A stretch of 64,000 nt of DNA from Bacteroidia bacterium (lineage in GTDB: Bacteria; Bacteroidota; Bacteroidia; Chitinophagales; Chitinophagaceae): positions 1 to 64,000 of the forward strand of contig JAUICZ010000006.1 of NCBI GenBank assembly GCA_030429205.1, written 5' to 3'. The translations under genes and the position numbers were made by a program. Shown here one piece after another: positions 1 through 64,000 of the stretch (its first letter is position 1; each line of letters starts with the position of its first letter). Below the pieces are notes generated by a model. It had not been told where the DNA came from, ran no database searches, and worked only from the letters and a program-made list of their open reading frames with translations.

Positions 1-100
1 TGTTGTTTTTGTTTGTTGTTTGATTTAGTTGTTTGTTTTTCTGTTTGTCGTTATTGACAATACAAAGATGCGACCGCAACACGCCTCAGGCAAAAAAACA

Positions 101-157
101 GCCTTTGTTAACCGCGGGTTTGCAACCTGCTAACAACTCGTTAACAAACAAAAAGGC
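101..157. repeat. Interrupted inverted repeat in the leading gene-free stretch
   Basis: Positions 1-229 hold no convincing gene. Bases 1-50 are a T/G-rich low-complexity run. TTTGTTAAC (104-112) is exactly complementary to GTTAACAAA (140-148). Outside these arms GCC (101-103) can pair with a GGC just after position 153. Inside them GCGGGTT and AACCTGC can form a second small stem with one mismatch. The element lies downstream of the minus-strand YkgJ-like gene, so it could be a terminator or a structured RNA. There is no clear T-tract and its function is unknown. Confidence 0.35.
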
Positions 158-229
158 ACAGAAACATGAAAATCAACAACTTAAAAACAAACACCTTTTC
201 AAGCTCACAAATACCGCTTGTTTTGTAAA

Positions 230-709
230 CTAACCCAGATCCTCTTTCAACCTGTCTAAAACACGGTAAGTAATAGGACAAAAAGTGCTGTTCTTCAACG
301 TTAAGGGAACACGCTTTATTAAAACATCCTCATCAGTGTATGGGAAACGCCTGCAATCACCAGGACGATCATCATAAATATTACAGGTATTATCAGTAGC
401 TAAAAAGGGACATGGCGACTGTTGTAAAACATAATCACTATCCTCATCAAGCTTAAGGTATTTGGCAACGAACTCGCCTTCTTTCATACCTAAACTTTTA
501 GCAATACGCTTTATATCCGGATTCTTGAACCTTGGAGAATAGTTCTTACAACAACTGGCACATTCTAAACAATCAATTTCTTCAAAAGCATCATCATGCA
601 AATCAGGAAGCTTTTTTAATATCTTATTCTTATTTGCCCCCTTTTGCAGCATACGTTTATATGCTTTTTGGTTATCTCTTGCCTGCTGTGTCCAATTCTC
701 CGGTAACAT
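230..709 (-). CDS. YkgJ-family cysteine cluster protein (putative zinc/iron chelating)
   Basis: This 159-residue cytosolic protein has the UPF0153/YkgJ signature. A CxxCxxCC cluster lies at residues 47, 50, 53 and 54, with further cysteines at 100, 109, 119 and 144, spaced as in the family (CPFL, CNIY, RPGDCRRFP). The eight cysteines are thought to bind a metal, zinc or an iron-sulfur cluster. The precise role of the family is not known. The N-terminal 40 residues are basic and helical. The gene lies downstream of parB on the same strand but is separated from it by a strong hairpin, so it probably has its own promoter. Family call firm; function unknown. Confidence 0.85.
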   Translation of the reverse strand: MLPENWTQQARDNQKAYKRMLQKGANKNKILKKLPDLHDDAFEEIDCLECASCCKNYSPRFKNPDIKRIAKSLGMKEGEFVAKYLKLDEDSDYVLQQSPCPFLATDNTCNIYDDRPGDCRRFPYTDEDVLIKRVPLTLKNSTFCPITYRVLDRLKEDLG

Positions 710-715
710 ATTGAT

Positions 716-739
716 AAAAAAGCCTCGCTGTGCGAGGCT
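716..739 (-). terminator. Rho-independent terminator of parAB
   Basis: AGCCTCGC (721-728) and GCGAGGCT (732-739) form an 8-bp perfect stem with a TGT loop. On the minus strand the stem is followed by a run of T (complement of 715-721). It sits directly after the parB stop. Confidence 0.85.
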
Positions 740-749
740 ATAAGCTTAT

Positions 750-1679
750 TTAGTCTAAATGCATCTTTTTCATAATGCGCTCCAAATCTTCATCATTATA
801 GTATTCAATCAAAATACTACCCTTACCATTCTTCTTACGATCCATACGCACTTTAGTAGAGAAATGAGATGCCAGATTGTCTTCTATACGCTTGTAAGCC
901 GGTGGCAACTTTACTCCTTTAGATTTAGCGCCTGACGATTTATTACTATCACCAGATGTCATATCTTTTACCAGCTTTTCTGTTTGTCTTACAGAAAGTC
1001 CCTTTTCTTTTACTTCTCTAAACACATACAGTTGCTGGTCAACTTCTGGCAAACCAATTATTGCTCTGGCATGTCCCATACTTAAACCACCGTCTCTTAC
1101 TGATTTTTGAATATCCGGAGGAAGCCTCAGAATTCGTAAGTAGTTGGTAACTGTTGAGCGATCTTTTTTCATACGCTCAGCAACTTCTTCTTGCGTAAGA
1201 TCACATTCATCCATTAACCTGCGATAGCTTAAACCTATCTCAATAGCATTCAGATCCTCACGTTGTAAGTTCTCTAACAATGCCATTTCTAACAACTGCT
1301 GATCATCAGCAGTACGTATATATGCAGGTATATCTTTTAGCCCTGCCAGCTTTGATGCTCTCCAGCGACGCTCACCTGATATTAATTGATACTTCGTCGG
1401 AGCTACCTTTACAACAGTCACAGGCTGTATAATATCATGCAGCTTAATGCTTTCTGATAACTCTTTTAGAGCTTGCTCATCAAAATCCCTACGAGGCTGT
1501 TTGGGGTTCACTACAATCTGATCTACAGGTATACGCATAATGCTACCTGCTGACTGACCGGAAACTGCAGGTGGTACAGACTTTTCTTCTGAAGTACCTT
1601 GCATCTCGTCGTCGATGGTATTCAACAACGCACGAATTCCTTTCCCCAATGCTTGCTTCTTATTCTTATTACTCGACAT
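750..1679 (-). CDS. parB: Chromosome partitioning protein ParB
   Basis: ParB/Spo0J family. It binds parS centromere sites and spreads as a CTP-dependent clamp; ParA then segregates the complex. In order: a short basic N-terminus (LGKGIRALL), a ParB/Srx CTPase domain at about residues 45-140 containing GERRWRA and ENLQRED, an HTH near 150-200 (LTQEEVAERM...STVTNYLRIL) and a C-terminal dimerisation region ending IMKKMHLD. I chose the ATG at 1679 (MSSNKNKK); an in-frame ATG at 1694 would add five residues. Either start overlaps the end of parA, which implies translational coupling. About 309 residues, normal for the family. Confidence 0.95.
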   Translation of the reverse strand: MSSNKNKKQALGKGIRALLNTIDDEMQGTSEEKSVPPAVSGQSAGSIMRIPVDQIVVNPKQPRRDFDEQALKELSESIKLHDIIQPVTVVKVAPTKYQLISGERRWRASKLAGLKDIPAYIRTADDQQLLEMALLENLQREDLNAIEIGLSYRRLMDECDLTQEEVAERMKKDRSTVTNYLRILRLPPDIQKSVRDGGLSMGHARAIIGLPEVDQQLYVFREVKEKGLSVRQTEKLVKDMTSGDSNKSSGAKSKGVKLPPAYKRIEDNLASHFSTKVRMDRKKNGKGSILIEYYNDEDLERIMKKMHLD

Positions 1680-2487
1680 GATCGCCGTTTTCAAATATTC
1701 TATCTTCGTTCTTGATCTTCGTCATATTGTTCTTTTGCAAAATTTCTTTTGCCAAGTTCAAATAGTTCACCGCTCCTGTACTTTCTGCATCATACATCAA
1801 TGCTGGTGTACCAAAGCTTGGCGCTTCTCCTAAACGAGTATTTCTGTGAACAATAGTATTAAAGACCAACTCGTCAAAATGGTTTTTGATCTCTTCCACT
1901 ACTTGATTTGAAAGTCTTAAACGACCATCATACATGGTCATCAAAATACCTTCTATCTGTAGTTCTTTATTGATACGTGTTTGTACAATCTTAATCGTAT
2001 TCAACAACTTACCTAAACCTTCTAATGCAAAATACTCGCACTGCACAGGTATCACCACACTATCTGCTGCAGTAAGTGCGTTCACTGTTATTAAACCCAG
2101 AGATGGAGAGCAGTCTATAATAATGAAGTCATAATCTTTCTTCACCTGCTCTATAGCCAAACGCATTACATGCTCACGGTTGGGGTGATGTATCAATTCA
2201 ATCTCTGCACCAACCAAATCCAAATGTGATGGTAGTAAATGCAGATTAGGGGTTTCTGTTTCTAAAATAACCTGTGTTACTGGTGTATCATTCACCATAC
2301 AGTCATAAAGGCTTAGCTGAATATTCTTCAAGTCAAAACCATTCCCTGTAGTACTGTTTGCCTGCGGATCGCCATCTATTATGAGTGTTTTGTACTCAAG
2401 AACAGCAAGGCTGGCAGCCAAATTTATGGCAGTGGTTGTTTTACCTACTCCACCTTTCTGGTTTGCGATTGCAATTACTTTACACAT
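1669..2487 (-). CDS. parA: Chromosome partitioning ATPase ParA/Soj
   Basis: Deviant Walker-A ATPase of the ParA/MinD superfamily that drives origin segregation together with ParB. The KGGVGKTT loop lies at residues 11-18, the IDGDPQANST switch follows in the next strand, and DFIIIDCSPSLG is the Walker-B region. At 272 residues it has the compact chromosomal Soj form, with no N-terminal HTH as in plasmid ParA proteins. It is the first gene of the parAB pair, and its 3' end overlaps the parB start. No partition-site palindrome was recognised close by. Confidence 0.96.
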   Translation of the reverse strand: MCKVIAIANQKGGVGKTTTAINLAASLAVLEYKTLIIDGDPQANSTTGNGFDLKNIQLSLYDCMVNDTPVTQVILETETPNLHLLPSHLDLVGAEIELIHHPNREHVMRLAIEQVKKDYDFIIIDCSPSLGLITVNALTAADSVVIPVQCEYFALEGLGKLLNTIKIVQTRINKELQIEGILMTMYDGRLRLSNQVVEEIKNHFDELVFNTIVHRNTRLGEAPSFGTPALMYDAESTGAVNYLNLAKEILQKNNMTKIKNEDRIFENGDHVE

Positions 2488-2556
2488 GTTTCAAATATTA
2501 TGCTTCAACAGATTTCAATGTAATTCTTTTTCCTGAATTCTGCTGTCGTATTAGTT

Positions 2557-3234
2557 TTATATTGTTATTGTTTCTCCTATTGCCGGTAATAACAAAGTTC
2601 TGCCGGCGTCTTCAAAACGCTTTTTAGCATCACCAGTATCTATTGTCACAGGAGGCCAAGTATTATAGTGCACTCCTACTACTTTATCACAATCAGCAAA
2701 TTCGGCTGCAATAACTGCATCTGCTGCATTCATCGTAAAATGTCCACCAATTGGCATAATAGCAAAATCCATTTTGCCATAGCGCGGTATCAATTGCATA
2801 TCCATGATTAGGCAGGTATCTCCTGTATAATAAAAGCTACCCTCATCTGTTTTTACTACAAAACCTACGGGGTTACCTCCATAGCTACCATCTGGCATGG
2901 AGCTGCTGTGGGCTGCCGGCACCATACGTACAGTACCAAAATCAGCATTCATTTCACCCAAATTCATCCCTACGCAATTCTTATATCCTTGATTTTCAAT
3001 CCATCCTGTTACTTCCAACATCCCGATAACCGTAGCATTGGTATTATTGGCTATAGTTACCAAATCTGCAATATGATCTCCGTGTCCGTGAGAGACAAGA
3101 ATATAATCGGCCTGTATACTATTGATATCTATGTCTTTAGCACTATCGTTGCCCGAAATAAAAGGGTCGAATAACAGCTTCTTCCCTGCTATTTCTACTG
3201 CGAAACATGCGTGTCCGTAAAACGTAAATTTCAT
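2557..3234 (-). CDS. UPF0173 metal-dependent hydrolase (metallo-beta-lactamase fold)
   Basis: This 225-residue protein matches the UPF0173/YtkL family. It begins MKFTFYGHACF, carries the metal-binding HGHGDH at residues 49-54, and later has PAAHSS, YTGDTCL and GVHYNTWPP, which supply the remaining ligands of a binuclear metal centre. No signal peptide, so cytosolic. The substrate of the family is not established. It lies 69 bp upstream of parA on the same strand and may be co-transcribed with parAB. Confidence 0.9.
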   Translation of the reverse strand: MKFTFYGHACFAVEIAGKKLLFDPFISGNDSAKDIDINSIQADYILVSHGHGDHIADLVTIANNTNATVIGMLEVTGWIENQGYKNCVGMNLGEMNADFGTVRMVPAAHSSSMPDGSYGGNPVGFVVKTDEGSFYYTGDTCLIMDMQLIPRYGKMDFAIMPIGGHFTMNAADAVIAAEFADCDKVVGVHYNTWPPVTIDTGDAKKRFEDAGRTLLLPAIGETITI

Positions 3235-3307
3235 AGTATTTGATGCTTTTAGCTACCCTAACAAAGTTAACGTGCTTCCTGCACATTTTCGTGGAACATT
3301 TGTGGAA

Positions 3308-3316
3308 TGTGGATAA
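3308..3316 (-). promoter_or_regulatory. Single perfect DnaA-box match
   Basis: The plus strand reads TGTGGATAA, the complement of the DnaA consensus TTATCCACA. It lies in the 120-bp gap between the UPF0173 gene and the TonB-domain gene, 0.8 kb from parA. A match of this length is expected by chance about once per two windows of this size, and no second box was seen nearby, so this does not show an origin. Confidence 0.2.
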
Positions 3317-3354
3317 GTGGTAACTCTATATAAAAGCTAACTTTAATATTACAT

Positions 3355-3866
3355 ATGAAATATTCTACAATAATTCTGATTTTAATGCTTACTAATTGTG
3401 CTGTTTATGCTCAAAAAATTTACACCCCTGTGAGTTATTATACTGAAGACTCCGTTTATTTAGTTGAAGTCAACGGTGACGACACTATTTTTATTGAAAT
3501 ACCTTCTTTCAGTGATTTTCGCAATGCAACAGGGTCAACATCCGATAATGTAATGCTAATCCACCGAGACAATTATGTTGCAAAATTTATCGGTGACATA
3601 AATAAACATATTCAGACCCACTTTCAATATCCCGAAGATGCAAAAAATAACAAGATTCAAGGAAATGTAGTAGAAGCTTCTTAGTAAAGAAAAATGGAAG
3701 AATTGACAATATCCACATCACAAAACCCTTATATCCTTCTATTAATAAAGAGGTTATAAAACTAATTAAAGGTATGCCCAAGTGGCAACCAGCAAGAAAA
3801 CCGTTAGATAATACTACTATAGAAGAAGAAACAGAGCTAGAAATTTACATAGATTTATCTCAGTAG
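3355..3866 (+). pseudogene. Secreted TonB C-terminal-domain protein, split by a one-base frameshift
   Basis: The first part (3355-3684) has a signal peptide (cleavage near VYAQ) and stops shortly after YPEDAKNNKIQGNVVEAS. The -1 frame continues from about 3678 as FLVKKNGRIDNIHITKP, then NKEVIKLIKGMPKWQPA, ending at 3866. Read together this is a typical Bacteroidota TonB C-terminal domain (YPxxA, xIQGxV, VxxxGxI, MPKWxP) of about 170 residues. A single base appears missing near 3676-3683. There is no transmembrane anchor beyond the signal peptide, so it is an envelope protein with a TonB-like module rather than a classical TonB. Its tail overlaps the convergent decarboxylase gene by 12 bp. Confidence 0.8.
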
Positions 3867-5300
3867 TTCTTTTAAATGACGTTCCAACATCCCTATAAGC
3901 CTATCTACATGGCTTAAATGAGTACGGAAAGACAGGCATGCAAAACGTAATACATAAGTCCCATTTAAATTCGTAGATGAGATGAATATCTCGCCATCTT
4001 CATGCATTTTTTCCAATAGCGTTTTATTGAACTCATTTGCATCTCCCATTTCAGGTACATATCTGTATGCAACTACACTCAATTCAGGTTCGCAAACTAC
4101 TTCAAAACCCAACTCTTTGATTTTCTCTGTAAAGTATTGTGTCAACAATAATTTTTCTTGCAGGCAATCTTTAAATGCTTGCTCACCATATAATTTTAAT
4201 GGCAGCCACATACGCATACCACGGAAATGCTTGCTCAACTCAGGCGATACATCTGCCGGAGAAATCCCAGAAGCAACGCCTTCTGTATCCTGCATGTAAT
4301 TAGCTTCATAAGCAAATGCATTTTGCAAATGGTGCAGCTGTTTTACTAAAACAATTCCTGTTCCATAGGGCAAAAACATTCCTTTATGAGGGTCTAGCAC
4401 GACAGAATCTGCCAACTCAATACCTTTCATCTTTTGCTTCTGTTCATTCAGCATTACAAAATAGCCACCATATGCACCGTCCACATGCATCCACACATCT
4501 TGCTCTTTTGCTACTTTACTAATTGCATGCAAAGGGTCAATTGCGCCCACATCTGTACTACCAGCATTAGCAATCACCATAAACGGTAATAGCCCCGCTT
4601 GCCTATCCTCTTTTATTTGTTGCTCCAATGCAATTACGTCCATTCTATAACAATCATCCAACGCTACTTTTCGGATCACACATTCACGAAGCCCTGCTAT
4701 TATAATGGCTTTATCAACACAATGATGCGCTTGCAATGTTGTATATATAACAGTTCTGTGAAAATTTATTGCTTTGATACCTTTTGCATCACGTGCTGTT
4801 GTTACAGCTACAAGGTTAGCGATACTCCCACCTGAAGTAAGGTTACCACCAAACCCTTGTTTGTATCCTACCATCTTACCTGTCCATTCAATCAACGCAT
4901 TTTCTATCCGTACTGCACCGGGAGATGCGTAAAAAACACCTGCATATTTATTGGTCACATCTGCTATATAATCGCCCATTGCCGCAGCGTACAAGCCACC
5001 ACCGGGTATGTAGCCCAGATGACCTCCAGATGCAGTATTAATACCAGGCAACTCCATATGCTGTTCCAGCAAATGCAACACTTCTTCAATATTACTTGCT
5101 TGAGAAAAATCTGTATTACTGAGCGCTTCATCCTGATAACCATCCTGAATAAAGCTTTTATTCTCGTCCAGTCTGCTTAAAAAAGCATCTGCGTACCTCT
5201 GCAAGCTTTGGGTGGCGTCATTACGTTCTTCCGCATTGGGGTCTAGTGTTGATGCAGACTGCTCTAAAGCTTTAATATTATCAACAAGTGTTTGACTCAT
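3855..5300 (-). CDS. PLP-dependent group II decarboxylase / aminotransferase-like enzyme
   Basis: Fold-type I pyridoxal-phosphate enzyme of the glutamate/tyrosine/diaminobutyrate decarboxylase superfamily. Visible hallmarks are LTSGGSIANL (phosphate binding), QAHHCVDKA with the ring-stacking histidine near residue 192, HVDGAYGG at about 272-279, and DPHKGMF with the Schiff-base lysine near 306. Length about 481 residues, usual for the family. I start at the ATG at 5300 (MSQTLVDN); a TTG three codons upstream is also possible. The amino-acid substrate cannot be read from sequence. Monocistronic. Its stop region overlaps the converging frameshifted TonB-domain gene. Confidence 0.88.
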   Translation of the reverse strand: MSQTLVDNIKALEQSASTLDPNAEERNDATQSLQRYADAFLSRLDENKSFIQDGYQDEALSNTDFSQASNIEEVLHLLEQHMELPGINTASGGHLGYIPGGGLYAAAMGDYIADVTNKYAGVFYASPGAVRIENALIEWTGKMVGYKQGFGGNLTSGGSIANLVAVTTARDAKGIKAINFHRTVIYTTLQAHHCVDKAIIIAGLRECVIRKVALDDCYRMDVIALEQQIKEDRQAGLLPFMVIANAGSTDVGAIDPLHAISKVAKEQDVWMHVDGAYGGYFVMLNEQKQKMKGIELADSVVLDPHKGMFLPYGTGIVLVKQLHHLQNAFAYEANYMQDTEGVASGISPADVSPELSKHFRGMRMWLPLKLYGEQAFKDCLQEKLLLTQYFTEKIKELGFEVVCEPELSVVAYRYVPEMGDANEFNKTLLEKMHEDGEIFISSTNLNGTYVLRFACLSFRTHLSHVDRLIGMLERHLKELLR

Positions 5301-5372
5301 GGATAGCAAATATATTGAAACAGAAAGCAGTAGTCTGCCAATAAGATATTCTACACACTAATAAATAAAGAA

Positions 5373-5395
5373 AGCGGGTACAAACTGCACCCGCT
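5373..5395 (-). terminator. Terminator of the RRM protein gene
   Basis: AGCGGGT (5373-5379) pairs with ACCCGCT (5389-5395) around a 9-base loop. Read on the minus strand it is followed by a T-rich run. It lies 25 bp after the RRM gene stop. Confidence 0.75.
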
Positions 5396-5419
5396 TATAT
5401 ACTCTAATACCGTTTTGTT

Positions 5420-5899
5420 TTAATCGTCACTACTTGGTCTTGGACCTCTAGGGCTAAAACGACGTCCGGGTTGTCTGTTAGGGTCTTGATACGAAGAACG
5501 ATCGTCTCTGCTGTTACTATCTCTGCTGTTACTATCTCTGCTACTTCTTCTGTCACCATAACCACTACTGCTACGATCATTACTGTAGCTATTTCTTCTA
5601 AAACCTCCACCGCTGCGTCCGCCTCTATTAAAGCCTCCACCGCTGCGTCCGCCACCATTTTTAGGACGAGACTCTTTCACTGTAATTACCTGACCTTCAA
5701 AATAAGTACCATCGATGTTATCAATAGCATCAAAGCCTTCGAATTTATCCGCCATCTCCACAAATCCAAAACCTCGTGGTAATCCCGTTTCAGAATCTAC
5801 GGGAACATTTACAGAGACTATATCTCCAAATTCTGAAAAAAGTGTTTTCAAGCTTTCTTCACTGGTCTGAGGGTTTAGATTTCCAATAAATAATTTCAT
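5420..5899 (-). CDS. RNA-binding protein with one RRM and an Arg/Gly/Ser-rich tail
   Basis: The N-terminal 80 residues form one RRM with RNP2 LFIGNL at residues 3-8 and RNP1 RGFGFVEM at 42-49. This resembles the small RRM proteins of Bacteroidota and cyanobacteria and the eukaryotic glycine-rich RNA-binding proteins. From about residue 80 a low-complexity tail follows (GGGRSGGGF repeats, then SRDSN repeats and DDRSS), an RGG-like unstructured segment that can bind RNA. Total 159 residues. Such proteins are generally thought to act in post-transcriptional control or cold adaptation; the specific targets here are unknown. Single gene with its own terminator. Confidence 0.93.
   Translation of the reverse strand: MKLFIGNLNPQTSEESLKTLFSEFGDIVSVNVPVDSETGLPRGFGFVEMADKFEGFDAIDNIDGTYFEGQVITVKESRPKNGGGRSGGGFNRGGRSGGGFRRNSYSNDRSSSGYGDRRSSRDSNSRDSNSRDDRSSYQDPNRQPGRRFSPRGPRPSSDD
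5506..5542. repeat. 15-bp tandem repeat coding for SRDSN in the RRM protein tail
   Basis: CTCTGCTGTTACTAT occurs at 5506-5520 and again at 5521-5535, followed by a partial third copy. The unit is a multiple of three, so copy number changes would alter tail length without shifting frame. Confidence 0.85.
5604..5653. repeat. 30-bp-period direct repeat coding for GGRSGGGF
   Basis: A 20-base block is identical at 5604-5623 and 5634-5653 (period 30 bp). It encodes two copies of a ten-residue Gly/Arg/Ser motif in the RRM protein tail. Confidence 0.85.
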
Positions 5900-6061
5900 A
5901 ACTGTTAAATAAAATGTGATACCTCAAACCTACGGAATAAACTGCACAAAACCCCTTTTTCTTATAAAATGAACTGCAGACCTAATGCGTATTAACCTTC
6001 ATGTTTACTGTAACATCTTTTCCGCTACATTTTTATTACATTTAGCTATTAAAATTACGAT

Positions 6062-6520
6062 ATGAAACTTCTTAATAATACAATCATTGCTCTATTATCT
6101 ATAAGCATACTATGTACTTTTAATACAGATGCTTTTGCACAGAAGAAAAAGAAGAAAAATAAGATCCCTACTACTGCCGAACTGGAAGGCACATATTGGG
6201 CATTATTCGAAATGGATGGGAAACCCGTAAAAACGCCACCAAACGAACGAGAAGCTTACATTAAGCTAGTTAGCAAAAAAAACAAGCTTGAAGGATACAC
6301 TGGTTGTAACATAATAACCGGAAGTTTTGACCTAGGAAGAGACTATTTAACTTTTGAAGCAGCTACCACAGAGCGTGCCTGTGCTGATATGACTACAGAA
6401 AAATATGTAGTAAGGGCTCTTAACGAAGCAAACCGGTACGAAATAAATGGTCTCTACTTATTAATTTTTAAAGGCAATTATTTGCTGGCAATTTTTGAAG
6501 CACGATTTTATGACGAATAA
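6062..6520 (+). CDS. Secreted META (HslJ-like) domain protein
   Basis: A signal peptide ends at DAFA-Q, followed by a lysine-rich stretch. The META/HslJ domain then fills residues 40-150: LEGTYWALFEMDGKPV, then YTGCNIITGSFDL with the conserved GCN turn, then TTERAC. META-domain proteins are envelope-localised beta proteins linked to heat-shock or antibiotic tolerance in some bacteria, with no known activity. At 152 residues it is a single-domain form. It is monocistronic, with a symmetric terminator 10 bp after the stop that it shares with the convergent aldehyde dehydrogenase gene. Confidence 0.83.
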   Translation: MKLLNNTIIALLSISILCTFNTDAFAQKKKKKNKIPTTAELEGTYWALFEMDGKPVKTPPNEREAYIKLVSKKNKLEGYTGCNIITGSFDLGRDYLTFEAATTERACADMTTEKYVVRALNEANRYEINGLYLLIFKGNYLLAIFEARFYDE

Positions 6521-6530
6521 GTAATTAATA

Positions 6531-6557
6531 AAAAAGCGCCTTTAAAGGCGCTTTTTT
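6531..6557. terminator. Bidirectional terminator between META-domain gene and aldehyde dehydrogenase
   Basis: AAAAAGCGCC TTTAAA GGCGCTTTTTT is a near-perfect palindrome with an A-run before and a T-run after the stem, so it can serve both converging genes. Confidence 0.92.
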
Positions 6558-6576
6558 ATTGGAATGTATTTTCTTC

Positions 6577-8112
6577 TTACAACTCAAACTTTATACCCTG
6601 AGCTAATGGCAATTCGGTGCTCCAGTTAATAGTATTGGTCTGTCTGCGCATGTATGCCTTCCAACTGTCAGAACCACTTTCTCTTCCACCTCCTGTTTCT
6701 TTTTCACCACCAAAAGCTCCACCTATTTCAGCACCACTGGTTCCTATATTCACATTAGCGATACCACAATCACTACCCTTATGAGATAAGAAGGTCTCTG
6801 CCTCTCTCATGTTCAAACTCATTATAGCAGAAGACAAACCTTGTGGTACTCCATTCTGCATAGCTATTGCTTCTTCTGTCGTTTTATACTTCATTAAGTA
6901 CAATATAGGTGCAAAAGTTTCGTGCTGTACTATTGGCATTTCATTGCTTACCTCATAGATACAAGGCTTTACATAACAACCACTGCCAAAGCCTCTGCCT
7001 TTAAGTACACCACCTGCAATGACCGCTTTACCTCCTTGCTCTTTGATTGCATCAAGAGAGTTCAAGTAGCTTTGCACAGCATCTTTATCTATCAACGGTC
7101 CAACATGATTCTTCTGGCTTAGTGGGGTTCCTATATTCAATTGCTTGTAAGCTGTTGTTAGTTTTTTCTTGAAGCTATCATATACTTTTTCGTGGATGAT
7201 CAACCTTCTTGTTGAGGTACATCTTTGTCCGCATGTACCAACCGCTCCGAATAGTGCCGCTGGTATAGCTATATTCATATCCGCATTCTCTGTAATAATA
7301 ATGGCATTATTACCCCCCAACTCTAACAAGCTTTTACCTAGTCTGGCAGCAACAGCAGCACCTACAGCTTTACCCATTGGGATAGAACCAGTTGCTGACA
7401 CAAGAGGAATACGCGTATCGTGGCTTAACCATTCGCCTGTTTCTCTACCACCTACTACTAAACAGTTTACACCATCAGGCACCTTATTTGCCTTGAATAC
7501 CGTGTTCACAATATTCATACAAGCAATAGCCGATAACGGCACCTTTTCAGACGGTTTCCAAACGCAAGTATCTCCGCACACCCATGCAATAAATGCATTC
7601 CAACTCCACACTGCTACAGGAAAATTGAATGCACTGATAATACCAACTACACCTAGCGGATGCCATTGCTCATACATTCTGTGTTGGGGTCGCTCGCTAT
7701 GTATAGTCAAACCGTACAACTGACGAGATAATCCTACAGCAAAATCGGCTATGTCTATCATCTCTTGCACTTCTCCTAAACCCTCTTGCAGGCTTTTACC
7801 CATTTCGTATGAAACAAGTTTACCTAAAGCATCTTTATTTTCACGCAAGGCTTCGCCTATCTGACGTATAACCTCCCCTCGTTTAGGAGCCGGCCACATA
7901 CGCCACTCTCCAAAAGCAGATTGTGCTTTGTCTACTACCTCAGTATATGTTTTTTTATTGACCGCCTTTACGGTTGCAATAGGTTTACCATCTACAGGAG
8001 AGTAAGAAACTATCTGTGCACCTCCTGCTTTTCTTGATTTAACTCCAGAAAAGGCACCTTCATTTAGCTTATTGATGCCCAGCTGCTTTAACTCTTTTTG
8101 TATATTACTCAT
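6577..8112 (-). CDS. ALDH7-family aldehyde dehydrogenase (aminoadipate-semialdehyde type)
   Basis: NAD-dependent aldehyde dehydrogenase, closest in motifs to the ALDH7/antiquitin group that oxidises alpha-aminoadipate semialdehyde (piperideine-6-carboxylate) in lysine breakdown. Visible are FNFPVAVWSWN, the general-base glutamate in LLELGGNNA (about residue 264) and the nucleophilic cysteine in GTCGQRCTSTRR (about residue 298). The GG-NNA and GQRCT context is typical of ALDH7. About 511 residues from the ATG at 8112 (MSNIQKEL); an in-frame ATG ten codons upstream looks like leader. The substrate call rests on subfamily motifs. No other lysine-degradation gene is adjacent. Confidence 0.9.
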   Translation of the reverse strand: MSNIQKELKQLGINKLNEGAFSGVKSRKAGGAQIVSYSPVDGKPIATVKAVNKKTYTEVVDKAQSAFGEWRMWPAPKRGEVIRQIGEALRENKDALGKLVSYEMGKSLQEGLGEVQEMIDIADFAVGLSRQLYGLTIHSERPQHRMYEQWHPLGVVGIISAFNFPVAVWSWNAFIAWVCGDTCVWKPSEKVPLSAIACMNIVNTVFKANKVPDGVNCLVVGGRETGEWLSHDTRIPLVSATGSIPMGKAVGAAVAARLGKSLLELGGNNAIIITENADMNIAIPAALFGAVGTCGQRCTSTRRLIIHEKVYDSFKKKLTTAYKQLNIGTPLSQKNHVGPLIDKDAVQSYLNSLDAIKEQGGKAVIAGGVLKGRGFGSGCYVKPCIYEVSNEMPIVQHETFAPILYLMKYKTTEEAIAMQNGVPQGLSSAIMSLNMREAETFLSHKGSDCGIANVNIGTSGAEIGGAFGGEKETGGGRESGSDSWKAYMRRQTNTINWSTELPLAQGIKFEL

Positions 8113-8162
8113 GATGTACAAATGTAAATAGATTTCAAACACTATGCCATGTACTATTACCC

Positions 8163-8170
8163 TATATTTG
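8163..8170 (+). promoter_or_regulatory. Candidate -7 promoter box of the small secreted protein gene
   Basis: TATATTTG fits the Bacteroidota -7 consensus TAnnTTTG and lies 13 bp before the ATG at 8184. No convincing -33 TTG was found, so support is partial. Confidence 0.3.
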
Positions 8171-8183
8171 TCGTTATTACAAT

Positions 8184-8585
8184 ATGATAATACATAAATC
8201 CATACCCCTCCTTCTACTGCTATGTATTATGCATGAGGCAAAAGGCCAAACAAAACTATCCCAGGAACAAATAATAAAGGGAAAACTAATCGGGAGATAT
8301 TGGACAACAAACAATAGAAGTACAAAAGATTGGGGCGCTATTTTCTACAGATCAGACTCTTCAAGCTGGCGTCAATCAATCCATGGATTGACTTTCAAAT
8401 TTGACAAAACATTTGAAGAGAGCCCTAAAAGACGTTGCGGCCATGACAGAAAACCCTATTCCGGAAACTGGTATGTTTCTAATGATACTCTTTATCTTAA
8501 CAAGGCTACAGGAGAAAAAATCTGGGCATTTAAAGTACTGGAAGTAAATAAGAAGAAATTGATAATAAAGTATGTCAAACCTTAA
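8184..8585 (+). CDS. Small secreted protein of unknown function
   Basis: A 133-residue protein with a signal peptide (hydrophobic run at 6-16, cleavage near AKGQ). The mature part contains LIGRYWTTNN, FKFDKTFEE, SGNWYVSNDTLYL and a lysine-rich end. The alternation of short beta strands with GxW and TLYL resembles lipocalin-like stress-sensing envelope proteins common in Bacteroidota, but no family signature is strong enough to name. Its TAA stop shares the palindrome TTAA (8582-8585) with the stop of the convergent epimerase gene. Confidence 0.72.
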   Translation: MIIHKSIPLLLLLCIMHEAKGQTKLSQEQIIKGKLIGRYWTTNNRSTKDWGAIFYRSDSSSWRQSIHGLTFKFDKTFEESPKRRCGHDRKPYSGNWYVSNDTLYLNKATGEKIWAFKVLEVNKKKLIIKYVKP

Positions 8586-9118
8586 AACACACTATTCCAA
8601 TCTTCCAGCTTCGGAAACGAGAGATCTCTTTCTGACATAATAGGGTTTTCTACTTCCCAATCAAAATCAAAGCTATTGTATAAAATACCCGTATCATGTT
8701 CTTTGGTGTATTCTGATGATACTAAGTAATATGTAAGTGCATCATCAGTTAAAGACTTAAATCCATGCGCAAAACCTTTAGGAATATAGTAGGCTTTATG
8801 ATTTTCGGCAGTCAGTTCTTGTGCATAATACTGGCCATATGTTTTAGAGTCTTTACGCAGATCTACAATAACATCCAGTATAGCACCTTGCGGGCAAAAA
8901 ACTACTTTGGCATGATGATGTGGTGGTGTTTGAAAGTGCATACCTCTTATCACATCTTTTTTCGATAGTGAAAAATAGCTTTCTTTCAACTCAAAATTGA
9001 CACCTTGCTCCTCTAAAGTTGAAGTATGAAATGATTTAATAAAACTACCTCTATCGTCGTAAAAAGCAGGTAGCGTTATTACAAAAGCTCCATTTAATAT
9101 CGATTTAAAATGCCACAT
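8582..9118 (-). CDS. dTDP-4-dehydrorhamnose 3,5-epimerase-like sugar epimerase
   Basis: RmlC-type cupin of 178 residues. Conserved elements are RGMHFQTPPHHHAKVV (substrate and base region), DVIVDLRKDSKTYG and IPKGFAHGFKSL. RmlC enzymes epimerise C3 and/or C5 of nucleotide 4-keto-6-deoxy sugars. Here the gene follows rfbF and rfbG, which make CDP-4-keto-6-deoxyglucose. It probably acts on a CDP rather than a dTDP sugar; this is inference from context. Its start codon touches the stop of rfbG (both include 9118), so the three genes look translationally coupled. Confidence 0.85.
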   Translation of the reverse strand: MWHFKSILNGAFVITLPAFYDDRGSFIKSFHTSTLEEQGVNFELKESYFSLSKKDVIRGMHFQTPPHHHAKVVFCPQGAILDVIVDLRKDSKTYGQYYAQELTAENHKAYYIPKGFAHGFKSLTDDALTYYLVSSEYTKEHDTGILYNSFDFDWEVENPIMSERDLSFPKLEDWNSVF

Positions 9119-10215
9119 TAGTCTGTATCTCCAAAGTATTTTTTGATTTGCTCTAATGTTTTTTCAGTAGCAGACTGGGACTTATTGGCATACCAATCAG
9201 CCGTCCACTCTATAGATGTTCTGGCATCCATTTGCGGTTGCCAACCTGTTTTTTCTTTTGCCTTGCTACTATCCAACAATAAAAGTTTTGCTTCGTGCAG
9301 TGCACCTGCTTGCTCTGCAGACTGATAACTTCCTTTACCGTAACGCTCCGTAAATATGTTGGTTAATTCTTCAACTGTCAACATATCATTCTGGTCAGGA
9401 CCAAAATTGTATGCCGTAATATGTTCTTTGGGCTGCTCACTCATTTTTGCTGCTAAGTACAAATATGCACCGACAGGCTCCAACACATGTTGCCAAGGGC
9501 GAACGGATTTAGGGTTTCTTAACCCCACAGCCTCATCATGTTCTATTGCTCTAACTATATCAGGTATTATCCTATCATCAGCAAAATCACCTCCACCAAT
9601 AACATTACCTGCACGTACAGATGCTACTGACTTTTGGTGTTTATCATAATTGTCTTTATTAAAGAAAGAACGTTGATAAGATTCAATAACAATCTCTGCC
9701 GCAGCTTTACTGGCAGAGTAAGGGTCGTATCCACCAAGTTTGTCATCCTCGTTAAACGGCACGCCTCTTTCTGGATTTTGATACACTTTATCAGTAGTGA
9801 TCATTAATGCTACGCATGGATTTGCCACATCTCTTAATGCATCCAATATATGTGCAGAACCTTGAGTGTTGACCATAAAAGTATCCGCAGGCTGATCGTA
9901 ACTACGCCTAACTAAAGATTGTGCTGCCAAATGAAAAACAAAATGAGGCTCAAACCTTACCAGCTCACCATGCAGCTTTTTCAAATCTCTCAAATCTTCT
10001 ATTACAGAAGCATAGCAAAGCTCATCACCGTTTATCTGATTGTATAAGTCTTCTTCTTTTTCAGGTGCAAGAGCATATCCTTTCACATCTGCTCCCAACC
10101 AGTTCAATATCTGCAACATCCAGGCACCTTTAAAACCAGTATGCCCGGTTAAGAATACTCGCTTGCCTTCAAAAACAGACTTAAGATATTTTGCGTTTAC
10201 CAGTTTCTCCATTTG
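9118..10215 (-). CDS. rfbG: CDP-glucose 4,6-dehydratase
   Basis: Extended short-chain dehydrogenase/reductase that converts CDP-glucose to CDP-4-keto-6-deoxyglucose. The NAD-binding GHTGFKGAW loop is near residue 25, the catalytic YxxxK appears as PYSASKAAAE, and RAGNVIGGGDFADDRIIPD is typical of RfbG. About 365 residues from the ATG at 10215 (MEKLVNAKYL), which overlaps the end of rfbF by 19 bp; an upstream ATG at 10230 would add five residues. It is the middle gene of the rfbF-rfbG-epimerase operon for a deoxy-sugar of surface polysaccharide. Confidence 0.93.
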   Translation of the reverse strand, partial: QMEKLVNAKYLKSVFEGKRVFLTGHTGFKGAWMLQILNWLGADVKGYALAPEKEEDLYNQINGDELCYASVIEDLRDLKKLHGELVRFEPHFVFHLAAQSLVRRSYDQPADTFMVNTQGSAHILDALRDVANPCVALMITTDKVYQNPERGVPFNEDDKLGGYDPYSASKAAAEIVIESYQRSFFNKDNYDKHQKSVASVRAGNVIGGGDFADDRIIPDIVRAIEHDEAVGLRNPKSVRPWQHVLEPVGAYLYLAAKMSEQPKEHITAYNFGPDQNDMLTVEELTNIFTERYGKGSYQSAEQAGALHEAKLLLLDSSKAKEKTGWQPQMDARTSIEWTADWYANKSQSATEKTLEQIKKYFGDTD

Positions 10216-10970
10216 GGGTTTGTTTGCCAAAGATGTTCTAAATCTTCTTTATCTCTAAGCGTATCCATACACTTCCAGAAATCGTCATGCTTGTATGCTC
10301 CTATTTGTCTTGCTTCTGCCAACTTATCCATTGGGTAGCGTTCCCACATAATCGGGTCAGCATCTTCAGGCAAGTAATCTTTTATCTCTGGTTGCAGAAC
10401 AAAGAACCCTCCGTTTATCCATGTTCCTGAATCGGCAGGCTTCTCTTCAAACTTATTGATCGTTCCGTCGTCCTCCATTTTAATCACACCAAAACGACTG
10501 GTAGCCTGTATCGCAGTCATGGTACAAACCTTGCCGCTATTGTTATGAAACTTCAGTAACTCATCAATATTGACATTACTAACACCATCGCCATAAGTCA
10601 GCATGAACGGCTCGTTATTAGTATATGGCAATACTCTTTTTAAACGGCCTGCAGTCATCGTATCAAGTCCTGTATCTATCATAGATACCTTAAACGGCTC
10701 TGCATTATTATGATGAACCTCAATATCATTATTTGAAAGGTCAACAGTAATATCTGCATTATGCAAAAAGTAGTTAGCAAAATACTCTTTGATCATCCAG
10801 CCTTTGTACCCAAGACATATAATGAACTCATTATGACCATAAGCAGCATAATTTTTCATGATATGCCACAAAATAGGTTTACCGCCTATTTCTATCATCG
10901 GCTTTGGACGTAATTGAGACTCTTCGGCTATTCTTGTTCCTCTTCCCCCTGCAAAAATGACTACTTTCAT
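10197..10970 (-). CDS. rfbF: Glucose-1-phosphate cytidylyltransferase
   Basis: A nucleotidyltransferase of 257 residues that makes CDP-glucose from glucose-1-phosphate and CTP. The signature GGRGTRIAEES followed by RPKPMIEIGGKPILWHIM lies at the N-terminus. LTYGDGVSNVNI supplies the metal-binding aspartate, and WINGGFFVLQPE and ERYPMDKLAE are diagnostic of RfbF over RmlA. It is the first gene of the CDP-sugar operon; the preceding 93 bp hold no recognisable promoter box or hairpin. Confidence 0.95.
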   Translation of the reverse strand: MKVVIFAGGRGTRIAEESQLRPKPMIEIGGKPILWHIMKNYAAYGHNEFIICLGYKGWMIKEYFANYFLHNADITVDLSNNDIEVHHNNAEPFKVSMIDTGLDTMTAGRLKRVLPYTNNEPFMLTYGDGVSNVNIDELLKFHNNSGKVCTMTAIQATSRFGVIKMEDDGTINKFEEKPADSGTWINGGFFVLQPEIKDYLPEDADPIMWERYPMDKLAEARQIGAYKHDDFWKCMDTLRDKEDLEHLWQTNPKWRNW

Positions 10971-11063
10971 TCTAGGTGTTTAATTAATTCTAATGTCTAA
11001 CAAATATAATGGGAAAGAAAAGAAATTCACGTTGATGGTTGGGATATGAGATAAATTTAACGC

Positions 11064-11930
11064 TTAGTGCTCTACTTTATGATAGCTAGATGGCACTGAA
11101 AAGGGGAAATTTAATTGTTCATCAAAAGTGGCATTGTTAAAACTCATCGTCAAATAATGCAGCTGTTTATTATTGTTGATGTTTATAACCCTGTCATTTG
11201 AAAACTTCTTCATCGAGATCATTTCATAGTCCTTATACTGTATCATACCTGCAACACCAGACTTTCCAACTACAGATAACATTTGCAAACTACGCATGGT
11301 GCTGTCTTGTTTATTGTACTTAACCTGCTGACGCATTTCTTCATCAGTAACACTTAAAACATATTGGTTTGCACTAATATGCGCTGCACTTACCTTCCCT
11401 GAACGATTGAGCACATCTCCCAATATCAACCTTTCTATTGTAGAGTAATCTGCAGCGACGGGTATAAGTTTTTGCGCTTCAGATATGGGCATTTGCATTA
11501 CTTCTTTTTGCAAGTAATTAATCATTAACAAGCTATCTCTGGTTATGAGAATCCTGGCTACGTTTACAATACCCATACCTGCAGTAATATGTATCCATAT
11601 CACACTATCGTGTACAACCCTAAAGTTTGCAGTAAAGTCTTGCTTCTGGCCACCACCCTCATAGTGCATTTTCGCCTTACCCTTAAAAGTTCTGAAATTT
11701 ATTGTTTTTCTCCACAACGGCTCTAAGTCCGCTATTAATCGTTCGTTGGGGCTCAACTCTTTTGGTGCTGTAAGTAAGCCGTTCGCAAATGCATTAACAT
11801 CTTCAAAATACCCTCCCTGAGCATATAGAGCAGAGTCTATGGATATGCCATCACCTTTGGTTGCACCCTTTTTCCCACACGAAGCAACCATCAATAGTGA
11901 TATAGATATTAACAACAACCATTTACTCAT
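11064..11930 (-). CDS. DUF4292 lipoprotein
   Basis: A 288-residue lipoprotein with a lipobox ending at Cys18 (LLMVASC). The rest is predicted beta-rich, with repeated strands such as FTANFRVVHDSVIWIHI and RILITRDSLLMINYLQKEV, resembling LolA/LolB-like lipoprotein carriers. DUF4292 proteins are conserved in Bacteroidota, usually beside a TPR protein. A role in outer-membrane lipoprotein or lipid transport has been suggested for this fold but is not proven. Its start overlaps the TPR gene stop by 8 bp, so it is translationally coupled as the last gene of the dut operon. Confidence 0.85.
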   Translation of the reverse strand: MSKWLLLISISLLMVASCGKKGATKGDGISIDSALYAQGGYFEDVNAFANGLLTAPKELSPNERLIADLEPLWRKTINFRTFKGKAKMHYEGGGQKQDFTANFRVVHDSVIWIHITAGMGIVNVARILITRDSLLMINYLQKEVMQMPISEAQKLIPVAADYSTIERLILGDVLNRSGKVSAAHISANQYVLSVTDEEMRQQVKYNKQDSTMRSLQMLSVVGKSGVAGMIQYKDYEMISMKKFSNDRVININNNKQLHYLTMSFNNATFDEQLNFPFSVPSSYHKVEH

Positions 11931-13653
11931 ACAGCTTTTTGTCCTTTATCTTCTTATCAATATCAACATTATCTGTACCTAGATCTTTTGCCTTACTCCA
12001 ACTCTCTACAGCTTTGTCAATGTCACCCATTTTGTAATATACATCCCCAAGGTGCTCCCATAAAGTACCGCTGGCTGTCTCTTCTTCCTTCCCTATAGCT
12101 TTTTCAATATACTCCTTTGCCTTTTTATAATGGCCTTGTTTGTATAATATCCAGCCGTATGTATCTAAAAAAGTAGGCATATCTGGAGATAGCTCTAAAG
12201 ACCTTCGAGACATTTGCTCTGCTTCAGAAAGCCTTTCTCCTCTCATGGAAAGGTAATAGCTGTAATTATTTAAAGTTGTAGGGTTGTTAGGCTGTATCTC
12301 AAGTGCTTTTTCAAAATTCTCGTCAGACTGCTTATAATCTTTAAGGCTGTTGTAAATATCCCCTAACATAGAAAACATGTTCGCCAAGTCTCCCTTATTC
12401 TCTTCAGGTGTCATGTCTACTGCTCTAGTAATTGATGTAGCAGCTTTTTCAAACTGCTTATCACTATTTAACCCTACCCCTTTTAAAAAGTGCAGGTTTG
12501 CCTGGTTAGGGAATATCCTCAGTGCCCTGTTACTATATTTCAACAAAGAGTCAATATTATTATCTTGAATATAAACAGATAATAAATTCCTCCATGCCTG
12601 GTAATTTGCAGGATCTATGTTTAAGGCTTTTTTGTATTGTTCTTCTGCTTTTTCTGAATCTCCTGATATTGCCAACATATTAGCGTAGGCATGCAAAGCT
12701 TGTGCATTATCAGGGCTTTGAATAGCTATACTTTCTGCCATCTCCATTGCAAACTTTTTGTCAGACTCACTGTTATGTTGCATTAAGTATGTCTGCAGTA
12801 TAGTTAGCTGAGTGTTTGCATCTAAAGAACTATTAGTAACAACACGTTTTAAGTATTTTTTATAGTTTACTTCATCGCCTATGTTCTTGTAGTAATCTGA
12901 CAGACTTAATTGTATACCCGGATCTTCAGGAAAACGCTCCTCTGCACTTCTGTATATTTCAGCAGCCTTATCCGGCTCATCATTATTGTTATACATTTCA
13001 GCAAGACGGATATAGTACTTGCTTTCATCAGGCACAATTGTAATAAGTTTGTTATTAACTTCTACAGCTTTATCCAGCTCATTACTATTTAAATACAATT
13101 GCAGTTTTCGCTCAAGCACCTCTTCGTCATCACCATATATGTCTAGTAATTTATCGTATGTAGCTACAGCTTTCTTAGTATTTTCAGAACGCTGGTATAT
13201 ATAAGCCAATGTCTGCAGCAGCTCCTTGTCATTAGGGTCTTTCTCTACTATACTCTCATATAAGCGAGCAGCTTCTTTAAACCTGTTTTGCCCCATGAGC
13301 AATACGGCATAGCGCTCTTTATACCACCTATTTCCGGGCTGTAAATCAATTGACTTCTTAATGTATTGCTCTGCTTCTGAAAAATTCTTTTTAGCCAAGC
13401 TCAACTTCCCCAAATCAAAATAAGCACCTGCTGCTTTAGGGTCTAACGCTACCACCTCTTTTAGTAGTTGCTCTGCTTCATCAGACTCACCATGTCTTCT
13501 AGCTTTAACTGCATCGTAAAACTTAGCATGTGCAGAGAGTTCATTATGCTGCTCTATTGATGGTACGACAGTATCTGCTTCCTGACCGGAGGCAACACTA
13601 CTACCCAGCAAGCAGATGCTTGCTATACACCAAAATGTCAAACATAATCTCAT
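11923..13653 (-). CDS. Secreted tetratricopeptide-repeat protein
   Basis: 576 residues with a signal peptide (cleavage near SVASGQ) followed by an almost continuous TPR superhelix. At least ten TPR-like units are visible, for example AGAYFDLGKLSLAKKNFSEAE, AQALHAYANMLAISGDSEKAE and NPTTLNNYSYYLSMRGERLSEAE. It is probably a periplasmic or outer-membrane-associated scaffold. Its ATG overlaps the stop of the nucleotidyltransferase gene (ATGA-type overlap) and its own stop overlaps the DUF4292 start. This dut / nucleotidyltransferase / TPR / DUF4292 order recurs in Bacteroidota. Confidence 0.9.
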   Translation of the reverse strand: MRLCLTFWCIASICLLGSSVASGQEADTVVPSIEQHNELSAHAKFYDAVKARRHGESDEAEQLLKEVVALDPKAAGAYFDLGKLSLAKKNFSEAEQYIKKSIDLQPGNRWYKERYAVLLMGQNRFKEAARLYESIVEKDPNDKELLQTLAYIYQRSENTKKAVATYDKLLDIYGDDEEVLERKLQLYLNSNELDKAVEVNNKLITIVPDESKYYIRLAEMYNNNDEPDKAAEIYRSAEERFPEDPGIQLSLSDYYKNIGDEVNYKKYLKRVVTNSSLDANTQLTILQTYLMQHNSESDKKFAMEMAESIAIQSPDNAQALHAYANMLAISGDSEKAEEQYKKALNIDPANYQAWRNLLSVYIQDNNIDSLLKYSNRALRIFPNQANLHFLKGVGLNSDKQFEKAATSITRAVDMTPEENKGDLANMFSMLGDIYNSLKDYKQSDENFEKALEIQPNNPTTLNNYSYYLSMRGERLSEAEQMSRRSLELSPDMPTFLDTYGWILYKQGHYKKAKEYIEKAIGKEEETASGTLWEHLGDVYYKMGDIDKAVESWSKAKDLGTDNVDIDKKIKDKKLYE

Positions 13654-14657
13654 GAACGTGTTGAAAAATCGCCTATACTTATATTCTGCGGCTTTTCATT
13701 GTAATTTACACTTTTACCCAACATAGAGTTTGAAATACAAGCATTTTTAACAATACTATCCGCTTGTACAATAGTATTACTAATACGGGCATCCTCAATA
13801 TGTACACCTGCCTCCATAGACACATGAGGACCCACCACTGCATTCTTGATAACACAGCCTTCAGCAATATAACATGGAGGTATTATTACAGCATTCTCTG
13901 TAACAACTGAAGAATGCACTAACTCTTCTGTATCCTTCTTTAACTCCAGGATACGTTGGTTCGTATATACCGTCGCATCTTTATTACCACAATCCAACCA
14001 CTCTTCAACAACATCAGTATAAAACTTCATGCCTTGCTTCAACATGTGATCCATGGCATCTGTAATCTGATATTCTCCTTTTAGCTTAATATCATTATCT
14101 ATTAAACGCTGCAACTCTTTTCTCAAGTTTGCACCATCTTTAAAATAGTACACTCCAATGATCGCTAAGTCACTAACAAACTCTTGAGGTTTTTCAACAA
14201 ATGCCTCTATCTCTTGGCTGTCATTCAATTTAACTACGCCAAAAGCAGATGGGTCGTCAACTTTTTGGGTCCAGATTATCGCGTCTTTATTCGCATCAAA
14301 ATCAAAATTTGCTTTAAATAAGGTATCAGCAAAAGCGATTAAGATATTACTATCCATGCATTCAGCCGCACTCAATATAGCATGAGCCGTTCCCAAAGCT
14401 TCAGTTTGATAACAAATTTTTCCAGTAGCGTTTAAATCTTTTGCAATACCTAGTAATTGTTCTTCTATTTTCTCTCCAAACTTTGGATTGATAATGAACG
14501 CTATCTCTTCTACCTCTTCTTTAGATGTTGAGATAATATCTTCAACCATACGTTGCACAATAGGTTTACCCGCAACCGGTAGTAATGGTTTAGGTGTTGT
14601 TAGTGTGTGGGGTCTCATCCTTTTCCCCATTCCCGCCATTGGAATAATAATGTTCAT
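13650..14657 (-). CDS. Sugar-phosphate nucleotidyltransferase with left-handed beta-helix tail
   Basis: 335 residues. The N-terminal nucleotidyltransferase domain begins IIPMAGMGKRMRPHT, with TTPKPLLPVAGKPIV and the catalytic metal site LIAFADTLF. KLKGEYQITDAMD and WLDCGNKD are typical of glucose-1-phosphate thymidylyl/uridylyl-like enzymes. From about residue 245 hexapeptide repeats (VIIPPCYIAEGCVIKNAVVG...) form a left-handed beta-helix, as in multimeric or bifunctional sugar nucleotidyltransferases. No second catalytic domain is visible. Product nucleotide sugar not determinable. Second gene of the dut operon. Confidence 0.88.
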   Translation of the reverse strand: MNIIIPMAGMGKRMRPHTLTTPKPLLPVAGKPIVQRMVEDIISTSKEEVEEIAFIINPKFGEKIEEQLLGIAKDLNATGKICYQTEALGTAHAILSAAECMDSNILIAFADTLFKANFDFDANKDAIIWTQKVDDPSAFGVVKLNDSQEIEAFVEKPQEFVSDLAIIGVYYFKDGANLRKELQRLIDNDIKLKGEYQITDAMDHMLKQGMKFYTDVVEEWLDCGNKDATVYTNQRILELKKDTEELVHSSVVTENAVIIPPCYIAEGCVIKNAVVGPHVSMEAGVHIEDARISNTIVQADSIVKNACISNSMLGKSVNYNEKPQNISIGDFSTRS

Positions 14658-14682
14658 CTATATAGATTTTACCTGTTTAAAT

Positions 14683-15120
14683 TTATTTAATACCTGAATG
14701 ACCAAAACCACCTTCACCACGTTCAGTACCATCAAGCTCTTGAACAGCATCCCAGCTAATTTGTTCATATGTGGCAATAATCATTTGCGCCACACGCTCA
14801 CCATCATTAATTACCTGAGTTTCTTGAGATAGATTTATTAAAGGAATCATAATCTCGCCTCTGTAGTCACTATCTATTGTACCAGGTGTATTTACCACTG
14901 TTAATCCGCGCTTAATAGCTAAACCACTGCGAGGACGTATTTGAGCCTCATAACCCGGTGGCAATGCCATATACAAACCTGTAGGCATTAACTTTCGCTC
15001 TAACGGCTGTAGGGCTACAGGTTCGGATAGTGAAACACGAATATCCATACCTGCAGAACCTACAGTTTGGTATTCGGGCACCTGATGATGCGATTTGTTT
15101 ACTACCCTCACTTTAATCAT
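14683..15120 (-). CDS. dut: dUTP diphosphatase
   Basis: Trimeric dUTPase of 145 residues that hydrolyses dUTP to dUMP and diphosphate. All five motifs are visible: AGMDIR (I), RPRSGLAIK (II), [14 protein letters not shown] with the catalytic aspartate (III), GERVAQMII (IV) and the C-terminal glycine-rich [10 protein letters not shown] (V). First gene of a minus-strand operon with the nucleotidyltransferase, TPR and DUF4292 genes. The 258-bp upstream gap to the divergent GH3-family gene contains no hairpin or clear -7 box. Confidence 0.97.
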
Positions 15121-15378
15121 ACGTGGCGCAAAGGTAATAAGACCAGCCCAATTATATTAGTGGTAAACTTTGGTTAATATTTACATAATGGAAGAATTAT
15201 ATAAACCTACAAATAATTGATAATCAATTACATTTGCAAGAAATAGTGTAAAATGCACTTTAAACAATCAAATACATAGCTTTTTAAGAGTATATATATA
15301 GGTTTTTTGAAAGAACTTATAGTTAATTTTATCCCGAACTTTTAGATAAAAGCGAACAAACTACTATTATCGCAGTTT

Positions 15379-16914
15379 ATGGCAATACTGGGCAACCTCA
15401 TATCTCGTTCCTTACTATTTAACAAACGTATCAAGCTTCAGGTAGCTACTCCTGAACAGTTTCAAAAAAACACACTCAGGCAATTGATGGAGCGTGCCAG
15501 ATACTCTGCTTTCGGTAAGAAATATGAGTTTCCGGCTATCATGGACGAAAGTCTCGATTTCATAAACGATTTCAGAACCAAAGTTCCGGTGCATAGCTAT
15601 AACAAAATGCACGATGAATGGTGGTATAGGTGTTTACAAGAGGAGGAGAACGTCACCTGGCCGGGTAAAGTAAAATATTTTGCTCTTAGCTCGGGCACAT
15701 CAGAAAGTGCGAGTAAACACATACCTATTACACAAGACATGATTCGCTCCATCAACAAAACCGGCTTTAAGCAGTTTTGTAGCATGGTTAACTTCAATCT
15801 TCCTCCAAAAACATTCCAAAAGGGAGTGCTGATGCTAGGCGGCACAACAACGCTTTATGAGAAAGGCGGGTATTTTGAAGGCGACCTAAGTGGTATAGGA
15901 GTAAAAAACATGCCCAAGTGGCTTTCTTCATTACTATATAAACCCGGACAAAAAATATCTAAACAACCTATTTGGGAAGACCGTATAAAAATGATTGTTG
16001 AACGGGCAGACAAATGGGATGTTGCTACTGTATGTGGTGTACCTGCTTGGGTTCAGATTGTAATGGAAAAAATCATTGAGCATTATGGTGTAAAAACAAT
16101 TCATGATGTATGGCCTAGCTTTAGTGCATATATACATGGAGGTGTTGCTTTTGAGCCGTACCGTGATAGTTTCAATAAATTATGCTCTAAACCGGTTTCT
16201 TACTTAGAAACATATATGGCGTCAGAAGGCTTTTTCGGATTCAGAAGCAGTCCTGAAAGGAAAGGCATCAAGCTTATACTCAATCAGGGCATTTTTTATG
16301 AATTCATACCATTTAACTCTGACAACTTTGACGATGATGGAAATGTAAAAGATAACCCACAATCTTTACTGATACACGAAGTAGACACCGAAACAAACTA
16401 CGCAATGATGATCAGCACCAATGCCGGTGCATGGCGATACATTATTGGAGATGTAGTTAGGTTTACTGACGTAAACAATCATGAAATATTAATTGTAGGC
16501 CGTACTAAACAATTTTTGAGTTTATGTGGCGAGCATTTGTCTGTAGACAACATGACCAAAGCCATTGATATAGTTGCGAAAAAGATGAACCTTGAAATAC
16601 ACGAGTTTACAGTAGCAGGGTTTAATTATGAAAACCTTTTTGCACATCACTGGTACATAGGTTGCGATGATACAAATGTTGATACCGAAAAGGTTAAATT
16701 ACTTTTAGATGAAACACTAAATCAACTAAATGATGATTATGCCGTTGAACGCACCTCCGCTCTTAAAGAAATATTTGTAACCGTACTCCCTAATGATACT
16801 TTTTACAACTATTTAGAATCAATAGGTAAAACAGGAGCGCAAAATAAGTTTCCACGTGTTTTAAAAGGAGAAGCTTACAATAAATGGGCAAACTGGTTGA
16901 AAGCTGAGTCTTAA
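15379..16914 (+). CDS. GH3-family acyl-adenylating (acyl-amino-acid synthetase-like) protein
   Basis: 511 residues across the full GH3 family, first known as plant enzymes that conjugate auxin or jasmonate to amino acids. The ATP-binding ALSSGTSES lies near residues 103-111. YLETYMASEGFFGFR and AWRYIIGDVVRF, both conserved in the adenylation domain, follow, with a C-terminal cap domain (NKFPRVLKGE). Bacterial members are frequent in Bacteroidota, but their acyl and amine substrates are largely unknown. No signal peptide, so cytosolic. Monocistronic. Its stop shares a TTAA palindrome with the stop of the convergent kinase gene. Confidence 0.9.
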   Translation: MAILGNLISRSLLFNKRIKLQVATPEQFQKNTLRQLMERARYSAFGKKYEFPAIMDESLDFINDFRTKVPVHSYNKMHDEWWYRCLQEEENVTWPGKVKYFALSSGTSESASKHIPITQDMIRSINKTGFKQFCSMVNFNLPPKTFQKGVLMLGGTTTLYEKGGYFEGDLSGIGVKNMPKWLSSLLYKPGQKISKQPIWEDRIKMIVERADKWDVATVCGVPAWVQIVMEKIIEHYGVKTIHDVWPSFSAYIHGGVAFEPYRDSFNKLCSKPVSYLETYMASEGFFGFRSSPERKGIKLILNQGIFYEFIPFNSDNFDDDGNVKDNPQSLLIHEVDTETNYAMMISTNAGAWRYIIGDVVRFTDVNNHEILIVGRTKQFLSLCGEHLSVDNMTKAIDIVAKKMNLEIHEFTVAGFNYENLFAHHWYIGCDDTNVDTEKVKLLLDETLNQLNDDYAVERTSALKEIFVTVLPNDTFYNYLESIGKTGAQNKFPRVLKGEAYNKWANWLKAES

Positions 16915-17909
16915 TACTCTACTAACAATCTAACGCACTCTTCCATTAAACGTTGTTTGTTGATAGGCACAACGCCTACTGACTCACAAACTAACCCACC
17001 TGCAATATTAGATGCGGCGGCCATAAACCGAGCATCTCTTGTTAGCGCGTATATTGTAGAGGCTGTGGCTATCACGGTATCTCCTGCGCCTGAAACATCA
17101 GCAATGCTTCTTAAATGAGAGGGTATCACTTCGCTACTGGAATTACTGTAATATACGCCATGCTCTGATAATGTTACAAATGTTATATCGTGTTGTAACT
17201 CTTGGTGTAGTAAACCATGTACTTCGTCCATACTTTCCTGACCAACATCAGCTAACTCTATATTTAACCCTTCTCTAACCTCTTTTAAATTAGGCTTGAA
17301 TATAGTCACCCCTTTATAAGAGAAAAAGTTGGTCTTCTTAGGATCTACTGTAGTAATAATACCTACCTCCTTGCAATGTGCTATTGTTCTTTGAATAACA
17401 TTTTCTTTTAAAACCCCTTTATTGTAATCTTCAAAAATCACGACATCAGGCTTTTGTATTTGCAAGAATTTCAGCAGCTTATCTATAAATGCGTGTTCGT
17501 CTTTTACGCCCAAGTCTTCAGTCATTTCGTCATCCATACGCAGTATGTGCTGACTACGACTTATAATGCGTGTTTTAGTAGTAGTAATACGCTCTTTACT
17601 CAACATGAGTAAAGAGGTATCAATTTCCTCCTGTTCAGCCATATCTTTCAACAAATGGCCCTCGTGATCTTTACCTACAACACTTGCAAGTGTAACTTTG
17701 GCTCCTAAGGCTCTACAATTTATTGCCACATTGGCTGCACCTCCCAATCGGCTTTCCCTCTTTTTTAGCATAACAACCGGCACTGGAGCTTCCGGTGACA
17801 CCCTGTCAACATCGCCCCACCAGTAATTATCAAGCATAACATCACCTACTACAACAACGTGTAAGTCATTAATATCATCAAATAGTTTTACCAGCTCCTC
17901 TTGTTTCAT
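16911..17909 (-). CDS. rfaE1: D-glycero-beta-D-manno-heptose-7-phosphate kinase (RfaE1-type)
   Basis: PfkB-family kinase of 332 residues lacking the cytidylyl/adenylyltransferase half of E. coli HldE, so it corresponds to the stand-alone RfaE domain I. Visible are VVGDVMLDNYWWGDVDRVSPEAPVPV at the start (substrate lid), RLGGAANVAINCRALGA and IADVSGAGDTV with the catalytic aspartate near residue 271. It phosphorylates heptose-7-phosphate at C1 on the way to ADP- or GDP-heptose for lipopolysaccharide core or S-layer glycans. A separate nucleotidyltransferase partner (RfaE2) is not in this window. Confidence 0.9.
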   Translation of the reverse strand: MKQEELVKLFDDINDLHVVVVGDVMLDNYWWGDVDRVSPEAPVPVVMLKKRESRLGGAANVAINCRALGAKVTLASVVGKDHEGHLLKDMAEQEEIDTSLLMLSKERITTTKTRIISRSQHILRMDDEMTEDLGVKDEHAFIDKLLKFLQIQKPDVVIFEDYNKGVLKENVIQRTIAHCKEVGIITTVDPKKTNFFSYKGVTIFKPNLKEVREGLNIELADVGQESMDEVHGLLHQELQHDITFVTLSEHGVYYSNSSSEVIPSHLRSIADVSGAGDTVIATASTIYALTRDARFMAAASNIAGGLVCESVGVVPINKQRLMEECVRLLVEY

Positions 17910-17956
17910 TCTGTCTTAAAACCTTTCTTATTCAAATAATAGTAAAGAGGAAAATA

Positions 17957-18583
17957 TTATTTATTATTCTTCTTTTCTTTTTGCTTTTTTTCGTTGTCGT
18001 ATGTCTTATTCATACCTTCTACAATCTCAGCCGTAATATCATTCATATCTTTTGCTAAAAGTATATTACCTAACGATTTGCTGTAAGAAAGAATGTAATC
18101 GTAGTTTTTATCTTTATTGTACACCTCCAGATATTCATCTAACTTATCCTTCAAATCTTTGTTGAATGCCTCCTGCTCTTTCAACAACTTCTGGGTTAAT
18201 GCTGCATCTCTTGCTTCTAAACTCTGTTGCATTTGAGAGAGCTTTTTTACAGACGATTCATACTCTGCCTGAGTAAGTGTACCTGCCTGCGCTTTTCTTT
18301 GTGCAGCTAAATAATCATTCTGGAATTTTTGTTGAGAACGCTTCAATTCTTCAGACATACTCTTCTGATGAGCCTCTAGCTCATTTTTCTTTTCCTGAAA
18401 GTATATATAATGCTCCTGCAAAGTATCTATGTTAATAAAAACTATATTTCTATTCGCATATTCACTCTCTCCTTCCTGCGATACATTTTTTGCAGAATTG
18501 TCCCCTGAAGACAATTTCATACCAAAAAGGACGATAACCCCTAGAAAAGCTAATACACTAAGTATTGTAGGCAGCTGCTTCAT
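17957..18583 (-). CDS. OmpH/Skp-family periplasmic chaperone
   Basis: 208 residues. An N-terminal hydrophobic segment (LSVLAFLGVIVLFGMKL) acts as signal or anchor. The strand IVFINIDTLQEHY follows, then a long charged coiled-coil (about residues 60-150) and a return to YDYILSYSKSLGNILLAKDMNDIT, the core-domain ending typical of OmpH. The C-terminus is extremely lysine-rich. Skp-like proteins hold unfolded outer-membrane proteins in the periplasm. It lies 47 bp upstream of rfaE1 on the same strand and may be co-transcribed with it. Confidence 0.87.
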   Translation of the reverse strand: MKQLPTILSVLAFLGVIVLFGMKLSSGDNSAKNVSQEGESEYANRNIVFINIDTLQEHYIYFQEKKNELEAHQKSMSEELKRSQQKFQNDYLAAQRKAQAGTLTQAEYESSVKKLSQMQQSLEARDAALTQKLLKEQEAFNKDLKDKLDEYLEVYNKDKNYDYILSYSKSLGNILLAKDMNDITAEIVEGMNKTYDNEKKQKEKKNNK

Positions 18584-18694
18584 ATAATCTTTATTTTACA
18601 ACGTATTAAAACACAAAAGTAATATCTATTAGTATGCCGAGGTATAATAGTTTCTTAAAAGTTATTCTTTAAAAAACAAATTGATGTACCTACA

Positions 18695-18702
18695 TATGTT
18701 TG
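18695..18702 (+). promoter_or_regulatory. Candidate -7 box for the HYC_CC_PP / MbnP-like operon
   Basis: TATGTTTG fits the Bacteroidota TAnnTTTG element, 58 bp before the GTG start at 18760. No TTG was found at the ideal -33 spacing, so this is tentative. Confidence 0.35.
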
Positions 18703-18759
18703 CATTTATCAATCAATAATTGATTTTTTAGTATATTACAGTTGTATATTTTTTGTCAG

Positions 18760-19149
18760 GTGAAGGCTATAATATCTATATTAATATCATTGGTGTACCT
18801 GTTAGGTACTATGCCTGTCTATGTATCTTTCCACTACTGTGGAGATCATTTCCAATATATCACGGTAAACAAAGTTGAAGAAAAGAAAAGCTGTTGTGGA
18901 GAAAATGAGTCTCCAACCAATGGCTGCTGCTCTAACAAAACTGTTAGTTTAGATGTTGACGACCAAGTGAACTCTAAGGTACTACTAACTTTAAAAGTAC
19001 CTAAAGTAGATATAATCACCCCTAAGTATATACAAGCTCCTGAGACCTCAAAAGTGACATTTATTCACGAGGTTTTTAAGGTCAGCCACTCGCCCCCACT
19101 GGGGAATAAACTAAAGCTACATATTAGAAATTGTGTTTTCTTGATTTGA
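18760..19149 (+). CDS. HYC_CC_PP family secreted protein
   Basis: About 129 residues if translated from the GTG at 18760, which gives an ordinary lipid-passing leader (KAIISILISLVYLLGTMPVYVSFHYC). A TTG at 18742 is the alternative. The family-naming motifs are present: HYC directly after the leader, two CC pairs (SCCGEN and GCCSN) and SPPLGNK near the C-terminus. Six clustered cysteines plus histidines make a metal-binding role plausible, but none has been proven. It heads a plus-strand set with the MbnP-like gene and two diheme enzymes, separated by an 8-bp-stem hairpin. Confidence 0.78.
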   Translation: MKAIISILISLVYLLGTMPVYVSFHYCGDHFQYITVNKVEEKKSCCGENESPTNGCCSNKTVSLDVDDQVNSKVLLTLKVPKVDIITPKYIQAPETSKVTFIHEVFKVSHSPPLGNKLKLHIRNCVFLI

Positions 19150-19157
19150 TTCGTATA

Positions 19158-19180
19158 GCTATCTGATTACTACAGATAGC
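19158..19180 (+). terminator. Hairpin between HYC_CC_PP and MbnP-like genes
   Basis: GCTATCTG (19158-19165) and CAGATAGC (19173-19180) pair perfectly around a 7-base loop. The following T content is weak, so it may be a partial terminator, an attenuator or an RNA-stabilising stem rather than a full stop. Confidence 0.5.
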
Positions 19181-19225
19181 CTTCTCGCGTTGATATTTAT
19201 TGTCAAACATTTAAAAAATCAAATC

Positions 19226-20191
19226 ATGAAGTCATTGAAACTTATTTTATTATCTACAATATTATTATACTCATTAGGTGCATATGCTCAAACACCTGTC
19301 GAATTACACATTACACATAAATTAAGCGGCAACACGCCATTTAGTTTTAATCAACAAACAAAGAATGATCTAGGGAATGACCTTGAATTCACTCGTGTTG
19401 AATACTATATATCAAAGATCAGCATAAAGCACGACGGTGGCATGATAACACAAGTACCTAACCATTATATACTTGTGAATGCACAACAAGATGTAACAGA
19501 TCAGCTAGGTAACTTTAACATCACGAATGTTGAATCTATTTCATTCTTCATTGGTGTAGACACTCCTGCTAATAATGCAGACCCTTCAGCACAACCTAGC
19601 GGACACCCTTTAGCCCCAAAATCTCCATCTATGCACTGGGGGTGGGCATCAGGATATAGATTTATCGCTATTGAAGGTAACGGAGGTGCAAGCCTTAATC
19701 AGAAGTTTGAATTGCACGGACTATTCAATGAAAACTACTATGAACAGACCATCAACGTATCCGGAGTTAGTAAAAACGGTAAATTAATAATAGCTCTTAA
19801 TGCGAACTATGCACAATGCCTTAAAGGCATAGATGTATCTGCCGGACTAATTAGCCATGGATTAAATGTTGCTGATAAAACAGCACTTGCTAACTTCAGA
19901 GATAATGTATTCAAAAGCGGTAATCCTGTTTCAGTTAAGAATGTTACAGAAGAGACCAATAGCTTAGTAATTTACCCCAATCCAACTACAGGATCATTTA
20001 ACATTACTTCTAACCAAGCGAACAGTGCTACAATATCAGTATTGGATATACAGGGTAGAATCATCAAACAGCTTGAGAAAAGCAATACACAAGAGAATGT
20101 AAAAATAGACATACAAACTCCAGGTGTATACATATTGAAAGCTGCTTTTGACAGTGGCAATACTCAAGTAGAGAAAATAGTAGTTCAATAA
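19226..20191 (+). CDS. MbnP-like copper-binding family protein with T9SS sorting domain
   Basis: 321 residues from the ATG at 19226. A signal peptide ends at GAYAQ, and the MbnP domain spans about residues 24-235. It shows EFTRVEYYISKISI, the diagnostic MHWGWASGYRFIAIEG (HWGW at 137-140, holding the only two tryptophans of the protein), and histidines at 28, 31, 127, 137, 164 and 211. A T9SS type A domain follows from about 246 (VIYPNPTTGSFNI ... VEKIVVQ). Known for the family: MbnP proteins bind copper after a neighbouring MauG-like diheme enzyme converts a tryptophan to kynurenine. Inferred here: a surface-exposed version, modified by one of the two diheme proteins encoded 6 bp downstream. 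Confidence 0.88.
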   Translation: MKSLKLILLSTILLYSLGAYAQTPVELHITHKLSGNTPFSFNQQTKNDLGNDLEFTRVEYYISKISIKHDGGMITQVPNHYILVNAQQDVTDQLGNFNITNVESISFFIGVDTPANNADPSAQPSGHPLAPKSPSMHWGWASGYRFIAIEGNGGASLNQKFELHGLFNENYYEQTINVSGVSKNGKLIIALNANYAQCLKGIDVSAGLISHGLNVADKTALANFRDNVFKSGNPVSVKNVTEETNSLVIYPNPTTGSFNITSNQANSATISVLDIQGRIIKQLEKSNTQENVKIDIQTPGVYILKAAFDSGNTQVEKIVVQ

Positions 20192-20196
20192 GCCAT

Positions 20197-21228
20197 ATGA
20201 GACAAATTATTGGTCTCATATCAGCTTCTTTGTTGTTTACAGTACTCGTTTTTTCTTGCAAGAAAAAGCAGAGTACTGTACCCGACTTTGCTATGTCTTT
20301 AACTAAAGTTCCGACGGGGTTCCCTAATATTCCGTTTCCAGACGACAATGCGTTTACAATTGAAAAGTGGAAACTAGGAAAGCAATTGTTTTATGACAAA
20401 ATGTTATCTGTAGATTACTCTACAAGTTGTGCATCTTGCCATAAAGCAGATCTGGCATTTAGTGACAATGTACAACTTAGTATAGGTGCAGGTAGCTTAA
20501 CAGGTAGAAGGAATGCACCATCGTTAACTAATGTTGCATACCATCCGTATTTTACCAGAGAGGGAGGCGTACCTACCTTGGAAATGCAAATACTTGTCCC
20601 AATACAAGAACATGATGAATTTAACTTCAACATTGTAGAGATTGCAGAGCGAATGAATCAGATACCTGAGTATGTAGAACAAAGTCTAAAAACATTTGAT
20701 CGCAAACCGGATGCCTATGTTATTACACGTGCGATTGCCACTTTTGAGCGAACATTGGTTAGTGGAAACAGTGAATATGACAAGTACATCAACAACAACC
20801 CAAATAGCATGCCTGCATCCGCAGTTCGGGGCATGAACTTATTCTACAGTGAGCGTACAAAATGTGGTAACTGCCATAGCGGATTCAACTTTTCTAACTA
20901 CAGTTTCCAAAACAATGGTTTGTATACAACATATAAAGACATTGGCAGAGAACGGTTTACTAAAGAAGCTGATGATAATGCTTTATTTAAAGTGCCATCA
21001 TTAAGAAACGTCGCCGTAACGGCTCCGTATATGCATGATGGATCTTTAACAACACTTAAGGATGTAGTGGCACATTATAATAGTGGTGGCAATAGCCATA
21101 GAAATAAAAGCCACCTCATTAAGCCGCTACATTTAACAAAACAAGAACAGAATGACATAATTGCATTCCTTGAATCTTTAACTGATTACCAGTTTATTGC
21201 TAATCAAAATTTTTATAACAATGATTAA
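20197..21228 (+). CDS. Diheme cytochrome c peroxidase/MauG-family lipoprotein 1
   Basis: 343 residues with a lipobox ending at Cys21 (LVFSC) followed by KKKQ. Two c-type haem sites are CASCH (78-82) and CGNCH (223-227), with the CCP/MauG fold marks LGKQLFYDK, NAPSLTNVAYHP, KVPSLRNVAVTAPYMHDGSL and HYNSGG. Where most family members have FWDGR, with the tryptophan that relays electrons between the haems, this protein has YFTREGG, so that tryptophan is absent. It lies 6 bp after the MbnP-like gene and is the best candidate for the enzyme that modifies it (inference). Its end overlaps the next gene by 8 bp. Confidence 0.92.
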   Translation: MRQIIGLISASLLFTVLVFSCKKKQSTVPDFAMSLTKVPTGFPNIPFPDDNAFTIEKWKLGKQLFYDKMLSVDYSTSCASCHKADLAFSDNVQLSIGAGSLTGRRNAPSLTNVAYHPYFTREGGVPTLEMQILVPIQEHDEFNFNIVEIAERMNQIPEYVEQSLKTFDRKPDAYVITRAIATFERTLVSGNSEYDKYINNNPNSMPASAVRGMNLFYSERTKCGNCHSGFNFSNYSFQNNGLYTTYKDIGRERFTKEADDNALFKVPSLRNVAVTAPYMHDGSLTTLKDVVAHYNSGGNSHRNKSHLIKPLHLTKQEQNDIIAFLESLTDYQFIANQNFYNND

Positions 21229-22321
21229 TAAAAGATATATCACAACTATAAGCACACTAGCAATGCTCTTGCTATTGAGCTATTGTAAGAAAGACCCTGA
21301 AACAACATCCGTTGAAGAAGCCCAGTACGATGAATCTTTGTACAACTTCATGCATGGTAGTTTCCCGGCGCCTGACTTTAACGGGAATACACCAACAAAT
21401 GCAGGTGTAAAATTAGGCCGTATGTTGTTTTATGAAAAGAGTCTTTCAAGAGACAATTCTCAATCCTGTGCCAGCTGTCATTTACAAAAATTTGCTTTTA
21501 CCGACACCGCACGCTTTTCTCTGGGTGTAGAAGGAAAAGAAGGTAAAAGACAAGCCATGAGTGTTTTTAATACCGCATGGCATGATAATGAGTTCTTCTG
21601 GGATGGTCGGGCACATTTATTAAGAGACCAATCTCTCAAGCCCATTCAAGACCCATTAGAAATGAATGAAACTCTGGAAAATGTGGTTACGAAACTATCT
21701 GCAAAAAAAGAGTATAAAGATCAGTTTATTCGTGTTTTTGGATCTGATGAAATAACTCCGGCAAAAATGTCCTTAGCGATGGAACAGTTTATGAATACTA
21801 TTGTTTCTAATCAATCTAAGTATGACAAATACCTTGCAGGAGAAGTTACACTTAGCCCAAGCGAAGAGCGTGGAAGAAAATTATTCTTTTTAGAGTATAA
21901 TGAGTTTCTACCAGACCAGTCGGGTGCCGATTGTGCTCACTGCCACAGCGGATTCAACTTCTCCAATAACCAGTACATGAATAATGGACTGGATGCAAAC
22001 GGGCAGTTTAAAGATGACGGCCGTAAAGCTGCAACAGAAAAAGCTAACGATCTGGGTAAGTTTAAAGTAACATCTTTAAGAAATATTGCATTAACTGCAC
22101 CATACATGCACGATGGACGGTTTAATACACTTGAAGAAGTGCTGGATCATTATAATAATGGCATAAAGAAGTCTGCGACGTTGGATCCAGCTTTAGATGC
22201 CACAACAAATACAGGGTTACGGTTATCAGCACAAGACAAGTCTGACATCATCGCATTCTTGCATACACTAACAGACAACACGATCACTACTGATGAGCGT
22301 TTTTCTGATCCATTTAATTAA
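21221..22321 (+). CDS. Diheme cytochrome c peroxidase/MauG-family lipoprotein 2
   Basis: 366 residues from the ATG at 21221, which overlaps the upstream stop. Lipobox at Cys22 (LLSYC) followed by KKDPE, similar to known Bacteroidota surface-lipoprotein export signals. Haem sites are CASCH (83-87) and CAHCH (238-242). Unlike its upstream neighbour it keeps FFWDGRAHLLRDQ with the conserved inter-haem tryptophan near residue 127, so it looks like a regular diheme peroxidase/MauG. The pair is moderately similar (CHSGFNFSN and TAPYMHDG shared), so they may be old duplicates with split roles. Confidence 0.92.
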   Translation: MINKRYITTISTLAMLLLLSYCKKDPETTSVEEAQYDESLYNFMHGSFPAPDFNGNTPTNAGVKLGRMLFYEKSLSRDNSQSCASCHLQKFAFTDTARFSLGVEGKEGKRQAMSVFNTAWHDNEFFWDGRAHLLRDQSLKPIQDPLEMNETLENVVTKLSAKKEYKDQFIRVFGSDEITPAKMSLAMEQFMNTIVSNQSKYDKYLAGEVTLSPSEERGRKLFFLEYNEFLPDQSGADCAHCHSGFNFSNNQYMNNGLDANGQFKDDGRKAATEKANDLGKFKVTSLRNIALTAPYMHDGRFNTLEEVLDHYNNGIKKSATLDPALDATTNTGLRLSAQDKSDIIAFLHTLTDNTITTDERFSDPFN

Positions 22322-22341
22322 AATTTTTAGAAAACATACAC

Positions 22342-22372
22342 AAAAGTCCTGCAAAGTTGTTGCGGGACTTTT
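22342..22372 (+). terminator. Terminator of the MbnP-like / diheme operon
   Basis: AAAAGTCCTGC and GCGGGACTTTT pair around a short A/T-rich loop, with flanking A and T runs. Located 20 bp after the second diheme gene. Confidence 0.85.
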
Positions 22373-22481
22373 CTATTAATAAGTATATTATATTCCCCTA
22401 TAAGCGGTGTAATTCAAGTTTTTAGCAAAACTCATCTTATTTTTGAGTGATATAATTATAACAATAGTTCAATCTGGTAAT

Positions 22482-23678
22482 ATGAGAAATGTATATGTAG
22501 TAGACGCTACAAGAACTCCAATAGGTAGATATGGTGGTGCATTAAGCAGTGCCCGCCCTGATGACATGCTGGCACATTGTATCAAAACACTAATAGAACG
22601 CAACCCATCAATTGACTTAAATGAAGTTGAAGATGTAATTGCCGGGGCTGCAAATCAAGCAGGGGAAGATAACAGAAATGTAGCACGTATGGCTGCCTTA
22701 TTAGCAGGCTTACCTACAACCGTAGGTGGAAATACAGTAAACCGTTTATGCGCTTCAGGGCTCCAAGCTATTATGGATGCCTCCAGAGCTATTATGTGCG
22801 GCGACGGAGAAATATATATTGCAGGAGGATCAGAAAGTATGAGCCGTGCACCATTTGTTATGGCAAAATCTGATAAGCCTTTTGGCCGTGCGCCCGAATT
22901 ATATGACACCACTTTGGGCTGGAGATTTGTGAACAAAGCATTAAGCGCACTACACCACCCTTACTCTATGGGTGAAACCGCAGAGAATGTTGCTGAGCGT
23001 TACAATGTTTCTCGAGAAGCGCAAGACAAATTTGCGATGCAAAGCCAACAAAGGTATGCAGCTGCGAAAGCAGCAAATAAGTTTGCCGAAGAGATATCCC
23101 CTATTACAGTTGATTTGGGTAAAGGAAAAACTATGGTTGTCGATACTGACGAACACCCTCGCGAATCAACTCTTGAAAAGCTTGGCACACTAAAAACCGT
23201 TTTCAAACAAGGAGGCACTGTTACAGCGGGCAACTCAAGTGGAATTAATGATGGTGCCGCAGCCATGATATTGGCATCAGAAGAAGCTGTAAAAAAATAT
23301 GGCTTTACACCATTAGCGAAAATAAAAAGTATGGCCATTGCAGGTGTTGACCCTGCAGTAATGGGTATAGGTCCAATACCTGCTTCTCAAAAAGCTTTAA
23401 AACGAGCAGGATTGGAAGCAAAAGATCTTGACTTGGTAGAACTAAATGAAGCATTTGCTGCACAAAGCATTCCTTGTATGAAAGAGCTAGGTCTTGACGA
23501 AGAAAAAGTAAACGTAAACGGTGGTGCAATAGCATTAGGTCACCCGTTAGGTTGTAGTGGTACAAGAATAGCTACAACTCTGTTGTACGAAATGAAAAAG
23601 CGTGACAGCAAATATGGCTTAGCAACAATGTGTATTGGTGTTGGTCAAGGTGCAGCCATGATATTTGAAAGAGTATAA
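22482..23678 (+). CDS. pcaF: Acetyl-CoA acyltransferase, PcaF-like (3-oxoadipyl-CoA thiolase type)
   Basis: 398 residues from the ATG at 22482. Thiolase fold with the nucleophile Cys90 in [12 protein letters not shown], the base in [14 protein letters not shown] and the second cysteine in [13 protein letters not shown]. The N-terminal block [18 protein letters not shown] and [16 protein letters not shown], and [11 protein letters not shown], follow the PcaF/PaaJ pattern rather than that of AtoB or FadA. PcaF splits 3-oxoadipyl-CoA into succinyl-CoA and acetyl-CoA at the end of aromatic pathways. A more general thiolase role is possible. First gene of a plus-strand group that ends with ACMSD. 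Confidence 0.85.
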
Positions 23679-24350
23679 TTGAAATACCTATCATTCATAT
23701 TATTCTTTTTTTGGGCGACTAATATTGTCGCCCAAACTGCTTGTAGCTGTGTAGATAACAAAAAGAGGAAACCTTTAAAAACATACAAACTATCAAAAGG
23801 AGTTACTATTGGGCTATGTGGTTTTCTGAACAAGCATTATAAAAAAAATATAGAAGAGAATATCTATACAGAGGCATATCTTTTCAACTGCTCAAGCAAC
23901 CAAAAGCTTTATGAGTGGAGGGCACTACAAAACTGTAGTATACTGCAAAAGGAAGATACCATTCTTATTAATGAATATTACCTCCTACCTATTGGTGATA
24001 GCTTTAAGCTAGAGTGGAAACCCTTTTTTGCCACACAGATATTTGTTGACAAAAATGAATTTAGAGAACAACAATACTTTTTAACGAAAGCATATAATTA
24101 TACCCAAAAAGAGGTTTTAACAATTCTAAAGCGTTACGAAGAAACAACACATAAGACCTATGAGTGGAACTCCTCAAAATACCTTGACCTCTGCTATCAA
24201 CTATTCTGGAGTTATGTTTCTGGTAGCGGCCAAGCCCTATTATATTTAAAGGAAGCAAAAACAAAATTTGGCGGGTTTAGTGGTCACATAGCTGAAGAAT
24301 ATGATAATTTAATACTCACCTACAGAAATATAAAATATTACAATAAGTAA
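23679..24350 (+). CDS. Secreted cysteine-containing protein of unknown function
   Basis: 223 residues beginning with a TTG codon directly after the thiolase stop. The resulting leader (KYLSFILFFFWATNIVAQ) is a good signal peptide, which supports that start. The mature protein begins TACSCVDNKKR and is rich in K, Y, W and scattered cysteines, with LYEWRALQNC and a helical C-terminal third. No family recognised. Its stop overlaps the ATG of the following DUF2490 gene by one base, so it is co-translated with it. Confidence 0.72.
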   Translation: MKYLSFILFFFWATNIVAQTACSCVDNKKRKPLKTYKLSKGVTIGLCGFLNKHYKKNIEENIYTEAYLFNCSSNQKLYEWRALQNCSILQKEDTILINEYYLLPIGDSFKLEWKPFFATQIFVDKNEFREQQYFLTKAYNYTQKEVLTILKRYEETTHKTYEWNSSKYLDLCYQLFWSYVSGSGQALLYLKEAKTKFGGFSGHIAEEYDNLILTYRNIKYYNK

Positions 24351-25096
24351 TGAGGGCTTTAATCTTTCTATTATTAACAACTTTTACGACTCAAGCTTTT
24401 GCACAATCAGTAGCACAAGGCAACACGAATACATGGTTTTTACTGTTGAACAGATTCAATCTATCAGAGAAATTTGCCATTACTAATGAGATACATGAAA
24501 GAACAGGCGACTTTTTAGAAGATCAGGGAACTATTATTATACGTCCTTCTGTAGATTACTCGATAAATGATAACATAGAGCTTTCCGTAGGTTATTCGTT
24601 TGTGCGCTCATGGCCTTATGCTCCATACACACAAGCAATACCAAGAAACGAGCATAATATTTGGGAACAAGCACTACTGAAATTTGAAACTGCAGGTGTA
24701 TCTATACAAAATCGTATTCGCCTCGAACATCGTTTTATCGACGATATAGTTCTGCGCAACGCAAAAACCAATCCGGTATACGATATTGGTGGCGCGAGCT
24801 ATGCGAACCGCTTCCGCTACAGATTTATTTTATCCTTTAAACTATTCAAACTGAACCATGGGAAACACTCTGTTTTCTTTAACGGGTTTGATGAAATATT
24901 CATCAATCAATCTAACAACCTAATGCCAAACAACATTGACAGAAACTGGTTTTATACGGGTATTGGTTACAAATTCAATAAAGACTTCAACATACAACTG
25001 GCGCATATGCACCAGTACGATAAGGTTGGCAACAATACATTTATTTCATCATCTATCATTCAGTTATCTGTGTTCAAGAACTTCAACATGTATTAA
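24350..25096 (+). CDS. DUF2490 outer-membrane beta-barrel protein
   Basis: 248 residues with signal peptide (QAFAQ) and the DUF2490 pattern: NTWFLLLNRFNLSEKFAITNEIHERTGDF, SYGF-type strands, RIRLEHRFID and RFRYRFILSFKLF, ending in IIQLSVFKNFNMY with an aromatic terminus. Alternating amphipathic strands point to a small outer-membrane barrel. Function of the family unknown. It sits between the unknown secreted gene (1-base overlap) and ACMSD (59-bp gap). Confidence 0.87.
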   Translation: MRALIFLLLTTFTTQAFAQSVAQGNTNTWFLLLNRFNLSEKFAITNEIHERTGDFLEDQGTIIIRPSVDYSINDNIELSVGYSFVRSWPYAPYTQAIPRNEHNIWEQALLKFETAGVSIQNRIRLEHRFIDDIVLRNAKTNPVYDIGGASYANRFRYRFILSFKLFKLNHGKHSVFFNGFDEIFINQSNNLMPNNIDRNWFYTGIGYKFNKDFNIQLAHMHQYDKVGNNTFISSSIIQLSVFKNFNMY

Positions 25097-25155
25097 AGTG
25101 CTTTTTTGAATACCATCGACAACTTGTACCTTAGTAATAAATAAAACTACTTCTT

Positions 25156-26172
25156 TTGAAAAAGATAGATATACATACACATATTATGCCTGAAAACGTA
25201 CCAGACTGGTTCAAAAAATTCGGATATGGAGACTTCATTCATTTAGAGCACCACAAACCTTGTTGTGCCAGAATGATAAAAGGAGATAAATTTTTCAGAG
25301 AGGTAGAAGAGAACTGTTGGGATCCTAATGCCCGTACAAAAGACATGGATTTGACGGAAGTAGGCGTACAAGTTTTATCAACTATTCCGGTCTTATTCAA
25401 CTACTGGGCTAAACCTGAGCATGGTTTAGAAACATCTCGTTTCTTTAACGATCATATTGCGCAATGTGTTGATCATCACCCTACTCGTTTTGTAGGCATT
25501 GGCACGGTTCCGTTACAGGATATTGATATGGCTATCAAAGAAATGGAACGTTGTGTAAAAGAGCTTAAGATGCCGGGGCTTGAGATAGGCTCTAACATCA
25601 ATAATAAGAACTTAAGCGACCCTTATTTCAATCCTTTTTGGGAAGCGGCAGAGGAGCTGGGTTGTAGTTTATTTGTACACCCATGGGAGATGATGGGCGA
25701 AGACCTGATGCGCAAGTACTGGCTACCATGGCTGGTGGGTATGCCCGCAGAAACAGCACGTGCTATCAGCTCTATGATATTTGGTGGCGTATTTGAACGT
25801 TTCCCTAACCTGAAAGTTGCTTTTGCACATGGTGGCGGTAGCTTCCCTTTTACAATTGGAAGAATTGAGCACGGCTTCAATGTTCGTCCTGACCTTTGTG
25901 CAATTGATAACGATGTTAACCCACGCAATTATATTGGCAAGTTTTGGATAGATGCCTTAACCCATGACGACAAAGCATTGGAATACATTGTTGACATCAT
26001 GGGGCAAGATAAAATTTGCATGGGTAGCGACTACCCTTTCCCTCTCGGAGAACATCACCCGGGCAAACTAATAGAAAGCATGCAGCAATTTTCTAAAGAA
26101 CTTAAAGACAAGTTACTTTTCGAGAATGCACTCAAATGGCTGGGTATTGACGGAAAGCAGTTTGAAGGATAA
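25156..26172 (+). CDS. 2-amino-3-carboxymuconate-6-semialdehyde decarboxylase (ACMSD)
   Basis: 338-residue amidohydrolase that decarboxylates the ring-opened product of 3-hydroxyanthranilate in tryptophan or 2-nitrobenzoate breakdown. Zinc ligands and catalytic residues are visible: HxH at His7 and His9 (DIHTHIMP), His175 (FVHPWEMM), His225 (AHGGGSFPF) and Asp292 (GSDYPFPLGE). The blocks VQVLSTIPVLFNYWAKP and KYWLPWLVGMPAETARAISSM are near-identical to animal ACMSD. The only plausible start is TTG at 25156, because the N-terminus must begin just before DIHTH. No other kynurenine-pathway gene is in the window. Confidence 0.95.
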   Translation: MKKIDIHTHIMPENVPDWFKKFGYGDFIHLEHHKPCCARMIKGDKFFREVEENCWDPNARTKDMDLTEVGVQVLSTIPVLFNYWAKPEHGLETSRFFNDHIAQCVDHHPTRFVGIGTVPLQDIDMAIKEMERCVKELKMPGLEIGSNINNKNLSDPYFNPFWEAAEELGCSLFVHPWEMMGEDLMRKYWLPWLVGMPAETARAISSMIFGGVFERFPNLKVAFAHGGGSFPFTIGRIEHGFNVRPDLCAIDNDVNPRNYIGKFWIDALTHDDKALEYIVDIMGQDKICMGSDYPFPLGEHHPGKLIESMQQFSKELKDKLLFENALKWLGIDGKQFEG

Positions 26173-26177
26173 GAAAA

Positions 26178-26215
26178 CCCCTTGCTATTTGCGCTAAACA
26201 ACGCAAGCTAAGGGG
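26178..26215 (+). terminator. Imperfect hairpin after ACMSD
   Basis: CCCCTT and AAGGGG form the outer stem and TTGCG with CGCAA the inner one, separated by an internal loop. No T-tract of note follows. It may end the ACMSD transcript; a second short dyad (CCTGT...ACAGG) lies at about 26227-26241. Confidence 0.45.
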
Positions 26216-26279
26216 CGTCTTACAGCACCTGTGTGGAACAGGATCTTCCATTTGGTTAACTATTGGGGAAGAATATCTT

Positions 26280-28718
26280 TTAGCTACCTGCGTTACCTAC
26301 CCTTTTCATTTCATCACTGGCACCACCACGTCTTTTACGTGCAGGTCTCACTGTTTGATTACCAAACCTATAACTGATAGCCAGTACAACTTTTCGTGTA
26401 TCTCTTTTAACATCAAAGCTTTCCTGATATGCTTCATACTCAGAGAAGGCACTAGGCAAACCTTCCCAAAACAAATCCTGAGCGTTCAACCTCACAGTCA
26501 TCTTATTCTTTAAGAAGTTTTTCTGCAATCCAAGGTTAAGCATCCACATTGCTTTCAAATCCATAAATCCATAAATCTGACGAGACTGATACCAGAAAGA
26601 CACTTCTGCTCGGAAGCCTTTTGGCAAATTAAAATTGTTTGATGTGTTTATAGTTATAGCAGGAGAACCATTACTCAGGTTCGTGTTTGCAAGATTCCCC
26701 ATATAGTGTGCATAGTATGCTGTAAAACTGGCAACATTACTCCACCATTTAGTTATTTGTATCGGGTAAGCACCACTAATACCGTAGTAATGTACACGTG
26801 CCAGGTTCTTGTTCGTTTGCACAGTGATAGAATCTTCCGTTTCACTAGGTTGTATTACTTCGGTAATATTGTCGTTGGTAATACTGTACGATAAAGTCGT
26901 TGTAAACCTCTTCTTAAAAATATGAGATGCTTCTGCTGAATAAGTCAATGCAGGCATTAGGTACGGATACCCTTCTTTATAAGTAGTATTATCTATAAAA
27001 AACTTAAACGGGTTTAATTGCTGATAGTTGGGGCGTTGTATCCTTCTGCTTAAGGTAAGCCCTATGTCATGATTTTTGGCAATGCTTTTTTGCACTGCTA
27101 TACTAGGGAATAACTGTGTGTAGTTAATAGTATATAAGCTATCTAGTGTTACCTGCTCTGCTTCTACATTTGTATTCTCTGTTCTTAAGCCTAATTGCAG
27201 GCTAAACTTATCCCAACGTTTATTGAAATTCACATAGCCTGCGTTAATGTTCTCCCTATATATAAAATGATTACTCCTATTGATGTCTAATGTAAAATCA
27301 CCAGTCGTTTTTTCGTAAAACAAAGGTTCATTGTCAGATGTTACGTAGCTGACCTTCGCACCAACATCAATGCTGGTTTTATTCTTTAGAGGTAGTGAGT
27401 AATCTGCTTTAGCTGAACGTATTTGCGTTATACTGTTCATATCGCTTTGCATGTAGTATGTCGGTTGGTACAGCGTACCATTGGGACTGGTATAATATGT
27501 ATCAAAATTCTGTTCTGAATGATTAGTGTATCTCGCATAATCAATATCTATACTCAGCTTCTCTCCCTTCTCGTTAATGTTATGTCTGAGGTTTCCATTT
27601 ACTGAGTAGTTGTTATAGTCTCTATCACTATTCCCTATTGTCCTGAAATCATATAATGCTTCTTTAGCACCATTTAGCGCCATAGAGCTATTGTTAGCGG
27701 AAGTATTAAGCAGTGTATTTCCAACAGTCCCCGCTACACCAATTACTGTTTTTTTAGACAGTGTGTAATCCAGCCCGAATGATGCATTATTACTAATGAT
27801 AGGCATTTTCAAAAAGTTATCCTGAACATATGAGAATTGCTCAACGTCATTACTGTTGTAGAATCTCCTATCCAACTTCAGTCCGTTAAAAAACTGCCTG
27901 TTAGCATAGTTATAACTTATGTAGCTGCTTATCTTTTTGCTACGATAATTAAGATTAAGGCCTGCACTATACTTTGGGTATACTCCTTGACCATAGTTTA
28001 CATTCACACTACCATTCATCCCCATATGCTTGCTTCTCTTTCTCACAATATTGATGATTCCAGCAGTACCTGCAGCATCGTATTTTGCACCCGGGTTACT
28101 AATGATCTCTATCTTACTAATGCTTTCAGATGGCATCGCTTTCAACATATTAGCAAGATCAGTTCCTGAAACGACCATGCGTTTGCCATCTATCATCACG
28201 TTAACACCACTCTTCCCTTTTATACTAATATTATCGTTCTGGTCTACATTTACATTCGGCGATCGTGCTAATACCTCTAGAGCAGTTGCTCCTGAGTTAA
28301 CAATGCTATTCTCTACATTTACTATTAACTTATCTGCGCGTACTTCTATCAAATCTCTTACTCCCCTTACAGTAGCTTCCTTAAGTTTTTTATTTTCCAA
28401 CCCCATTTGTATTGTTGAAATAGTCAAGTCTTTATCATCTACTTTTACATCATCAGCGGCATATGACTTATAACCCAACATTGTAACTTTCAAATCATAC
28501 GTCCCTTCATCAATATTTTCCAGTACAAAATCTCCGGCATTATCTGTCAAGGTAGATTTTATTAGTACATCACCTTTCGCAGAAAGTAATATTATGTTCG
28601 CAGACACAATAGGCTGGCCCTCTGGATCTGTTACATTACCTCTTATACTGTGAGCATAACAATCTGCATTCATCAACAAAAACAATAAAATTAGCGGTGT
28701 AAAAAGCAGGTTCTTCAT
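26280..28718 (-). CDS. TonB-dependent-receptor-like outer-membrane protein with carboxypeptidase-regulatory domain
   Basis: 812 residues from the ATG at 28718, giving a signal peptide ending CYAHS. In order: a carboxypeptidase regulatory-like domain (about 22-110, IRGNVTDPEGQPIVSANI), a plug domain (about 130-235, NSGATALEVLARSPNVNVDQN and SNPGAKYDAAGTAGIINIVRK), and a long beta barrel of the OMP_b-brl_3 type ending VVLAISYRFGNQ plus a short basic tail. Such proteins import or bind large ligands, or lack transport activity altogether. Divergently placed with the sensor kinase across a 181-bp region containing two palindromes, so probably a regulatory target of it. Confidence 0.9.
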   Translation of the reverse strand: MKNLLFTPLILLFLLMNADCYAHSIRGNVTDPEGQPIVSANIILLSAKGDVLIKSTLTDNAGDFVLENIDEGTYDLKVTMLGYKSYAADDVKVDDKDLTISTIQMGLENKKLKEATVRGVRDLIEVRADKLIVNVENSIVNSGATALEVLARSPNVNVDQNDNISIKGKSGVNVMIDGKRMVVSGTDLANMLKAMPSESISKIEIISNPGAKYDAAGTAGIINIVRKRSKHMGMNGSVNVNYGQGVYPKYSAGLNLNYRSKKISSYISYNYANRQFFNGLKLDRRFYNSNDVEQFSYVQDNFLKMPIISNNASFGLDYTLSKKTVIGVAGTVGNTLLNTSANNSSMALNGAKEALYDFRTIGNSDRDYNNYSVNGNLRHNINEKGEKLSIDIDYARYTNHSEQNFDTYYTSPNGTLYQPTYYMQSDMNSITQIRSAKADYSLPLKNKTSIDVGAKVSYVTSDNEPLFYEKTTGDFTLDINRSNHFIYRENINAGYVNFNKRWDKFSLQLGLRTENTNVEAEQVTLDSLYTINYTQLFPSIAVQKSIAKNHDIGLTLSRRIQRPNYQQLNPFKFFIDNTTYKEGYPYLMPALTYSAEASHIFKKRFTTTLSYSITNDNITEVIQPSETEDSITVQTNKNLARVHYYGISGAYPIQITKWWSNVASFTAYYAHYMGNLANTNLSNGSPAITINTSNNFNLPKGFRAEVSFWYQSRQIYGFMDLKAMWMLNLGLQKNFLKNKMTVRLNAQDLFWEGLPSAFSEYEAYQESFDVKRDTRKVVLAISYRFGNQTVRPARKRRGGASDEMKRVGNAGS

Positions 28719-28738
28719 ATGGGGGATTTTGTATAGCT

Positions 28739-28746
28739 CAAATGTA
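28739..28746 (-). promoter_or_regulatory. Candidate -7 box of the receptor gene
   Basis: On the minus strand this reads TACATTTG, an exact TAnnTTTG match, 20 bp before the receptor ATG. The palindrome at 28771-28784 is centred about 35 bp upstream of it, where an activator would bind. Confidence 0.45.
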
Positions 28747-28770
28747 GCCTGCACATGTTTTCTGTATGTA

Positions 28771-28784
28771 CCCCCAGTTGGGGG
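28771..28784. promoter_or_regulatory. Operator-like palindrome copy 1 (CCCCC-N4-GGGGG)
   Basis: CCCCCAGTTGGGGG is a perfect 5+4+5 inverted repeat in the divergent region between receptor and kinase. It is followed by ATTTG. Related copies lie at 28805-28817 and 31890-31903, all near genes of the same two-component system. Confidence 0.6.
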
Positions 28785-28804
28785 ATTTGCATTTTTGAGC
28801 ATCA

Positions 28805-28817
28805 CCCGTTTGGGGGG
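28805..28817. promoter_or_regulatory. Operator-like palindrome copy 2
   Basis: CCCGTTTGGGGGG has arms CCC/GGG with spacer GTTT, centred 32 bp (three helical turns) from copy 1, so a protein would see both on the same DNA face. It directly precedes the candidate -7 box of the kinase gene. Confidence 0.55.
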
Positions 28818-28826
28818 AATTTTCAC

Positions 28827-28834
28827 TACATTTA
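28827..28834 (+). promoter_or_regulatory. Candidate -7 box of the sensor kinase gene
   Basis: TACATTTA matches TAnnTTTG at seven of eight positions, 65 bp before the kinase ATG at 28900. Confidence 0.3.
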
Positions 28835-28899
28835 GTTTAAATACTTTATATCACCAGCCTATCTGCAATAGCAAAACCGTATTTTCACAGTACAAGTCA

Positions 28900-31857
28900 A
28901 TGAAAAAATCACTATTCATACTTTTATTATTCACAGCACAAATTGCACTAGGGCAACGATACCCCTTTTACAACCTTGGTGTTGAGAACGGACTTATACA
29001 ATCTCAGGTTAGGGCTTTAACACAAGACCAGCAAGGGCATCTTTGGGTAGGAACCCTAGGTGGTCTTTCTAGATATGATGGCACTTCATTTAGAAATTAC
29101 AATGTTCGTGACGGGCTTTTAGACAACGCATGCTATTCTCTAGCTACAGACCAAGATGGCAACATATGGATAGGTGGGAAAAAAGGATTATCCTGTTATA
29201 ACGGCAAAGAGTTCACACACTATAGCCTGGGGTCATCAGAGGTCAATAGTGATCTTCCTATTAAAAGCATTAGTGTAAATAATGACGGTTCGTTATTATG
29301 CTTTACCGATAGCATGGTATTCCATGTTATCGATAACAAAATAAAAGAGATTAGCTTACCTAAAAAGGGATATAAAATAGAGTCTGTGATATCTATTGAT
29401 GATACCATTTGGATAGGTACTGACAAAGGCACTGTTTTTAGAAAAAATGCAACTGGTTGGGATAGTTTGTTTTACTACATACCTGGAATAAAAAAGCCTA
29501 TGATACATACACTGGGTATATACATAGACAAAAATGGCCGAATGCTATTCGCTACAGGTAACGGGCTTTTCTATAACAACAATGACAGCCTAAAGGTTGT
29601 ACACATAAAAGAAGGAAATGTATATACGCCTCCTATTAACGATATCACTCAAGCAAATGATAGTACGTTATGGATGGGATCTATATCGGGAGTATACCGA
29701 ATAAAAGACAGCTCTTTCAAAAGGTTCGGGAAAAAACAAGGATTTACTGATAATAGCATTACTTCTATCATTACAGATAAAGAGGGTAATGTATGGATGG
29801 GATCTGACGGACAAGGCATATATCGTTTCTCCGGCAACCAGATTTCAATTTTAAATGAGGAAACAGGTTTAGGCAGCGATCAGGTTTCAAGTTTTGCTCC
29901 TACTAGTACAGGAGACCTATATATTGGCACAACAAATGCCGGCTTGTTTTTATATAGTAACGAGCACTTACATAACGTATCTCTGCCTGTAAAGAACACT
30001 TATATTACTTCTTTGCTTTGTACAAATGATAATGTTCTATGGATAGGCATTTCAAATGCCGGTCTATCTAAAAATGGATTATACAGAAAGAAGGGGAAAC
30101 GAGTAATAAGATACGAACTTCCTGGGGTTCGTGCCCCTCTAATAAGTTGCTTGTATTATGGCACTGATGAAACATTATACATTGCAACGTACCAAGGCTT
30201 ATTTAAGTATCGTGGCCAAAAGATAGAACAAGCACCTAATATAAATGGAGAAATATACGCTGTTCTTAACATTGGTAATGACAGTTTACTGATTGCGTCT
30301 GAAGCCGGGTTGCAATTACTAAACAAAAACAAAATAGAACCGTACACTACTAATGCAGCTGCGGACAGCTCTAACGTAAGATGTTTTGTAAAACAGGATA
30401 ATGAATTATGGTTTGGATCAACAGACAACGGAGTAATTCACTATAATATGTCAACCGGCAAATCAATCACACTAAACAAAAACAGTGGTTTGCAGTCAGA
30501 CTTCATATACAACATCGTTGCTGATGAAAACAACAATATTTGGGTTGGTACTGGTTTCGGCATACATAAAATAGAACAGGATAGCGCTAAGGAGTATAAT
30601 GTTACTTTTTACGGGAAAGAGCAAGGTATTACCGGCATGGAAAGCAATCAAAATGCAGCTTGTAAAATGATTGATGGGTCGCTATGGTTTGGAACAACAA
30701 AAGGTGCAGTTCATATTGAGCCCAGCAAAGATTTCCTAAGACCTACACCAGTAAATATCGTATTGCAATCAGTAAAGCTATTTGGTGATAACATTAGGGA
30801 TACCACTTACTTTGATAGTCTTGACAACTGGTATTCAGTTCCATACAAATTGCGTTTGCCTTATAAAAAGAATAATATTACTTTTTCATTTAAAGGAATA
30901 TCATTAACCGGCGCACAACAATTGCTGTATCGGTACCACATAGACGGCTTAGAAGACCAGTGGTCTGACTGGACAAACCTAAGCTCTGTAACATATTCTG
31001 CACTTCCTCCAAACAAATATATTCTACAAGTAGAGTGTAAAAACTCTGACGGCTCTACGATAAAAACACTTTCCTATCCTTTTGAAATTGTTACGCCTAT
31101 TCACAAAACCGTTTGGTTTAGCTGGCTTGTTTTAGCCGGCTGTATTTTAGCCGGCATAACAATACAATACCTTTTAAATAAAAGAAAACAAAACCGTCTT
31201 GAGCTTGTAAACAAATTAAGAAGAGAGGAGCAAAGCAAGGTTAGGCAGCGTACTGCTGAAGACTTTCACGATGAAGTTGGCAATAGACTAACTCGTATTA
31301 ATGTATTAACAAATGTACTTAAGGAAAAGCTGAAGGGCCTATCTCCTACTGACATGAGAATCATCAATCAAATTGAAGATAATACCGCACAACTTTATGG
31401 CGGAACTCGTGATATACTTTGGTCACTCCAATCAACTAATGATAATCTTTACGAAATACTTCATCGTGTTAGAGATTTCGGTACAGAACTATTTGAGGAT
31501 ACTAACATACTATTTGAGTTTACCGGTAGTGATAACAGGTGGCAACAATACAGACTACCACTAGACATGAGTCGCAACTTTATAATGATCTTTAAAGAAG
31601 CTCTTAATAACAGCTTAAAATACTCTGAAGCAAAACATGTAAAAATACATGCCGAATTGAAAATGAACGATATACTTCACGTATCCTTAAAAGATGACGG
31701 AAAAGGGTTTAACATTGAAGAAGTTGCACGAGGAAATGGACTAAACAACATGCGAAACAGAACCAAAAGGCTAAAAGGCAAACTGCATATAGATAGCAAA
31801 CCTGGTAGTGGCACTATCATCAGTTTGTATTTCCACCTTCCGGACAAAAACAAATAA
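28900..31857 (+). CDS. Two-component sensor histidine kinase with periplasmic beta-propeller
   Basis: 985 residues from the ATG at 28900 (signal peptide ending ALGQ). Residues about 20-645 hold two-component propeller repeats (recurrent LWVGTLGGLSRYDG, IWIGGKKGLSCYNG, VWMGSDGQGIYRF), followed by a Y_Y_Y domain to about 730. One transmembrane helix lies near 737-757. A HisKA_3-type dimerisation helix has the phospho-acceptor histidine in DFHDEVGNRL (about 789), and a HATPase_c domain has NNSLKYSEA, DDGKGF and GNGLNNMRNR. It lacks a fused receiver or AraC domain, so it works with the separate response regulator 95 bp downstream. Ligand unknown. Confidence 0.94.
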   Translation: MKKSLFILLLFTAQIALGQRYPFYNLGVENGLIQSQVRALTQDQQGHLWVGTLGGLSRYDGTSFRNYNVRDGLLDNACYSLATDQDGNIWIGGKKGLSCYNGKEFTHYSLGSSEVNSDLPIKSISVNNDGSLLCFTDSMVFHVIDNKIKEISLPKKGYKIESVISIDDTIWIGTDKGTVFRKNATGWDSLFYYIPGIKKPMIHTLGIYIDKNGRMLFATGNGLFYNNNDSLKVVHIKEGNVYTPPINDITQANDSTLWMGSISGVYRIKDSSFKRFGKKQGFTDNSITSIITDKEGNVWMGSDGQGIYRFSGNQISILNEETGLGSDQVSSFAPTSTGDLYIGTTNAGLFLYSNEHLHNVSLPVKNTYITSLLCTNDNVLWIGISNAGLSKNGLYRKKGKRVIRYELPGVRAPLISCLYYGTDETLYIATYQGLFKYRGQKIEQAPNINGEIYAVLNIGNDSLLIASEAGLQLLNKNKIEPYTTNAAADSSNVRCFVKQDNELWFGSTDNGVIHYNMSTGKSITLNKNSGLQSDFIYNIVADENNNIWVGTGFGIHKIEQDSAKEYNVTFYGKEQGITGMESNQNAACKMIDGSLWFGTTKGAVHIEPSKDFLRPTPVNIVLQSVKLFGDNIRDTTYFDSLDNWYSVPYKLRLPYKKNNITFSFKGISLTGAQQLLYRYHIDGLEDQWSDWTNLSSVTYSALPPNKYILQVECKNSDGSTIKTLSYPFEIVTPIHKTVWFSWLVLAGCILAGITIQYLLNKRKQNRLELVNKLRREEQSKVRQRTAEDFHDEVGNRLTRINVLTNVLKEKLKGLSPTDMRIINQIEDNTAQLYGGTRDILWSLQSTNDNLYEILHRVRDFGTELFEDTNILFEFTGSDNRWQQYRLPLDMSRNFIMIFKEALNNSLKYSEAKHVKIHAELKMNDILHVSLKDDGKGFNIEEVARGNGLNNMRNRTKRLKGKLHIDSKPGSGTIISLYFHLPDKNK

Positions 31858-31889
31858 CTTTATATACAAGTGTTAAATAATAACAAATA

Positions 31890-31903
31890 CCCTGTTTAGG
31901 GGG
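31890..31903. promoter_or_regulatory. Operator-like palindrome copy 3, before the response-regulator gene
   Basis: CCCTGTTTAGGGGG has arms CCCT/AGGG with spacer GTTT, the same layout as the two copies in the receptor/kinase promoter region. It lies 50 bp before the response-regulator ATG, suggesting separate, probably autoregulated, transcription of that gene. Confidence 0.55.
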
Positions 31904-31952
31904 ATACATTTATCAAAAACTTATAAGACCTTTATACTGTTAAATAATCCTT

Positions 31953-32582
31953 ATGCAAGATCTGGATATTAGAATAGCACTTATTGAAGATGACGAAACA
32001 ATCCGTGAAGGGTATGAATACCTTATAGGCAACAACGAAGGATACAAAATTGTTGGCAGCTTTGCTTCTTATGAAGAAGCCTCTAAGAAGATTGCGAAAT
32101 GCGACCCGGATGTCATACTATTGGATGTAGAATTACCTGGTATTTCCGGTATTGATGCCATCCCAAAAATTAAAAAATTAGTTTCAGATGCTCACATTAT
32201 AATACTGACTGTGTACGAGCAAGAACTGTTGATATTTAGAGCCTTGGGAAATGGAGCTTCGGGTTATCTTACAAAAGATACACCTCATAAAAAGATCATT
32301 TCATCCATAAAAGAAGTTATGGGAGGTGGTGGACCGATGAGTTCTCAAATTGCAAAGATGGTTATTCAATCTTTCCAACGAAATGAGGAGTCACCACTCA
32401 CACCACGCGAAACAGAAATACTGGAACAAATTGCTACAGGGAAAAGCCGTAAAAGGATAGCTGAAGAGTTATATATAGACCTTGAAACTGTTAAGTCTCA
32501 TATTAAAAACATTTACAGCAAACTGAATGTGCATTCAAAAGCAGATGCTATAAAGCTTGCCCGAGACAACAAGTTTATTTAG
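31953..32582 (+). CDS. NarL/LuxR-type response regulator
   Basis: 209 residues. Receiver domain with acidic pair near residues 13-14, phospho-acceptor Asp58 (DVILLDVELPG), Thr86 and Lys108 (YLTKDT). A C-terminal LuxR-type HTH at about 145-205 contains LTPRETEILEQIATGKSRKRIAEEL and TVKSHIKNIYSKL. It is the cognate partner of the upstream propeller kinase, and probably binds the CCC-N4-GGG palindromes (inference). Its 3' end overlaps the convergent lipoprotein gene by 8 bp. Confidence 0.95.
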   Translation: MQDLDIRIALIEDDETIREGYEYLIGNNEGYKIVGSFASYEEASKKIAKCDPDVILLDVELPGISGIDAIPKIKKLVSDAHIIILTVYEQELLIFRALGNGASGYLTKDTPHKKIISSIKEVMGGGGPMSSQIAKMVIQSFQRNEESPLTPRETEILEQIATGKSRKRIAEELYIDLETVKSHIKNIYSKLNVHSKADAIKLARDNKFI

Positions 32583-33174
32583 TAACACTCTTCAGCTGAG
32601 CAACTGAGTTGTAGAAATTTTCTACCAACATCAAACTATCCTTACTACTCTTAGTAACAATACTCACACCAAAACTAAGTGTATCTTTTAGCTGTGTACT
32701 ATAGGTTATATAAGAGAAGTATGGTTTATCATTGTATTTCACGTTCAACACAGCCTTCTCGAAGCTCATGCCTTTAATTTGCTCTAAAACAAGTGTTGTA
32801 TCTGCAGAGTAAAAGTCTGAGGAGTATGACTGATATTGCTGGTTTAAAATATCTTCCAATCTAGGAGGATCATCTCCTGACCTAAAGCTTCTGGTAAATG
32901 CATAAATTGCTGTGGCTTCATCACCGGGCTTACGCAAACCCATTATTATCTTCTTTTCTCCATATTGTTTTTGGAGCTCATCTTCCTCGTAATACCCTTT
33001 GGATTTATACATCATTTGCGCTCTTTCCACCTCTGTCATTATAGTCCACCCTTCGGGTATAAGTATTTCCCACTCTAATGGTTTGTATTGGTAATAATCA
33101 CCATCTTTGGCTGAGCGTATATTATCATTACACGCCATAAAGAACAGTATGATAAAAAAAAAGGACTTCTTCAT
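32575..33174 (-). CDS. Hypothetical lipoprotein
   Basis: 199 residues with a lipobox ending at Cys15 (FFMAC). The mature part, starting NDNIRSAKDGDYYQYKPLEWEILIPEGWTIM, resembles PsbP-like or similar envelope domains, where a compact alpha/beta fold follows a short linker, but the match is too weak to name. It shares a TAATG-type junction with the hexosaminidase gene upstream (start codon overlaps its stop at 33174), so they form a two-gene operon. Function unknown. Confidence 0.78.
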   Translation of the reverse strand: MKKSFFFIILFFMACNDNIRSAKDGDYYQYKPLEWEILIPEGWTIMTEVERAQMMYKSKGYYEEDELQKQYGEKKIIMGLRKPGDEATAIYAFTRSFRSGDDPPRLEDILNQQYQSYSSDFYSADTTLVLEQIKGMSFEKAVLNVKYNDKPYFSYITYSTQLKDTLSFGVSIVTKSSKDSLMLVENFYNSVAQLKSVTK

Positions 33175-34256
33175 TACAGGTTATAACCTTTTAGCTTCAT
33201 GATCCGTAAATAAGACTCATTAATCCTTTCTTCAGAAACTGCACCTTCTTGTACTAACTTTTTAATAATTGAATGAAGTTTTGCAGGCGATAGTTGTCCT
33301 TGAGAAGTTTGTATATTATTTCCAAACATTAGCATATCTACACCTGCATTTATGGCCAGTTTTATCGCATTCTCATACCCGTAATTTTTACTGATAGCGT
33401 GCATATTCATATCGTCAGATATCACCACACCATTGAAGCCTAAACTGCCACGCAAACTATCTGTGATTACTGCTTTAGACAGCGTAGCTGGTAGTCCGGT
33501 CTCATCCCAATTCTTGTTAACAATATGTGCTGTCATAACAGCATCGCACATACCCGCATTAATTATATGCATATAGGGATCCATCTCTTTATGAGACCAA
33601 GAATTTGTAACGTCAACTATACCTTTATGAGAATCTGTTGTTGAACTGCCATGACCGGGGAAATGTTTTAGGATCGTGTTTACTCGATTTTCTTTGTGCG
33701 CTAAAATACATGACATGGCATGCTTAGTAACGATTAGAGGCTCTGCTGAAAAACTTCTTTGCACCTTATATATTACAGGGTTGTTCAAATTAACTGCTAA
33801 GTCAAGAACCGGGGCATAATTCATATTAATGCCCACTTCGTTCAGAAGAGTAGCTAACTGTCTATTATAAAACAGTGTTGTGTCAGCGTTATCAATTCTA
33901 CCTAAATGTGCAGCTGACGGCATGTCGATAAAACCATACTTCTTTTTTAACCTGTGTACTTTTCCTCCTTCTTCATCTATTGATATGAATAGTTTAATAA
34001 GACTTGCTTTCTGCAAATCGTTATTAAGCTTTATCAACCTTTCTTTCGAATTTGTTTTGGAGATATTCTTTTCAAACAATAGTATGCCGCCTACCTTACC
34101 TTCTTGTAAATACGTTCTAAAAACATCATCGGCGGGCAAACCTGTACGACCGTCAATACCTACCATGATCATCTGCCCTATCTTTATATCCAGGCTATCT
34201 TGTGCAAAAACCGACATGCAACTAGCTGCCAGTAAAAATGTTATTATAAACTTCAT
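33174..34256 (-). CDS. Glycoside hydrolase family 3 beta-N-acetylhexosaminidase (NagZ-like)
   Basis: 360 residues with a signal peptide (CMSVFAQ). The GH3 TIM barrel shows QMIMVGIDG, SIDEEGGKVHRL, the NagZ signature KHFPGHGSSTTDSH with the acid/base histidine loop, AVMTAHIV and the nucleophile aspartate in GVVISDDMNM. NagZ removes N-acetylglucosamine from muropeptides. This one is exported, unlike the cytosolic E. coli enzyme, as is common in Bacteroidota. The usual C-terminal serine-hydrolase extension of larger Bacteroidota members is absent. Confidence 0.92.
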   Translation of the reverse strand: MKFIITFLLAASCMSVFAQDSLDIKIGQMIMVGIDGRTGLPADDVFRTYLQEGKVGGILLFEKNISKTNSKERLIKLNNDLQKASLIKLFISIDEEGGKVHRLKKKYGFIDMPSAAHLGRIDNADTTLFYNRQLATLLNEVGINMNYAPVLDLAVNLNNPVIYKVQRSFSAEPLIVTKHAMSCILAHKENRVNTILKHFPGHGSSTTDSHKGIVDVTNSWSHKEMDPYMHIINAGMCDAVMTAHIVNKNWDETGLPATLSKAVITDSLRGSLGFNGVVISDDMNMHAISKNYGYENAIKLAINAGVDMLMFGNNIQTSQGQLSPAKLHSIIKKLVQEGAVSEERINESYLRIMKLKGYNL

Positions 34257-34332
34257 TTAATTACTTAATAAGCTACCTTGGCAAAATACATTTTATAGTA
34301 CTAATATCTTTAGCATTCAGTATTTTTAACTG

Positions 34333-35237
34333 ATGTTGAAGTTATTTATTTTCATATTATTAACTATTCCAATTACTACTGTTGCACAACCATATATTCT
34401 GGTGTTAGGAACGGCTCAAGATGGAGGTTACCCTCACATTGGATGTAAGAGATCATGCTGTAACCTTGCTTGGGGGAACAATAAAAAAATTAATGTTGTC
34501 TCTCTTGCGCTGGTAGATCCTGAAAATAAAAAATGGTGGTTATTTGAAGCAACCCCAGACATAAAAGAACAACTACAGCTATTAAGACTCTTACTAGAGG
34601 AACTTATAACTATTTACCGGAAGGCATCTTCATTACACATGCACATATTGGGCACTACACAGGGTTGATGCAACTTGGCAGAGAAGCAATGGGAGCAAAA
34701 AATGTGACCGTATATGTAATGCCGCAAATGAGTTATTTCCTGAAAAATAACGCTCCATGGAAACAGCTCGTATCATTAAACAACATTAAAATACATACCG
34801 TAAGCCCTAACTCTGTTACCGGACTGTCAAAGAATACTAAAGTCTATAGCTTTCAAGTTCCTCATCGTGATGAATTTTCTGAAACAGTGGGGTACAGCAT
34901 TACAACTTCAGGTAAAAAGTATCTGTTTATACCCGATATCAATAAATGGGACAAATGGGAAAGGGATATTATTCAGGAAGTTAAAAAAGTTGACGTTGCT
35001 TTTCTGGATGCTACTTTTTACAAAAAAAATGAGCTACCCAATTTAAGAATGAGTGAAGTACCACATCCGTATGTCGAAGAAACTATTAAGCTATTCAGCA
35101 ACACCAGCGAAAGTATAAGGTCTAAGATTCATTTTATCCACTTTAATCATACCAACCCTTTGCTTTGGAACGAAGACGCTGCAACTGAGCTAAATTCAAA
35201 AGGCTATCATATAGCAGTTCAGGGAGAAAAGCTGTAA
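34333..35237 (+). pseudogene. Secreted PqqB-like metallo-beta-lactamase-fold protein, split by a one-base frameshift
   Basis: The first segment (34333-34668) has a signal peptide (TTVAQ) then YILVLGTAQDGGYPHIGC, VVSLALVDPENKKWWLFEATPDIKEQLQLL, and then leaves frame. From about 34590 the -1 frame reads YNYLPEGIFITHAHIGHYTGL and joins MQLGREAMGAKNVTVYVMPQM without a break, ending at 35237 (LLWNEDAA...). Together they make a full PqqB-type protein of about 300 residues with its HAHIGH metal motif. One base seems missing near 34588-34600. No other pqq gene is present, so the natural substrate is unclear; PqqB homologues exist without PQQ synthesis. Confidence 0.85.
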
Positions 35238-35296
35238 ATTAACTTTTCCTTATCGTTGCATAAAGTATCCCATTTCATATTGATTTGCTGATATAT

Positions 35297-35304
35297 TAGC
35301 TTTG
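35297..35304 (+). promoter_or_regulatory. Candidate -7 box of the superoxide dismutase gene
   Basis: TAGCTTTG is an exact TAnnTTTG match, 36 bp before the ATG. The -33 region is T-rich but has no clean TTG at ideal spacing. Confidence 0.4.
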
Positions 35305-35339
35305 CGACATCTTATTAGACATTTAAAAATTAAAATATC

Positions 35340-35942
35340 ATGGCACACACACTTCCAGAATTAAAATATGCTTTTGATGCATTAGAACCACATATAGACG
35401 CTAAAACAATGGAGATACACCACGGTAAGCACCACAATGCTTATGTAACTAAATTGAACGAAGCGATTGCAGGAACTGATGCAGAGAATCTTTCAATTGA
35501 AGATTTGATGGCTAATATTTCTAAATACGGTGCTGGTGTACGCAACAACGGTGGCGGACATTACAACCACACTTTATTTTGGGAAATATTAGGTCCTAGT
35601 GGTAACGAACCATCGGGTAAATTAAACGATGCTATAAATAATACCTTTGGCACTTTAAACGGTCTTAAGGACAAAGTAAATGCTGCTGGCGCTACACGTT
35701 TTGGTAGTGGCTGGGCATGGTTGATCGTTAAAGATGGCAACCTAGAGGTTTGTTCTACTCCTAACCAAGACAATCCACTAATGGATGATGCAGAGGTAAA
35801 GGGCACTCCAATTTTAGGTATTGATGTTTGGGAACACGCTTACTATCTACATTACCAAAACAGACGTCCTGATTACCTTGGCGCAATCTGGAATGTTATC
35901 AACTGGGATGCTGTAGCAGCTCGTTATGAAGCGGCTCTGTAA
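35340..35942 (+). CDS. sod: Fe/Mn superoxide dismutase
   Basis: 200 residues. The first metal ligand His27 is in [12 protein letters not shown], the second histidine in [14 protein letters not shown], and the last two in [19 protein letters not shown] (Asp and His). GSGWAWLIV is also conserved. It converts superoxide to oxygen and peroxide in the cytosol; there is no signal peptide. The metal, Fe or Mn, cannot be settled by eye, though the NHxLFW and DVWEHAYY context is frequent in Mn or cambialistic forms. Single gene, followed by a strong terminator. Confidence 0.97.
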
Positions 35943-35968
35943 CGCAAAAAATCACACTTTATTATATT

Positions 35969-35998
35969 AAAAAATGGCCCCGTTTTCGGGGCTTTTTT
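35969..35998 (+). terminator. Terminator of the superoxide dismutase gene
   Basis: GCCCCG (35977-35982) and CGGGGC (35987-35992) with a TTTT loop, preceded by an A-run and followed by six T. Confidence 0.93.
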
Positions 35999-36052
35999 AA
36001 TGCAATAAAAAAGATGCACGTCACGTTTTTCCCTGTAAATAAATTTCAACCT

Positions 36053-36748
36053 ATGAAAATAATCATTGCAATGCTTTTTACTATTGGCAGCATCCAACTT
36101 GCAACTGCACAAAACGAACATTTAATCAAAAAGCAAAAAAGAAATGAAATAGGCCTGACTGCAGAAATCAATGCATTTAGCAATATAAATAACAGCACAG
36201 CATTTCAGGCTATACAATATAAGCACTGGCAAAACGAACATTTTGGCATGCGCTTTTTACTGGGCAAAAGAGACTACTATAGTGATGTGAGTTTCAGCAC
36301 CTCGTACAGGATAGACGGAGATACGCTCACCAAAACAAACTATGCTACAGATGCGACAATTGCCATTGCAGGGGTTGGTTTTGAAGCCCAAAGGCAATTT
36401 TATAAGAAAGTATACTTATTCGCTACAGTAGAAACTAAGTTTGGATTTGGAGAAGGGTATATAGACTCATTCCCTACACGTACAGTATATAACGATACAT
36501 TTCCGTGGGGTAGAACCGTCACAACAAAGTTTTCATATTCAGCAGCAACATACAATATCTTTTATGCTTCTGTCACGCCTACTTTTGGCGCCAAGCTACA
36601 ATTCAACCATATATGCTTCGGCACAGAGATGTCATTATATTTACTTAGCTATACAAGTATGAAAAACCAATCCAGGCCATACGAAAGCATGTTAGAATTT
36701 GATATCAGTACAATCAACCCACGCTTTTTTGTCCATTACAGGTTCTAA
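36053..36748 (+). CDS. Predicted outer-membrane beta-barrel protein
   Basis: 231 residues from the ATG at 36053, giving a signal peptide ending QLATAQ. The rest alternates hydrophobic and polar residues (HFGMRFLLGKRDYYSDVSFSTSYRI, VYLFATVETKFGFGEG, FSAATYNIFYASVTPTFGAKLQFNH) and ends in an aromatic residue (FFVHYRF), both typical of an 8- to 12-strand barrel. No named family recognised. It ends exactly one base before the end of the converging heptaheme gene. Confidence 0.78.
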   Translation: MKIIIAMLFTIGSIQLATAQNEHLIKKQKRNEIGLTAEINAFSNINNSTAFQAIQYKHWQNEHFGMRFLLGKRDYYSDVSFSTSYRIDGDTLTKTNYATDATIAIAGVGFEAQRQFYKKVYLFATVETKFGFGEGYIDSFPTRTVYNDTFPWGRTVTTKFSYSAATYNIFYASVTPTFGAKLQFNHICFGTEMSLYLLSYTSMKNQSRPYESMLEFDISTINPRFFVHYRF

Positions 36749-38689
36749 TTACAAGATTTCTAACAACATTGCTTTTGCCTGCTGATGATTAGGGTGCTTT
36801 TCTAGTAGATGCTCTAAGGTTTTCTGAGCATCTGCATCCCTATCATTCAAGTGTTGCCATACGGCCATATTGATGAGTCCCTGCAAATTGTCCGGAGCAT
36901 ATTTAATAGCTTTTGATAAATGGTCATACGCGAGGGTATTGCTACCTTGCTGCATATATATATATCCTAAGCTGGTGTGAGCTGAGGCATAATGCGGGTT
37001 CTCTTGAAGGATAAATTTATACACCTCTGTTGCTTCTTCAATTTTTCTATTAGCTAATAAGCTATTGCCGTATTTATTCTGAAAATCTAAGGTGAGAGGT
37101 TCTATTTCCACTGCTCTTTTGTACCATCCAAGCGCTTGCAGTCTGTTCCCTATTTGAGTAAACGCTTCTCCTATCCTATATGCAGTCCAGGCATCACTTA
37201 TGTCCTTCGGTTGTTGTTCTGCCGCATAAAGGACAACCTTTTCGTAATCATTCAACAAATAATAAGCCCTTATAAAATCTCTGTTTTGCTTCTTTTGAAT
37301 TTCTACCTCTTTTTCTTTTTCCAAATATTTCAAAGCACTGTCTATCAGCCCATCATTATCATTATACCTTTCGTAAAACTCCATAAATCCCCTTGCTTTG
37401 GTTATAGCACCTACATCATCATTATTATAACATGCCAACCCTAAAAAGGCTTTTATTTTGCTTTGAGCGTCATCGGCAATAGGTTTCTTTCTGATATAAT
37501 GATCTGTTACTGCAACGTGTGGAATATCTATGCTTCCATTTTTAGGCATATGGCAGGTAATACAATTATTCCCTTTTAATGCTCTTACCTCTGTCAACTC
37601 TGTACAATCATCATCTGATTTATGACAAGACTTGCAGGCATCTGTGTATTGAGATTGAGGCGTATACTTAACACTTACATGAGGGTTATGGCAGGTAATA
37701 CAACTCATTTTACCTGAGTTTATGTAGCAGTTACTTTTCTTCATCCGCTCAACATGAGACGCCATGATCATCTTGTTCTGAGCCCCTTCATATTGTGGCA
37801 TAAACACATTCATCACTTCTGAAAGTTTCATACCGGGTCGATAATCAAAAAAAGTTTTGCCATCATTTAAAACGGCAATCCCCTGTAAGTGGCAGCGTTG
37901 ACACACGTTATTTTGTAGTTCCGTTGACAACCTTGCAGGGTTTACAATCGTATAGTCAGGCGTTTTTGAAGTATCAACTATTATCCCCTTTTCTTTTTGC
38001 TGAACATGTAAACTACCCGGACCATGACATCGCTCACAATCTATACCTGTTTTAATCATCAGGTATTTATTCTGACTTTCAGACTCAAACTCCGGCAAAC
38101 CATTATGGCAACTCATGCACTCGAGTTGAATCATTCTGCTAAAACGACTGTTGGCCCCTTCTTCAAAACCCGGAGCAAGGTCCCACTTACCTTTTTGTGT
38201 ATAATAAGTAATTGGGGCCTGATATGCATAACCATTAATAGTGAATATATGCGAATTGGTATGTTGCCCTGACCCCACAATATAGTTGACATGTTGCATC
38301 AGCTTATGTACAGTATCCCCATCACTTAAACGATACTCCATTATATACAAACTGTCTTTTACCCAAAAAGGCTTGTAGTAGAAATCAAGTTCTTTATCAT
38401 ATACCAATGCATGTTCTGGACTAAAGTCGGCTGATGACTTTTGCTTCGTAGCATCATCCCAAGATTGCCCCATCCCAGTTTTTATGAATGTTTGATATAC
38501 AGGTTCATGGCAGGTACGACACTTCTGCATACCTACATATTGTACGCTTGTGTCATATACATTCTTCCATGCAGAGCTATGCATATCCTCTACCTGCGTC
38601 TTGTCGGGAGTATTACAATAGAATGCAGGTAGTGTTATACCTACCAACAGTAGGGCAATAAGAATATTCTTTATAAAACGGGAAGACAT
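36749..38689 (-). CDS. Heptaheme cytochrome c with C-terminal TPR domain
   Basis: 646 residues. An N-terminal hydrophobic leader (IALLLVGITLPAFYC) fits a lipoprotein or cleavable signal. Seven CxxCH haem sites are at 57-61, 191-195, 218-222, 263-267, 330-334, 352-356 and 376-380, a tetraheme-cytochrome-like arrangement (cytochrome c554 type). From about 480 to the end, at least four TPR units follow (AWTAYRIGEAFTQIGNRLQALGW, ASAHTSLGYIYMQQGSNTLAYDH). It probably carries electrons in the periplasm and recruits partners via the TPRs. The redox substrate is unknown. Single gene. Confidence 0.9.
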   Translation of the reverse strand: MSSRFIKNILIALLLVGITLPAFYCNTPDKTQVEDMHSSAWKNVYDTSVQYVGMQKCRTCHEPVYQTFIKTGMGQSWDDATKQKSSADFSPEHALVYDKELDFYYKPFWVKDSLYIMEYRLSDGDTVHKLMQHVNYIVGSGQHTNSHIFTINGYAYQAPITYYTQKGKWDLAPGFEEGANSRFSRMIQLECMSCHNGLPEFESESQNKYLMIKTGIDCERCHGPGSLHVQQKEKGIIVDTSKTPDYTIVNPARLSTELQNNVCQRCHLQGIAVLNDGKTFFDYRPGMKLSEVMNVFMPQYEGAQNKMIMASHVERMKKSNCYINSGKMSCITCHNPHVSVKYTPQSQYTDACKSCHKSDDDCTELTEVRALKGNNCITCHMPKNGSIDIPHVAVTDHYIRKKPIADDAQSKIKAFLGLACYNNDDVGAITKARGFMEFYERYNDNDGLIDSALKYLEKEKEVEIQKKQNRDFIRAYYLLNDYEKVVLYAAEQQPKDISDAWTAYRIGEAFTQIGNRLQALGWYKRAVEIEPLTLDFQNKYGNSLLANRKIEEATEVYKFILQENPHYASAHTSLGYIYMQQGSNTLAYDHLSKAIKYAPDNLQGLINMAVWQHLNDRDADAQKTLEHLLEKHPNHQQAKAMLLEIL

Positions 38690-38721
38690 TCCCCCAAATT
38701 TAAGATAAAGCTATTATACAC

Positions 38722-40008
38722 TTAGTTGAAAATCGCTAATGTGTAACTCTTCTTACCTTTTTGTATCAATACATACTTATCATTCAACAGGTAGCTTGTT
38801 GTCAATTTAAACGTAATATCCGTCACCTTTTCTTTATTGATGCTCAAGCCTCCGTTTTGGACCATCTTACGAGCCTCTCCTTTAGATGAGAATACACCTT
38901 TTTCAGCTAAGAAGGAAAGTATTTCAGCCCCTTCTCCTTCCAGTTCAGATTTTAGAGCTTCCACCTGCGGTACTCCGTCCATAACTTCTAGCAATTGTTT
39001 TTCATTAAAACTACGTAGCACCTTGATCGCTTCGTCTCCTTTGCTGAAGAGAATATCTGATGCCTGTTGTGCAAATTCAAGGTCTTGTTCACTATGGACT
39101 AAAATAGTTAGCTCTTCAGCTAATGCTTGCTGTAGCTTACGTAAATGTGGTGCTTCCTTATGTTCTTCTATCAATGTATTTATTTCCTCAACTGGTTTAA
39201 AAGAAAATACCAATGATAATTTTTCAGCCTCATCGTCAGGAAGTTTCATCCAAAACTGGTAAAACTGGTATGGAGATGTGCGTTCGGGATCCAACCAAAT
39301 GTTACCTGTTTCCGTCTTACCAAATTTACTGCCATCACTTTTTGTAATCAATGGGCTGGTAAATGCAAATGCTTCACTCCCCCCCTTACGTCTAATGAGC
39401 TCAGTACCTGTGGTCATATTTCCCCATTGATCGGCTCCTCCAAACTGTAATTTTACATTATGATCTTTATTCAGATGGTAAAAGTCAAATGCCTGTATTA
39501 ATTGGTAGGTAAACTCTGTAAAAGATAACCCTGTTTCCAACCTTTTTTGCACAGAATCTTTTGCCATCATGTATCCAACGGTAATATGCTTACCTATATC
39601 TCTTACAAAATCGAGAAAAGAATAGTCTTTTAGCCAATCATAGTTATTTACCATAACAGCACCATTAGGCTTGTCATCACCAAAGTCTAAGAATTTCTCA
39701 AGTTGAGCTCGTATACCTGCACAGTTTTTATCTAAAGTTTCTTTGTCCAGCAAGTTCCTTTCCTGAGATTTTCCTGATGGATCACCAATCATGCCTGTAG
39801 CACCGCCAATAAGGGCAAAAGGCTTATGGCCCGCCCTTTGTAATCTCATTAATAAGGTAATTGGCAACATACTACCAACATGCAAACTATCGGCAGTTGG
39901 GTCAAACCCCACATAACCGCTGGTCATTTCCTTTGCTAGCTGCTCTTCTGCACCCGGCATTATATCTTGTATTAAATTCCTTGCTTTTAAGTCGGCAATT
40001 AAATCCAT
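38722..40008 (-). CDS. tyrS: Tyrosine--tRNA ligase
   Basis: 428 residues, class I synthetase. The HIGH-equivalent is in DPTADSLHVGSMLP, the tyrosine-binding YQLIQAFDFYHL and QFGGADQWGN follow, and the KMSKS loop is the KFGKT variant (SDGSKFGKTETG). A C-terminal S4-like RNA-binding domain (GVFSSKGEARKMVQNGGLSINKEKV) follows. It charges tRNA-Tyr. Single gene on the minus strand; no T-box or other leader was recognised upstream. Confidence 0.98.
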   Translation of the reverse strand: MDLIADLKARNLIQDIMPGAEEQLAKEMTSGYVGFDPTADSLHVGSMLPITLLMRLQRAGHKPFALIGGATGMIGDPSGKSQERNLLDKETLDKNCAGIRAQLEKFLDFGDDKPNGAVMVNNYDWLKDYSFLDFVRDIGKHITVGYMMAKDSVQKRLETGLSFTEFTYQLIQAFDFYHLNKDHNVKLQFGGADQWGNMTTGTELIRRKGGSEAFAFTSPLITKSDGSKFGKTETGNIWLDPERTSPYQFYQFWMKLPDDEAEKLSLVFSFKPVEEINTLIEEHKEAPHLRKLQQALAEELTILVHSEQDLEFAQQASDILFSKGDEAIKVLRSFNEKQLLEVMDGVPQVEALKSELEGEGAEILSFLAEKGVFSSKGEARKMVQNGGLSINKEKVTDITFKLTTSYLLNDKYVLIQKGKKSYTLAIFN

Positions 40009-40210
40009 GATTGAGATATCTTAACTATTATTTGAAGAGGGCAAAAGTAACACATAAACACATCTTGAAGTATGATGTTACCAAATCTTAAAGAAATAAG
40101 CCCCAAAACATCATATTATTCAAAAAAAGCATGAAAACAATTCACATACACATATAACAATAACTACATATATCAAGATAAAAATCCTATTAGGCTTTTA
40201 ACATTGTATT

Positions 40211-40239
40211 TTGTTTTTGGAAAATTGTTTATATCTTTC
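40211..40239 (+). promoter_or_regulatory. Candidate promoter of the PorG-like gene
   Basis: TTG at 40211-40213 and TATCTTTC at 40232-40239 (one mismatch to TAnnTTTG) are separated by 18 bp, near the Bacteroidota sigma-A spacing. The start codon is 31 bp further on. Confidence 0.4.
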
Positions 40240-40269
40240 GCATTATCTATTAATTAAAAATCTGTGGTC

Positions 40270-41142
40270 TTGAAACGATTTATACTTTGTATAGCATTGT
40301 TAATGCCGTTAGTATCTCCGGCACAACAGCATCATGAGTTTGGATTAACTGCCGGCGTTTGTAGTTATTACGGTGATCTACAGTCTGATTTGTTCCCTGA
40401 TTATGGTGTAAAAGCCATGGGTGGCATCATGTACAAATACTTCTTCAACCCTCATATAGGTATTAGGTTTGGCGCAGCATACGGTAGCGTTACTGCTGCA
40501 GATAGCTTGTCTGACTATGTAGCTAAGCAAGAACGTAATTTATCTTTTGCATCAGACATACTGGAGTTTCACGGTGGGTTTGAGTTTAACTTACTACCTA
40601 TTGAAAAAGACCGTATAAAATTCACTCCTTATGCGTTTGTAGGTATTGGCGTTTTTCGCTTCAATCCGTACACTCAGGGTGTAAATGGCGAGAAAATTTA
40701 CTTACGTCCTCTCGGTACAGAAGGGCAGAATATCCCTATTTATCCAGACCGTAAAGAATATAAGCTAACAAGTGTATCCTTCCCTGTTGGTGGAGGTATC
40801 AAATTCCTTTTAGGCAAAACATTTATGGTTACTCCTGAAATAGGATTCCGTTATACGAACACAGATTACTTAGATGATGTTAGCAAATCGTATGTTGATT
40901 TCCAAGTATTGAAAGAATACCGTGGACAACATGCTGTAGATTATGCTTTCCGTACCGACGAATTACAAAACTGGGATGGAAACTATCCTACATATCAAGG
41001 GCAACGTGGTGACAGCAAATCTAACGACCTATACTGGATGGCGGGTTTAACTGTAACAGTATATTTAGATGCTGTTGGAAACATGTTCGACTACTGGCAA
41101 ACAAATTGTCCTGCCTTCTTGAGAAGCGGTAGAACAAGATAA
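40270..41142 (+). CDS. DUF6089 outer-membrane protein, T9SS PorG-like
   Basis: About 290 residues starting at TTG 40270 (KRFILCIALLMPLVSPAQQ leader); a GTG two codons earlier is the alternative. Mature part begins HHEFGLTAGVCSYYGDLQ, followed by barrel strands typical of DUF6089 (GIRFGAAYGSVTAAD, FTPYAFVGIGVFRFNP, FMVTPEIGFRYTNTDYLDDVS). This family includes PorG of the type IX secretion system, which spans the outer membrane next to the PorK/N ring. The assignment as the T9SS PorG is inference. It fits the T9SS tails on three other proteins of this window. Confidence 0.78.
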   Translation: MKRFILCIALLMPLVSPAQQHHEFGLTAGVCSYYGDLQSDLFPDYGVKAMGGIMYKYFFNPHIGIRFGAAYGSVTAADSLSDYVAKQERNLSFASDILEFHGGFEFNLLPIEKDRIKFTPYAFVGIGVFRFNPYTQGVNGEKIYLRPLGTEGQNIPIYPDRKEYKLTSVSFPVGGGIKFLLGKTFMVTPEIGFRYTNTDYLDDVSKSYVDFQVLKEYRGQHAVDYAFRTDELQNWDGNYPTYQGQRGDSKSNDLYWMAGLTVTVYLDAVGNMFDYWQTNCPAFLRSGRTR

Positions 41143-41170
41143 ATACATACATACTCAACACTACATAAAT

Positions 41171-41196
41171 AAAAGGCGACCTCTCGGTCGCTTTTT
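41171..41196. terminator. Bidirectional terminator between PorG-like gene and hisS
   Basis: GCGACC (41176-41181) and GGTCGC (41186-41191) with a TCTC loop, preceded by AAAA and followed by TTTTT, downstream of both converging genes. Confidence 0.88.
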
Positions 41197-41220
41197 ACTA
41201 TTCATATACTGCAGTTAATA

Positions 41221-42612
41221 CTAAGTTCCCTTCAATATATCTATAGCATCTACTATTGACAGGACTTGCTGTTCACCTGTTACAAAGTTTTTTAAGCTAA
41301 CTTTTTGTTCTGCTCTCTCTTGTTCTCCAATAATAATAACATACGGAATACTTCGCTTATTGGCATACTTCATTTGTTTATCGAATTTAATGTTATCAGG
41401 ATAGATTTCTGCTGATATCCCTTCTGTCCTTAATTGCTGCATCACTTTTAACGAATACAACTCATCCTCTTTCCCAAAATTCACCAATAATACCTGAGTA
41501 GTAATATCTAGGTTTTCAGGGAATAGCTTGAGTTCATCCAGTACATCATATATTCTATCAATACCGAAAGACACCCCAACACCAGACATATTCTTTAAAC
41601 CAAACAAACCAGTAAGATTATCATAGCGACCTCCACCTCCAATGCTGCCCATTTTTACTGCATTACTTACCACTTCTACAATTACCCCGGTATAATAGTT
41701 CAACCCTCTGGCAAGGCTAATATCAACTTGTAATTCAGATTTCCACTCATTGCTTTTTAAGGCATCATGATACTTTAATGTATCTCTTAATTCAGTAATA
41801 CCTGCCAAGGCACTATTGCTAGTCCCCATCAGCTGTTCCAAAACTCTCAACTTTTCTTCATTACTGCCCGTAACACTTATTATTTTCTCAATAGTATCAA
41901 TACCACTTTGTTCTATATTTCTTTGCTGTAACTCTTTTGTAACTCCCTCCCAACCAATTTTATCCAGCTTGTCCAGGGCGATAGTTATGTCCATCATTTT
42001 ATCAGGTGCATTACATATTTCTGCAAGCCCTGCCAACAGCTTTCTACTATTGACCTTAACGACAACTCCAGGCAGTTTCATTTTATGAAATGCCGATCTG
42101 TATATACATAGTAGCTCCGCTTCATTAATCAATGAAGCGCTACCTACAACATCCGCATCGCACTGCCAAAACTCACGATAACGTCCTTTTTGAGGTCTAT
42201 CAGCCCTCCATACAGGTTGCATTTGGTATCGACGAAAAGGGAAAGCCAGCTCGTGCTGATGCATCACAACAAACCTCGCAAAAGGGATAGTAAGATCGTA
42301 TCGTAACGCCCTTTCAGTAACCTTTGGAGTGTTGTATGGCTTTTCTAACATTTTAGCCCACTCCTCATTTAACTTAGATTTCGCCTCTTCTTTCTTATCG
42401 TGAAGACCATTGTTCAGGATTTTAAAGATCAGTCTATCTCCTTCTTCACCATACTTACCGGTAAGTGTCGTTAGGTTTTCCATTGCCGGTGTCTCTAACG
42501 GCAAGAAACCATACTCTTCAAATATCTCTTTTAAAATACCTAATATGTACTGTCGCTTACGAACCTCTGCCGGAGAGAAGTCTCTTGTTCCTTGTGGTAT
42601 AGATGGTTTCAT
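41221..42612 (-). CDS. hisS: Histidine--tRNA ligase
   Basis: 463 residues, class II synthetase. Motif 1 (GFLPLETPAMEN), motif 2 (FRRYQMQPVWRADRPQKGRYREFWQCD), the histidine-binding ARGLNYYTGVIVEVV and GGGRYDNL, and motif 3 (GVGVSFGIDRI) are all present. The C-terminal anticodon-binding domain is at about 370-463. It lies 5 bp after the phosphatase gene on the same strand and is probably co-transcribed with it. Confidence 0.98.
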   Translation of the reverse strand: MKPSIPQGTRDFSPAEVRKRQYILGILKEIFEEYGFLPLETPAMENLTTLTGKYGEEGDRLIFKILNNGLHDKKEEAKSKLNEEWAKMLEKPYNTPKVTERALRYDLTIPFARFVVMHQHELAFPFRRYQMQPVWRADRPQKGRYREFWQCDADVVGSASLINEAELLCIYRSAFHKMKLPGVVVKVNSRKLLAGLAEICNAPDKMMDITIALDKLDKIGWEGVTKELQQRNIEQSGIDTIEKIISVTGSNEEKLRVLEQLMGTSNSALAGITELRDTLKYHDALKSNEWKSELQVDISLARGLNYYTGVIVEVVSNAVKMGSIGGGGRYDNLTGLFGLKNMSGVGVSFGIDRIYDVLDELKLFPENLDITTQVLLVNFGKEDELYSLKVMQQLRTEGISAEIYPDNIKFDKQMKYANKRSIPYVIIIGEQERAEQKVSLKNFVTGEQQVLSIVDAIDILKGT

Positions 42613-42617
42613 AAATC

Positions 42618-43067
42618 TTACTTATACTTTTTAATAATTGCATCGCATGTTTTGTCAATCAGCTCGTAAACCAGGGTGTAGCCTTCCTGACCTCCGTAAT
42701 AAGGGTCAGGTACAGATTCATTTGCTCCGGAATTCAACTCATTAAGAAACAACGATACATTTTGCACGTCACTTTCCCCTTTAAGTTTTATTTCTTCAAA
42801 TACATCTTCCGCCATCGCATATATCTTGTCGTATTTGCCAAAATCAGCCTTGTTAAACTGCCTGGCTTTTTGACCTGATATATCTATGCCATTTATTTCA
42901 CAAACCTCCTGAGAATATTTGTGAGGCTTAGATCCAATATGATAGCTCTCGGTACCTGCAGAGTCTACCTGCCAATCTAAATTATGTTCTTTTACCTTAG
43001 ACCTCATTATCCCTTCTGCAATAGGAGAGCGACATATATTTCCCAAACATACCATCAAAATGCGCAT
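42618..43067 (-). CDS. Low-molecular-weight protein tyrosine phosphatase
   Basis: 149 residues. The CxxxxxR(S/T) phosphate loop is at the N-terminus (MVCLGNICRSP, nucleophile Cys7, Arg13), and the general-acid aspartate lies in VPDPYYGG. Length and motif order are standard. In bacteria such enzymes often regulate polysaccharide export kinases or stress signalling, but no partner tyrosine kinase is adjacent. First gene of a pair with hisS. Confidence 0.95.
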   Translation of the reverse strand: MRILMVCLGNICRSPIAEGIMRSKVKEHNLDWQVDSAGTESYHIGSKPHKYSQEVCEINGIDISGQKARQFNKADFGKYDKIYAMAEDVFEEIKLKGESDVQNVSLFLNELNSGANESVPDPYYGGQEGYTLVYELIDKTCDAIIKKYK

Positions 43068-43078
43068 ACAATAAAATA

Positions 43079-43110
43079 ATAAGCCACAAAATTATCATTT
43101 TGTGGCTTAT
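43079..43110 (-). terminator. Terminator of the imelysin-like/CCP fusion gene
   Basis: A 13-bp perfect stem (ATAAGCCACAAAA at 43079-43091 with its complement at 43098-43110) around a 6-base loop, followed on the minus strand by a T-rich run. Confidence 0.88.
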
Positions 43111-43132
43111 AGTAAAATTAGCTTTATTAATA

Positions 43133-45070
43133 CTAGTATGCTCCTCCAACCTTTCTATTATTCCAATCTTCGTTATTTGTAAACACAGGTAAACGTTCAG
43201 GCTTTGAAGTCATGCCCGTAGTATCAGTAAGCGCATTCATGAATGATACGATATCTTTTACCTCCTGTTTGTTTAAACTCAGACTGTCAAAAGGTAATGT
43301 TTGGTGCTCAATGATAATATCAATACCTGCTCCACCGCCATTATTATAAAAATCAACCACATCATCCAACGTTTTGTATGCACCATTATGCATGTAAGGC
43401 GCTGTTAATGCAACATTTCTTATGGTAGGGGTCTTGAATGAATACTCAAAAAAGTACACTCTTTCCTTAGACCTGCCAACGGCTCTGCCTCTATCATTAT
43501 CTAAAACAGGAGTTGTAGCGTAAGGATCTTTAGGTACACCTAACACTTCACTTTCAGATTCTCTATAGAGAGGAGGAACGGTGCCGTTAAAAGTAGGTGC
43601 AAAGTGACAAGTGCCACATACGGCCTTACCCATAAACAGGTTAAACCCTCTTTGCACCTCAGGTTCTATACTATTTAATTCTCCTCTAACGTATTTATCA
43701 AACTTGGAGTTGAATCCACGCAACGAACTTACATATGCAGAAATAGCAAAAGAAATAGTTTTACCATTAATCTTTTCTCCTTTGTAACCTTCAAAACACT
43801 CCTCAAACATTTTTGTATACTCAGAACTTTTTCTGAGCTTTTCTTCGATCTTAATCATATCTGTATCAAACTCCTTTCTGCTGACCAAAACATGTTCAAT
43901 TTGATCCTCTAACGCTTCAGCCCTCATATCGTGAAAAAACTTCTCACTATATACACAGTTAATTAGTGTAGGGGCATTTCTATCAACTGTTCCATCAAAA
44001 CCTAGTGCAATACTCTTAGGCTTACCATCTGTAAATGCTTTTTCAGGATGATGACAACTGGCACATGAGCGTTGCAAATTAGAAGACAAAATAGGATCAT
44101 AAAATAAATACTTACCCAACGCGATTGTTTTGTCTGTAGCAAACCTTTCAGGTAACTGTATATATTTTCTGTAGTTCAGAAAATCGTTGGCAAACAGATT
44201 AGTTGACTCATGGTTATATGGCAATAAAGAGGCCTCGTTAACCACCTCATGTAGCATCTCTATGCCGGACGCTTTGTGCAAATAGTATATTGAAGCGAAT
44301 AGCGGATTAATATACGTCCTTAACACAAACAGCCTGTCAAGACTATCAAAGTCATCATGCTGCTTCAGGTACTCTATAAAAGAGTCAAATGTTGCATACA
44401 TGAGTTCTGCTTGTGTAGCATCTACACCTTTAAAAAATTTACTATACAAACCTAAATCACTACGCATTGTTTCCAATGCTGTTATCGCATCCTGTATCGA
44501 GTTACCGGATGCAGGCACATCAAAGCCTGTTAGCCCTAATGTAAAAATGGACACAAGTTCAACACGCATTGCTTCTAAAACTACCCTATCATAAATTGGT
44601 CTTCTAATAACAGTGTATTCATCTAATACTTTTGATAACAATGATGTTTGCTTTCTTATATCGGGTAAATTTTCTTCAAAATCTCCTGAGAAAAGTAGTT
44701 CATCTAACACTTGCAAACCTCTAGGTTGTGATATTTCTAAGTTAGCTGTGTTAGGAGTAATCTTGGGCAAGGGGGCTCCATTAATACTCATCTTCACAAA
44801 ATCAGGATCATCATATGAAGCTATGTATTCCCAAGCCTTGTATTTTGCTCGTATTCTCAGGAATCTGCTCTGCAAAATATCCGCTGTAATATTATCGTCA
44901 TGTAGAAACTGTCCAAAATATTGAACCTCTCCTAAAAACTCTTTCAATCTTTCTTGTTGACGTTCATAGATCAACTCTGCATTACCTTTCTGATTGTTTT
45001 TGAATGCAGTTGACAGTATAAAAACTGACAACACTAATATTGTAATTGATGCGACCTTTTTCATTTCCAA
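43133..45070 (-). CDS. Diheme cytochrome c peroxidase with N-terminal imelysin-like domain
   Basis: 645 residues with signal peptide (ILVLSVFILSTAF). Residues about 30-290 are all-helical and resemble an imelysin domain: paired helices with KYKAWEYIASYDDPDF, then PRGLQVLDELLF at 117-127, where imelysins have GxHxxE. The C-terminal half is a CCP/MauG domain with haem sites CASCH (336-340) and CGTCH (485-489), NAPTLINCVYSEKF, TIRNVALTAPYMHNG and a peptide FFHDMRAEALEDQ, where the usual inter-haem tryptophan is histidine. Roughly twice the usual CCP length. It shares strand and neighbourhood with the PhoX-like gene, but a hairpin lies between them. Confidence 0.85.
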   Translation of the reverse strand: MEMKKVASITILVLSVFILSTAFKNNQKGNAELIYERQQERLKEFLGEVQYFGQFLHDDNITADILQSRFLRIRAKYKAWEYIASYDDPDFVKMSINGAPLPKITPNTANLEISQPRGLQVLDELLFSGDFEENLPDIRKQTSLLSKVLDEYTVIRRPIYDRVVLEAMRVELVSIFTLGLTGFDVPASGNSIQDAITALETMRSDLGLYSKFFKGVDATQAELMYATFDSFIEYLKQHDDFDSLDRLFVLRTYINPLFASIYYLHKASGIEMLHEVVNEASLLPYNHESTNLFANDFLNYRKYIQLPERFATDKTIALGKYLFYDPILSSNLQRSCASCHHPEKAFTDGKPKSIALGFDGTVDRNAPTLINCVYSEKFFHDMRAEALEDQIEHVLVSRKEFDTDMIKIEEKLRKSSEYTKMFEECFEGYKGEKINGKTISFAISAYVSSLRGFNSKFDKYVRGELNSIEPEVQRGFNLFMGKAVCGTCHFAPTFNGTVPPLYRESESEVLGVPKDPYATTPVLDNDRGRAVGRSKERVYFFEYSFKTPTIRNVALTAPYMHNGAYKTLDDVVDFYNNGGGAGIDIIIEHQTLPFDSLSLNKQEVKDIVSFMNALTDTTGMTSKPERLPVFTNNEDWNNRKVGGAY

Positions 45071-45089
45071 AAAGTATTATATACAAATA

Positions 45090-45116
45090 CCGAAGCCTGT
45101 TAAACAGGCTTCGGTA
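45090..45116 (-). terminator. Terminator-like palindrome after the PhoX-like gene
   Basis: ACCGAAGCCTGTT and AACAGGCTTCGGT pair perfectly around a single central base. The following minus-strand sequence is T-rich but interrupted. Confidence 0.75.
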
Positions 45117-45140
45117 AAACATTTTTATGCGATACTATTA

Positions 45141-46979
45141 TTATTGTACAATAAACTTCAAAGTCTCTCCTTCTCCGCTACGGATGAAGTAAGTACCCGC
45201 TGCCATATCAGCAACGTTAATTGTACGTACTTGACGATAAACTTTGATACGCTTACCGTTGATGTCATATATAGCAACATCCATAACTTTACTTAAATGA
45301 AGCTCACGAGCAGTTGGGTTAGGATAAACTGAGAATGTTTCAGCCTTGACCTCTTTACCAACAACACTTACAGGATCAGAACCATCAAAACCTGTTATAG
45401 CGTATGTAAGTGAGTGATTGTAAGGAGAATCATTAAAGCTACCTGGGTGTTGAGAGTTTACCAAGATAGTTTTGCTGTCTATTTGAATAGCACCAGTGAT
45501 CTCTGCATCAAAAGCAGAAGCAGTGATACGCTGTAGATCGCTGTATTTAGGATTAGCTATAGAAGCATCAACTATAAATAACTCACAACGCTCATATGCA
45601 AAACCATCAGGCATACTGTTGTGAGATCTTTGGTTCATATCTTCCTGGATCATCAAGTAATCTTTACTACCGATAGTCATTGTAGCCAAACCATCAGGGT
45701 TTGACAAATGAACATCAGGATACACAGGAAGCCCTTGAGAAGTTGAGGGATCATAATAAGGGCCACCGTGAATGTAAGTTCTGATAGTCTCTGTAGCAGG
45801 ATCAAACTCAAGTACACGACCATAGTAATCAGGGAAGTTGTTGTTCATTACTTCTGTAGCAGCTTGTGCGTCAGTACCACCATAAGCTGAACCATTTTTA
45901 GCCTGATAGTAGTTTTTATAACCTTCAACTAGTGTTGGAGAAATAACACCGCCCTTACCCTGGAAACGGGTACCAACATTTGAACGACCTGTTTCTGTAA
46001 TGTAAACTTTACCGTTAGCTACTGTACCCCACTCAAGGCGATTGAACATTGTAGCACCGCGGCGGCAAGCAACTGCGTTAATTTGCATTAGTGTATCAAG
46101 GTTTTGCTCAATCTCTATCCATTTAGTAGAAACACCATCGTGCTTATAAACGTATGTTTTACCTGCAGTAAAATCACCGGCAGTAGTAGCTTCGAACTTA
46201 ACGAAGATACCAGGAGTGCCATCTTCAAACAAGTAAACCGTTTTGTTGTCATCCATAACTACACCAGCTTCCCAACCAGCACGTCCCCAGTTGTATTGCT
46301 TACGGATAGCTTTACCCGTTTTAGGATCAACCTCAACCATCCAGTTGTAGTTTTGATACTTTTTAATTGACTTACCATTAGCAAATGCGAAATCAGTACC
46401 AGAGATAACAAAATCAGCAGTATCACGTGCTGGCATAATGCTGGAGTTACTAGAACGGAACCATTCTTCGGCAGTCCATACACGACCAATATGCTTAGCA
46501 GAGATACCACCACAGTTCATACCAGTTTCACCAACAGTGTTAACGAAATCTACGTTGAAGAATTTACCTTTACGTCCGTCAGATAATGTTTGATCCATAA
46601 CCTCTAAAACATCGCCTTTAGTTCTTTTGATCTTGAATGATGTCATACCTCCACCATCACCGATCTTGTCGTTCGATGATATCTCTTCGTGGTTTACAAC
46701 TACCCATCCAAGAGCGCCCTCAGTTGTGTCTTTTACGAATCCAATAAAGTCATGCCATTCTTTTGCTTTTGCAGTTCCGGCGGGGTTACCATAAGTTGCT
46801 GTTGTTTGCACATCGTCAACACCACCAACAAATAATACTTGTTGCTTTAGTGGAGACTTTGGCATTAAAACAGTTTTTGATTGCCAATCCTGATCTACAT
46901 TAACCGGGAAAGGAATTTGAGCGTTGGCATTTGTGTATGCCAATCCGCTGATTGTTGCGAGTAAAATTAACTTTTTCAT
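45141..46979 (-). CDS. PhoX-like (DUF839) secreted protein with T9SS sorting domain
   Basis: 612 residues from the ATG at 46979 with a signal peptide ending NANAQ. The DUF839/PhoX beta-propeller fold spans about 30-520, recognisable by WVVVNHEEISSNDKIGDGGGMTSFKI, MNCGGISAKHIGRVWTAEEWF, YNWMVEVDPKTG and SNPDGLATM. The T9SS type A domain occupies the last 70 residues (VYPNPTARELHL ... TLKFIVQ). PhoX proteins are calcium/iron-dependent phosphatases, but the conserved active-site residues cannot be verified by eye, so activity is uncertain. It is divergent from the FG-GAP haem lipoprotein gene across a 229-bp gap. Confidence 0.87.
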   Translation of the reverse strand: MKKLILLATISGLAYTNANAQIPFPVNVDQDWQSKTVLMPKSPLKQQVLFVGGVDDVQTTATYGNPAGTAKAKEWHDFIGFVKDTTEGALGWVVVNHEEISSNDKIGDGGGMTSFKIKRTKGDVLEVMDQTLSDGRKGKFFNVDFVNTVGETGMNCGGISAKHIGRVWTAEEWFRSSNSSIMPARDTADFVISGTDFAFANGKSIKKYQNYNWMVEVDPKTGKAIRKQYNWGRAGWEAGVVMDDNKTVYLFEDGTPGIFVKFEATTAGDFTAGKTYVYKHDGVSTKWIEIEQNLDTLMQINAVACRRGATMFNRLEWGTVANGKVYITETGRSNVGTRFQGKGGVISPTLVEGYKNYYQAKNGSAYGGTDAQAATEVMNNNFPDYYGRVLEFDPATETIRTYIHGGPYYDPSTSQGLPVYPDVHLSNPDGLATMTIGSKDYLMIQEDMNQRSHNSMPDGFAYERCELFIVDASIANPKYSDLQRITASAFDAEITGAIQIDSKTILVNSQHPGSFNDSPYNHSLTYAITGFDGSDPVSVVGKEVKAETFSVYPNPTARELHLSKVMDVAIYDINGKRIKVYRQVRTINVADMAAGTYFIRSGEGETLKFIVQ

Positions 46980-47208
46980 ACAGTGGAATTTTGACACAAA
47001 AGTCTACTGCTAGTGTTAACAAAAGGTTTCCTCACTGTTAGCAAAAATTAACGCTTATGTGAAGGCGAGGTTACAAAATTGTTACTTATCTCATCCTTAG
47101 TTGTTCTTTAAAAAAGTTCTTCTATTTTAATTTAATAACATAAAGGCAACAATAGTTTTACCATTAACTCTTGTAACATATTTACATTCGCCGCTAAATT
47201 CTGTTGAA

Positions 47209-48723
47209 ATGAGATTAGCAATCCTGCTTTTTATCTGCATTACGATTTTTTCTTCATGCCAAGAGGCCAATAGCACTACAGAAAAGGGAAAGAACTTAGC
47301 ACAGCAATACTGTGTAGGTTGCCATAGTTTTCCCGAGCCTGACATTTTAAATAAAAACTCGTGGGAAAAATACATGCTGCCAAGAATGGGTATGTTTCTA
47401 GGGATCATAGAGCATGATTCTTTAAAAGAAACTATAGCCAGTAGTGAAGCTGAACTAAAAAATGTAAATGCTTTAGGCTTGTTCCCGAAGCAACCAACCG
47501 TTTCTTTAGAAGACTGGAATGCAATTAAAGATTTTTATTTAAAACATGCACCAGAACAGCTACGGCAACCACAAATAAAAAAAATAAACAAAGGGTTAAA
47601 GCACTTTCGTGTATTAACACCTACATATAGACTATCGCCACCTAGTGGCACCATGGTAAAGTTTGACACTGTAAACAAGGCAGTTTTTCTTGGAGATGCC
47701 AACTCCCAAATGCTAGCCGTTTTATCGTCTGAGATGAATTTTCTACAAGGCGCAAAAATAGGAGAAGGTGCTGTTTGGATGGATGAATTACCAGATGAAT
47801 ATTTAGTTACAGTTATGGGATCCTTTTCCCCAACAGACTATGGCAGTGGCTATATACTATCACTTCCTAAAACTTCAGCCCAAAAAACATATAAAGTTAT
47901 AGACTCTCTCCGCAGACCTGTACATAGCAGCTATGCCGATTTTGACGAGAACGGAACTTTAGATATCGTAACATGTGAGTTTGCTAAATGGACAGGAAAG
48001 CTATCCTGGCATAAGAATAACGGAGATGGTTCTTACCAAAAAATAATATTACGAAACAACCCCGGGGCTATCAAAGCTTATGCTAAAGACTTGAATAACG
48101 ACGGTCATACGGATATTATAGCGTTGTTTGGACAAGGAGACGAAGGTATTTTTGCTTATTATAATGATGGGAAAGGTAACTTTAAAGAAGAAACGATTCT
48201 GCACTTTCCACCCTCTTACGGCTCTACATACTTTAATCTGTTTGACTTTAATAATGATGGATATGAAGACATTATATATACAGCAGGAGACAATGGAGAT
48301 TTTCCACCTATACTAAAACACTACCATGGTATATATATATACCTGAACGATGGTGAAAACAATTTCAAAGAAGAACGTTTTTTTCAACTAAATGGTGCGT
48401 ACGGTGCTATACCTGATGATTATGATAATGATGGAGATATAGATATTGCAGCTATATCGTTCTTTCCGGATTACCAGAATCAACCAGACGAAAGCTTTGT
48501 TTACTACGAGAATGATGGTGTTGGTAATTTCAGTATATCTACAATTGACAACCCTACAATGGGAAGGTGGATAGTTATGGACGCAGGTGACTATGACGGC
48601 GATGGTGATAAAGACCTGATTCTTGGGTCACTGGCATTTGAAGTGGTTCCTCCTAACGGGCTGGTAGAAAAATGGGTAAAAGACGGGATACCGTTTATCA
48701 TACTTCAAAACACATTAAAGTAG
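47209..48723 (+). CDS. Mono-heme FG-GAP/VCBS-repeat lipoprotein
   Basis: 504 residues. Lipobox at Cys17 (FSSC). A single c-type haem site CVGCH at 35-39 in a short cytochrome-like segment (AQQYCVGCHSFPEP ... YMLPRMGMFLGI). Then a beta-propeller of FG-GAP/VCBS repeats with calcium-loop-type sequences (DFDENGTLDIVTC, DLNNDGHTDIIA, DFNNDGYEDIIY, DYDNDGDIDIAA, DYDGDGDKDLIL). The haem is next to the lipid anchor and the propeller extends outward, giving a cell-surface or periplasmic redox protein. First of three plus-strand genes (BamA-like, glycosyltransferase). Function unknown. Confidence 0.87.
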   Translation: MRLAILLFICITIFSSCQEANSTTEKGKNLAQQYCVGCHSFPEPDILNKNSWEKYMLPRMGMFLGIIEHDSLKETIASSEAELKNVNALGLFPKQPTVSLEDWNAIKDFYLKHAPEQLRQPQIKKINKGLKHFRVLTPTYRLSPPSGTMVKFDTVNKAVFLGDANSQMLAVLSSEMNFLQGAKIGEGAVWMDELPDEYLVTVMGSFSPTDYGSGYILSLPKTSAQKTYKVIDSLRRPVHSSYADFDENGTLDIVTCEFAKWTGKLSWHKNNGDGSYQKIILRNNPGAIKAYAKDLNNDGHTDIIALFGQGDEGIFAYYNDGKGNFKEETILHFPPSYGSTYFNLFDFNNDGYEDIIYTAGDNGDFPPILKHYHGIYIYLNDGENNFKEERFFQLNGAYGAIPDDYDNDGDIDIAAISFFPDYQNQPDESFVYYENDGVGNFSISTIDNPTMGRWIVMDAGDYDGDGDKDLILGSLAFEVVPPNGLVEKWVKDGIPFIILQNTLK

Positions 48724-48733
48724 TACAACACTC

Positions 48734-49771
48734 TTGCGCATACTTACCATTCTTTTTGTCTTTGCTGCTCTAAATTGCAAAGCTGACAGTACACAACACA
48801 AAAAGGTTAAAATACTGCCTGTACCAGCCTTTGGGTATTCGCCCGAAACAAGTACGTATGTTGGTGCTGTATCGCTACTTACTATAGACCTTTATAATGA
48901 TAGCAATACAAGAACCTCAAACGCAAAATTCGAATTCAACTATACCTGGCGCAAACAAATAATCATTGAAACTGAATGGAATTACTTTTTCAAAAAAGAA
49001 GCTTGGTTTACCAAAGGTCGAGTTCATTATTCACAATTTCCAGACAGGTATTACGGCATAGGTTATCGAACACAAGAAACTGAAGAGCACCTTTATAACA
49101 GCGATAGGTTTATTGCTGAGCTTTATATACTAAAAGGGCTAAACAAACAGACGTTTACAGGCCCATCACTAAAGTACATTGACTATCGCAATGTCGACCC
49201 TTACAATTCAATAAAACACCCTGAGTTAACAAGCACCTCTAGCCTTGGTGCAGGGTATACTATTCTTAAGGATAGTCGAGATAACATACTTACACCTTCT
49301 AAAGGCATTTATTGTAACATTTTCTTGGGCTATGTCTTTAACCAGCAACAATACGTCGAATCAATTTTTGATTTACGGAAATACTACTCATATAAGAAGG
49401 TTACATTTTCCGGCAGGTTCTATAATGAGTTGAATTTTAGCGATCCTCCTTTTTATGACTATGCACTACTTGGGGGTGACAAATATGTACGAGGATATTA
49501 TTACGGCCGATTTAGAGACAATAATCTATCAACAATTCAGATTGAAGCAAGATCTATTTTCGTTTGGCGGATAGGAGCTGCCATTTTCGGAGGGCTTTCA
49601 AATGTCTATAACTCTTTCGAATCGTTTAATCTTAGTTACTCAAAATACAATGCAGGTGCCGGGATAAGGTTTGTAATAGACAGAAAAGAGAATATTAACT
49701 TACGATTGGACTATGCGGTTGGAGAAGACAATAGCTCTGGATTTTATATCTCGTTCGGGGAATCTTTCTAA
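48734..49771 (+). CDS. BamA/TamA-family outer-membrane barrel protein (no POTRA)
   Basis: 345 residues starting at TTG 48734, 10 bp after the haem lipoprotein stop; the leader RILTILFVFAALNCKADS supports this start. The sequence is a 16-strand-type bacterial surface-antigen barrel only: VPAFGYSPETSTYVGAV, DSRDNILTPSKGIYCNIFLGY, GGDKYVRGYYYGRFRDNN (VRGF/Y motif of Omp85 loop 6) and the terminal GSGFYISFGESF. It lacks POTRA domains, as in several Bacteroidota secretory or lipid-export partners. Coupling to the FG-GAP lipoprotein suggests that it helps display or export that protein (inference). Confidence 0.88.
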   Translation: MRILTILFVFAALNCKADSTQHKKVKILPVPAFGYSPETSTYVGAVSLLTIDLYNDSNTRTSNAKFEFNYTWRKQIIIETEWNYFFKKEAWFTKGRVHYSQFPDRYYGIGYRTQETEEHLYNSDRFIAELYILKGLNKQTFTGPSLKYIDYRNVDPYNSIKHPELTSTSSLGAGYTILKDSRDNILTPSKGIYCNIFLGYVFNQQQYVESIFDLRKYYSYKKVTFSGRFYNELNFSDPPFYDYALLGGDKYVRGYYYGRFRDNNLSTIQIEARSIFVWRIGAAIFGGLSNVYNSFESFNLSYSKYNAGAGIRFVIDRKENINLRLDYAVGEDNSSGFYISFGESF

Positions 49772-49814
49772 ATTATTATCACATTAAGTGCTAATGCTTA
49801 TTTTAGCCTTACAA

Positions 49815-50933
49815 ATGGCCAGTAGCACAAAAATACTAACTATTGCACCCTATAAATTTTTACCTGCACATAGTGGAGGACATAAGGGTATTGCCTTATT
49901 CCACCATTATTTAGGAAAGATCTGTACTGACCATGTTATTAGTACAATAAACAATGCTGATAACAACTTCTCATTTACACTACATAAAATTTTTCCTGAT
50001 AAACCATATAGATATATACCAAGGTTCTCTTTATCAAAAATTGAAAAGATAGCTGCTGATAACAACTGTACTCATATCATTTGTGAGCATCCTTATATGA
50101 GCTTTACCGCAATCGCGCTTTCTAAAAAGTTAGACATTCCATGGTATAGCCATTCACATAATATTGAATCAGAACGATTCAAATCATTAGGGAAGCCATG
50201 GTGGCCTTTGCTACACAAGTACGAAAAATATGCTATGCAAAAAGCTAATGGCGTTTTCTTCAAAACTGTTGAAGATGCAGATTGGGCAATAAAAAACTAT
50301 AAACTATCATCAAAAAAGTGCCATATAGTACCTTTTGGCACAGAACACAGTTCTATTCCACAAAAAAACGATCAAACAAAAAAAGACTTTGCTAAAGCAA
50401 ACGACATAGACCATGGTAAACCATGGTTATATTTTTTAGGGGCACTTAGCTATAAGCCAAACGAAGATGCCGTAACCTATATTATCAATGAAATTGCTCC
50501 ACGATTAAAAGAAAAGAAGATAGAAGTAGAAATACTAGTTGCAGGAAAAGGTCTTAATGAAACATTGATAAATCAAATAAAGTCGTATAATAATATTCAC
50601 CACCTGGGCTTTGTACCTGATCTTAAAGACTTTTTAAACGCATGCGATATTATGCTCAACCCGGTAATGACCGGAGGCGGCATTAAAACAAAAGCCATAG
50701 AAGCACTAGAATACAATAAATCTGTTATCAGCTCTTATAATGGCGCAGCAGGCATATCACAAATAGCATGCGGAAATAAGCTATTGGTTGCAGAAAATTA
50801 CGACTGGGATGCATTTACAGATAACGTTAATACTGCAATAAACAACCCTATTGACACTCCTGACAGTTTTTATGAAATGTACTACTGGGGTAATATTGCA
50901 GAAAACACCTTGAAATTCATTACTCTCCACTAG
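49815..50933 (+). CDS. Glycosyltransferase family 4 (GT-B fold)
   Basis: About 372 residues from the ATG at 49815 (MASSTKILTIAPYKF); an earlier GTG at 49788 would add a short stretch. GT-B signatures: PWYSHSHNIESERF in the N-terminal acceptor domain, LYFLGALSYKPNEDAVTYII at the second domain start, GLNETLINQIKS, NIHHLGFVPDLKDFLNACDIMLNPVMTGGGIKTKAIEALEYNK with the donor-binding glutamate (here GGIKTKAIEAL). Probably a surface glycan transferase. Its 3' end overlaps the convergent DUF4159 gene by 14 bp. Confidence 0.9.
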   Translation: MASSTKILTIAPYKFLPAHSGGHKGIALFHHYLGKICTDHVISTINNADNNFSFTLHKIFPDKPYRYIPRFSLSKIEKIAADNNCTHIICEHPYMSFTAIALSKKLDIPWYSHSHNIESERFKSLGKPWWPLLHKYEKYAMQKANGVFFKTVEDADWAIKNYKLSSKKCHIVPFGTEHSSIPQKNDQTKKDFAKANDIDHGKPWLYFLGALSYKPNEDAVTYIINEIAPRLKEKKIEVEILVAGKGLNETLINQIKSYNNIHHLGFVPDLKDFLNACDIMLNPVMTGGGIKTKAIEALEYNKSVISSYNGAAGISQIACGNKLLVAENYDWDAFTDNVNTAINNPIDTPDSFYEMYYWGNIAENTLKFITLH

Positions 50934-51588
50934 TGTCGCCTACAAGTGCATAATAAACAATATTAGCTCCCATTTGCAACGCTTTTACATGAGCTTCATT
51001 AGTGTCTCTGTGCACTTCCGGGTCTTCCCACCCATCCCCCAGGTCTGTTTCTGTAGTATACAAGCAAACTAACCTACCCTCGATAAATATACCATAAGCT
51101 TTAGGTGCTTTGCTATCGTGCTCATGTATTTTAGGCAACCCATTCGAAAACACAAATGGTCTTTTATAAATACTATGCGAATATGGCACCTCTACTAATT
51201 CTGCATTGGGAAATACCTTCTTGAGAGCAGGCCGGACGTACTCATCTAAACCATAATTATCATCAATATGCAAAAAGCCACCCCCCAATAAATAGTTACG
51301 AAGGTTTTGAACCTCATCTTCAGATACAGCCCACCGACCGTGACCAGTCATGTGCAAAAAAGCATAATTGAATATATCAGGGCTTCCAATTTCAACTTTT
51401 GCCTCATCTACACCAAAACTAGTTTCTAATTTCTGGTTACAATACTGTGCTAAATTTTTTAATGCCGTAGGGTTAGCGTACCAGTCTCCACCGCCTCCAT
51501 ATACCAATAAGCCAAGCTTCAAGTTTTGTGCTTTTGCCCCACACAACGAAAACAATAACAGTAAAGTAAACACTACTTTTTTAAGCAT
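50920..51588 (-). CDS. DUF4159 domain-containing secreted protein
   Basis: 222 residues with signal peptide (CGAKAQ). DUF4159 features: LGLLVYGGGGDWYANPTALKNLAQ, NYAFLHMTGHGRWAVSEDEVQNLRNYLLGGGFLHIDDNYG, then HSIYKRPFVFSNGLPKIHEHD. The fold resembles a class I glutamine-amidotransferase/Rossmann-like domain; catalytic role not known. It overlaps the downstream end of rsmE by 8 bp on the same strand, so translation is coupled. Confidence 0.9.
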   Translation of the reverse strand: MLKKVVFTLLLLFSLCGAKAQNLKLGLLVYGGGGDWYANPTALKNLAQYCNQKLETSFGVDEAKVEIGSPDIFNYAFLHMTGHGRWAVSEDEVQNLRNYLLGGGFLHIDDNYGLDEYVRPALKKVFPNAELVEVPYSHSIYKRPFVFSNGLPKIHEHDSKAPKAYGIFIEGRLVCLYTTETDLGDGWEDPEVHRDTNEAHVKALQMGANIVYYALVGDTSGE

Positions 51589-52300
51589 GATTAATCATAT
51601 TAAAATACGCACAAACTGTCACAGCAGCCGTTTCAGTCCTTAGCCTATTTTTACCTAATGAGATACTTTTAAAACTACTTGAATTTAGCATATTTACCTC
51701 GTCTTCTGTAAAATCTCCCTCAGGTCCAATTAACAATAACGTTTCTTTTTGTTTTTCTATTTCATTAATACTGATGCGCTCCAAGTCATCAATACAATGT
51801 GCTACTAACTTTTGCGAGACATCTGTATAACTTTCTAAAATACTCGCAATGGTTTTAGGTTGCGATAGTTCTGGTATATAGTATTGTTGAGATTGCATTA
51901 CAGCAGATTGGATGATCCCTTTCCACCTATCAAAACGATAATTATTCCGCTCGCTTCTTTTGGTTTGTAACGGAATAATCGAACATACGCCCAGCTCTGT
52001 TGCCTTTTCTAATACCCATTCATTACGGTTATTGTTTTTTGTAAAGGCGACTGCTAAATGTAGTTTAGGTTCTAAGCTATCATACTGTTTAACTGTGTCC
52101 AACAATACATGGCACTTCTTTTTTTGTGCAACAGAAATGGTTGCCTCAGCTAAAAAGCCCGCTCCATTTGTTAACTGGATCTTATCTCCTACTCCCTTTC
52201 TAAGTACTTGTACAATATGCTTAGCCTCGTTCTCTCCTAAAGCAATCTCTTCTCCTAATACTAAAGCACCTTTGTAATAAAATAAAAAAGCCTGTGACAT
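51581..52300 (-). CDS. rsmE: 16S rRNA (uracil-1498-N3)-methyltransferase
   Basis: 239 residues, SPOUT methyltransferase. An N-terminal PUA-like domain (FLFYYKGALVLG ... NEAKHIVQVLRKGVGDKI), then the knot with ERNNYRFDRW, LLIGPEGDFTEDEVNML and SLGKNRLRTETAAV, where SAM binds. The aromatic motif close to the start means the ATG at 52300 must be used; there is no alternative start in frame before the upstream stop. That ATG lies inside the loop of a terminator hairpin. Follows the ECF sigma-factor gene on the same strand. Confidence 0.95.
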   Translation of the reverse strand: MSQAFLFYYKGALVLGEEIALGENEAKHIVQVLRKGVGDKIQLTNGAGFLAEATISVAQKKKCHVLLDTVKQYDSLEPKLHLAVAFTKNNNRNEWVLEKATELGVCSIIPLQTKRSERNNYRFDRWKGIIQSAVMQSQQYYIPELSQPKTIASILESYTDVSQKLVAHCIDDLERISINEIEKQKETLLLIGPEGDFTEDEVNMLNSSSFKSISLGKNRLRTETAAVTVCAYFNMINHA

Positions 52301-52309
52301 AGCACAGGC
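52278..52309 (-). terminator. Intrinsic terminator overlapping the rsmE start codon
   Basis: On the minus strand GCCTGTG, loop CTATGT, CACAGGC and a T6ATTTTATT run form a textbook terminator at 52278-52309. The ATG of rsmE is in the loop and its first codons form the 3' arm and T-tract. It would end sigma-factor transcripts or attenuate read-through to rsmE, and when folded would hide the start codon. Confidence 0.8.
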
Positions 52310-52331
52310 AAGATAATCAAAAAAGGCACTG

Positions 52332-52916
52332 TCAGCGTAATACGAGGTTTTTATCCTCTATCATCTTGCGCAAATTTATGAGACCATAACGCATACGACC
52401 TAATGCGGTATTTATACTTACTTTAGTCAAGTCTGATATTTCCTTAAAGCTTAACTCAGCATATATTCTCAAAACTATCACCTCTCTCTGCTCTTCCGGA
52501 AGTTCTTCTATCAGCCTTCTAATGCTGGCATGTGTTTGTCTTTTCTCAATTTCAGATGAAGCTCCTTCATCTACAGCTGATAATAACTCAGTAATATCTG
52601 TACCATCACTTAATGTTACGGGAACTGTTTGACGAACCTTTCTAAAATGGTCCATACATAGATTATGGGCTACACGCATGGCCCATGGTAAAAATTTGCC
52701 TTGCTCAGCATATTTACCAGATCTAATCGTTTTTATAATCTTGACGAAAGTATCCTGAAAGATATCTTCAGATGTAAACTGATCTTTTACAAGCATATAT
52801 ATACTAGTAAAAATCTTGTCTTTGTACTTATGTATAAGCGCTTCTAGAGCAATAGAATTACCCTCTTTAAAAGCTTGCACAAGTTGTGCGTCTGTTTGTT
52901 GATGGATGGTTTGCAT
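52332..52916 (-). CDS. RNA polymerase ECF-type sigma factor
   Basis: 194 residues with sigma region 2 (EDIFQDTFVKIIKTIRSGKYAEQGKFLPWAMRVAHNLCMDHFRK) and region 4 HTH (LPEEQREVIVLRIYAELSFKEISDLTKVSINTALGRMRYG). No region 3 and no adjacent anti-sigma factor, so control may be transcriptional or autoregulatory. The Bacteroidota groups with this HFRK / SINTALGRM form often control envelope or stress genes. Two perfect inverted repeats lie just before the start codon. Confidence 0.93.
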   Translation of the reverse strand: MQTIHQQTDAQLVQAFKEGNSIALEALIHKYKDKIFTSIYMLVKDQFTSEDIFQDTFVKIIKTIRSGKYAEQGKFLPWAMRVAHNLCMDHFRKVRQTVPVTLSDGTDITELLSAVDEGASSEIEKRQTHASIRRLIEELPEEQREVIVLRIYAELSFKEISDLTKVSINTALGRMRYGLINLRKMIEDKNLVLR

Positions 52917-52923
52917 AATCTTC

Positions 52924-52937
52924 TACCTGTTTAGGTA
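52924..52937. promoter_or_regulatory. Inverted repeat at the sigma-factor start
   Basis: TACCTGTTTAGGTA is a 5+4+5 perfect dyad 8 bp from the sigma-factor ATG, at the ribosome-binding region. It shares the core CCTGTTTAGG with operator-like copy 3 at 31890. Confidence 0.45.
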
Positions 52938-52946
52938 CACATCATT

Positions 52947-52962
52947 ACATTTCGATAAATGT
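52947..52962. promoter_or_regulatory. Second inverted repeat upstream of the sigma factor
   Basis: ACATTTCGATAAATGT is a perfect 6+4+6 dyad in the leader or promoter of the sigma-factor gene. Regulator unknown. Confidence 0.4.
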
Positions 52963-53179
52963 TTTATTTAATGTAGAAGTCTATGCTATATAAGATTTGC
53001 CTTTTAGTTATTAACGAATAATTATGTTAGTTATTGTTTGTTTGTGAAAATATTTTAACACAAACACCATACCAAAATTCATTGTATTTATAAAGATATA
53101 TTAATCTCTATTCAAAAAGACAGTAAATATTGTTAAAGAGTTTGCCGTTATTGTTAAAAATGAAATTGACATGACAAAC

Positions 53180-53203
53180 GAGAGCCTAGTAAACTAGGCT
53201 CTC
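53180..53203 (-). terminator. Terminator-like palindrome after the choice-of-anchor I gene
   Basis: GAGAGCCTAGT and ACTAGGCTCTC pair perfectly with an AA loop. T-rich sequence after it on the minus strand is weak. Confidence 0.7.
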
Positions 53204-53231
53204 TAAATATTAATTATATATCTACTAATCC

Positions 53232-55364
53232 TTACTGTATTACAACCTTCTCTACACGGAAACCATTAGCATGTAAAAAGTATATACCGCTGCTTAAGTT
53301 GCCTGTGTGTATCTTGCTTGTATTTTCAAACCTTACAGAAACTGTTCCATTTACATCATACAATACACCACTAACAGGCTGACTAAAGTACAACTCACCG
53401 TTTGTTGTCGGGTTAGGGTATACATTTAGTTTCTCAAGCTGATTCTCAAGATATGCAACTGACACTGGTGTGTATTCTACTTCATACACAGCCACTGTAC
53501 CACTCACCTCGTTTGAAGATACTAAGTAGTAGCTATTACCTCTCTTAATGAACTTTAAGTCTTCAGGACCATTATCACCTCCAAAAGCTGAAGTATCACG
53601 TGTGTTGATATAATCAACAAATACAGGTGCAGACGGATTGCTTACATCATACACCATAACACCACCTATTCTTTCCAAACCAATAAAAGCATAAGTAGTA
53701 TCGTTGATAACACCTGTTGTCACTGCTTCAGGCTCTGGACCTTTATCATCACTTCTATCTTTAAAATCATTGTCATCATTACTACTGTTGAATATCTTTC
53801 CGATTTTCGGATCAACTGAAGTTATTTGCTCAAACTGGTCACCACTGTTAAAAACCACGTTACCATTATTTGCATTCACTATTGAAAAGCTTCTTGATCC
53901 GTAAGAGTATATAATATCCACATCACCATCGTTATCGGTATCACCATGTTGTGAAGTAGTTTTTAAACGCCCTAAACAATAATCTTCCTGGTATAAATCT
54001 GCTTCAGGAAATGCTGTTGGATCTAGTTTTAGATCTTTTACTCTTTCTTCTTCAGTATAAGGCTTATCGTAATCGCGTGCATCCCCCTCGTTAGCTAAAA
54101 TCACATATGAAATACCGTTAGCAGTATATGGAGCAATAGCATCCGGCTGGTACATACCTCTTACAGGCCAGTTTGCTATTAATACTTCATCTGTCTTATT
54201 ACTCGCATCTATGCCATTACCTGCCGCGCTGTGGTCAACTGTACCTAAACCCTCTATAGCGAAAATTGTACCTGAAGGGATATGCAATAAAGCGATAGCA
54301 TTATTTTCTTGTAAAGCAACAACTGCAGTATCAGAAGTTTTGTTAACTGCTATATATTCCGGCTCTAGATCTTCAGCTACTGTAGGGGTATTAAAGTTAT
54401 CAAACAATCTTACACCCTTACCTTTTAAGGTAGCCACCTGAGCATTAAATGCCGTAAATCTTGCGTGAGAAGATGTAGCACTTGCTGCACCATTTGATAT
54501 GTCAACAATCGTTACCGAACCCTCAGGGTCAATTGTGTAATCATCGTTTGGCTCTCCTTCATTAGCAGTTAAGATATATTTTCCATCAGGAGTAAACGTG
54601 ATCATATCCGGCAAGAAACCTGCTTTAACCTGCTTCAACAATACACCGTTAGTATCTAACATTACAACAGAGCCACTATCTGTTTTAGGGCTTGCTTGTA
54701 CTGCAACAGCGACAACACCATTTTTTACAGCAACAGAGTTAATACCACCACCGTATGCAGACATATCAACTGAATCTATTTTGGTAGGTGATGCAGGGTT
54801 TGCAAAACTTAATATTTGAATTACATTTTTCTCTGAATTAACTACAAACAATCTGTTTGAAACACTATCGTAAGCTAATATCTCAGCAGAAGAACCACTT
54901 TGTGGCATTGTATACCTCCCTAAAAACTTCAAGCCGATGTTCTTTCTTGCTACAGGAGCTTTATAATCGTTGTCTTTTATATACACTACAGTGTTCTCAT
55001 CGCCGATACTACCATTTGTAGCGTTAGTTAACCTTATAGCAAAGTATTCTGCAGCTTCGCTTGCCGCATCATTAACAACATTTATGTCTACATATTGAGT
55101 ATCAGGGTCTGGAGTTGTTGCGGGAAATGTCAATTGGGTAGTAGCTAATGTGTAATCACTGCTAGATGCAGTACCAAAATTATTAACTACAGTAATATCT
55201 ACCGTTGTAGGGTTTGCGTTTTTGTTCTTAACTATTACGGCAACCTTTACAGTTCCTGCTGCTTCGTCAACAATTAGCACCTCATCTTTCATGTTAATGT
55301 CTTGCGCATCAACACTCAATGCGACACTAAATAACGCACTTAATGTTAGTATCAGTTTTTTCAT
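53232..55364 (-). CDS. Choice-of-anchor I family secreted protein with Calx-beta and T9SS domains
   Basis: 710 residues from the ATG at 55364, signal peptide ending SVDAQ. An N-terminal Calx-beta domain (about 20-130: VDEAAGTVKVAVIV ... DYTLATTQLTF ... EAAEYFAIRLTNATNG) is followed by the choice-of-anchor I beta-propeller (about 150-600: EILAYDSVSNRLFVVNSEKNVIQIL, PDMITFTPDGKYILTANEGEPNDDYTIDPEGSV, ILANEGDARDYD, GPEPEAVT). A T9SS type A tail closes it (VYPNPTTNGELYF ... VEKVVIQ). It is a surface or released protein; a phosphatase-like role is sometimes proposed for this propeller, but nothing here proves it. Confidence 0.92.
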   Translation of the reverse strand: MKKLILTLSALFSVALSVDAQDINMKDEVLIVDEAAGTVKVAVIVKNKNANPTTVDITVVNNFGTASSSDYTLATTQLTFPATTPDPDTQYVDINVVNDAASEAAEYFAIRLTNATNGSIGDENTVVYIKDNDYKAPVARKNIGLKFLGRYTMPQSGSSAEILAYDSVSNRLFVVNSEKNVIQILSFANPASPTKIDSVDMSAYGGGINSVAVKNGVVAVAVQASPKTDSGSVVMLDTNGVLLKQVKAGFLPDMITFTPDGKYILTANEGEPNDDYTIDPEGSVTIVDISNGAASATSSHARFTAFNAQVATLKGKGVRLFDNFNTPTVAEDLEPEYIAVNKTSDTAVVALQENNAIALLHIPSGTIFAIEGLGTVDHSAAGNGIDASNKTDEVLIANWPVRGMYQPDAIAPYTANGISYVILANEGDARDYDKPYTEEERVKDLKLDPTAFPEADLYQEDYCLGRLKTTSQHGDTDNDGDVDIIYSYGSRSFSIVNANNGNVVFNSGDQFEQITSVDPKIGKIFNSSNDDNDFKDRSDDKGPEPEAVTTGVINDTTYAFIGLERIGGVMVYDVSNPSAPVFVDYINTRDTSAFGGDNGPEDLKFIKRGNSYYLVSSNEVSGTVAVYEVEYTPVSVAYLENQLEKLNVYPNPTTNGELYFSQPVSGVLYDVNGTVSVRFENTSKIHTGNLSSGIYFLHANGFRVEKVVIQ

Positions 55365-55487
55365 AAGATTATATTTTCTGCAAAAAACCGAACCAAACAT
55401 TATGGAAACAACTGTTTAAAAAGTGTTCATGTAAACTTTTAGTTTTCGTAACAATGAGTTGTACATGGCTTAATGTTTAATTAACAA

Positions 55488-55515
55488 AACGGATATTGAA
55501 GACTCAATACCCGTT
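55488..55515 (-). terminator. Probable terminator of the small secreted protein gene
   Basis: AACGG-TATT (55488-55497) and AATA-CCGTT (55506-55515) pair with one mismatch. The minus strand continues with TTTTGTTAATT. Confidence 0.65.
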
Positions 55516-55542
55516 AATAAACCCACCTAACCTATATTATAA

Positions 55543-55839
55543 TTATCTGCAAACTCTTCTGGTATTTCTATCATGCTTCTGGTAATAAATATTCCTATTA
55601 AAGTTTCGTTGTGCACGATTAATAATTACCTTTTCACGAGGAGTGACACGACCATCTGCTCTTGCCAAATGTTTTAATGAATGAACGTGAGCTTTTTGCA
55701 CTCTCAACATCCTTGCCTCTTTAGGCGTAAGTTGCCCTGTCTTAACACCGTGCTTAATACGAGGGTTTGAATGAGCAATTGCAGTTTGAATCGTCAACAA
55801 AGCAACTGCGATCATAAATACTGTTTTTACTCTTTTCAT
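55543..55839 (-). CDS. Small secreted basic protein of unknown function
   Basis: 98 residues with a signal peptide (TIQTAIAHS). The mature part is strongly basic and helical, with LTPKEARMLRVQKAHV and HLARADGRVTPREKVIINRAQR, where ADGRxTxxE resembles the calcium-like loop of TerB-type helical proteins, but it is too short for that fold. Single gene with its own terminator. Function unknown. Confidence 0.72.
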   Translation of the reverse strand: MKRVKTVFMIAVALLTIQTAIAHSNPRIKHGVKTGQLTPKEARMLRVQKAHVHSLKHLARADGRVTPREKVIINRAQRNFNRNIYYQKHDRNTRRVCR

Positions 55840-55907
55840 TTTCTACTCCATTTTGTTCACAAGTAAGACCTGTAATAAACAAAGTAGTTTAACGATCAAC
55901 TGTTAAA

Positions 55908-55940
55908 TAAAAACAAAAGCTCCTGCTAAAAAGCAGGAGC
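55908..55940 (-). terminator. Terminator of the ftsZ transcript
   Basis: GCTCCTGCT (55919-55927) and AGCAGGAGC (55932-55940) with an AAAA loop. The minus strand after the stem reads TTTTGTTTTT, so it is a strong rho-independent terminator. Confidence 0.93.
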
Positions 55941-55974
55941 ATCTTGCAATATGAAGTATAACAAAAGAGACTAG

Positions 55975-57744
55975 TTAATCAGGCTTATCACCATTTAGAA
56001 AAGTGTTCAACGAGTTAATATTCCCATCTTCTTTCTTTTCATCATCATTATTACTCACCGTATATCCACTGTAAAACGTATCAGACGATGCGACAGTGTT
56101 ATTATCTATATTGACGTTTTTTCTTACATAAGCCGGAACATTTTCTATGTCATCATCGTTATGATCAGACTTTACATCAAAACTCATTCTTCTCAATCTC
56201 TCTGCACGCTCTTCCAATGCACGTTTCTGTTGCTCAAACCTTTCCTTTTCTTCTATTTCATGTTGAGTCATTTCGCGCTGTTGCGAAACATTATTATTTG
56301 TCTCGTTCACTGCAGCATTAGCATCCAACTCAAAAGTATTTTCCTGATCATTTTTCACTACCAACTGAAACTCATTTTCATTTTCCTCCATGTCCTCTTC
56401 CACCTGTTGCTGCATCATGTATGGAGATTCAGCATCAGATACTTCTTGCTCAGGCTCACTACTTACCTCATCAGACATTTCTACATCTTCACCAGGCATG
56501 ATCAATTCTATACGTTCACGAGTGTCATCTTTCTCTTCCTTACTATCAGTTGATGTTGGGAATGATGGTTTTGCATCAATAGTCACAGAACCGGTCTGAA
56601 CAACAGGTACATCTTCCACTAATTTAGGCGCGAGTGTATCTTCTTTAGGCTGCTCTGAAATTTCATCAGAACTGGCCTTCGAACCTGACACTGAATTATC
56701 ACCAGCAACCGGCTGCTTCAGTTCCATTATCACCTTTTCAGGTTCATTTTTTCTGGCAGGCATCTCAGAATCAATATCCTTGTGGCTAAAGCCTGTCGCT
56801 ATAATAGTTACACCGATGCTATCACCAAGGTTAGGATCGTGTCCCATACCTAGTATCACATCACAATCATCTCCGGCTTGTTGTTGTACATATGCTTGTA
56901 TAGCTTCTGCCTCATCCATTGTATGTTCATGCTCACCTTCTGCAGAAGTAATATTCAACAAAATCCATTTCGCACCATTTATCTCATTATCATTCAATAG
57001 TGGAGAGCTTAGCGCTTCTTCAACCGCCTGCAGAGCTCTGTTCTCTCCTGACACTGTAGAATTACCTAAGATAGCTACACCGCCATCCCTCATGACAGTA
57101 CAAACATCAGCGAAGTCAACATTTATTGATCCCGTTGTACTAATAACATCTGTTATACATTTTGCTGCAGTAGCTAGTACATTATCCGCTTGTGCAAATG
57201 CCTTTGTAAACGGCAAGTTACCATACTGCTGGCGTAGTTTATCATTAGAGATGATCAATATAGTATCAACATTCTCACGCATCCTTTCTATACCTGCCTG
57301 AGCTTGCTTCATTCGCTTACGTCCTTCATAAGAGAAAGGAGTTGTCACAATACCGACAGTTAAGATGTCTAGGTCCTTACATACTTTTGCAACAACAGGG
57401 GCTCCACCGGTACCGGTTCCGCCTCCCATTCCAGCTGTAATAAAGGCCATTTTAGTGTTCACTTCCAATATCTTCGAAATATCTTCGAAGCTTTCCTCGC
57501 AGGCTTGTTTACCTATTTCAGGATTAGCTCCAGCTCCCAGCCCTTGTGTAAGGTGTGGTCCCAATTGTACCTTATTGGCCACAGGGCTTAGTGTTAATGC
57601 TTGAGAATCTGTGTTGCAGACTACAAAGTCTACGCCGTCAATTCCTAGGCTATGCATGTAGTTTACCGCATTGCTACCGCCTCCACCTACGCCTATCACC
57701 TTTATAATAGATGACTTGTTTTTAGGACTTTCAAAGTGTATCAT
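55975..57744 (-). CDS. ftsZ: Cell division protein FtsZ with extended linker
   Basis: 589 residues; the GTPase/polymerisation core is about 1-320 with GVGGGGSNAVNYM, GGGTGTG at 107-113 and TLSPVANKVQLGPHLTQGLGAGANP. A long acidic, repetitive linker (about 325-545, rich in E, D, Q, S, T) follows, containing RFEQQKRALEERAERLRRMSFD. A peptide ENVPAYVRKN near 550, similar to the C-terminal FtsA-binding peptide (xVPAxLRR), is followed by about 40 more residues ending LNTFLNGDKPD. A tail beyond this peptide is known in Bacteroidota FtsZ. Last gene of the murD-to-ftsZ cluster. Confidence 0.97.
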   Translation of the reverse strand: MIHFESPKNKSSIIKVIGVGGGGSNAVNYMHSLGIDGVDFVVCNTDSQALTLSPVANKVQLGPHLTQGLGAGANPEIGKQACEESFEDISKILEVNTKMAFITAGMGGGTGTGGAPVVAKVCKDLDILTVGIVTTPFSYEGRKRMKQAQAGIERMRENVDTILIISNDKLRQQYGNLPFTKAFAQADNVLATAAKCITDVISTTGSINVDFADVCTVMRDGGVAILGNSTVSGENRALQAVEEALSSPLLNDNEINGAKWILLNITSAEGEHEHTMDEAEAIQAYVQQQAGDDCDVILGMGHDPNLGDSIGVTIIATGFSHKDIDSEMPARKNEPEKVIMELKQPVAGDNSVSGSKASSDEISEQPKEDTLAPKLVEDVPVVQTGSVTIDAKPSFPTSTDSKEEKDDTRERIELIMPGEDVEMSDEVSSEPEQEVSDAESPYMMQQQVEEDMEENENEFQLVVKNDQENTFELDANAAVNETNNNVSQQREMTQHEIEEKERFEQQKRALEERAERLRRMSFDVKSDHNDDDIENVPAYVRKNVNIDNNTVASSDTFYSGYTVSNNDDEKKEDGNINSLNTFLNGDKPD

Positions 57745-57817
57745 ACGATTTCAGTTTTTGTTGGGTTAGTAAATTGTACAGTTAGTAAGTATATAATTGA
57801 TGGTTAGTACTTCTTTT

Positions 57818-59179
57818 TTATATTTCTTCATCTTCAACTTCTTCAAACAAACTCATGAACTTTCCTTTCAGTCCGTCGAATAGTTTTTTCATTTTGTCGG
57901 AACGCTTATTATCATTTCCTTCTGCAGGCACTCCGCCTTCTTGTTCAACAGCATTTTCTTCTTCTAATTTTGCTGATATATAATTGCCTCCATCTTCTGC
58001 ATAAACCATTTTACCGTTCTCATAATCATGATACCCTCTTAATATCAAACCAATACAAGTTGAGTACATCGGGTTCATTAAAGGTTTTGCATACCCTCCG
58101 GCCAAATGCTCATTAGGATAACCTATACGTGCTCCTAAACCTGTTACGTATTCTGTAAGCTGAATTATATGTTTTAATTGAGAACCACCACCAGTTAAAA
58201 TAATTCCGCCATACAGCTTTTTATCCAAACCAATTTGTTTTAAATGATATAATACATAGTCTAGTATCTCCTGTGTTCTGGCCTGTATAATATGAGCCAA
58301 ATTCTTCACAGAAATCTCTTTAGCTGGCAAGCCTCTCAAGCCCGGTATTGTTATATATGCATTATCACTTGCTTCTGCAGCCAATGCAGTACCAAACTGC
58401 ACTTTCATTTGCTCTGCCTGAGCACGCAATACCCCGAGTCCGCTTCTAATATCATTAGTTATGTTTACACCTGCATATGGTATAACGGCAGTGTGTTTTA
58501 ATATTCCATCGTAAAAAACAGCCATATCGGTAGTACCACCTCCAATATCAACAATAGCAACGCCTGCTTCTAAATCTTCATCATTCATTACTGCTGCTGC
58601 AGATGCCAATGGTTGCAGCACTAGATCTTTTGCTTTCAGCTGAGCTTTATCAACACACCCCTTGATGTTTCTGATTGCATTTTTGTCACCCGTTATAATG
58701 TGAAAGTTTGCTCCAATTTTAACACCATTCATACCGACCGGCTCTAAGACATTTGGTGTACTGTCTACCATAAACTCCTGTGGGACAATATCTATAATCT
58801 GATCCCCCGCAGGGATATACGTTTTATACTGATCTCGTATCAGCATGTCGATATCTTCTTTACTGATTACATCGTCCGAATTTGCCCTTACACGATCTCC
58901 ACGAGTTTGCAAACTCTTAATGTGCTGACCTGCAATACCTACATACACATCCTCTATTTCAATATCTGGATTTGATGCCAAACATTTTTCAATAGCCAAC
59001 TCAATCGACTTGATACACTGCTCTATGTTCATCACCACACCATGACTTACACCTGCAGACTCGACACGCCCAAATGCAAGTATCTCTAGTTTACCAAATT
59101 CGTTTTTTCTGCCTGCTATGGCAGCTACTTTTGTTGTACCTATGTCAAGGCCGACAATGATTGGTTGCTCTTTACTCAT
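57818..59179 (-). CDS. ftsA: Cell division protein FtsA
   Basis: 453-residue actin-like ATPase that links FtsZ to the membrane. Signatures: VGLDIGTTKVAAI (phosphate 1), the SHS2/1C insertion, VDIGGGTTDMAV (phosphate 2) and IILTGGGSQL (adenosine). A C-terminal amphipathic helix (MKKLFDGLKGKFMSLFEEVEDEEI) is the membrane anchor. 73 bp before ftsZ, within the division cluster. Confidence 0.97.
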   Translation of the reverse strand: MSKEQPIIVGLDIGTTKVAAIAGRKNEFGKLEILAFGRVESAGVSHGVVMNIEQCIKSIELAIEKCLASNPDIEIEDVYVGIAGQHIKSLQTRGDRVRANSDDVISKEDIDMLIRDQYKTYIPAGDQIIDIVPQEFMVDSTPNVLEPVGMNGVKIGANFHIITGDKNAIRNIKGCVDKAQLKAKDLVLQPLASAAAVMNDEDLEAGVAIVDIGGGTTDMAVFYDGILKHTAVIPYAGVNITNDIRSGLGVLRAQAEQMKVQFGTALAAEASDNAYITIPGLRGLPAKEISVKNLAHIIQARTQEILDYVLYHLKQIGLDKKLYGGIILTGGGSQLKHIIQLTEYVTGLGARIGYPNEHLAGGYAKPLMNPMYSTCIGLILRGYHDYENGKMVYAEDGGNYISAKLEEENAVEQEGGVPAEGNDNKRSDKMKKLFDGLKGKFMSLFEEVEDEEI

Positions 59180-59201
59180 ACTGCTAAATATTTATAGCTT
59201 A

Positions 59202-60284
59202 TTAATCATCGCTTCCGTTATATATATACTTCGGCGTTTGTTTTTCCTTTTCGTTATTTGTTGTGTTTATATCTTTTGTCTTGACCTTGTTTTGTTTTGT
59301 ATCAATTATACCTGCATCCACCGTTGCATGAGATGCCGGCTGTATATTCTCCTGAGGTATCTTTAATTCTGATTTAGCATCATCTACCTTTGCCTGAATT
59401 ACAGGTTGCTTTGTCACCATTCGGTTGTGTTCTAAAACTTTTTTACCGTATTCACCCATAATACTCTCTACCCAGTTGATCCTATTGATTACTTTATCTT
59501 TAGGCAGGTCCCAGTCCAGAGCCGGTGATGCTACCAACTGACCATCATAGCTCAAATCAAGCAAGTCATACTTATCCCACCCAACCTTGCTTAATACATT
59601 TTTATAGAACGTAAATAAATGATCGAACTTCATACTCAGGTTTGAAGTATCTCCTAATATGATTCTTTGATTTCCTAAAACAGGTACAATCTCAAAACTC
59701 ATATCTTCATTAACAATAAAATGTGCTACCTGAGCTGTCCAAAAACTATCATGTCTTATAAAGTCAGCCACTTTCATTATTTGCTTTCTGACAGATATGC
59801 CAACAGTATCCATGCGCAACTCCGGAGCATTTGTAACCACCAGTGTATAATAGTTGTATTGACTCGACAAAGGCATCGGGTTAGCATTCTTGTCTAGGTA
59901 GTAACTATTACCTCCTTCTTCAAACACCCTAAGGACAGGTACTTTCTGTGTAACCTCTGCATTTAACACTCTGTTGTTATCAACATATACTTTTGCGTTT
60001 TCTATCCACGGATTACCGGAAAGTATTCTCTCCATCATAGCAACATCTAATGACGCCAAATCAAACTCCTCCAAGCTTCTGTCATGCAATAAAATATCTT
60101 CAACATCTTCTTTGGCTACAAAACCATATTTATCATTATTAATTTGTATTGAAATATCTGTGAGTGTTCGTTTATCCTGCACTTTGGTAGCACTGACTAT
60201 CGCCATAAATCCAGCACATACTAATACTAGTGTCAGTATAGACTGAATTATTTTACGGGGTGATATTTTGCGCTTTACACTCAC
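59202..60284 (-). CDS. ftsQ: Cell division protein FtsQ
   Basis: 360-residue bitopic divisome protein. A cytosolic basic N-terminus, a transmembrane helix about 14-33 (SILTLVLVCAGFMAIVS), a POTRA domain (about 38-115: DISIQINNDKYGFVAKEDVEDILL ... PWIENAKVYVDNNRVLNAEVTQKVPVLRVF) and the FtsQ beta domain. A disordered hydrophilic C-terminal tail of about 60 residues (from about 300) follows. Overlaps the murC stop by 4 bp. Confidence 0.92.
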   Translation of the reverse strand: MSVKRKISPRKIIQSILTLVLVCAGFMAIVSATKVQDKRTLTDISIQINNDKYGFVAKEDVEDILLHDRSLEEFDLASLDVAMMERILSGNPWIENAKVYVDNNRVLNAEVTQKVPVLRVFEEGGNSYYLDKNANPMPLSSQYNYYTLVVTNAPELRMDTVGISVRKQIMKVADFIRHDSFWTAQVAHFIVNEDMSFEIVPVLGNQRIILGDTSNLSMKFDHLFTFYKNVLSKVGWDKYDLLDLSYDGQLVASPALDWDLPKDKVINRINWVESIMGEYGKKVLEHNRMVTKQPVIQAKVDDAKSELKIPQENIQPASHATVDAGIIDTKQNKVKTKDINTTNNEKEKQTPKYIYNGSDD

Positions 60285-61639
60285 TTACTTTCTATAATTT
60301 GTTTTATTGGCTGTACCAGTTTATCAATATCTCCGGCTCCTGCAGTTATAAACAACTCAATAGGAGCAACCTCTACATATTTCAACAACCCATCCTTAGA
60401 CAAAACATTACTATTAGGGTTCCCCATATAACTTGCAATCAACTCAGATGTTACACCATCAATGGGCTCCTCTCTAGCAGGATATATATCCAACAGTATT
60501 ACTTCGTCAGCAGCATCTAAACTTTTTGCAAAACCTTCTGCGTGATCCTTCGTTCTACTGAACAAATGAGGTTGAAATGCCACTACACACTTCTTGTTGC
60601 TAAACAACAGTTTCGCACTATTTATCAATGTTGCTAACTCTTCAGGATGATGCGCATAATCATCTATGTATACAGCTCTATCACTTTTAACCACATATTC
60701 AAACCTTCTTTTCACCCCTTTAAAATCCGGTAGTACTTTTTTTATGCTTTCAATATCAACTTCAATAAGTAGCGCTACTGCAATTGCTGCAACAGTATTT
60801 TCCACATTATGCATCCCCCCCATATTCAACCTGAATCCTGAATATTCTTCTCCTTTATACACTAAGTCGAATTCATAGCCTCCGTCTTTCATCACTATAC
60901 TCTTAGCAAAAACATCAGCAGCATCGTTTTGTAAGCTATATGTCAATACGTGTGTCGCTTTCAAATCGCTCGCCCTGTGTAAACCGTGCTTCATCAATAG
61001 CGTTCCGTTGTGCTTAATGTTTTTTGTGTATGAAACATAAGCATCTTCCATGCCTGTTACCGTTCCGTATATATCCAAATGGTCTGCATCCATTGCAGTT
61101 AGTACTGCTATATCCGGACTTAACTTCAAGAAGCTTCGATCATACTCATCAGCTTCTATTACTGCTGTATGCACATCACTACTCCAATAATTAGTTCCAT
61201 AGTTACCAGAGAGGCCTCCAAGAAATGCATTACAACCCATACCGGCTTCTCTTAACAAATAACCTATCATTGTGGTGACTGTAGTTTTACCATGAGTACC
61301 TGCAACCGTAATAGCAAACATTGCTTCGGTTATCCATTGTAATACATCACTACGCTTAAAGACCTTGTAGTTATTTTCCTTACACCATGCCAACTGTAGG
61401 TTTGACGCAGGTATAGCAGGTGTATATATGATCAGGTTTGCATCTTTATCAATGAACTCAACATTATCTTCGTAGTTAACTGGTATACCTTCTTTCTCCA
61501 GCTGCTCAGTTAGCTTCGTCTTTGTTTTATCATAACCAGACACAGCAACACCTCTTTGCGCAAAGAAGCGGGCAATGGCACTCATACCAATACCACCAAT
61601 GCCTATAAAGTATACTCGTGTCAGGTTATCTAAATTCAT
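60281..61639 (-). CDS. murC: UDP-N-acetylmuramate--L-alanine ligase
   Basis: 452 residues. The Rossmann UDP-binding start GIGGIGMS is at 13-20, the ATP loop GTHGKTT at 114-120, GEADEYDRSF (here EADEYDRSF) and HHPEELATL follow, and the C-terminal alanine-binding domain completes it. First peptide-adding step of cytoplasmic peptidoglycan precursor synthesis. One base from the murG stop and overlapping ftsQ. Confidence 0.97.
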   Translation of the reverse strand: MNLDNLTRVYFIGIGGIGMSAIARFFAQRGVAVSGYDKTKTKLTEQLEKEGIPVNYEDNVEFIDKDANLIIYTPAIPASNLQLAWCKENNYKVFKRSDVLQWITEAMFAITVAGTHGKTTVTTMIGYLLREAGMGCNAFLGGLSGNYGTNYWSSDVHTAVIEADEYDRSFLKLSPDIAVLTAMDADHLDIYGTVTGMEDAYVSYTKNIKHNGTLLMKHGLHRASDLKATHVLTYSLQNDAADVFAKSIVMKDGGYEFDLVYKGEEYSGFRLNMGGMHNVENTVAAIAVALLIEVDIESIKKVLPDFKGVKRRFEYVVKSDRAVYIDDYAHHPEELATLINSAKLLFSNKKCVVAFQPHLFSRTKDHAEGFAKSLDAADEVILLDIYPAREEPIDGVTSELIASYMGNPNSNVLSKDGLLKYVEVAPIELFITAGAGDIDKLVQPIKQIIESK

Positions 61640-61640
61640 T

Positions 61641-62741
61641 TTAGTTATTCGCTATTTCAATTAGTTTTTCTGCAATTCTGCTATCTGCGTCTTTTATTGC
61701 TAATTCCTGCAAATTTTCAGTCATTAACTCTTGCGTAGCATCGTCGTTTAATAATTCTTTTATTTTTTGAATCAACTCGTTTTTAGCATCACTGTTTTTC
61801 ACCATCATAGCCGCATTGTGCTCCACCAGGGCCATCGCATTACTAGTTTGATGATCCTCTGCAGCGAAAGGATACGGCACAAAAATTACCGGCTTTGCAA
61901 CAATACACAGTTCAGCTATTGCTAGTGCTCCGGCTCTGGACACCACCATATCTGCTGCTGCATATGCAAAGTCCATTTCTTTAATAAAATCAAACACCTT
62001 TACCCTACCACTATATCGCACAGCTCTTGCTGTGGCTTGCTCATAATAAAGCTTACCTGTTTGCCAAATCAACTGTACATTACCTTCTAGCAACTCTTCC
62101 AGGCCTGCATCAACGGCTTCATTAATTGACTTTGCTCCTAAACTTCCTCCTACTACCAAGATTGTTTTCTTGTTACCATCTAACCCTAACCATTCCTGCC
62201 CTTCTACTCTTGTCAAGTTCGATTGTGCTATTTTCTTCCTCACGGGGTTTCCAGTATACACAACCTTATCTTTCGGAAAGAACTGGTCCATACCATCATA
62301 TCCAACACATATAGCTTTTGCTCTCTTACCTAATATCTTGTTGCTTTTACCTGCATAAGAGTTTTGCTCTTGTATAAGCGTTGGTATCCCTTTCGCTTGT
62401 GCGGCATATAGCACCGGGAAGCTGGCATAACCTCCGACACCTACTACTACACTAGGATTAAACCTTTTTATAACGCTCCTTGCTTGCATGTAACTCTTAA
62501 TAATCTTAAACGGTAGTGTTATATTTTTTAATAAGCTACTTCTATTAAAACCCGCAATATCCAATCCCACAATTTCGAACCCCTCTTGCGGTACTTTTTC
62601 CATTTCCATTTTTCCCTTTGCGCCAACAAACAACAATTCAACACCCGGGTTTAACCTCTGCAAGGCATGCCCTATAGCTACTGCCGGAAAAATATGACCA
62701 CCAGTCCCTCCACCTGTTATTATAACTTTCATTGCTGCCAT
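61641..62741 (-). CDS. murG: Undecaprenyldiphospho-muramoylpentapeptide beta-N-acetylglucosaminyltransferase
   Basis: 366 residues (363 if the third-codon ATG at 62732 is used). GT-B fold with GGGTGGHIFPA glycine loop, GVGGYASFPVLYAAQ, TLIQEQNSYAGKSNK, VVGGSLGAKSINEAV and donor-binding SRAGALAIAELC and PYPFAAEDHQTSNA. It adds GlcNAc to lipid I to make lipid II at the inner membrane face. One base after the ftsW stop. Confidence 0.97.
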   Translation of the reverse strand: MAAMKVIITGGGTGGHIFPAVAIGHALQRLNPGVELLFVGAKGKMEMEKVPQEGFEIVGLDIAGFNRSSLLKNITLPFKIIKSYMQARSVIKRFNPSVVVGVGGYASFPVLYAAQAKGIPTLIQEQNSYAGKSNKILGKRAKAICVGYDGMDQFFPKDKVVYTGNPVRKKIAQSNLTRVEGQEWLGLDGNKKTILVVGGSLGAKSINEAVDAGLEELLEGNVQLIWQTGKLYYEQATARAVRYSGRVKVFDFIKEMDFAYAAADMVVSRAGALAIAELCIVAKPVIFVPYPFAAEDHQTSNAMALVEHNAAMMVKNSDAKNELIQKIKELLNDDATQELMTENLQELAIKDADSRIAEKLIEIANN

Positions 62742-62742
62742 A

Positions 62743-63942
62743 CTAAGCTGCTGCCAACCTCCCTTTTGTTGTTTTTCTCTTTTCTGCTTCTACTAGTTTT
62801 TCATCACCCTCCATTTCATCTACATAACGGCTTACACTTAGTATTACTCCAATCGCAATACTTGTAAACCATATTGATGTTCCTCCCATACTTACTAATG
62901 GCAATGTCAAACCTGTTACCGGAACCAAATTCACATTAACAGCCATATTCAGCATCGCCTGAAAAACCAAAGTCATACTTAACCCCACTGCCAAAAACGC
63001 TCCAAATGCATAAGGACATCTTCTGAATATCAAAATGCTTCTCCATAAGAATACCAGATACAATACAATTACTAACCCTCCTCCTATCAATCCGTATTCT
63101 TCTATTATTATTGCATAAATAAAATCTGAGTAGGAATGTGGCAGAAAATTCCTTTGCTTACTGTTCCCTGGTCCTAAACCAGTTATTCCTCCATTTGCAA
63201 TTGCTATTTTTGCGTGTAATACTTGATACACTTCTTCATGCTCTCCGCCTTGTTCACTACTTCCTAAATAATCTTTTATACGCTGTTCCCAAGTTGTCGC
63301 TCTACCACTGCCCTTTAGCTTAGAAATACCATATACCGACAAGCCACACAACAAACCTGCGAGTGCCAGCAACATGATATGACTGGTTTTTACCCTGCCG
63401 ATAAAGAACAAAATGCAACATGTCATCACTAGCATTACTGCTGTAGATAGGTTTGCAGGCGCAATCAGCACAGCGGTTAATAATACCGGTACCAGTACTG
63501 GCAAAAAACCTTTTCTGAAGTCCTTAATTACATTTTGCTTAATGCTTAACATCCTGGCCAGGAACATAAACAGTGCGAGCTTAGCAAATGCAGATGTTTG
63601 GAATGTTTTATCCAAAAACGGTATTTGCAACCAACGTGAACCCTCATTGAGTGTCACGCCAAATACTAGTGTATACACCAACAACGGTATACTTATTACA
63701 TAAAACAACACTGTTAACCTCGCAAACTTGGTATAGTTTATTTTATGAAGGAAAAACATGGTAATAATACCTAAGCCTAAGTAAGTGATCTGTTTTACCA
63801 GATAGTGATTCATACTGGCATCATGCTTATACGCCAGCATACCTGTTGCACTATAAACAACCAAAAGGCTGAGTAATGATAGCACTACTACCACTGCCCA
63901 TATCACAGGATCTCCTTTTGTATGTTTAAATAATTGCTGCAC
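62743..63942 (-). CDS. ftsW: Peptidoglycan polymerase FtsW (SEDS family)
   Basis: 399-residue polytopic membrane protein with about ten hydrophobic segments. SEDS features: VYSATGMLAYK near the N-terminus, LNEGSRWLQIP, FQTSAFAKLALFMFLAR, PANLSTAVMLVMTC, AKIAIANGGITGLGPGNSKQRNFLPHSYSDFIYAIIIEEYG and PVTGLTLPLVSMGGTS. It polymerises glycan strands for septal peptidoglycan. Its placement between murD and murG is standard for the dcw cluster. Confidence 0.96.
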   Translation of the reverse strand: MQQLFKHTKGDPVIWAVVVVLSLLSLLVVYSATGMLAYKHDASMNHYLVKQITYLGLGIITMFFLHKINYTKFARLTVLFYVISIPLLVYTLVFGVTLNEGSRWLQIPFLDKTFQTSAFAKLALFMFLARMLSIKQNVIKDFRKGFLPVLVPVLLTAVLIAPANLSTAVMLVMTCCILFFIGRVKTSHIMLLALAGLLCGLSVYGISKLKGSGRATTWEQRIKDYLGSSEQGGEHEEVYQVLHAKIAIANGGITGLGPGNSKQRNFLPHSYSDFIYAIIIEEYGLIGGGLVIVLYLVFLWRSILIFRRCPYAFGAFLAVGLSMTLVFQAMLNMAVNVNLVPVTGLTLPLVSMGGTSIWFTSIAIGVILSVSRYVDEMEGDEKLVEAEKRKTTKGRLAAA

Positions 63943-63959
63943 TATCTAATGCTTATTTT

Positions 63960-64000
63960 TTAAAGACTCTTAACGGCTTCTTTAAACATATCGCCGCGCT
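63960..64000 (-). CDS. murD: UDP-N-acetylmuramoylalanine--D-glutamate ligase (C-terminal end only)
   Basis: Only the last 12 codons before the stop are in the window, reading RGDMFKEAVKSL. The RGDxFxxAVxxL form is typical of the MurD C-terminus, and ftsW follows 17 bp downstream, the usual gene order. The rest lies outside the window. Confidence 0.75.
   Translation of the reverse strand, partial: RGDMFKEAVKSL

Follow-up and report, generated by a model that had tools for sequence, protein, structure and literature searches.

A three-gene cassette of Bacteroidota joining an MbnP-family protein with a predicted surface-sorting tail to two MbnH-like di-haem enzymes

The window analysed here, 64,000 nucleotides of contig JAUICZ010000006.1 from a Bacteroidia bacterium of the Chitinophagaceae, holds at 19226-22321 three consecutive forward-strand genes: one for an MbnP-family protein with a T9SS sorting tail, followed by those for two di-haem enzymes, DH1 and DH2 (Table 1). 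The genes are tightly coupled. An earlier note on this DNA had placed the first enzyme 6 bp after MbnP, and was right about the close spacing if not the figure, since five bases lie between the MbnP stop (20191) and the DH1 ATG (20197); the overlap that it described between the two enzyme genes is borne out, at 8 bases. Directly upstream of MbnP lies a gene for a small protein of the HYC_CC_PP family, missed by that note, which is probably the first cassette gene here and whose start is uncertain (GTG 18760 or TTG 18742). For comparison, the best 80 of 168 relatives were kept, giving 79 distinct loci that include near-duplicates and loci of the same genome (L091 and L100, for instance, lie on one contig). 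Clusters of the NF047658 type were found in 35 of these 79 (best of 168), a count made up of two BLAST-linked clusters with the profile matched on representatives rather than on each member. The genome also encodes four more MbnP genes, all untailed and likewise overlooked before, and four unlinked di-haem proteins. The earlier statement that no methanobactin gene is present stands for MbnB (TIGR04159), the one methanobactin gene searched, which had no match in the whole genome.

Table 1. Cassette features, in coordinates of the window
Feature	Position	Strand	Remarks
HYC_CC_PP family small protein, HYC and CC motifs	18760..19149	+	NF047658 52.1 bits, cut-off 28; probable first cassette gene
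MbnP-family protein, 321 aa	19226..20191	+	signal peptide ending ..AYAQ; MbnP domain 23-205; T9SS tail 249-321
M136-H137-W138-G139-W140	19631..19645	+	W138 = first Trp of WxW, predicted kynurenine
H164, candidate copper ligand with M136	19715..19717	+	His in all MbnP types compared
H211, invariant His of tailed subfamily	19856..19858	+	83/83 rows
T9SS type A C-terminal sorting domain (predicted)	19970..20188	+	TIGR04183 and PF18962 over cut-off
DH1, di-haem MbnH-like protein, lipobox-type Cys21	20197..21228	+	CCP_MauG 156.5 bits; without inter-haem Trp
DH1 Arg121, in place of inter-haem Trp (MauG Trp93)	20557..20559	+	R 57, F 4, K 1, W 0 of 62
DH2, di-haem MbnH-like protein, lipobox-type Cys22	21221..22321	+	CCP_MauG 190.4 bits
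DH2 Trp127, equivalent of MauG Trp93	21599..21601	+	W in 69/70, one gap

The assignment of the first protein to the MbnP family, made previously from the letters alone, is upheld by profile and model alike. PF20243 scores 104.3 bits against a cut-off of 27 (E 1e-29) and matches all 83 MbnP rows at E 0.001 or better, and the AlphaFold model of the tailed protein (pLDDT 93.4) indicates that the MbnP fold is present, the closest solved structure being MbnP itself (7L6G; Z 17.3 over 204 residues, rmsd 2.8; Foldseek E 1.9e-6). TIGR04052, the MbnP_like_WxW equivalog model, gives 32.8 bits, far under its cut-off of 140, and the protein is therefore treated as belonging to the broader Pfam family and not as an equivalog of MbnP proper. 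As had been noticed, its sole Trp residues are W138 and W140 of the HWGW stretch (137-140), within the MHWGW motif at 136-140; just two Trp are found in 11 of the 83 rows, relatives often having more. The motif aligns with GMAWNWQAGRRF of 7L6G and is invariant in all 83 rows, partly through ascertainment because PSMHWGWA served as the search pattern; it also occurs in all 16 tailed-subfamily proteins recovered by a genome search without that pattern, two of which (L146, L147) are loci L056 and L048 already in the 79. H164 is His throughout the 83 rows and recurs in a Deinococcus MbnP and in four MbnPs that have no tail. The WxW, the upstream Met and a His (M136, W138, W140, H164) are thus all conserved in the tailed protein, and M136 and H164 are candidate copper ligands, roles that such residues reportedly play in MbnP. 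H211 is aligned with or adjacent to a His in three of the four untailed MbnPs of this genome; a counterpart is absent from the untailed MbnP that is paired here with a di-haem protein.

On the sorting tail, TIGR04183 scores 48.2 bits (cut-off 23) and PF18962 52.1, and the tail is detected in 82 of 83 MbnP rows; among the 16 pattern-free proteins PF18962 lies over its cut-off in 12 and under it in three, with one (L176) giving no match. In the model the tail matches C-terminal domains from structures of T9SS translocon complexes (Z 9.3-10.5), a comparison in which fibronectin-type domains score nearly as high, and the translocon protein SprA is encoded in the genome (2632.6 bits). As the earlier note proposed, the tailed MbnP is on these sequence grounds a predicted T9SS type A cargo and surface protein.

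Both translated enzymes contain CxxCH twice, and their top NCBIfam model is TIGR04039 (MbnH), at 275.1 bits for DH1 and 239.9 for DH2, each under the cut-off of 362.85, as is the di-haem partner of an untailed Bacteroidota MbnP at L018 (217.4). Against TIGR03791 (MauG, cut-off 443.85) they reach 199.7 and 173.5 respectively. The nearest solved fold to the DH1 model (pLDDT 86.8) is MbnH (6E1C; Z 31.6, 306 aligned, rmsd 2.5), with MacA next (Z 26.1), MauG at Z 23.5 and the peroxidases at Z 26.1 or less. The pocket residues are strongly conserved, Q131 and E141 in 62 of 62 DH1 rows and Y294 in 61 (one gap), Q137 and E147 in 69 of 70 DH2 rows (one gap) and Y311 in 67 (the rest gaps or X); this MauG-type Tyr is replaced by Met in the solved peroxidase 3O5C. 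It is thus supported that DH1 and DH2 are MbnH-type partners, nearest to MbnH, as had been suggested. Their lipobox-type Cys, that of DH2 being kept in 68 of 70 rows, indicates that both are probably lipid-anchored. C-X-K-(D/E)2-X, given in PMC5080379 as the optimum of the surface-export lipoprotein signal, is matched by 14 of 68 DH2 and two of 53 DH1 and by neither enzyme of the window, and we therefore make no claim of surface export for the enzymes.

DH1 differs from known MbnH at the residue between the haems. Its Arg121 aligns with the Trp of 6E1C and the Trp of MacA, and since none of the 62 DH1 rows has a Trp there, a loss that the earlier note did not register, DH1 is called MbnH-like and is not filed as MbnH. 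The missing Trp would suit a peroxidase or electron-transfer accessory that clears peroxide or feeds electrons near DH2 and leaves MbnP unmodified, a role that we consider somewhat unlikely. According to PMC6405878, BthA, with Ser at the place of this Trp, nevertheless reaches a bis-Fe(IV) state, and one of atypical stability, so that an enzyme without the Trp need not be without high-valent chemistry; a suggestion in that text would have a peroxidase need the Trp too, and the DH1 model is closer to MbnH than to the peroxidases.

The three-gene cassette recurs, scattered across Bacteroidota, and is more than a chance arrangement. Both enzymes are present at 55 of the 79 related loci (best of 168; the DH2 of L077 is a 193-aa piece). 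Among cultured relatives, Taibaiella lutea (L060) carries the genes for MbnP, DH1 and DH2 in that order, and Crocinitomix algicola (L099) has a DH2 gene next to MbnP. Where at least 2.3 kb follows MbnP (67 loci), 51 have both, 12 DH2 only, two DH1 only and two neither. When the whole genomes of the 18 loci without DH1 were searched, a strong DH1 (at least 348 bits) turned up for 11 of them, six gave weaker matches of 225-268 bits and one gave nothing above 171 bits; for the two complete DH1-only loci DH2 was found elsewhere in the genome. Taking the first ATG as start, gaps of at most 30 bases follow MbnP in 49 of 67 cases and an enzyme in 51 of 53, a few of the counted gaps leading to a second MbnP. 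Close relatives of the tailed protein occur in six of 147 genomes of the window's own family. A survey of 395 genomes of the phylum with single-sequence thresholds returned tailed MbnP in five, DH1 in 34 and DH2 in nine, figures that are not prevalences because the thresholds missed diverged MbnPs (L150, L151, L165, L166, L167). Among the literature matches listed, no title or abstract describes the tailed two-enzyme arrangement.

The presence of two enzymes instead of one, remarked upon before, proves to mark a distinct recurring form. Of 15 loci with an untailed MbnP in the same bacterial family (L128-L142), 14 have exactly one adjacent enzyme and none has a second in the stretch read, which at L133 and L140 ends within 0.6 kb of the enzyme. 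Two further loci, L148 and L173, pair an untailed MbnP with two enzymes; the tail therefore does not explain the second enzyme, the two are separable, and the idea that they arose together is weakened. The DH1-like enzymes of these loci are odd, with Phe at the place of Tyr294 (L148) and Ser at that of Gln131 (L173).

DH1 and DH2 are, moreover, non-equivalent copies, which was not seen previously. In a tree of 28 DH1 and 28 DH2 rows drawn at random, plus the window's pair, each forms its own group (100/99 for both), which rules out recent tandem duplication of one enzyme. DH2 joins the partners of untailed Bacteroidota MbnPs (98/89) in a group that includes the four unlinked di-haem proteins of this genome, and in a quick-method tree without those four the support is 99; for DH2, the placement outside MbnH-like partners that the earlier note had envisaged as a refutation is not what the phylogeny gives, and for DH1 the model fits MbnH best. 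The quick-method tree, which did not include L177 (a locus with two enzymes that lack the pocket residues and with no MbnP found), traces most of the inter-haem Trp loss to a single event on the branch leading to 35 of the 36 paired DH1 rows (support 93); the L173 enzyme falls outside that group, with weak placement. Being mostly a single event, the loss does not support a repeated independent response to pairing. The Trp is also missing in three single enzymes (Ala in L152 and L155, Phe in L159, on a 3.9-kb contig), and L138, partner of an untailed MbnP, has Leu. That the DH1 lineage widely serves untailed MbnPs did not hold on the same tree: among 16 single enzymes that match the DH1 profile better than the DH2 profile (an untailed MbnP adjoins 11), six fall on the DH1 side (weakly, 77; an MbnP lies in the stretch only for L153), eight nearer DH2 and the untailed-MbnP partners, and two with MbnH and the Deinococcus enzyme.

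Distinct conserved lineages kept together, both retaining the Gln/Glu pocket and Tyr ligand, invite the thought that labour is divided, DH2 making kynurenine at W138 and DH1 oxidising W140 or a His or Tyr specific to tailed proteins, with a resulting copper site unlike that of MbnP. H31, H69, H127 and H137, conserved in tailed MbnPs and missing in the genome's four untailed ones, are consistent with such a scheme, but W140 is also conserved in MbnPs at single-enzyme loci, and we regard it as unlikely.

The neighbourhood of the related loci speaks of metal handling, of efflux and tolerance more than uptake. Recurring neighbours are mostly of export or tolerance type (CusA/CzcA-type RND, heavy-metal P-type ATPase, outer-membrane efflux protein, multicopper oxidase, HMA), in families joined by BLAST chains and each named from one representative. 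By score, the representative of the P-type ATPases is of the zinc/cadmium rather than the copper type, which makes the linkage one to metals generally and to copper only in part. Any factor from the HMA comparison is rough, as it sets BLAST clusters against Pfam matches, and its background is raised because nine of the 12 genomes searched (of 79) were picked from loci with HMA. The earlier note, right about linkage to metal genes, had read the system as one of copper uptake or sensing, and this the neighbours do not favour, a TonB-type receptor cluster (recognised by eye) being found in only four loci. Copper acquisition by a surface scavenger like MopE or CorA would have that cluster on its side, together with CorA itself, described in PMC3912023 as a surface-associated Cu(I) protein that is repressed by copper and shares its transcript with a di-haem peroxidase; set against the efflux and tolerance genes, we find it doubtful. 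That the proteins score under the NCBI cut-offs of the MbnP and MbnH models could mean instead that tail and domain are real, copper binding is lost and the di-haem proteins are ordinary cytochrome c peroxidases adjacent by chance. The conserved WxW, Met and His, the MauG-type Tyr, the joint presence of both enzymes at those 55 of 79 loci (best of 168) and the linkage to metal genes make this very improbable.

From gene content, conservation, folds, tail, lineages and linkage we infer, with moderate confidence, that DH2 matures a kynurenine-copper protein which is exported to the surface and takes part in copper homeostasis. MbnP would cross the inner membrane by its type I signal peptide and in the periplasm meet the two probably lipid-anchored MbnH-like enzymes of its operon. 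DH2, with the full MauG/MbnH relay of Tyr ligand, Gln/Glu pocket and inter-haem Trp, would use peroxide to oxidise W138; the kynurenine so formed would complete, together with M136 and H164, a Cu(I) site, and the folded protein would then be exported by the T9SS. DH1, a separate lineage without the Trp, may act on the same substrate or aid DH2, serving as an oxidant that works more slowly or lives longer. The surface product may bind or buffer copper in homeostasis or tolerance rather than form a dedicated uptake route. Against this reading stand the 12 of 67 loci that keep DH2 alone beside MbnP, and the scores of MbnP under the TIGR04052 cut-off and of DH1 and DH2 under that of TIGR04039. A bolder proposal, that two chemically different MbnH-like enzymes act in sequence, the copper site extends beyond kynurenine and the T9SS exports the folded protein, we think quite unlikely; if true, it would amount to a pathway of protein oxidation by two enzymes, serving the Bacteroidota surface.

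To our knowledge, kynurenine copper sites come from few proteins. The cassette would add a surface-exported branch in an abundant phylum and join di-haem protein oxidation to T9SS export, while paired enzymes with and without the inter-haem Trp, beside one substrate, would offer a natural test of that Trp's role, and the untailed two-enzyme loci L148 and L173 let the roles of tail and second enzyme be told apart. MauG, which oxidises protein Trp using peroxide, likewise has the Tyr ligand and a Gln103/Glu113-type pocket, but acts on another substrate and has the Trp93 that DH1 is without. BthA of Burkholderia, for which we know of no MbnP partner, differs from DH1 in having Ser at the Trp place and shares 26-27% identity with it (Z about 22 with the DH1 model); like DH1 it has no Trp between the haems (PMC6405878). 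MopE/SACCP and CorA/CorB of methanotrophs belong, as far as we know, to Proteobacteria and have no T9SS tail. MopE and CorA were not recognised among the structure-match rows of the tailed MbnP model, which excludes nothing. These systems have one enzyme, against two in the cassette, and likewise comprise a surface copper protein with kynurenine and a co-transcribed di-haem protein, CorA having Kyn62 and His64 (PMC3912023) where the tailed MbnP motif is W-x-W. Untailed MbnPs with one di-haem protein in Bacteroidota and Deinococcus (L018, L128-L142, L127) share PF20243, the W-x-W and an adjacent MauG-type enzyme with the cassette, but have no sorting tail and a single enzyme. The closest counterpart in kind, MbnP/MbnH of Methylosinus trichosporium OB3b (7L6G, 6E1C), has the same fold, WxW, Met and His, an adjacent MbnH-like partner and a metal-gene context; here, by comparison, there is no genome match to MbnB, and a T9SS tail is joined by a pair of MbnH-like enzymes, of which one has no inter-haem Trp. 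The cassette appears to extend known MbnP/MbnH-type systems, being tailed and having two enzymes where known systems have one.

Two profiles recognise the T9SS-tailed MbnP-family protein (321 aa) above their cut-offs, PF20243 at 104.3 bits (cut-off 27) and, for the tail, TIGR04183 at 48.2 bits (cut-off 23), and TIGR04052 scores it at only 32.8 bits, under a cut-off of 140; DH1 and DH2, the two di-haem MbnH-like proteins coded after it, reach 275.1 and 239.9 bits with TIGR04039, both under its cut-off of 362.85. Five bases, not the 6 bp of the earlier note, part MbnP from DH1, and the diheme overlap that it also described is real (8 bases); its statement that no methanobactin gene is present holds for MbnB, the one tested, which had no match in a profile search of the genome. 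SprA of the T9SS is present, as are four further PF20243 genes (five with that of the window), shorter and without a tail in the alignment. The outlying scanned genes (kinase, thiolase, amidohydrolase, outer-membrane beta-barrel protein) look unrelated to the cluster.

Features of the window, of the same genome and of loci (L-numbers) from other genomes
Feature	Location	Strand	Remarks
HYC_CC_PP-family protein	window, about 18760-19149	+	first of four close genes
MbnP-family protein with T9SS tail	window, 19226-20191	+	PF20243, TIGR04183
DH1	window, 20197-21228	+	best NCBIfam model TIGR04039 (MbnH)
DH2	window, 21221-22321	+	best NCBIfam model TIGR04039 (MbnH)
Third, distant diheme	window, 43133-45076	-	647-aa ORF; CCP_MauG match limited to residues 316-466, first 300 residues without Pfam match; not near DH1 or DH2 on tree
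Untailed MbnP, same genome	L018 5637-7450		lipoprotein-type Cys; alone of the four in having a co-directional diheme directly adjoining
Untailed MbnP, same genome	L019 6446-7255		lipoprotein-type Cys; arsenic-type neighbourhood (judged by eye)
Untailed MbnP, same genome	L020 6615-7409		lipoprotein-type Cys; diheme faces it
Untailed MbnP, same genome	L021 6851-7681		lipoprotein-type Cys
Tailed MbnP, DH2, 795-aa protein, second MbnP, part of third MbnP	L100 4905-10867		T9SS tail is sole Pfam feature of 795-aa protein
Tailed MbnP, then protein of about 1000 aa	L112 4947-9106; L113 759-4945		no adjoining enzymes; a cassette at another place in these genomes (intact in L168, divided between contigs in L169 and L170)
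Two MbnP-domain ORFs between and beside DH1 and DH2	L151 4377-7186		second ORF (6413-7186) without MxWxW motif
Two adjoining D1-scoring dihemes	L177 4033-6253		no Gln/Glu pocket; MbnP not found in the stretch
MbnP, cytochrome-c peroxidase, hypothetical protein, CopC, CopD	L127 2959-6402		annotated in a row; Deinococcus radiodurans plasmid

Predicted folds agree with these assignments. The MbnP model (pLDDT 93.4) matches solved MbnP 7L6G over 204 residues (Z 17.3, rmsd 2.8), the only match to this domain among those listed, and its tail resembles T9SS sorting domains, including those in translocon complexes (Z 9.3-10.5), with fibronectin-type domains near in score (Z up to 9.9). The top match of the DH1 model (pLDDT 86.8) is 6E1C (Z 31.6, 306 residues, rmsd 2.5), which is MbnH and is described as 'a MauG-like protein associated with microbial copper homeostasis', ahead of MacA (Z 26.1), MauG (Z 23.5) and BthA (Z 22.3); 6E1C is also the nearest solved relative of DH2 by sequence (E 1.5e-50).

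One scan of genome contigs turned up 168 relatives, of which the best make up 79 distinct loci; their titles point to Bacteroidota, among them Taibaiella, Crocinitomix, Saprospiraceae and Fluviicola, save that of L068, which gives no more than 'Bacterium'. M136, H137, W138, G139, W140, H164 and H211 are invariant in 83 of 83 MbnP rows, an invariance partly built in since the MHWGW stretch served as a search pattern; the tail is found in 82, the exception being L110, whose contig stops there. MHWGW recurs in all 16 tailed-subfamily MbnPs found by genome searches instead (L143-L147, L150, L151, L165-L168, L170, L171, L174-L176), two of them already among the 79 (L146 = L056, L147 = L048), with the PF18962 tail over cut-off in 12, below it in three and absent from L176. 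In 7L6G the motif's aligned counterpart is GMAWNWQAGRRF, and M136, W138, W140 and H164 also occur in four MbnPs that lack a tail and in one from Deinococcus; Manesis et al. (2021) reportedly found that kynurenine arises from the first Trp of WxW and that a His and a Met hold the copper. The tailed subfamily is thinly spread: in the window's family, 6 of 147 genomes contain close relatives.

Both enzymes accompany the tailed protein in 55 of the 79 loci (MbnP-DH1-DH2 in 43, MbnP-DH2-DH1 in 10, DH1 turned round in two; the DH2 of one, L077, is a 193-aa piece), which, with the profile scores, bears out the earlier note's tailed MbnP with two diheme genes. Where at least 2.3 kb follows MbnP (67 loci), 51 have both, 12 DH2 only, two DH1 only and two neither. 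For 11 of 18 loci without DH1 a strong DH1 (at least 348 bits) lies elsewhere in the genome, for six a weaker match (225-268 bits, putatively of the DH1 lineage), and in the genome of the last nothing above 171 bits was found; both complete DH1-only loci have DH2 elsewhere in the same genome. In contrast, among 15 untailed MbnP loci of the window's bacterial family, read over 6.3-9.5 kb, 14 have one adjoining diheme, and in the fifteenth one diheme lies some distance from three MbnPs; none has two, the L133 and L140 stretches stopping at most 0.6 kb past the enzyme, whereas tailed loci of that family have two in five of five. Outside this set, L148 and L173 pair an untailed MbnP with two enzymes.

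The two enzymes are not equivalent. In a tree of 84 rows each forms one group (100/99 for both), DH2 joining the diheme partners that go with untailed Bacteroidota MbnPs (98/89, a group that also takes in four dihemes of this genome without an adjoining co-directional MbnP) and DH1 standing apart; with those four left out, a second tree unites DH2 and these partners at 99. In both enzymes a Gln is conserved and, ten residues on, a Glu, the Trp place lying ten before the Gln, a spacing that matches Trp93, Gln103 and Glu113 of MauG, and both have Tyr at the MauG Tyr294 place, where peroxidase 3O5C has Met. Of 70 DH2 sequences, 69 have Trp at the inter-haem place (MauG Trp93) and one has a gap; there the 62 DH1 sequences have Arg (57), Phe (4) or Lys (1) and never Trp. 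Single enzymes scoring nearer the DH1 profile keep the Trp in 13 of 16 cases (exceptions L152, L155 and L159), just six of the 16 falling, weakly, on the DH1 side of the second tree. The loss is best read as one old event, so its tie to pairing is not independently repeated. MauG Trp93 lies midway between the haems and has been proposed as crucial to the bis-Fe(IV) state there, yet BthA, with Ser at this place, still gives an atypically stable bis-Fe(IV) state (PMC6405878); DH1 may thus be altered rather than dead; it might make a second modification, act as an accessory oxidant or serve as a peroxidase.

The commonest neighbours within about 5 kb (BLAST-linked families, each named from one representative) are HYC_CC_PP (two clusters, 35 loci), HMA (16) and CusA/CzcA-type RND (8), followed, in six loci each, by multicopper oxidase, heavy-metal P-type ATPase, outer-membrane efflux protein, RND adaptor with DUF3347, HMBD and an AraC-type regulator; at least one occurs in 48 of 79 loci, and one besides HYC or AraC in 37. 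The HMA and oxidase representatives are nearest CopZ and CueO, both below cut-off, and that of the ATPase is zinc/cadmium-type, hence a linkage to metals, in part copper. From 43 HMA matches in about 51.4 Mb (12 of the loci's 79 genomes, nine picked from HMA loci, which raises the background), roughly 0.63 would be expected in the loci's 0.75 Mb vs 16 loci observed, BLAST clusters being set against Pfam matches. This mix fits export and tolerance better than uptake, against the uptake or sensing role first proposed; the Deinococcus row lends separate support to a copper role of the MbnP/diheme pair.

Judging by its signal and tail for the first and last transport steps, MbnP would enter the periplasm by a type I signal and leave by the T9SS, binding copper at the surface; in between, DH2 and peroxide would oxidise W138 and a copper site would then form, W138 oxidation and copper binding being inferred from MbnP family membership. 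A Cys at the lipobox place (68 of 70 DH2, 53 of 62 DH1) suggests that both enzymes are membrane-anchored, and the published surface-export signal C-X-K-(D/E)2-X (PMC5080379) is present in so few (14 of 68 DH2, 2 of 53 DH1) that they are assigned to the periplasm by default.

None of the literature titles and abstracts listed as matches, drawn from a collection without the key 2021 article, shows a T9SS-tailed subfamily, its pair of non-equivalent enzymes or the lost Trp. MbnP/MbnH pairs are described as occurring far beyond methanobactin producers (PMC3621798), and methanotrophs as having kynurenine-copper proteins at their surface that are co-transcribed with a di-haem peroxidase (PMC3912023). 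The tailed MbnP with two enzymes is a real, conserved arrangement, and a variant form of this known MbnP/MbnH kind.
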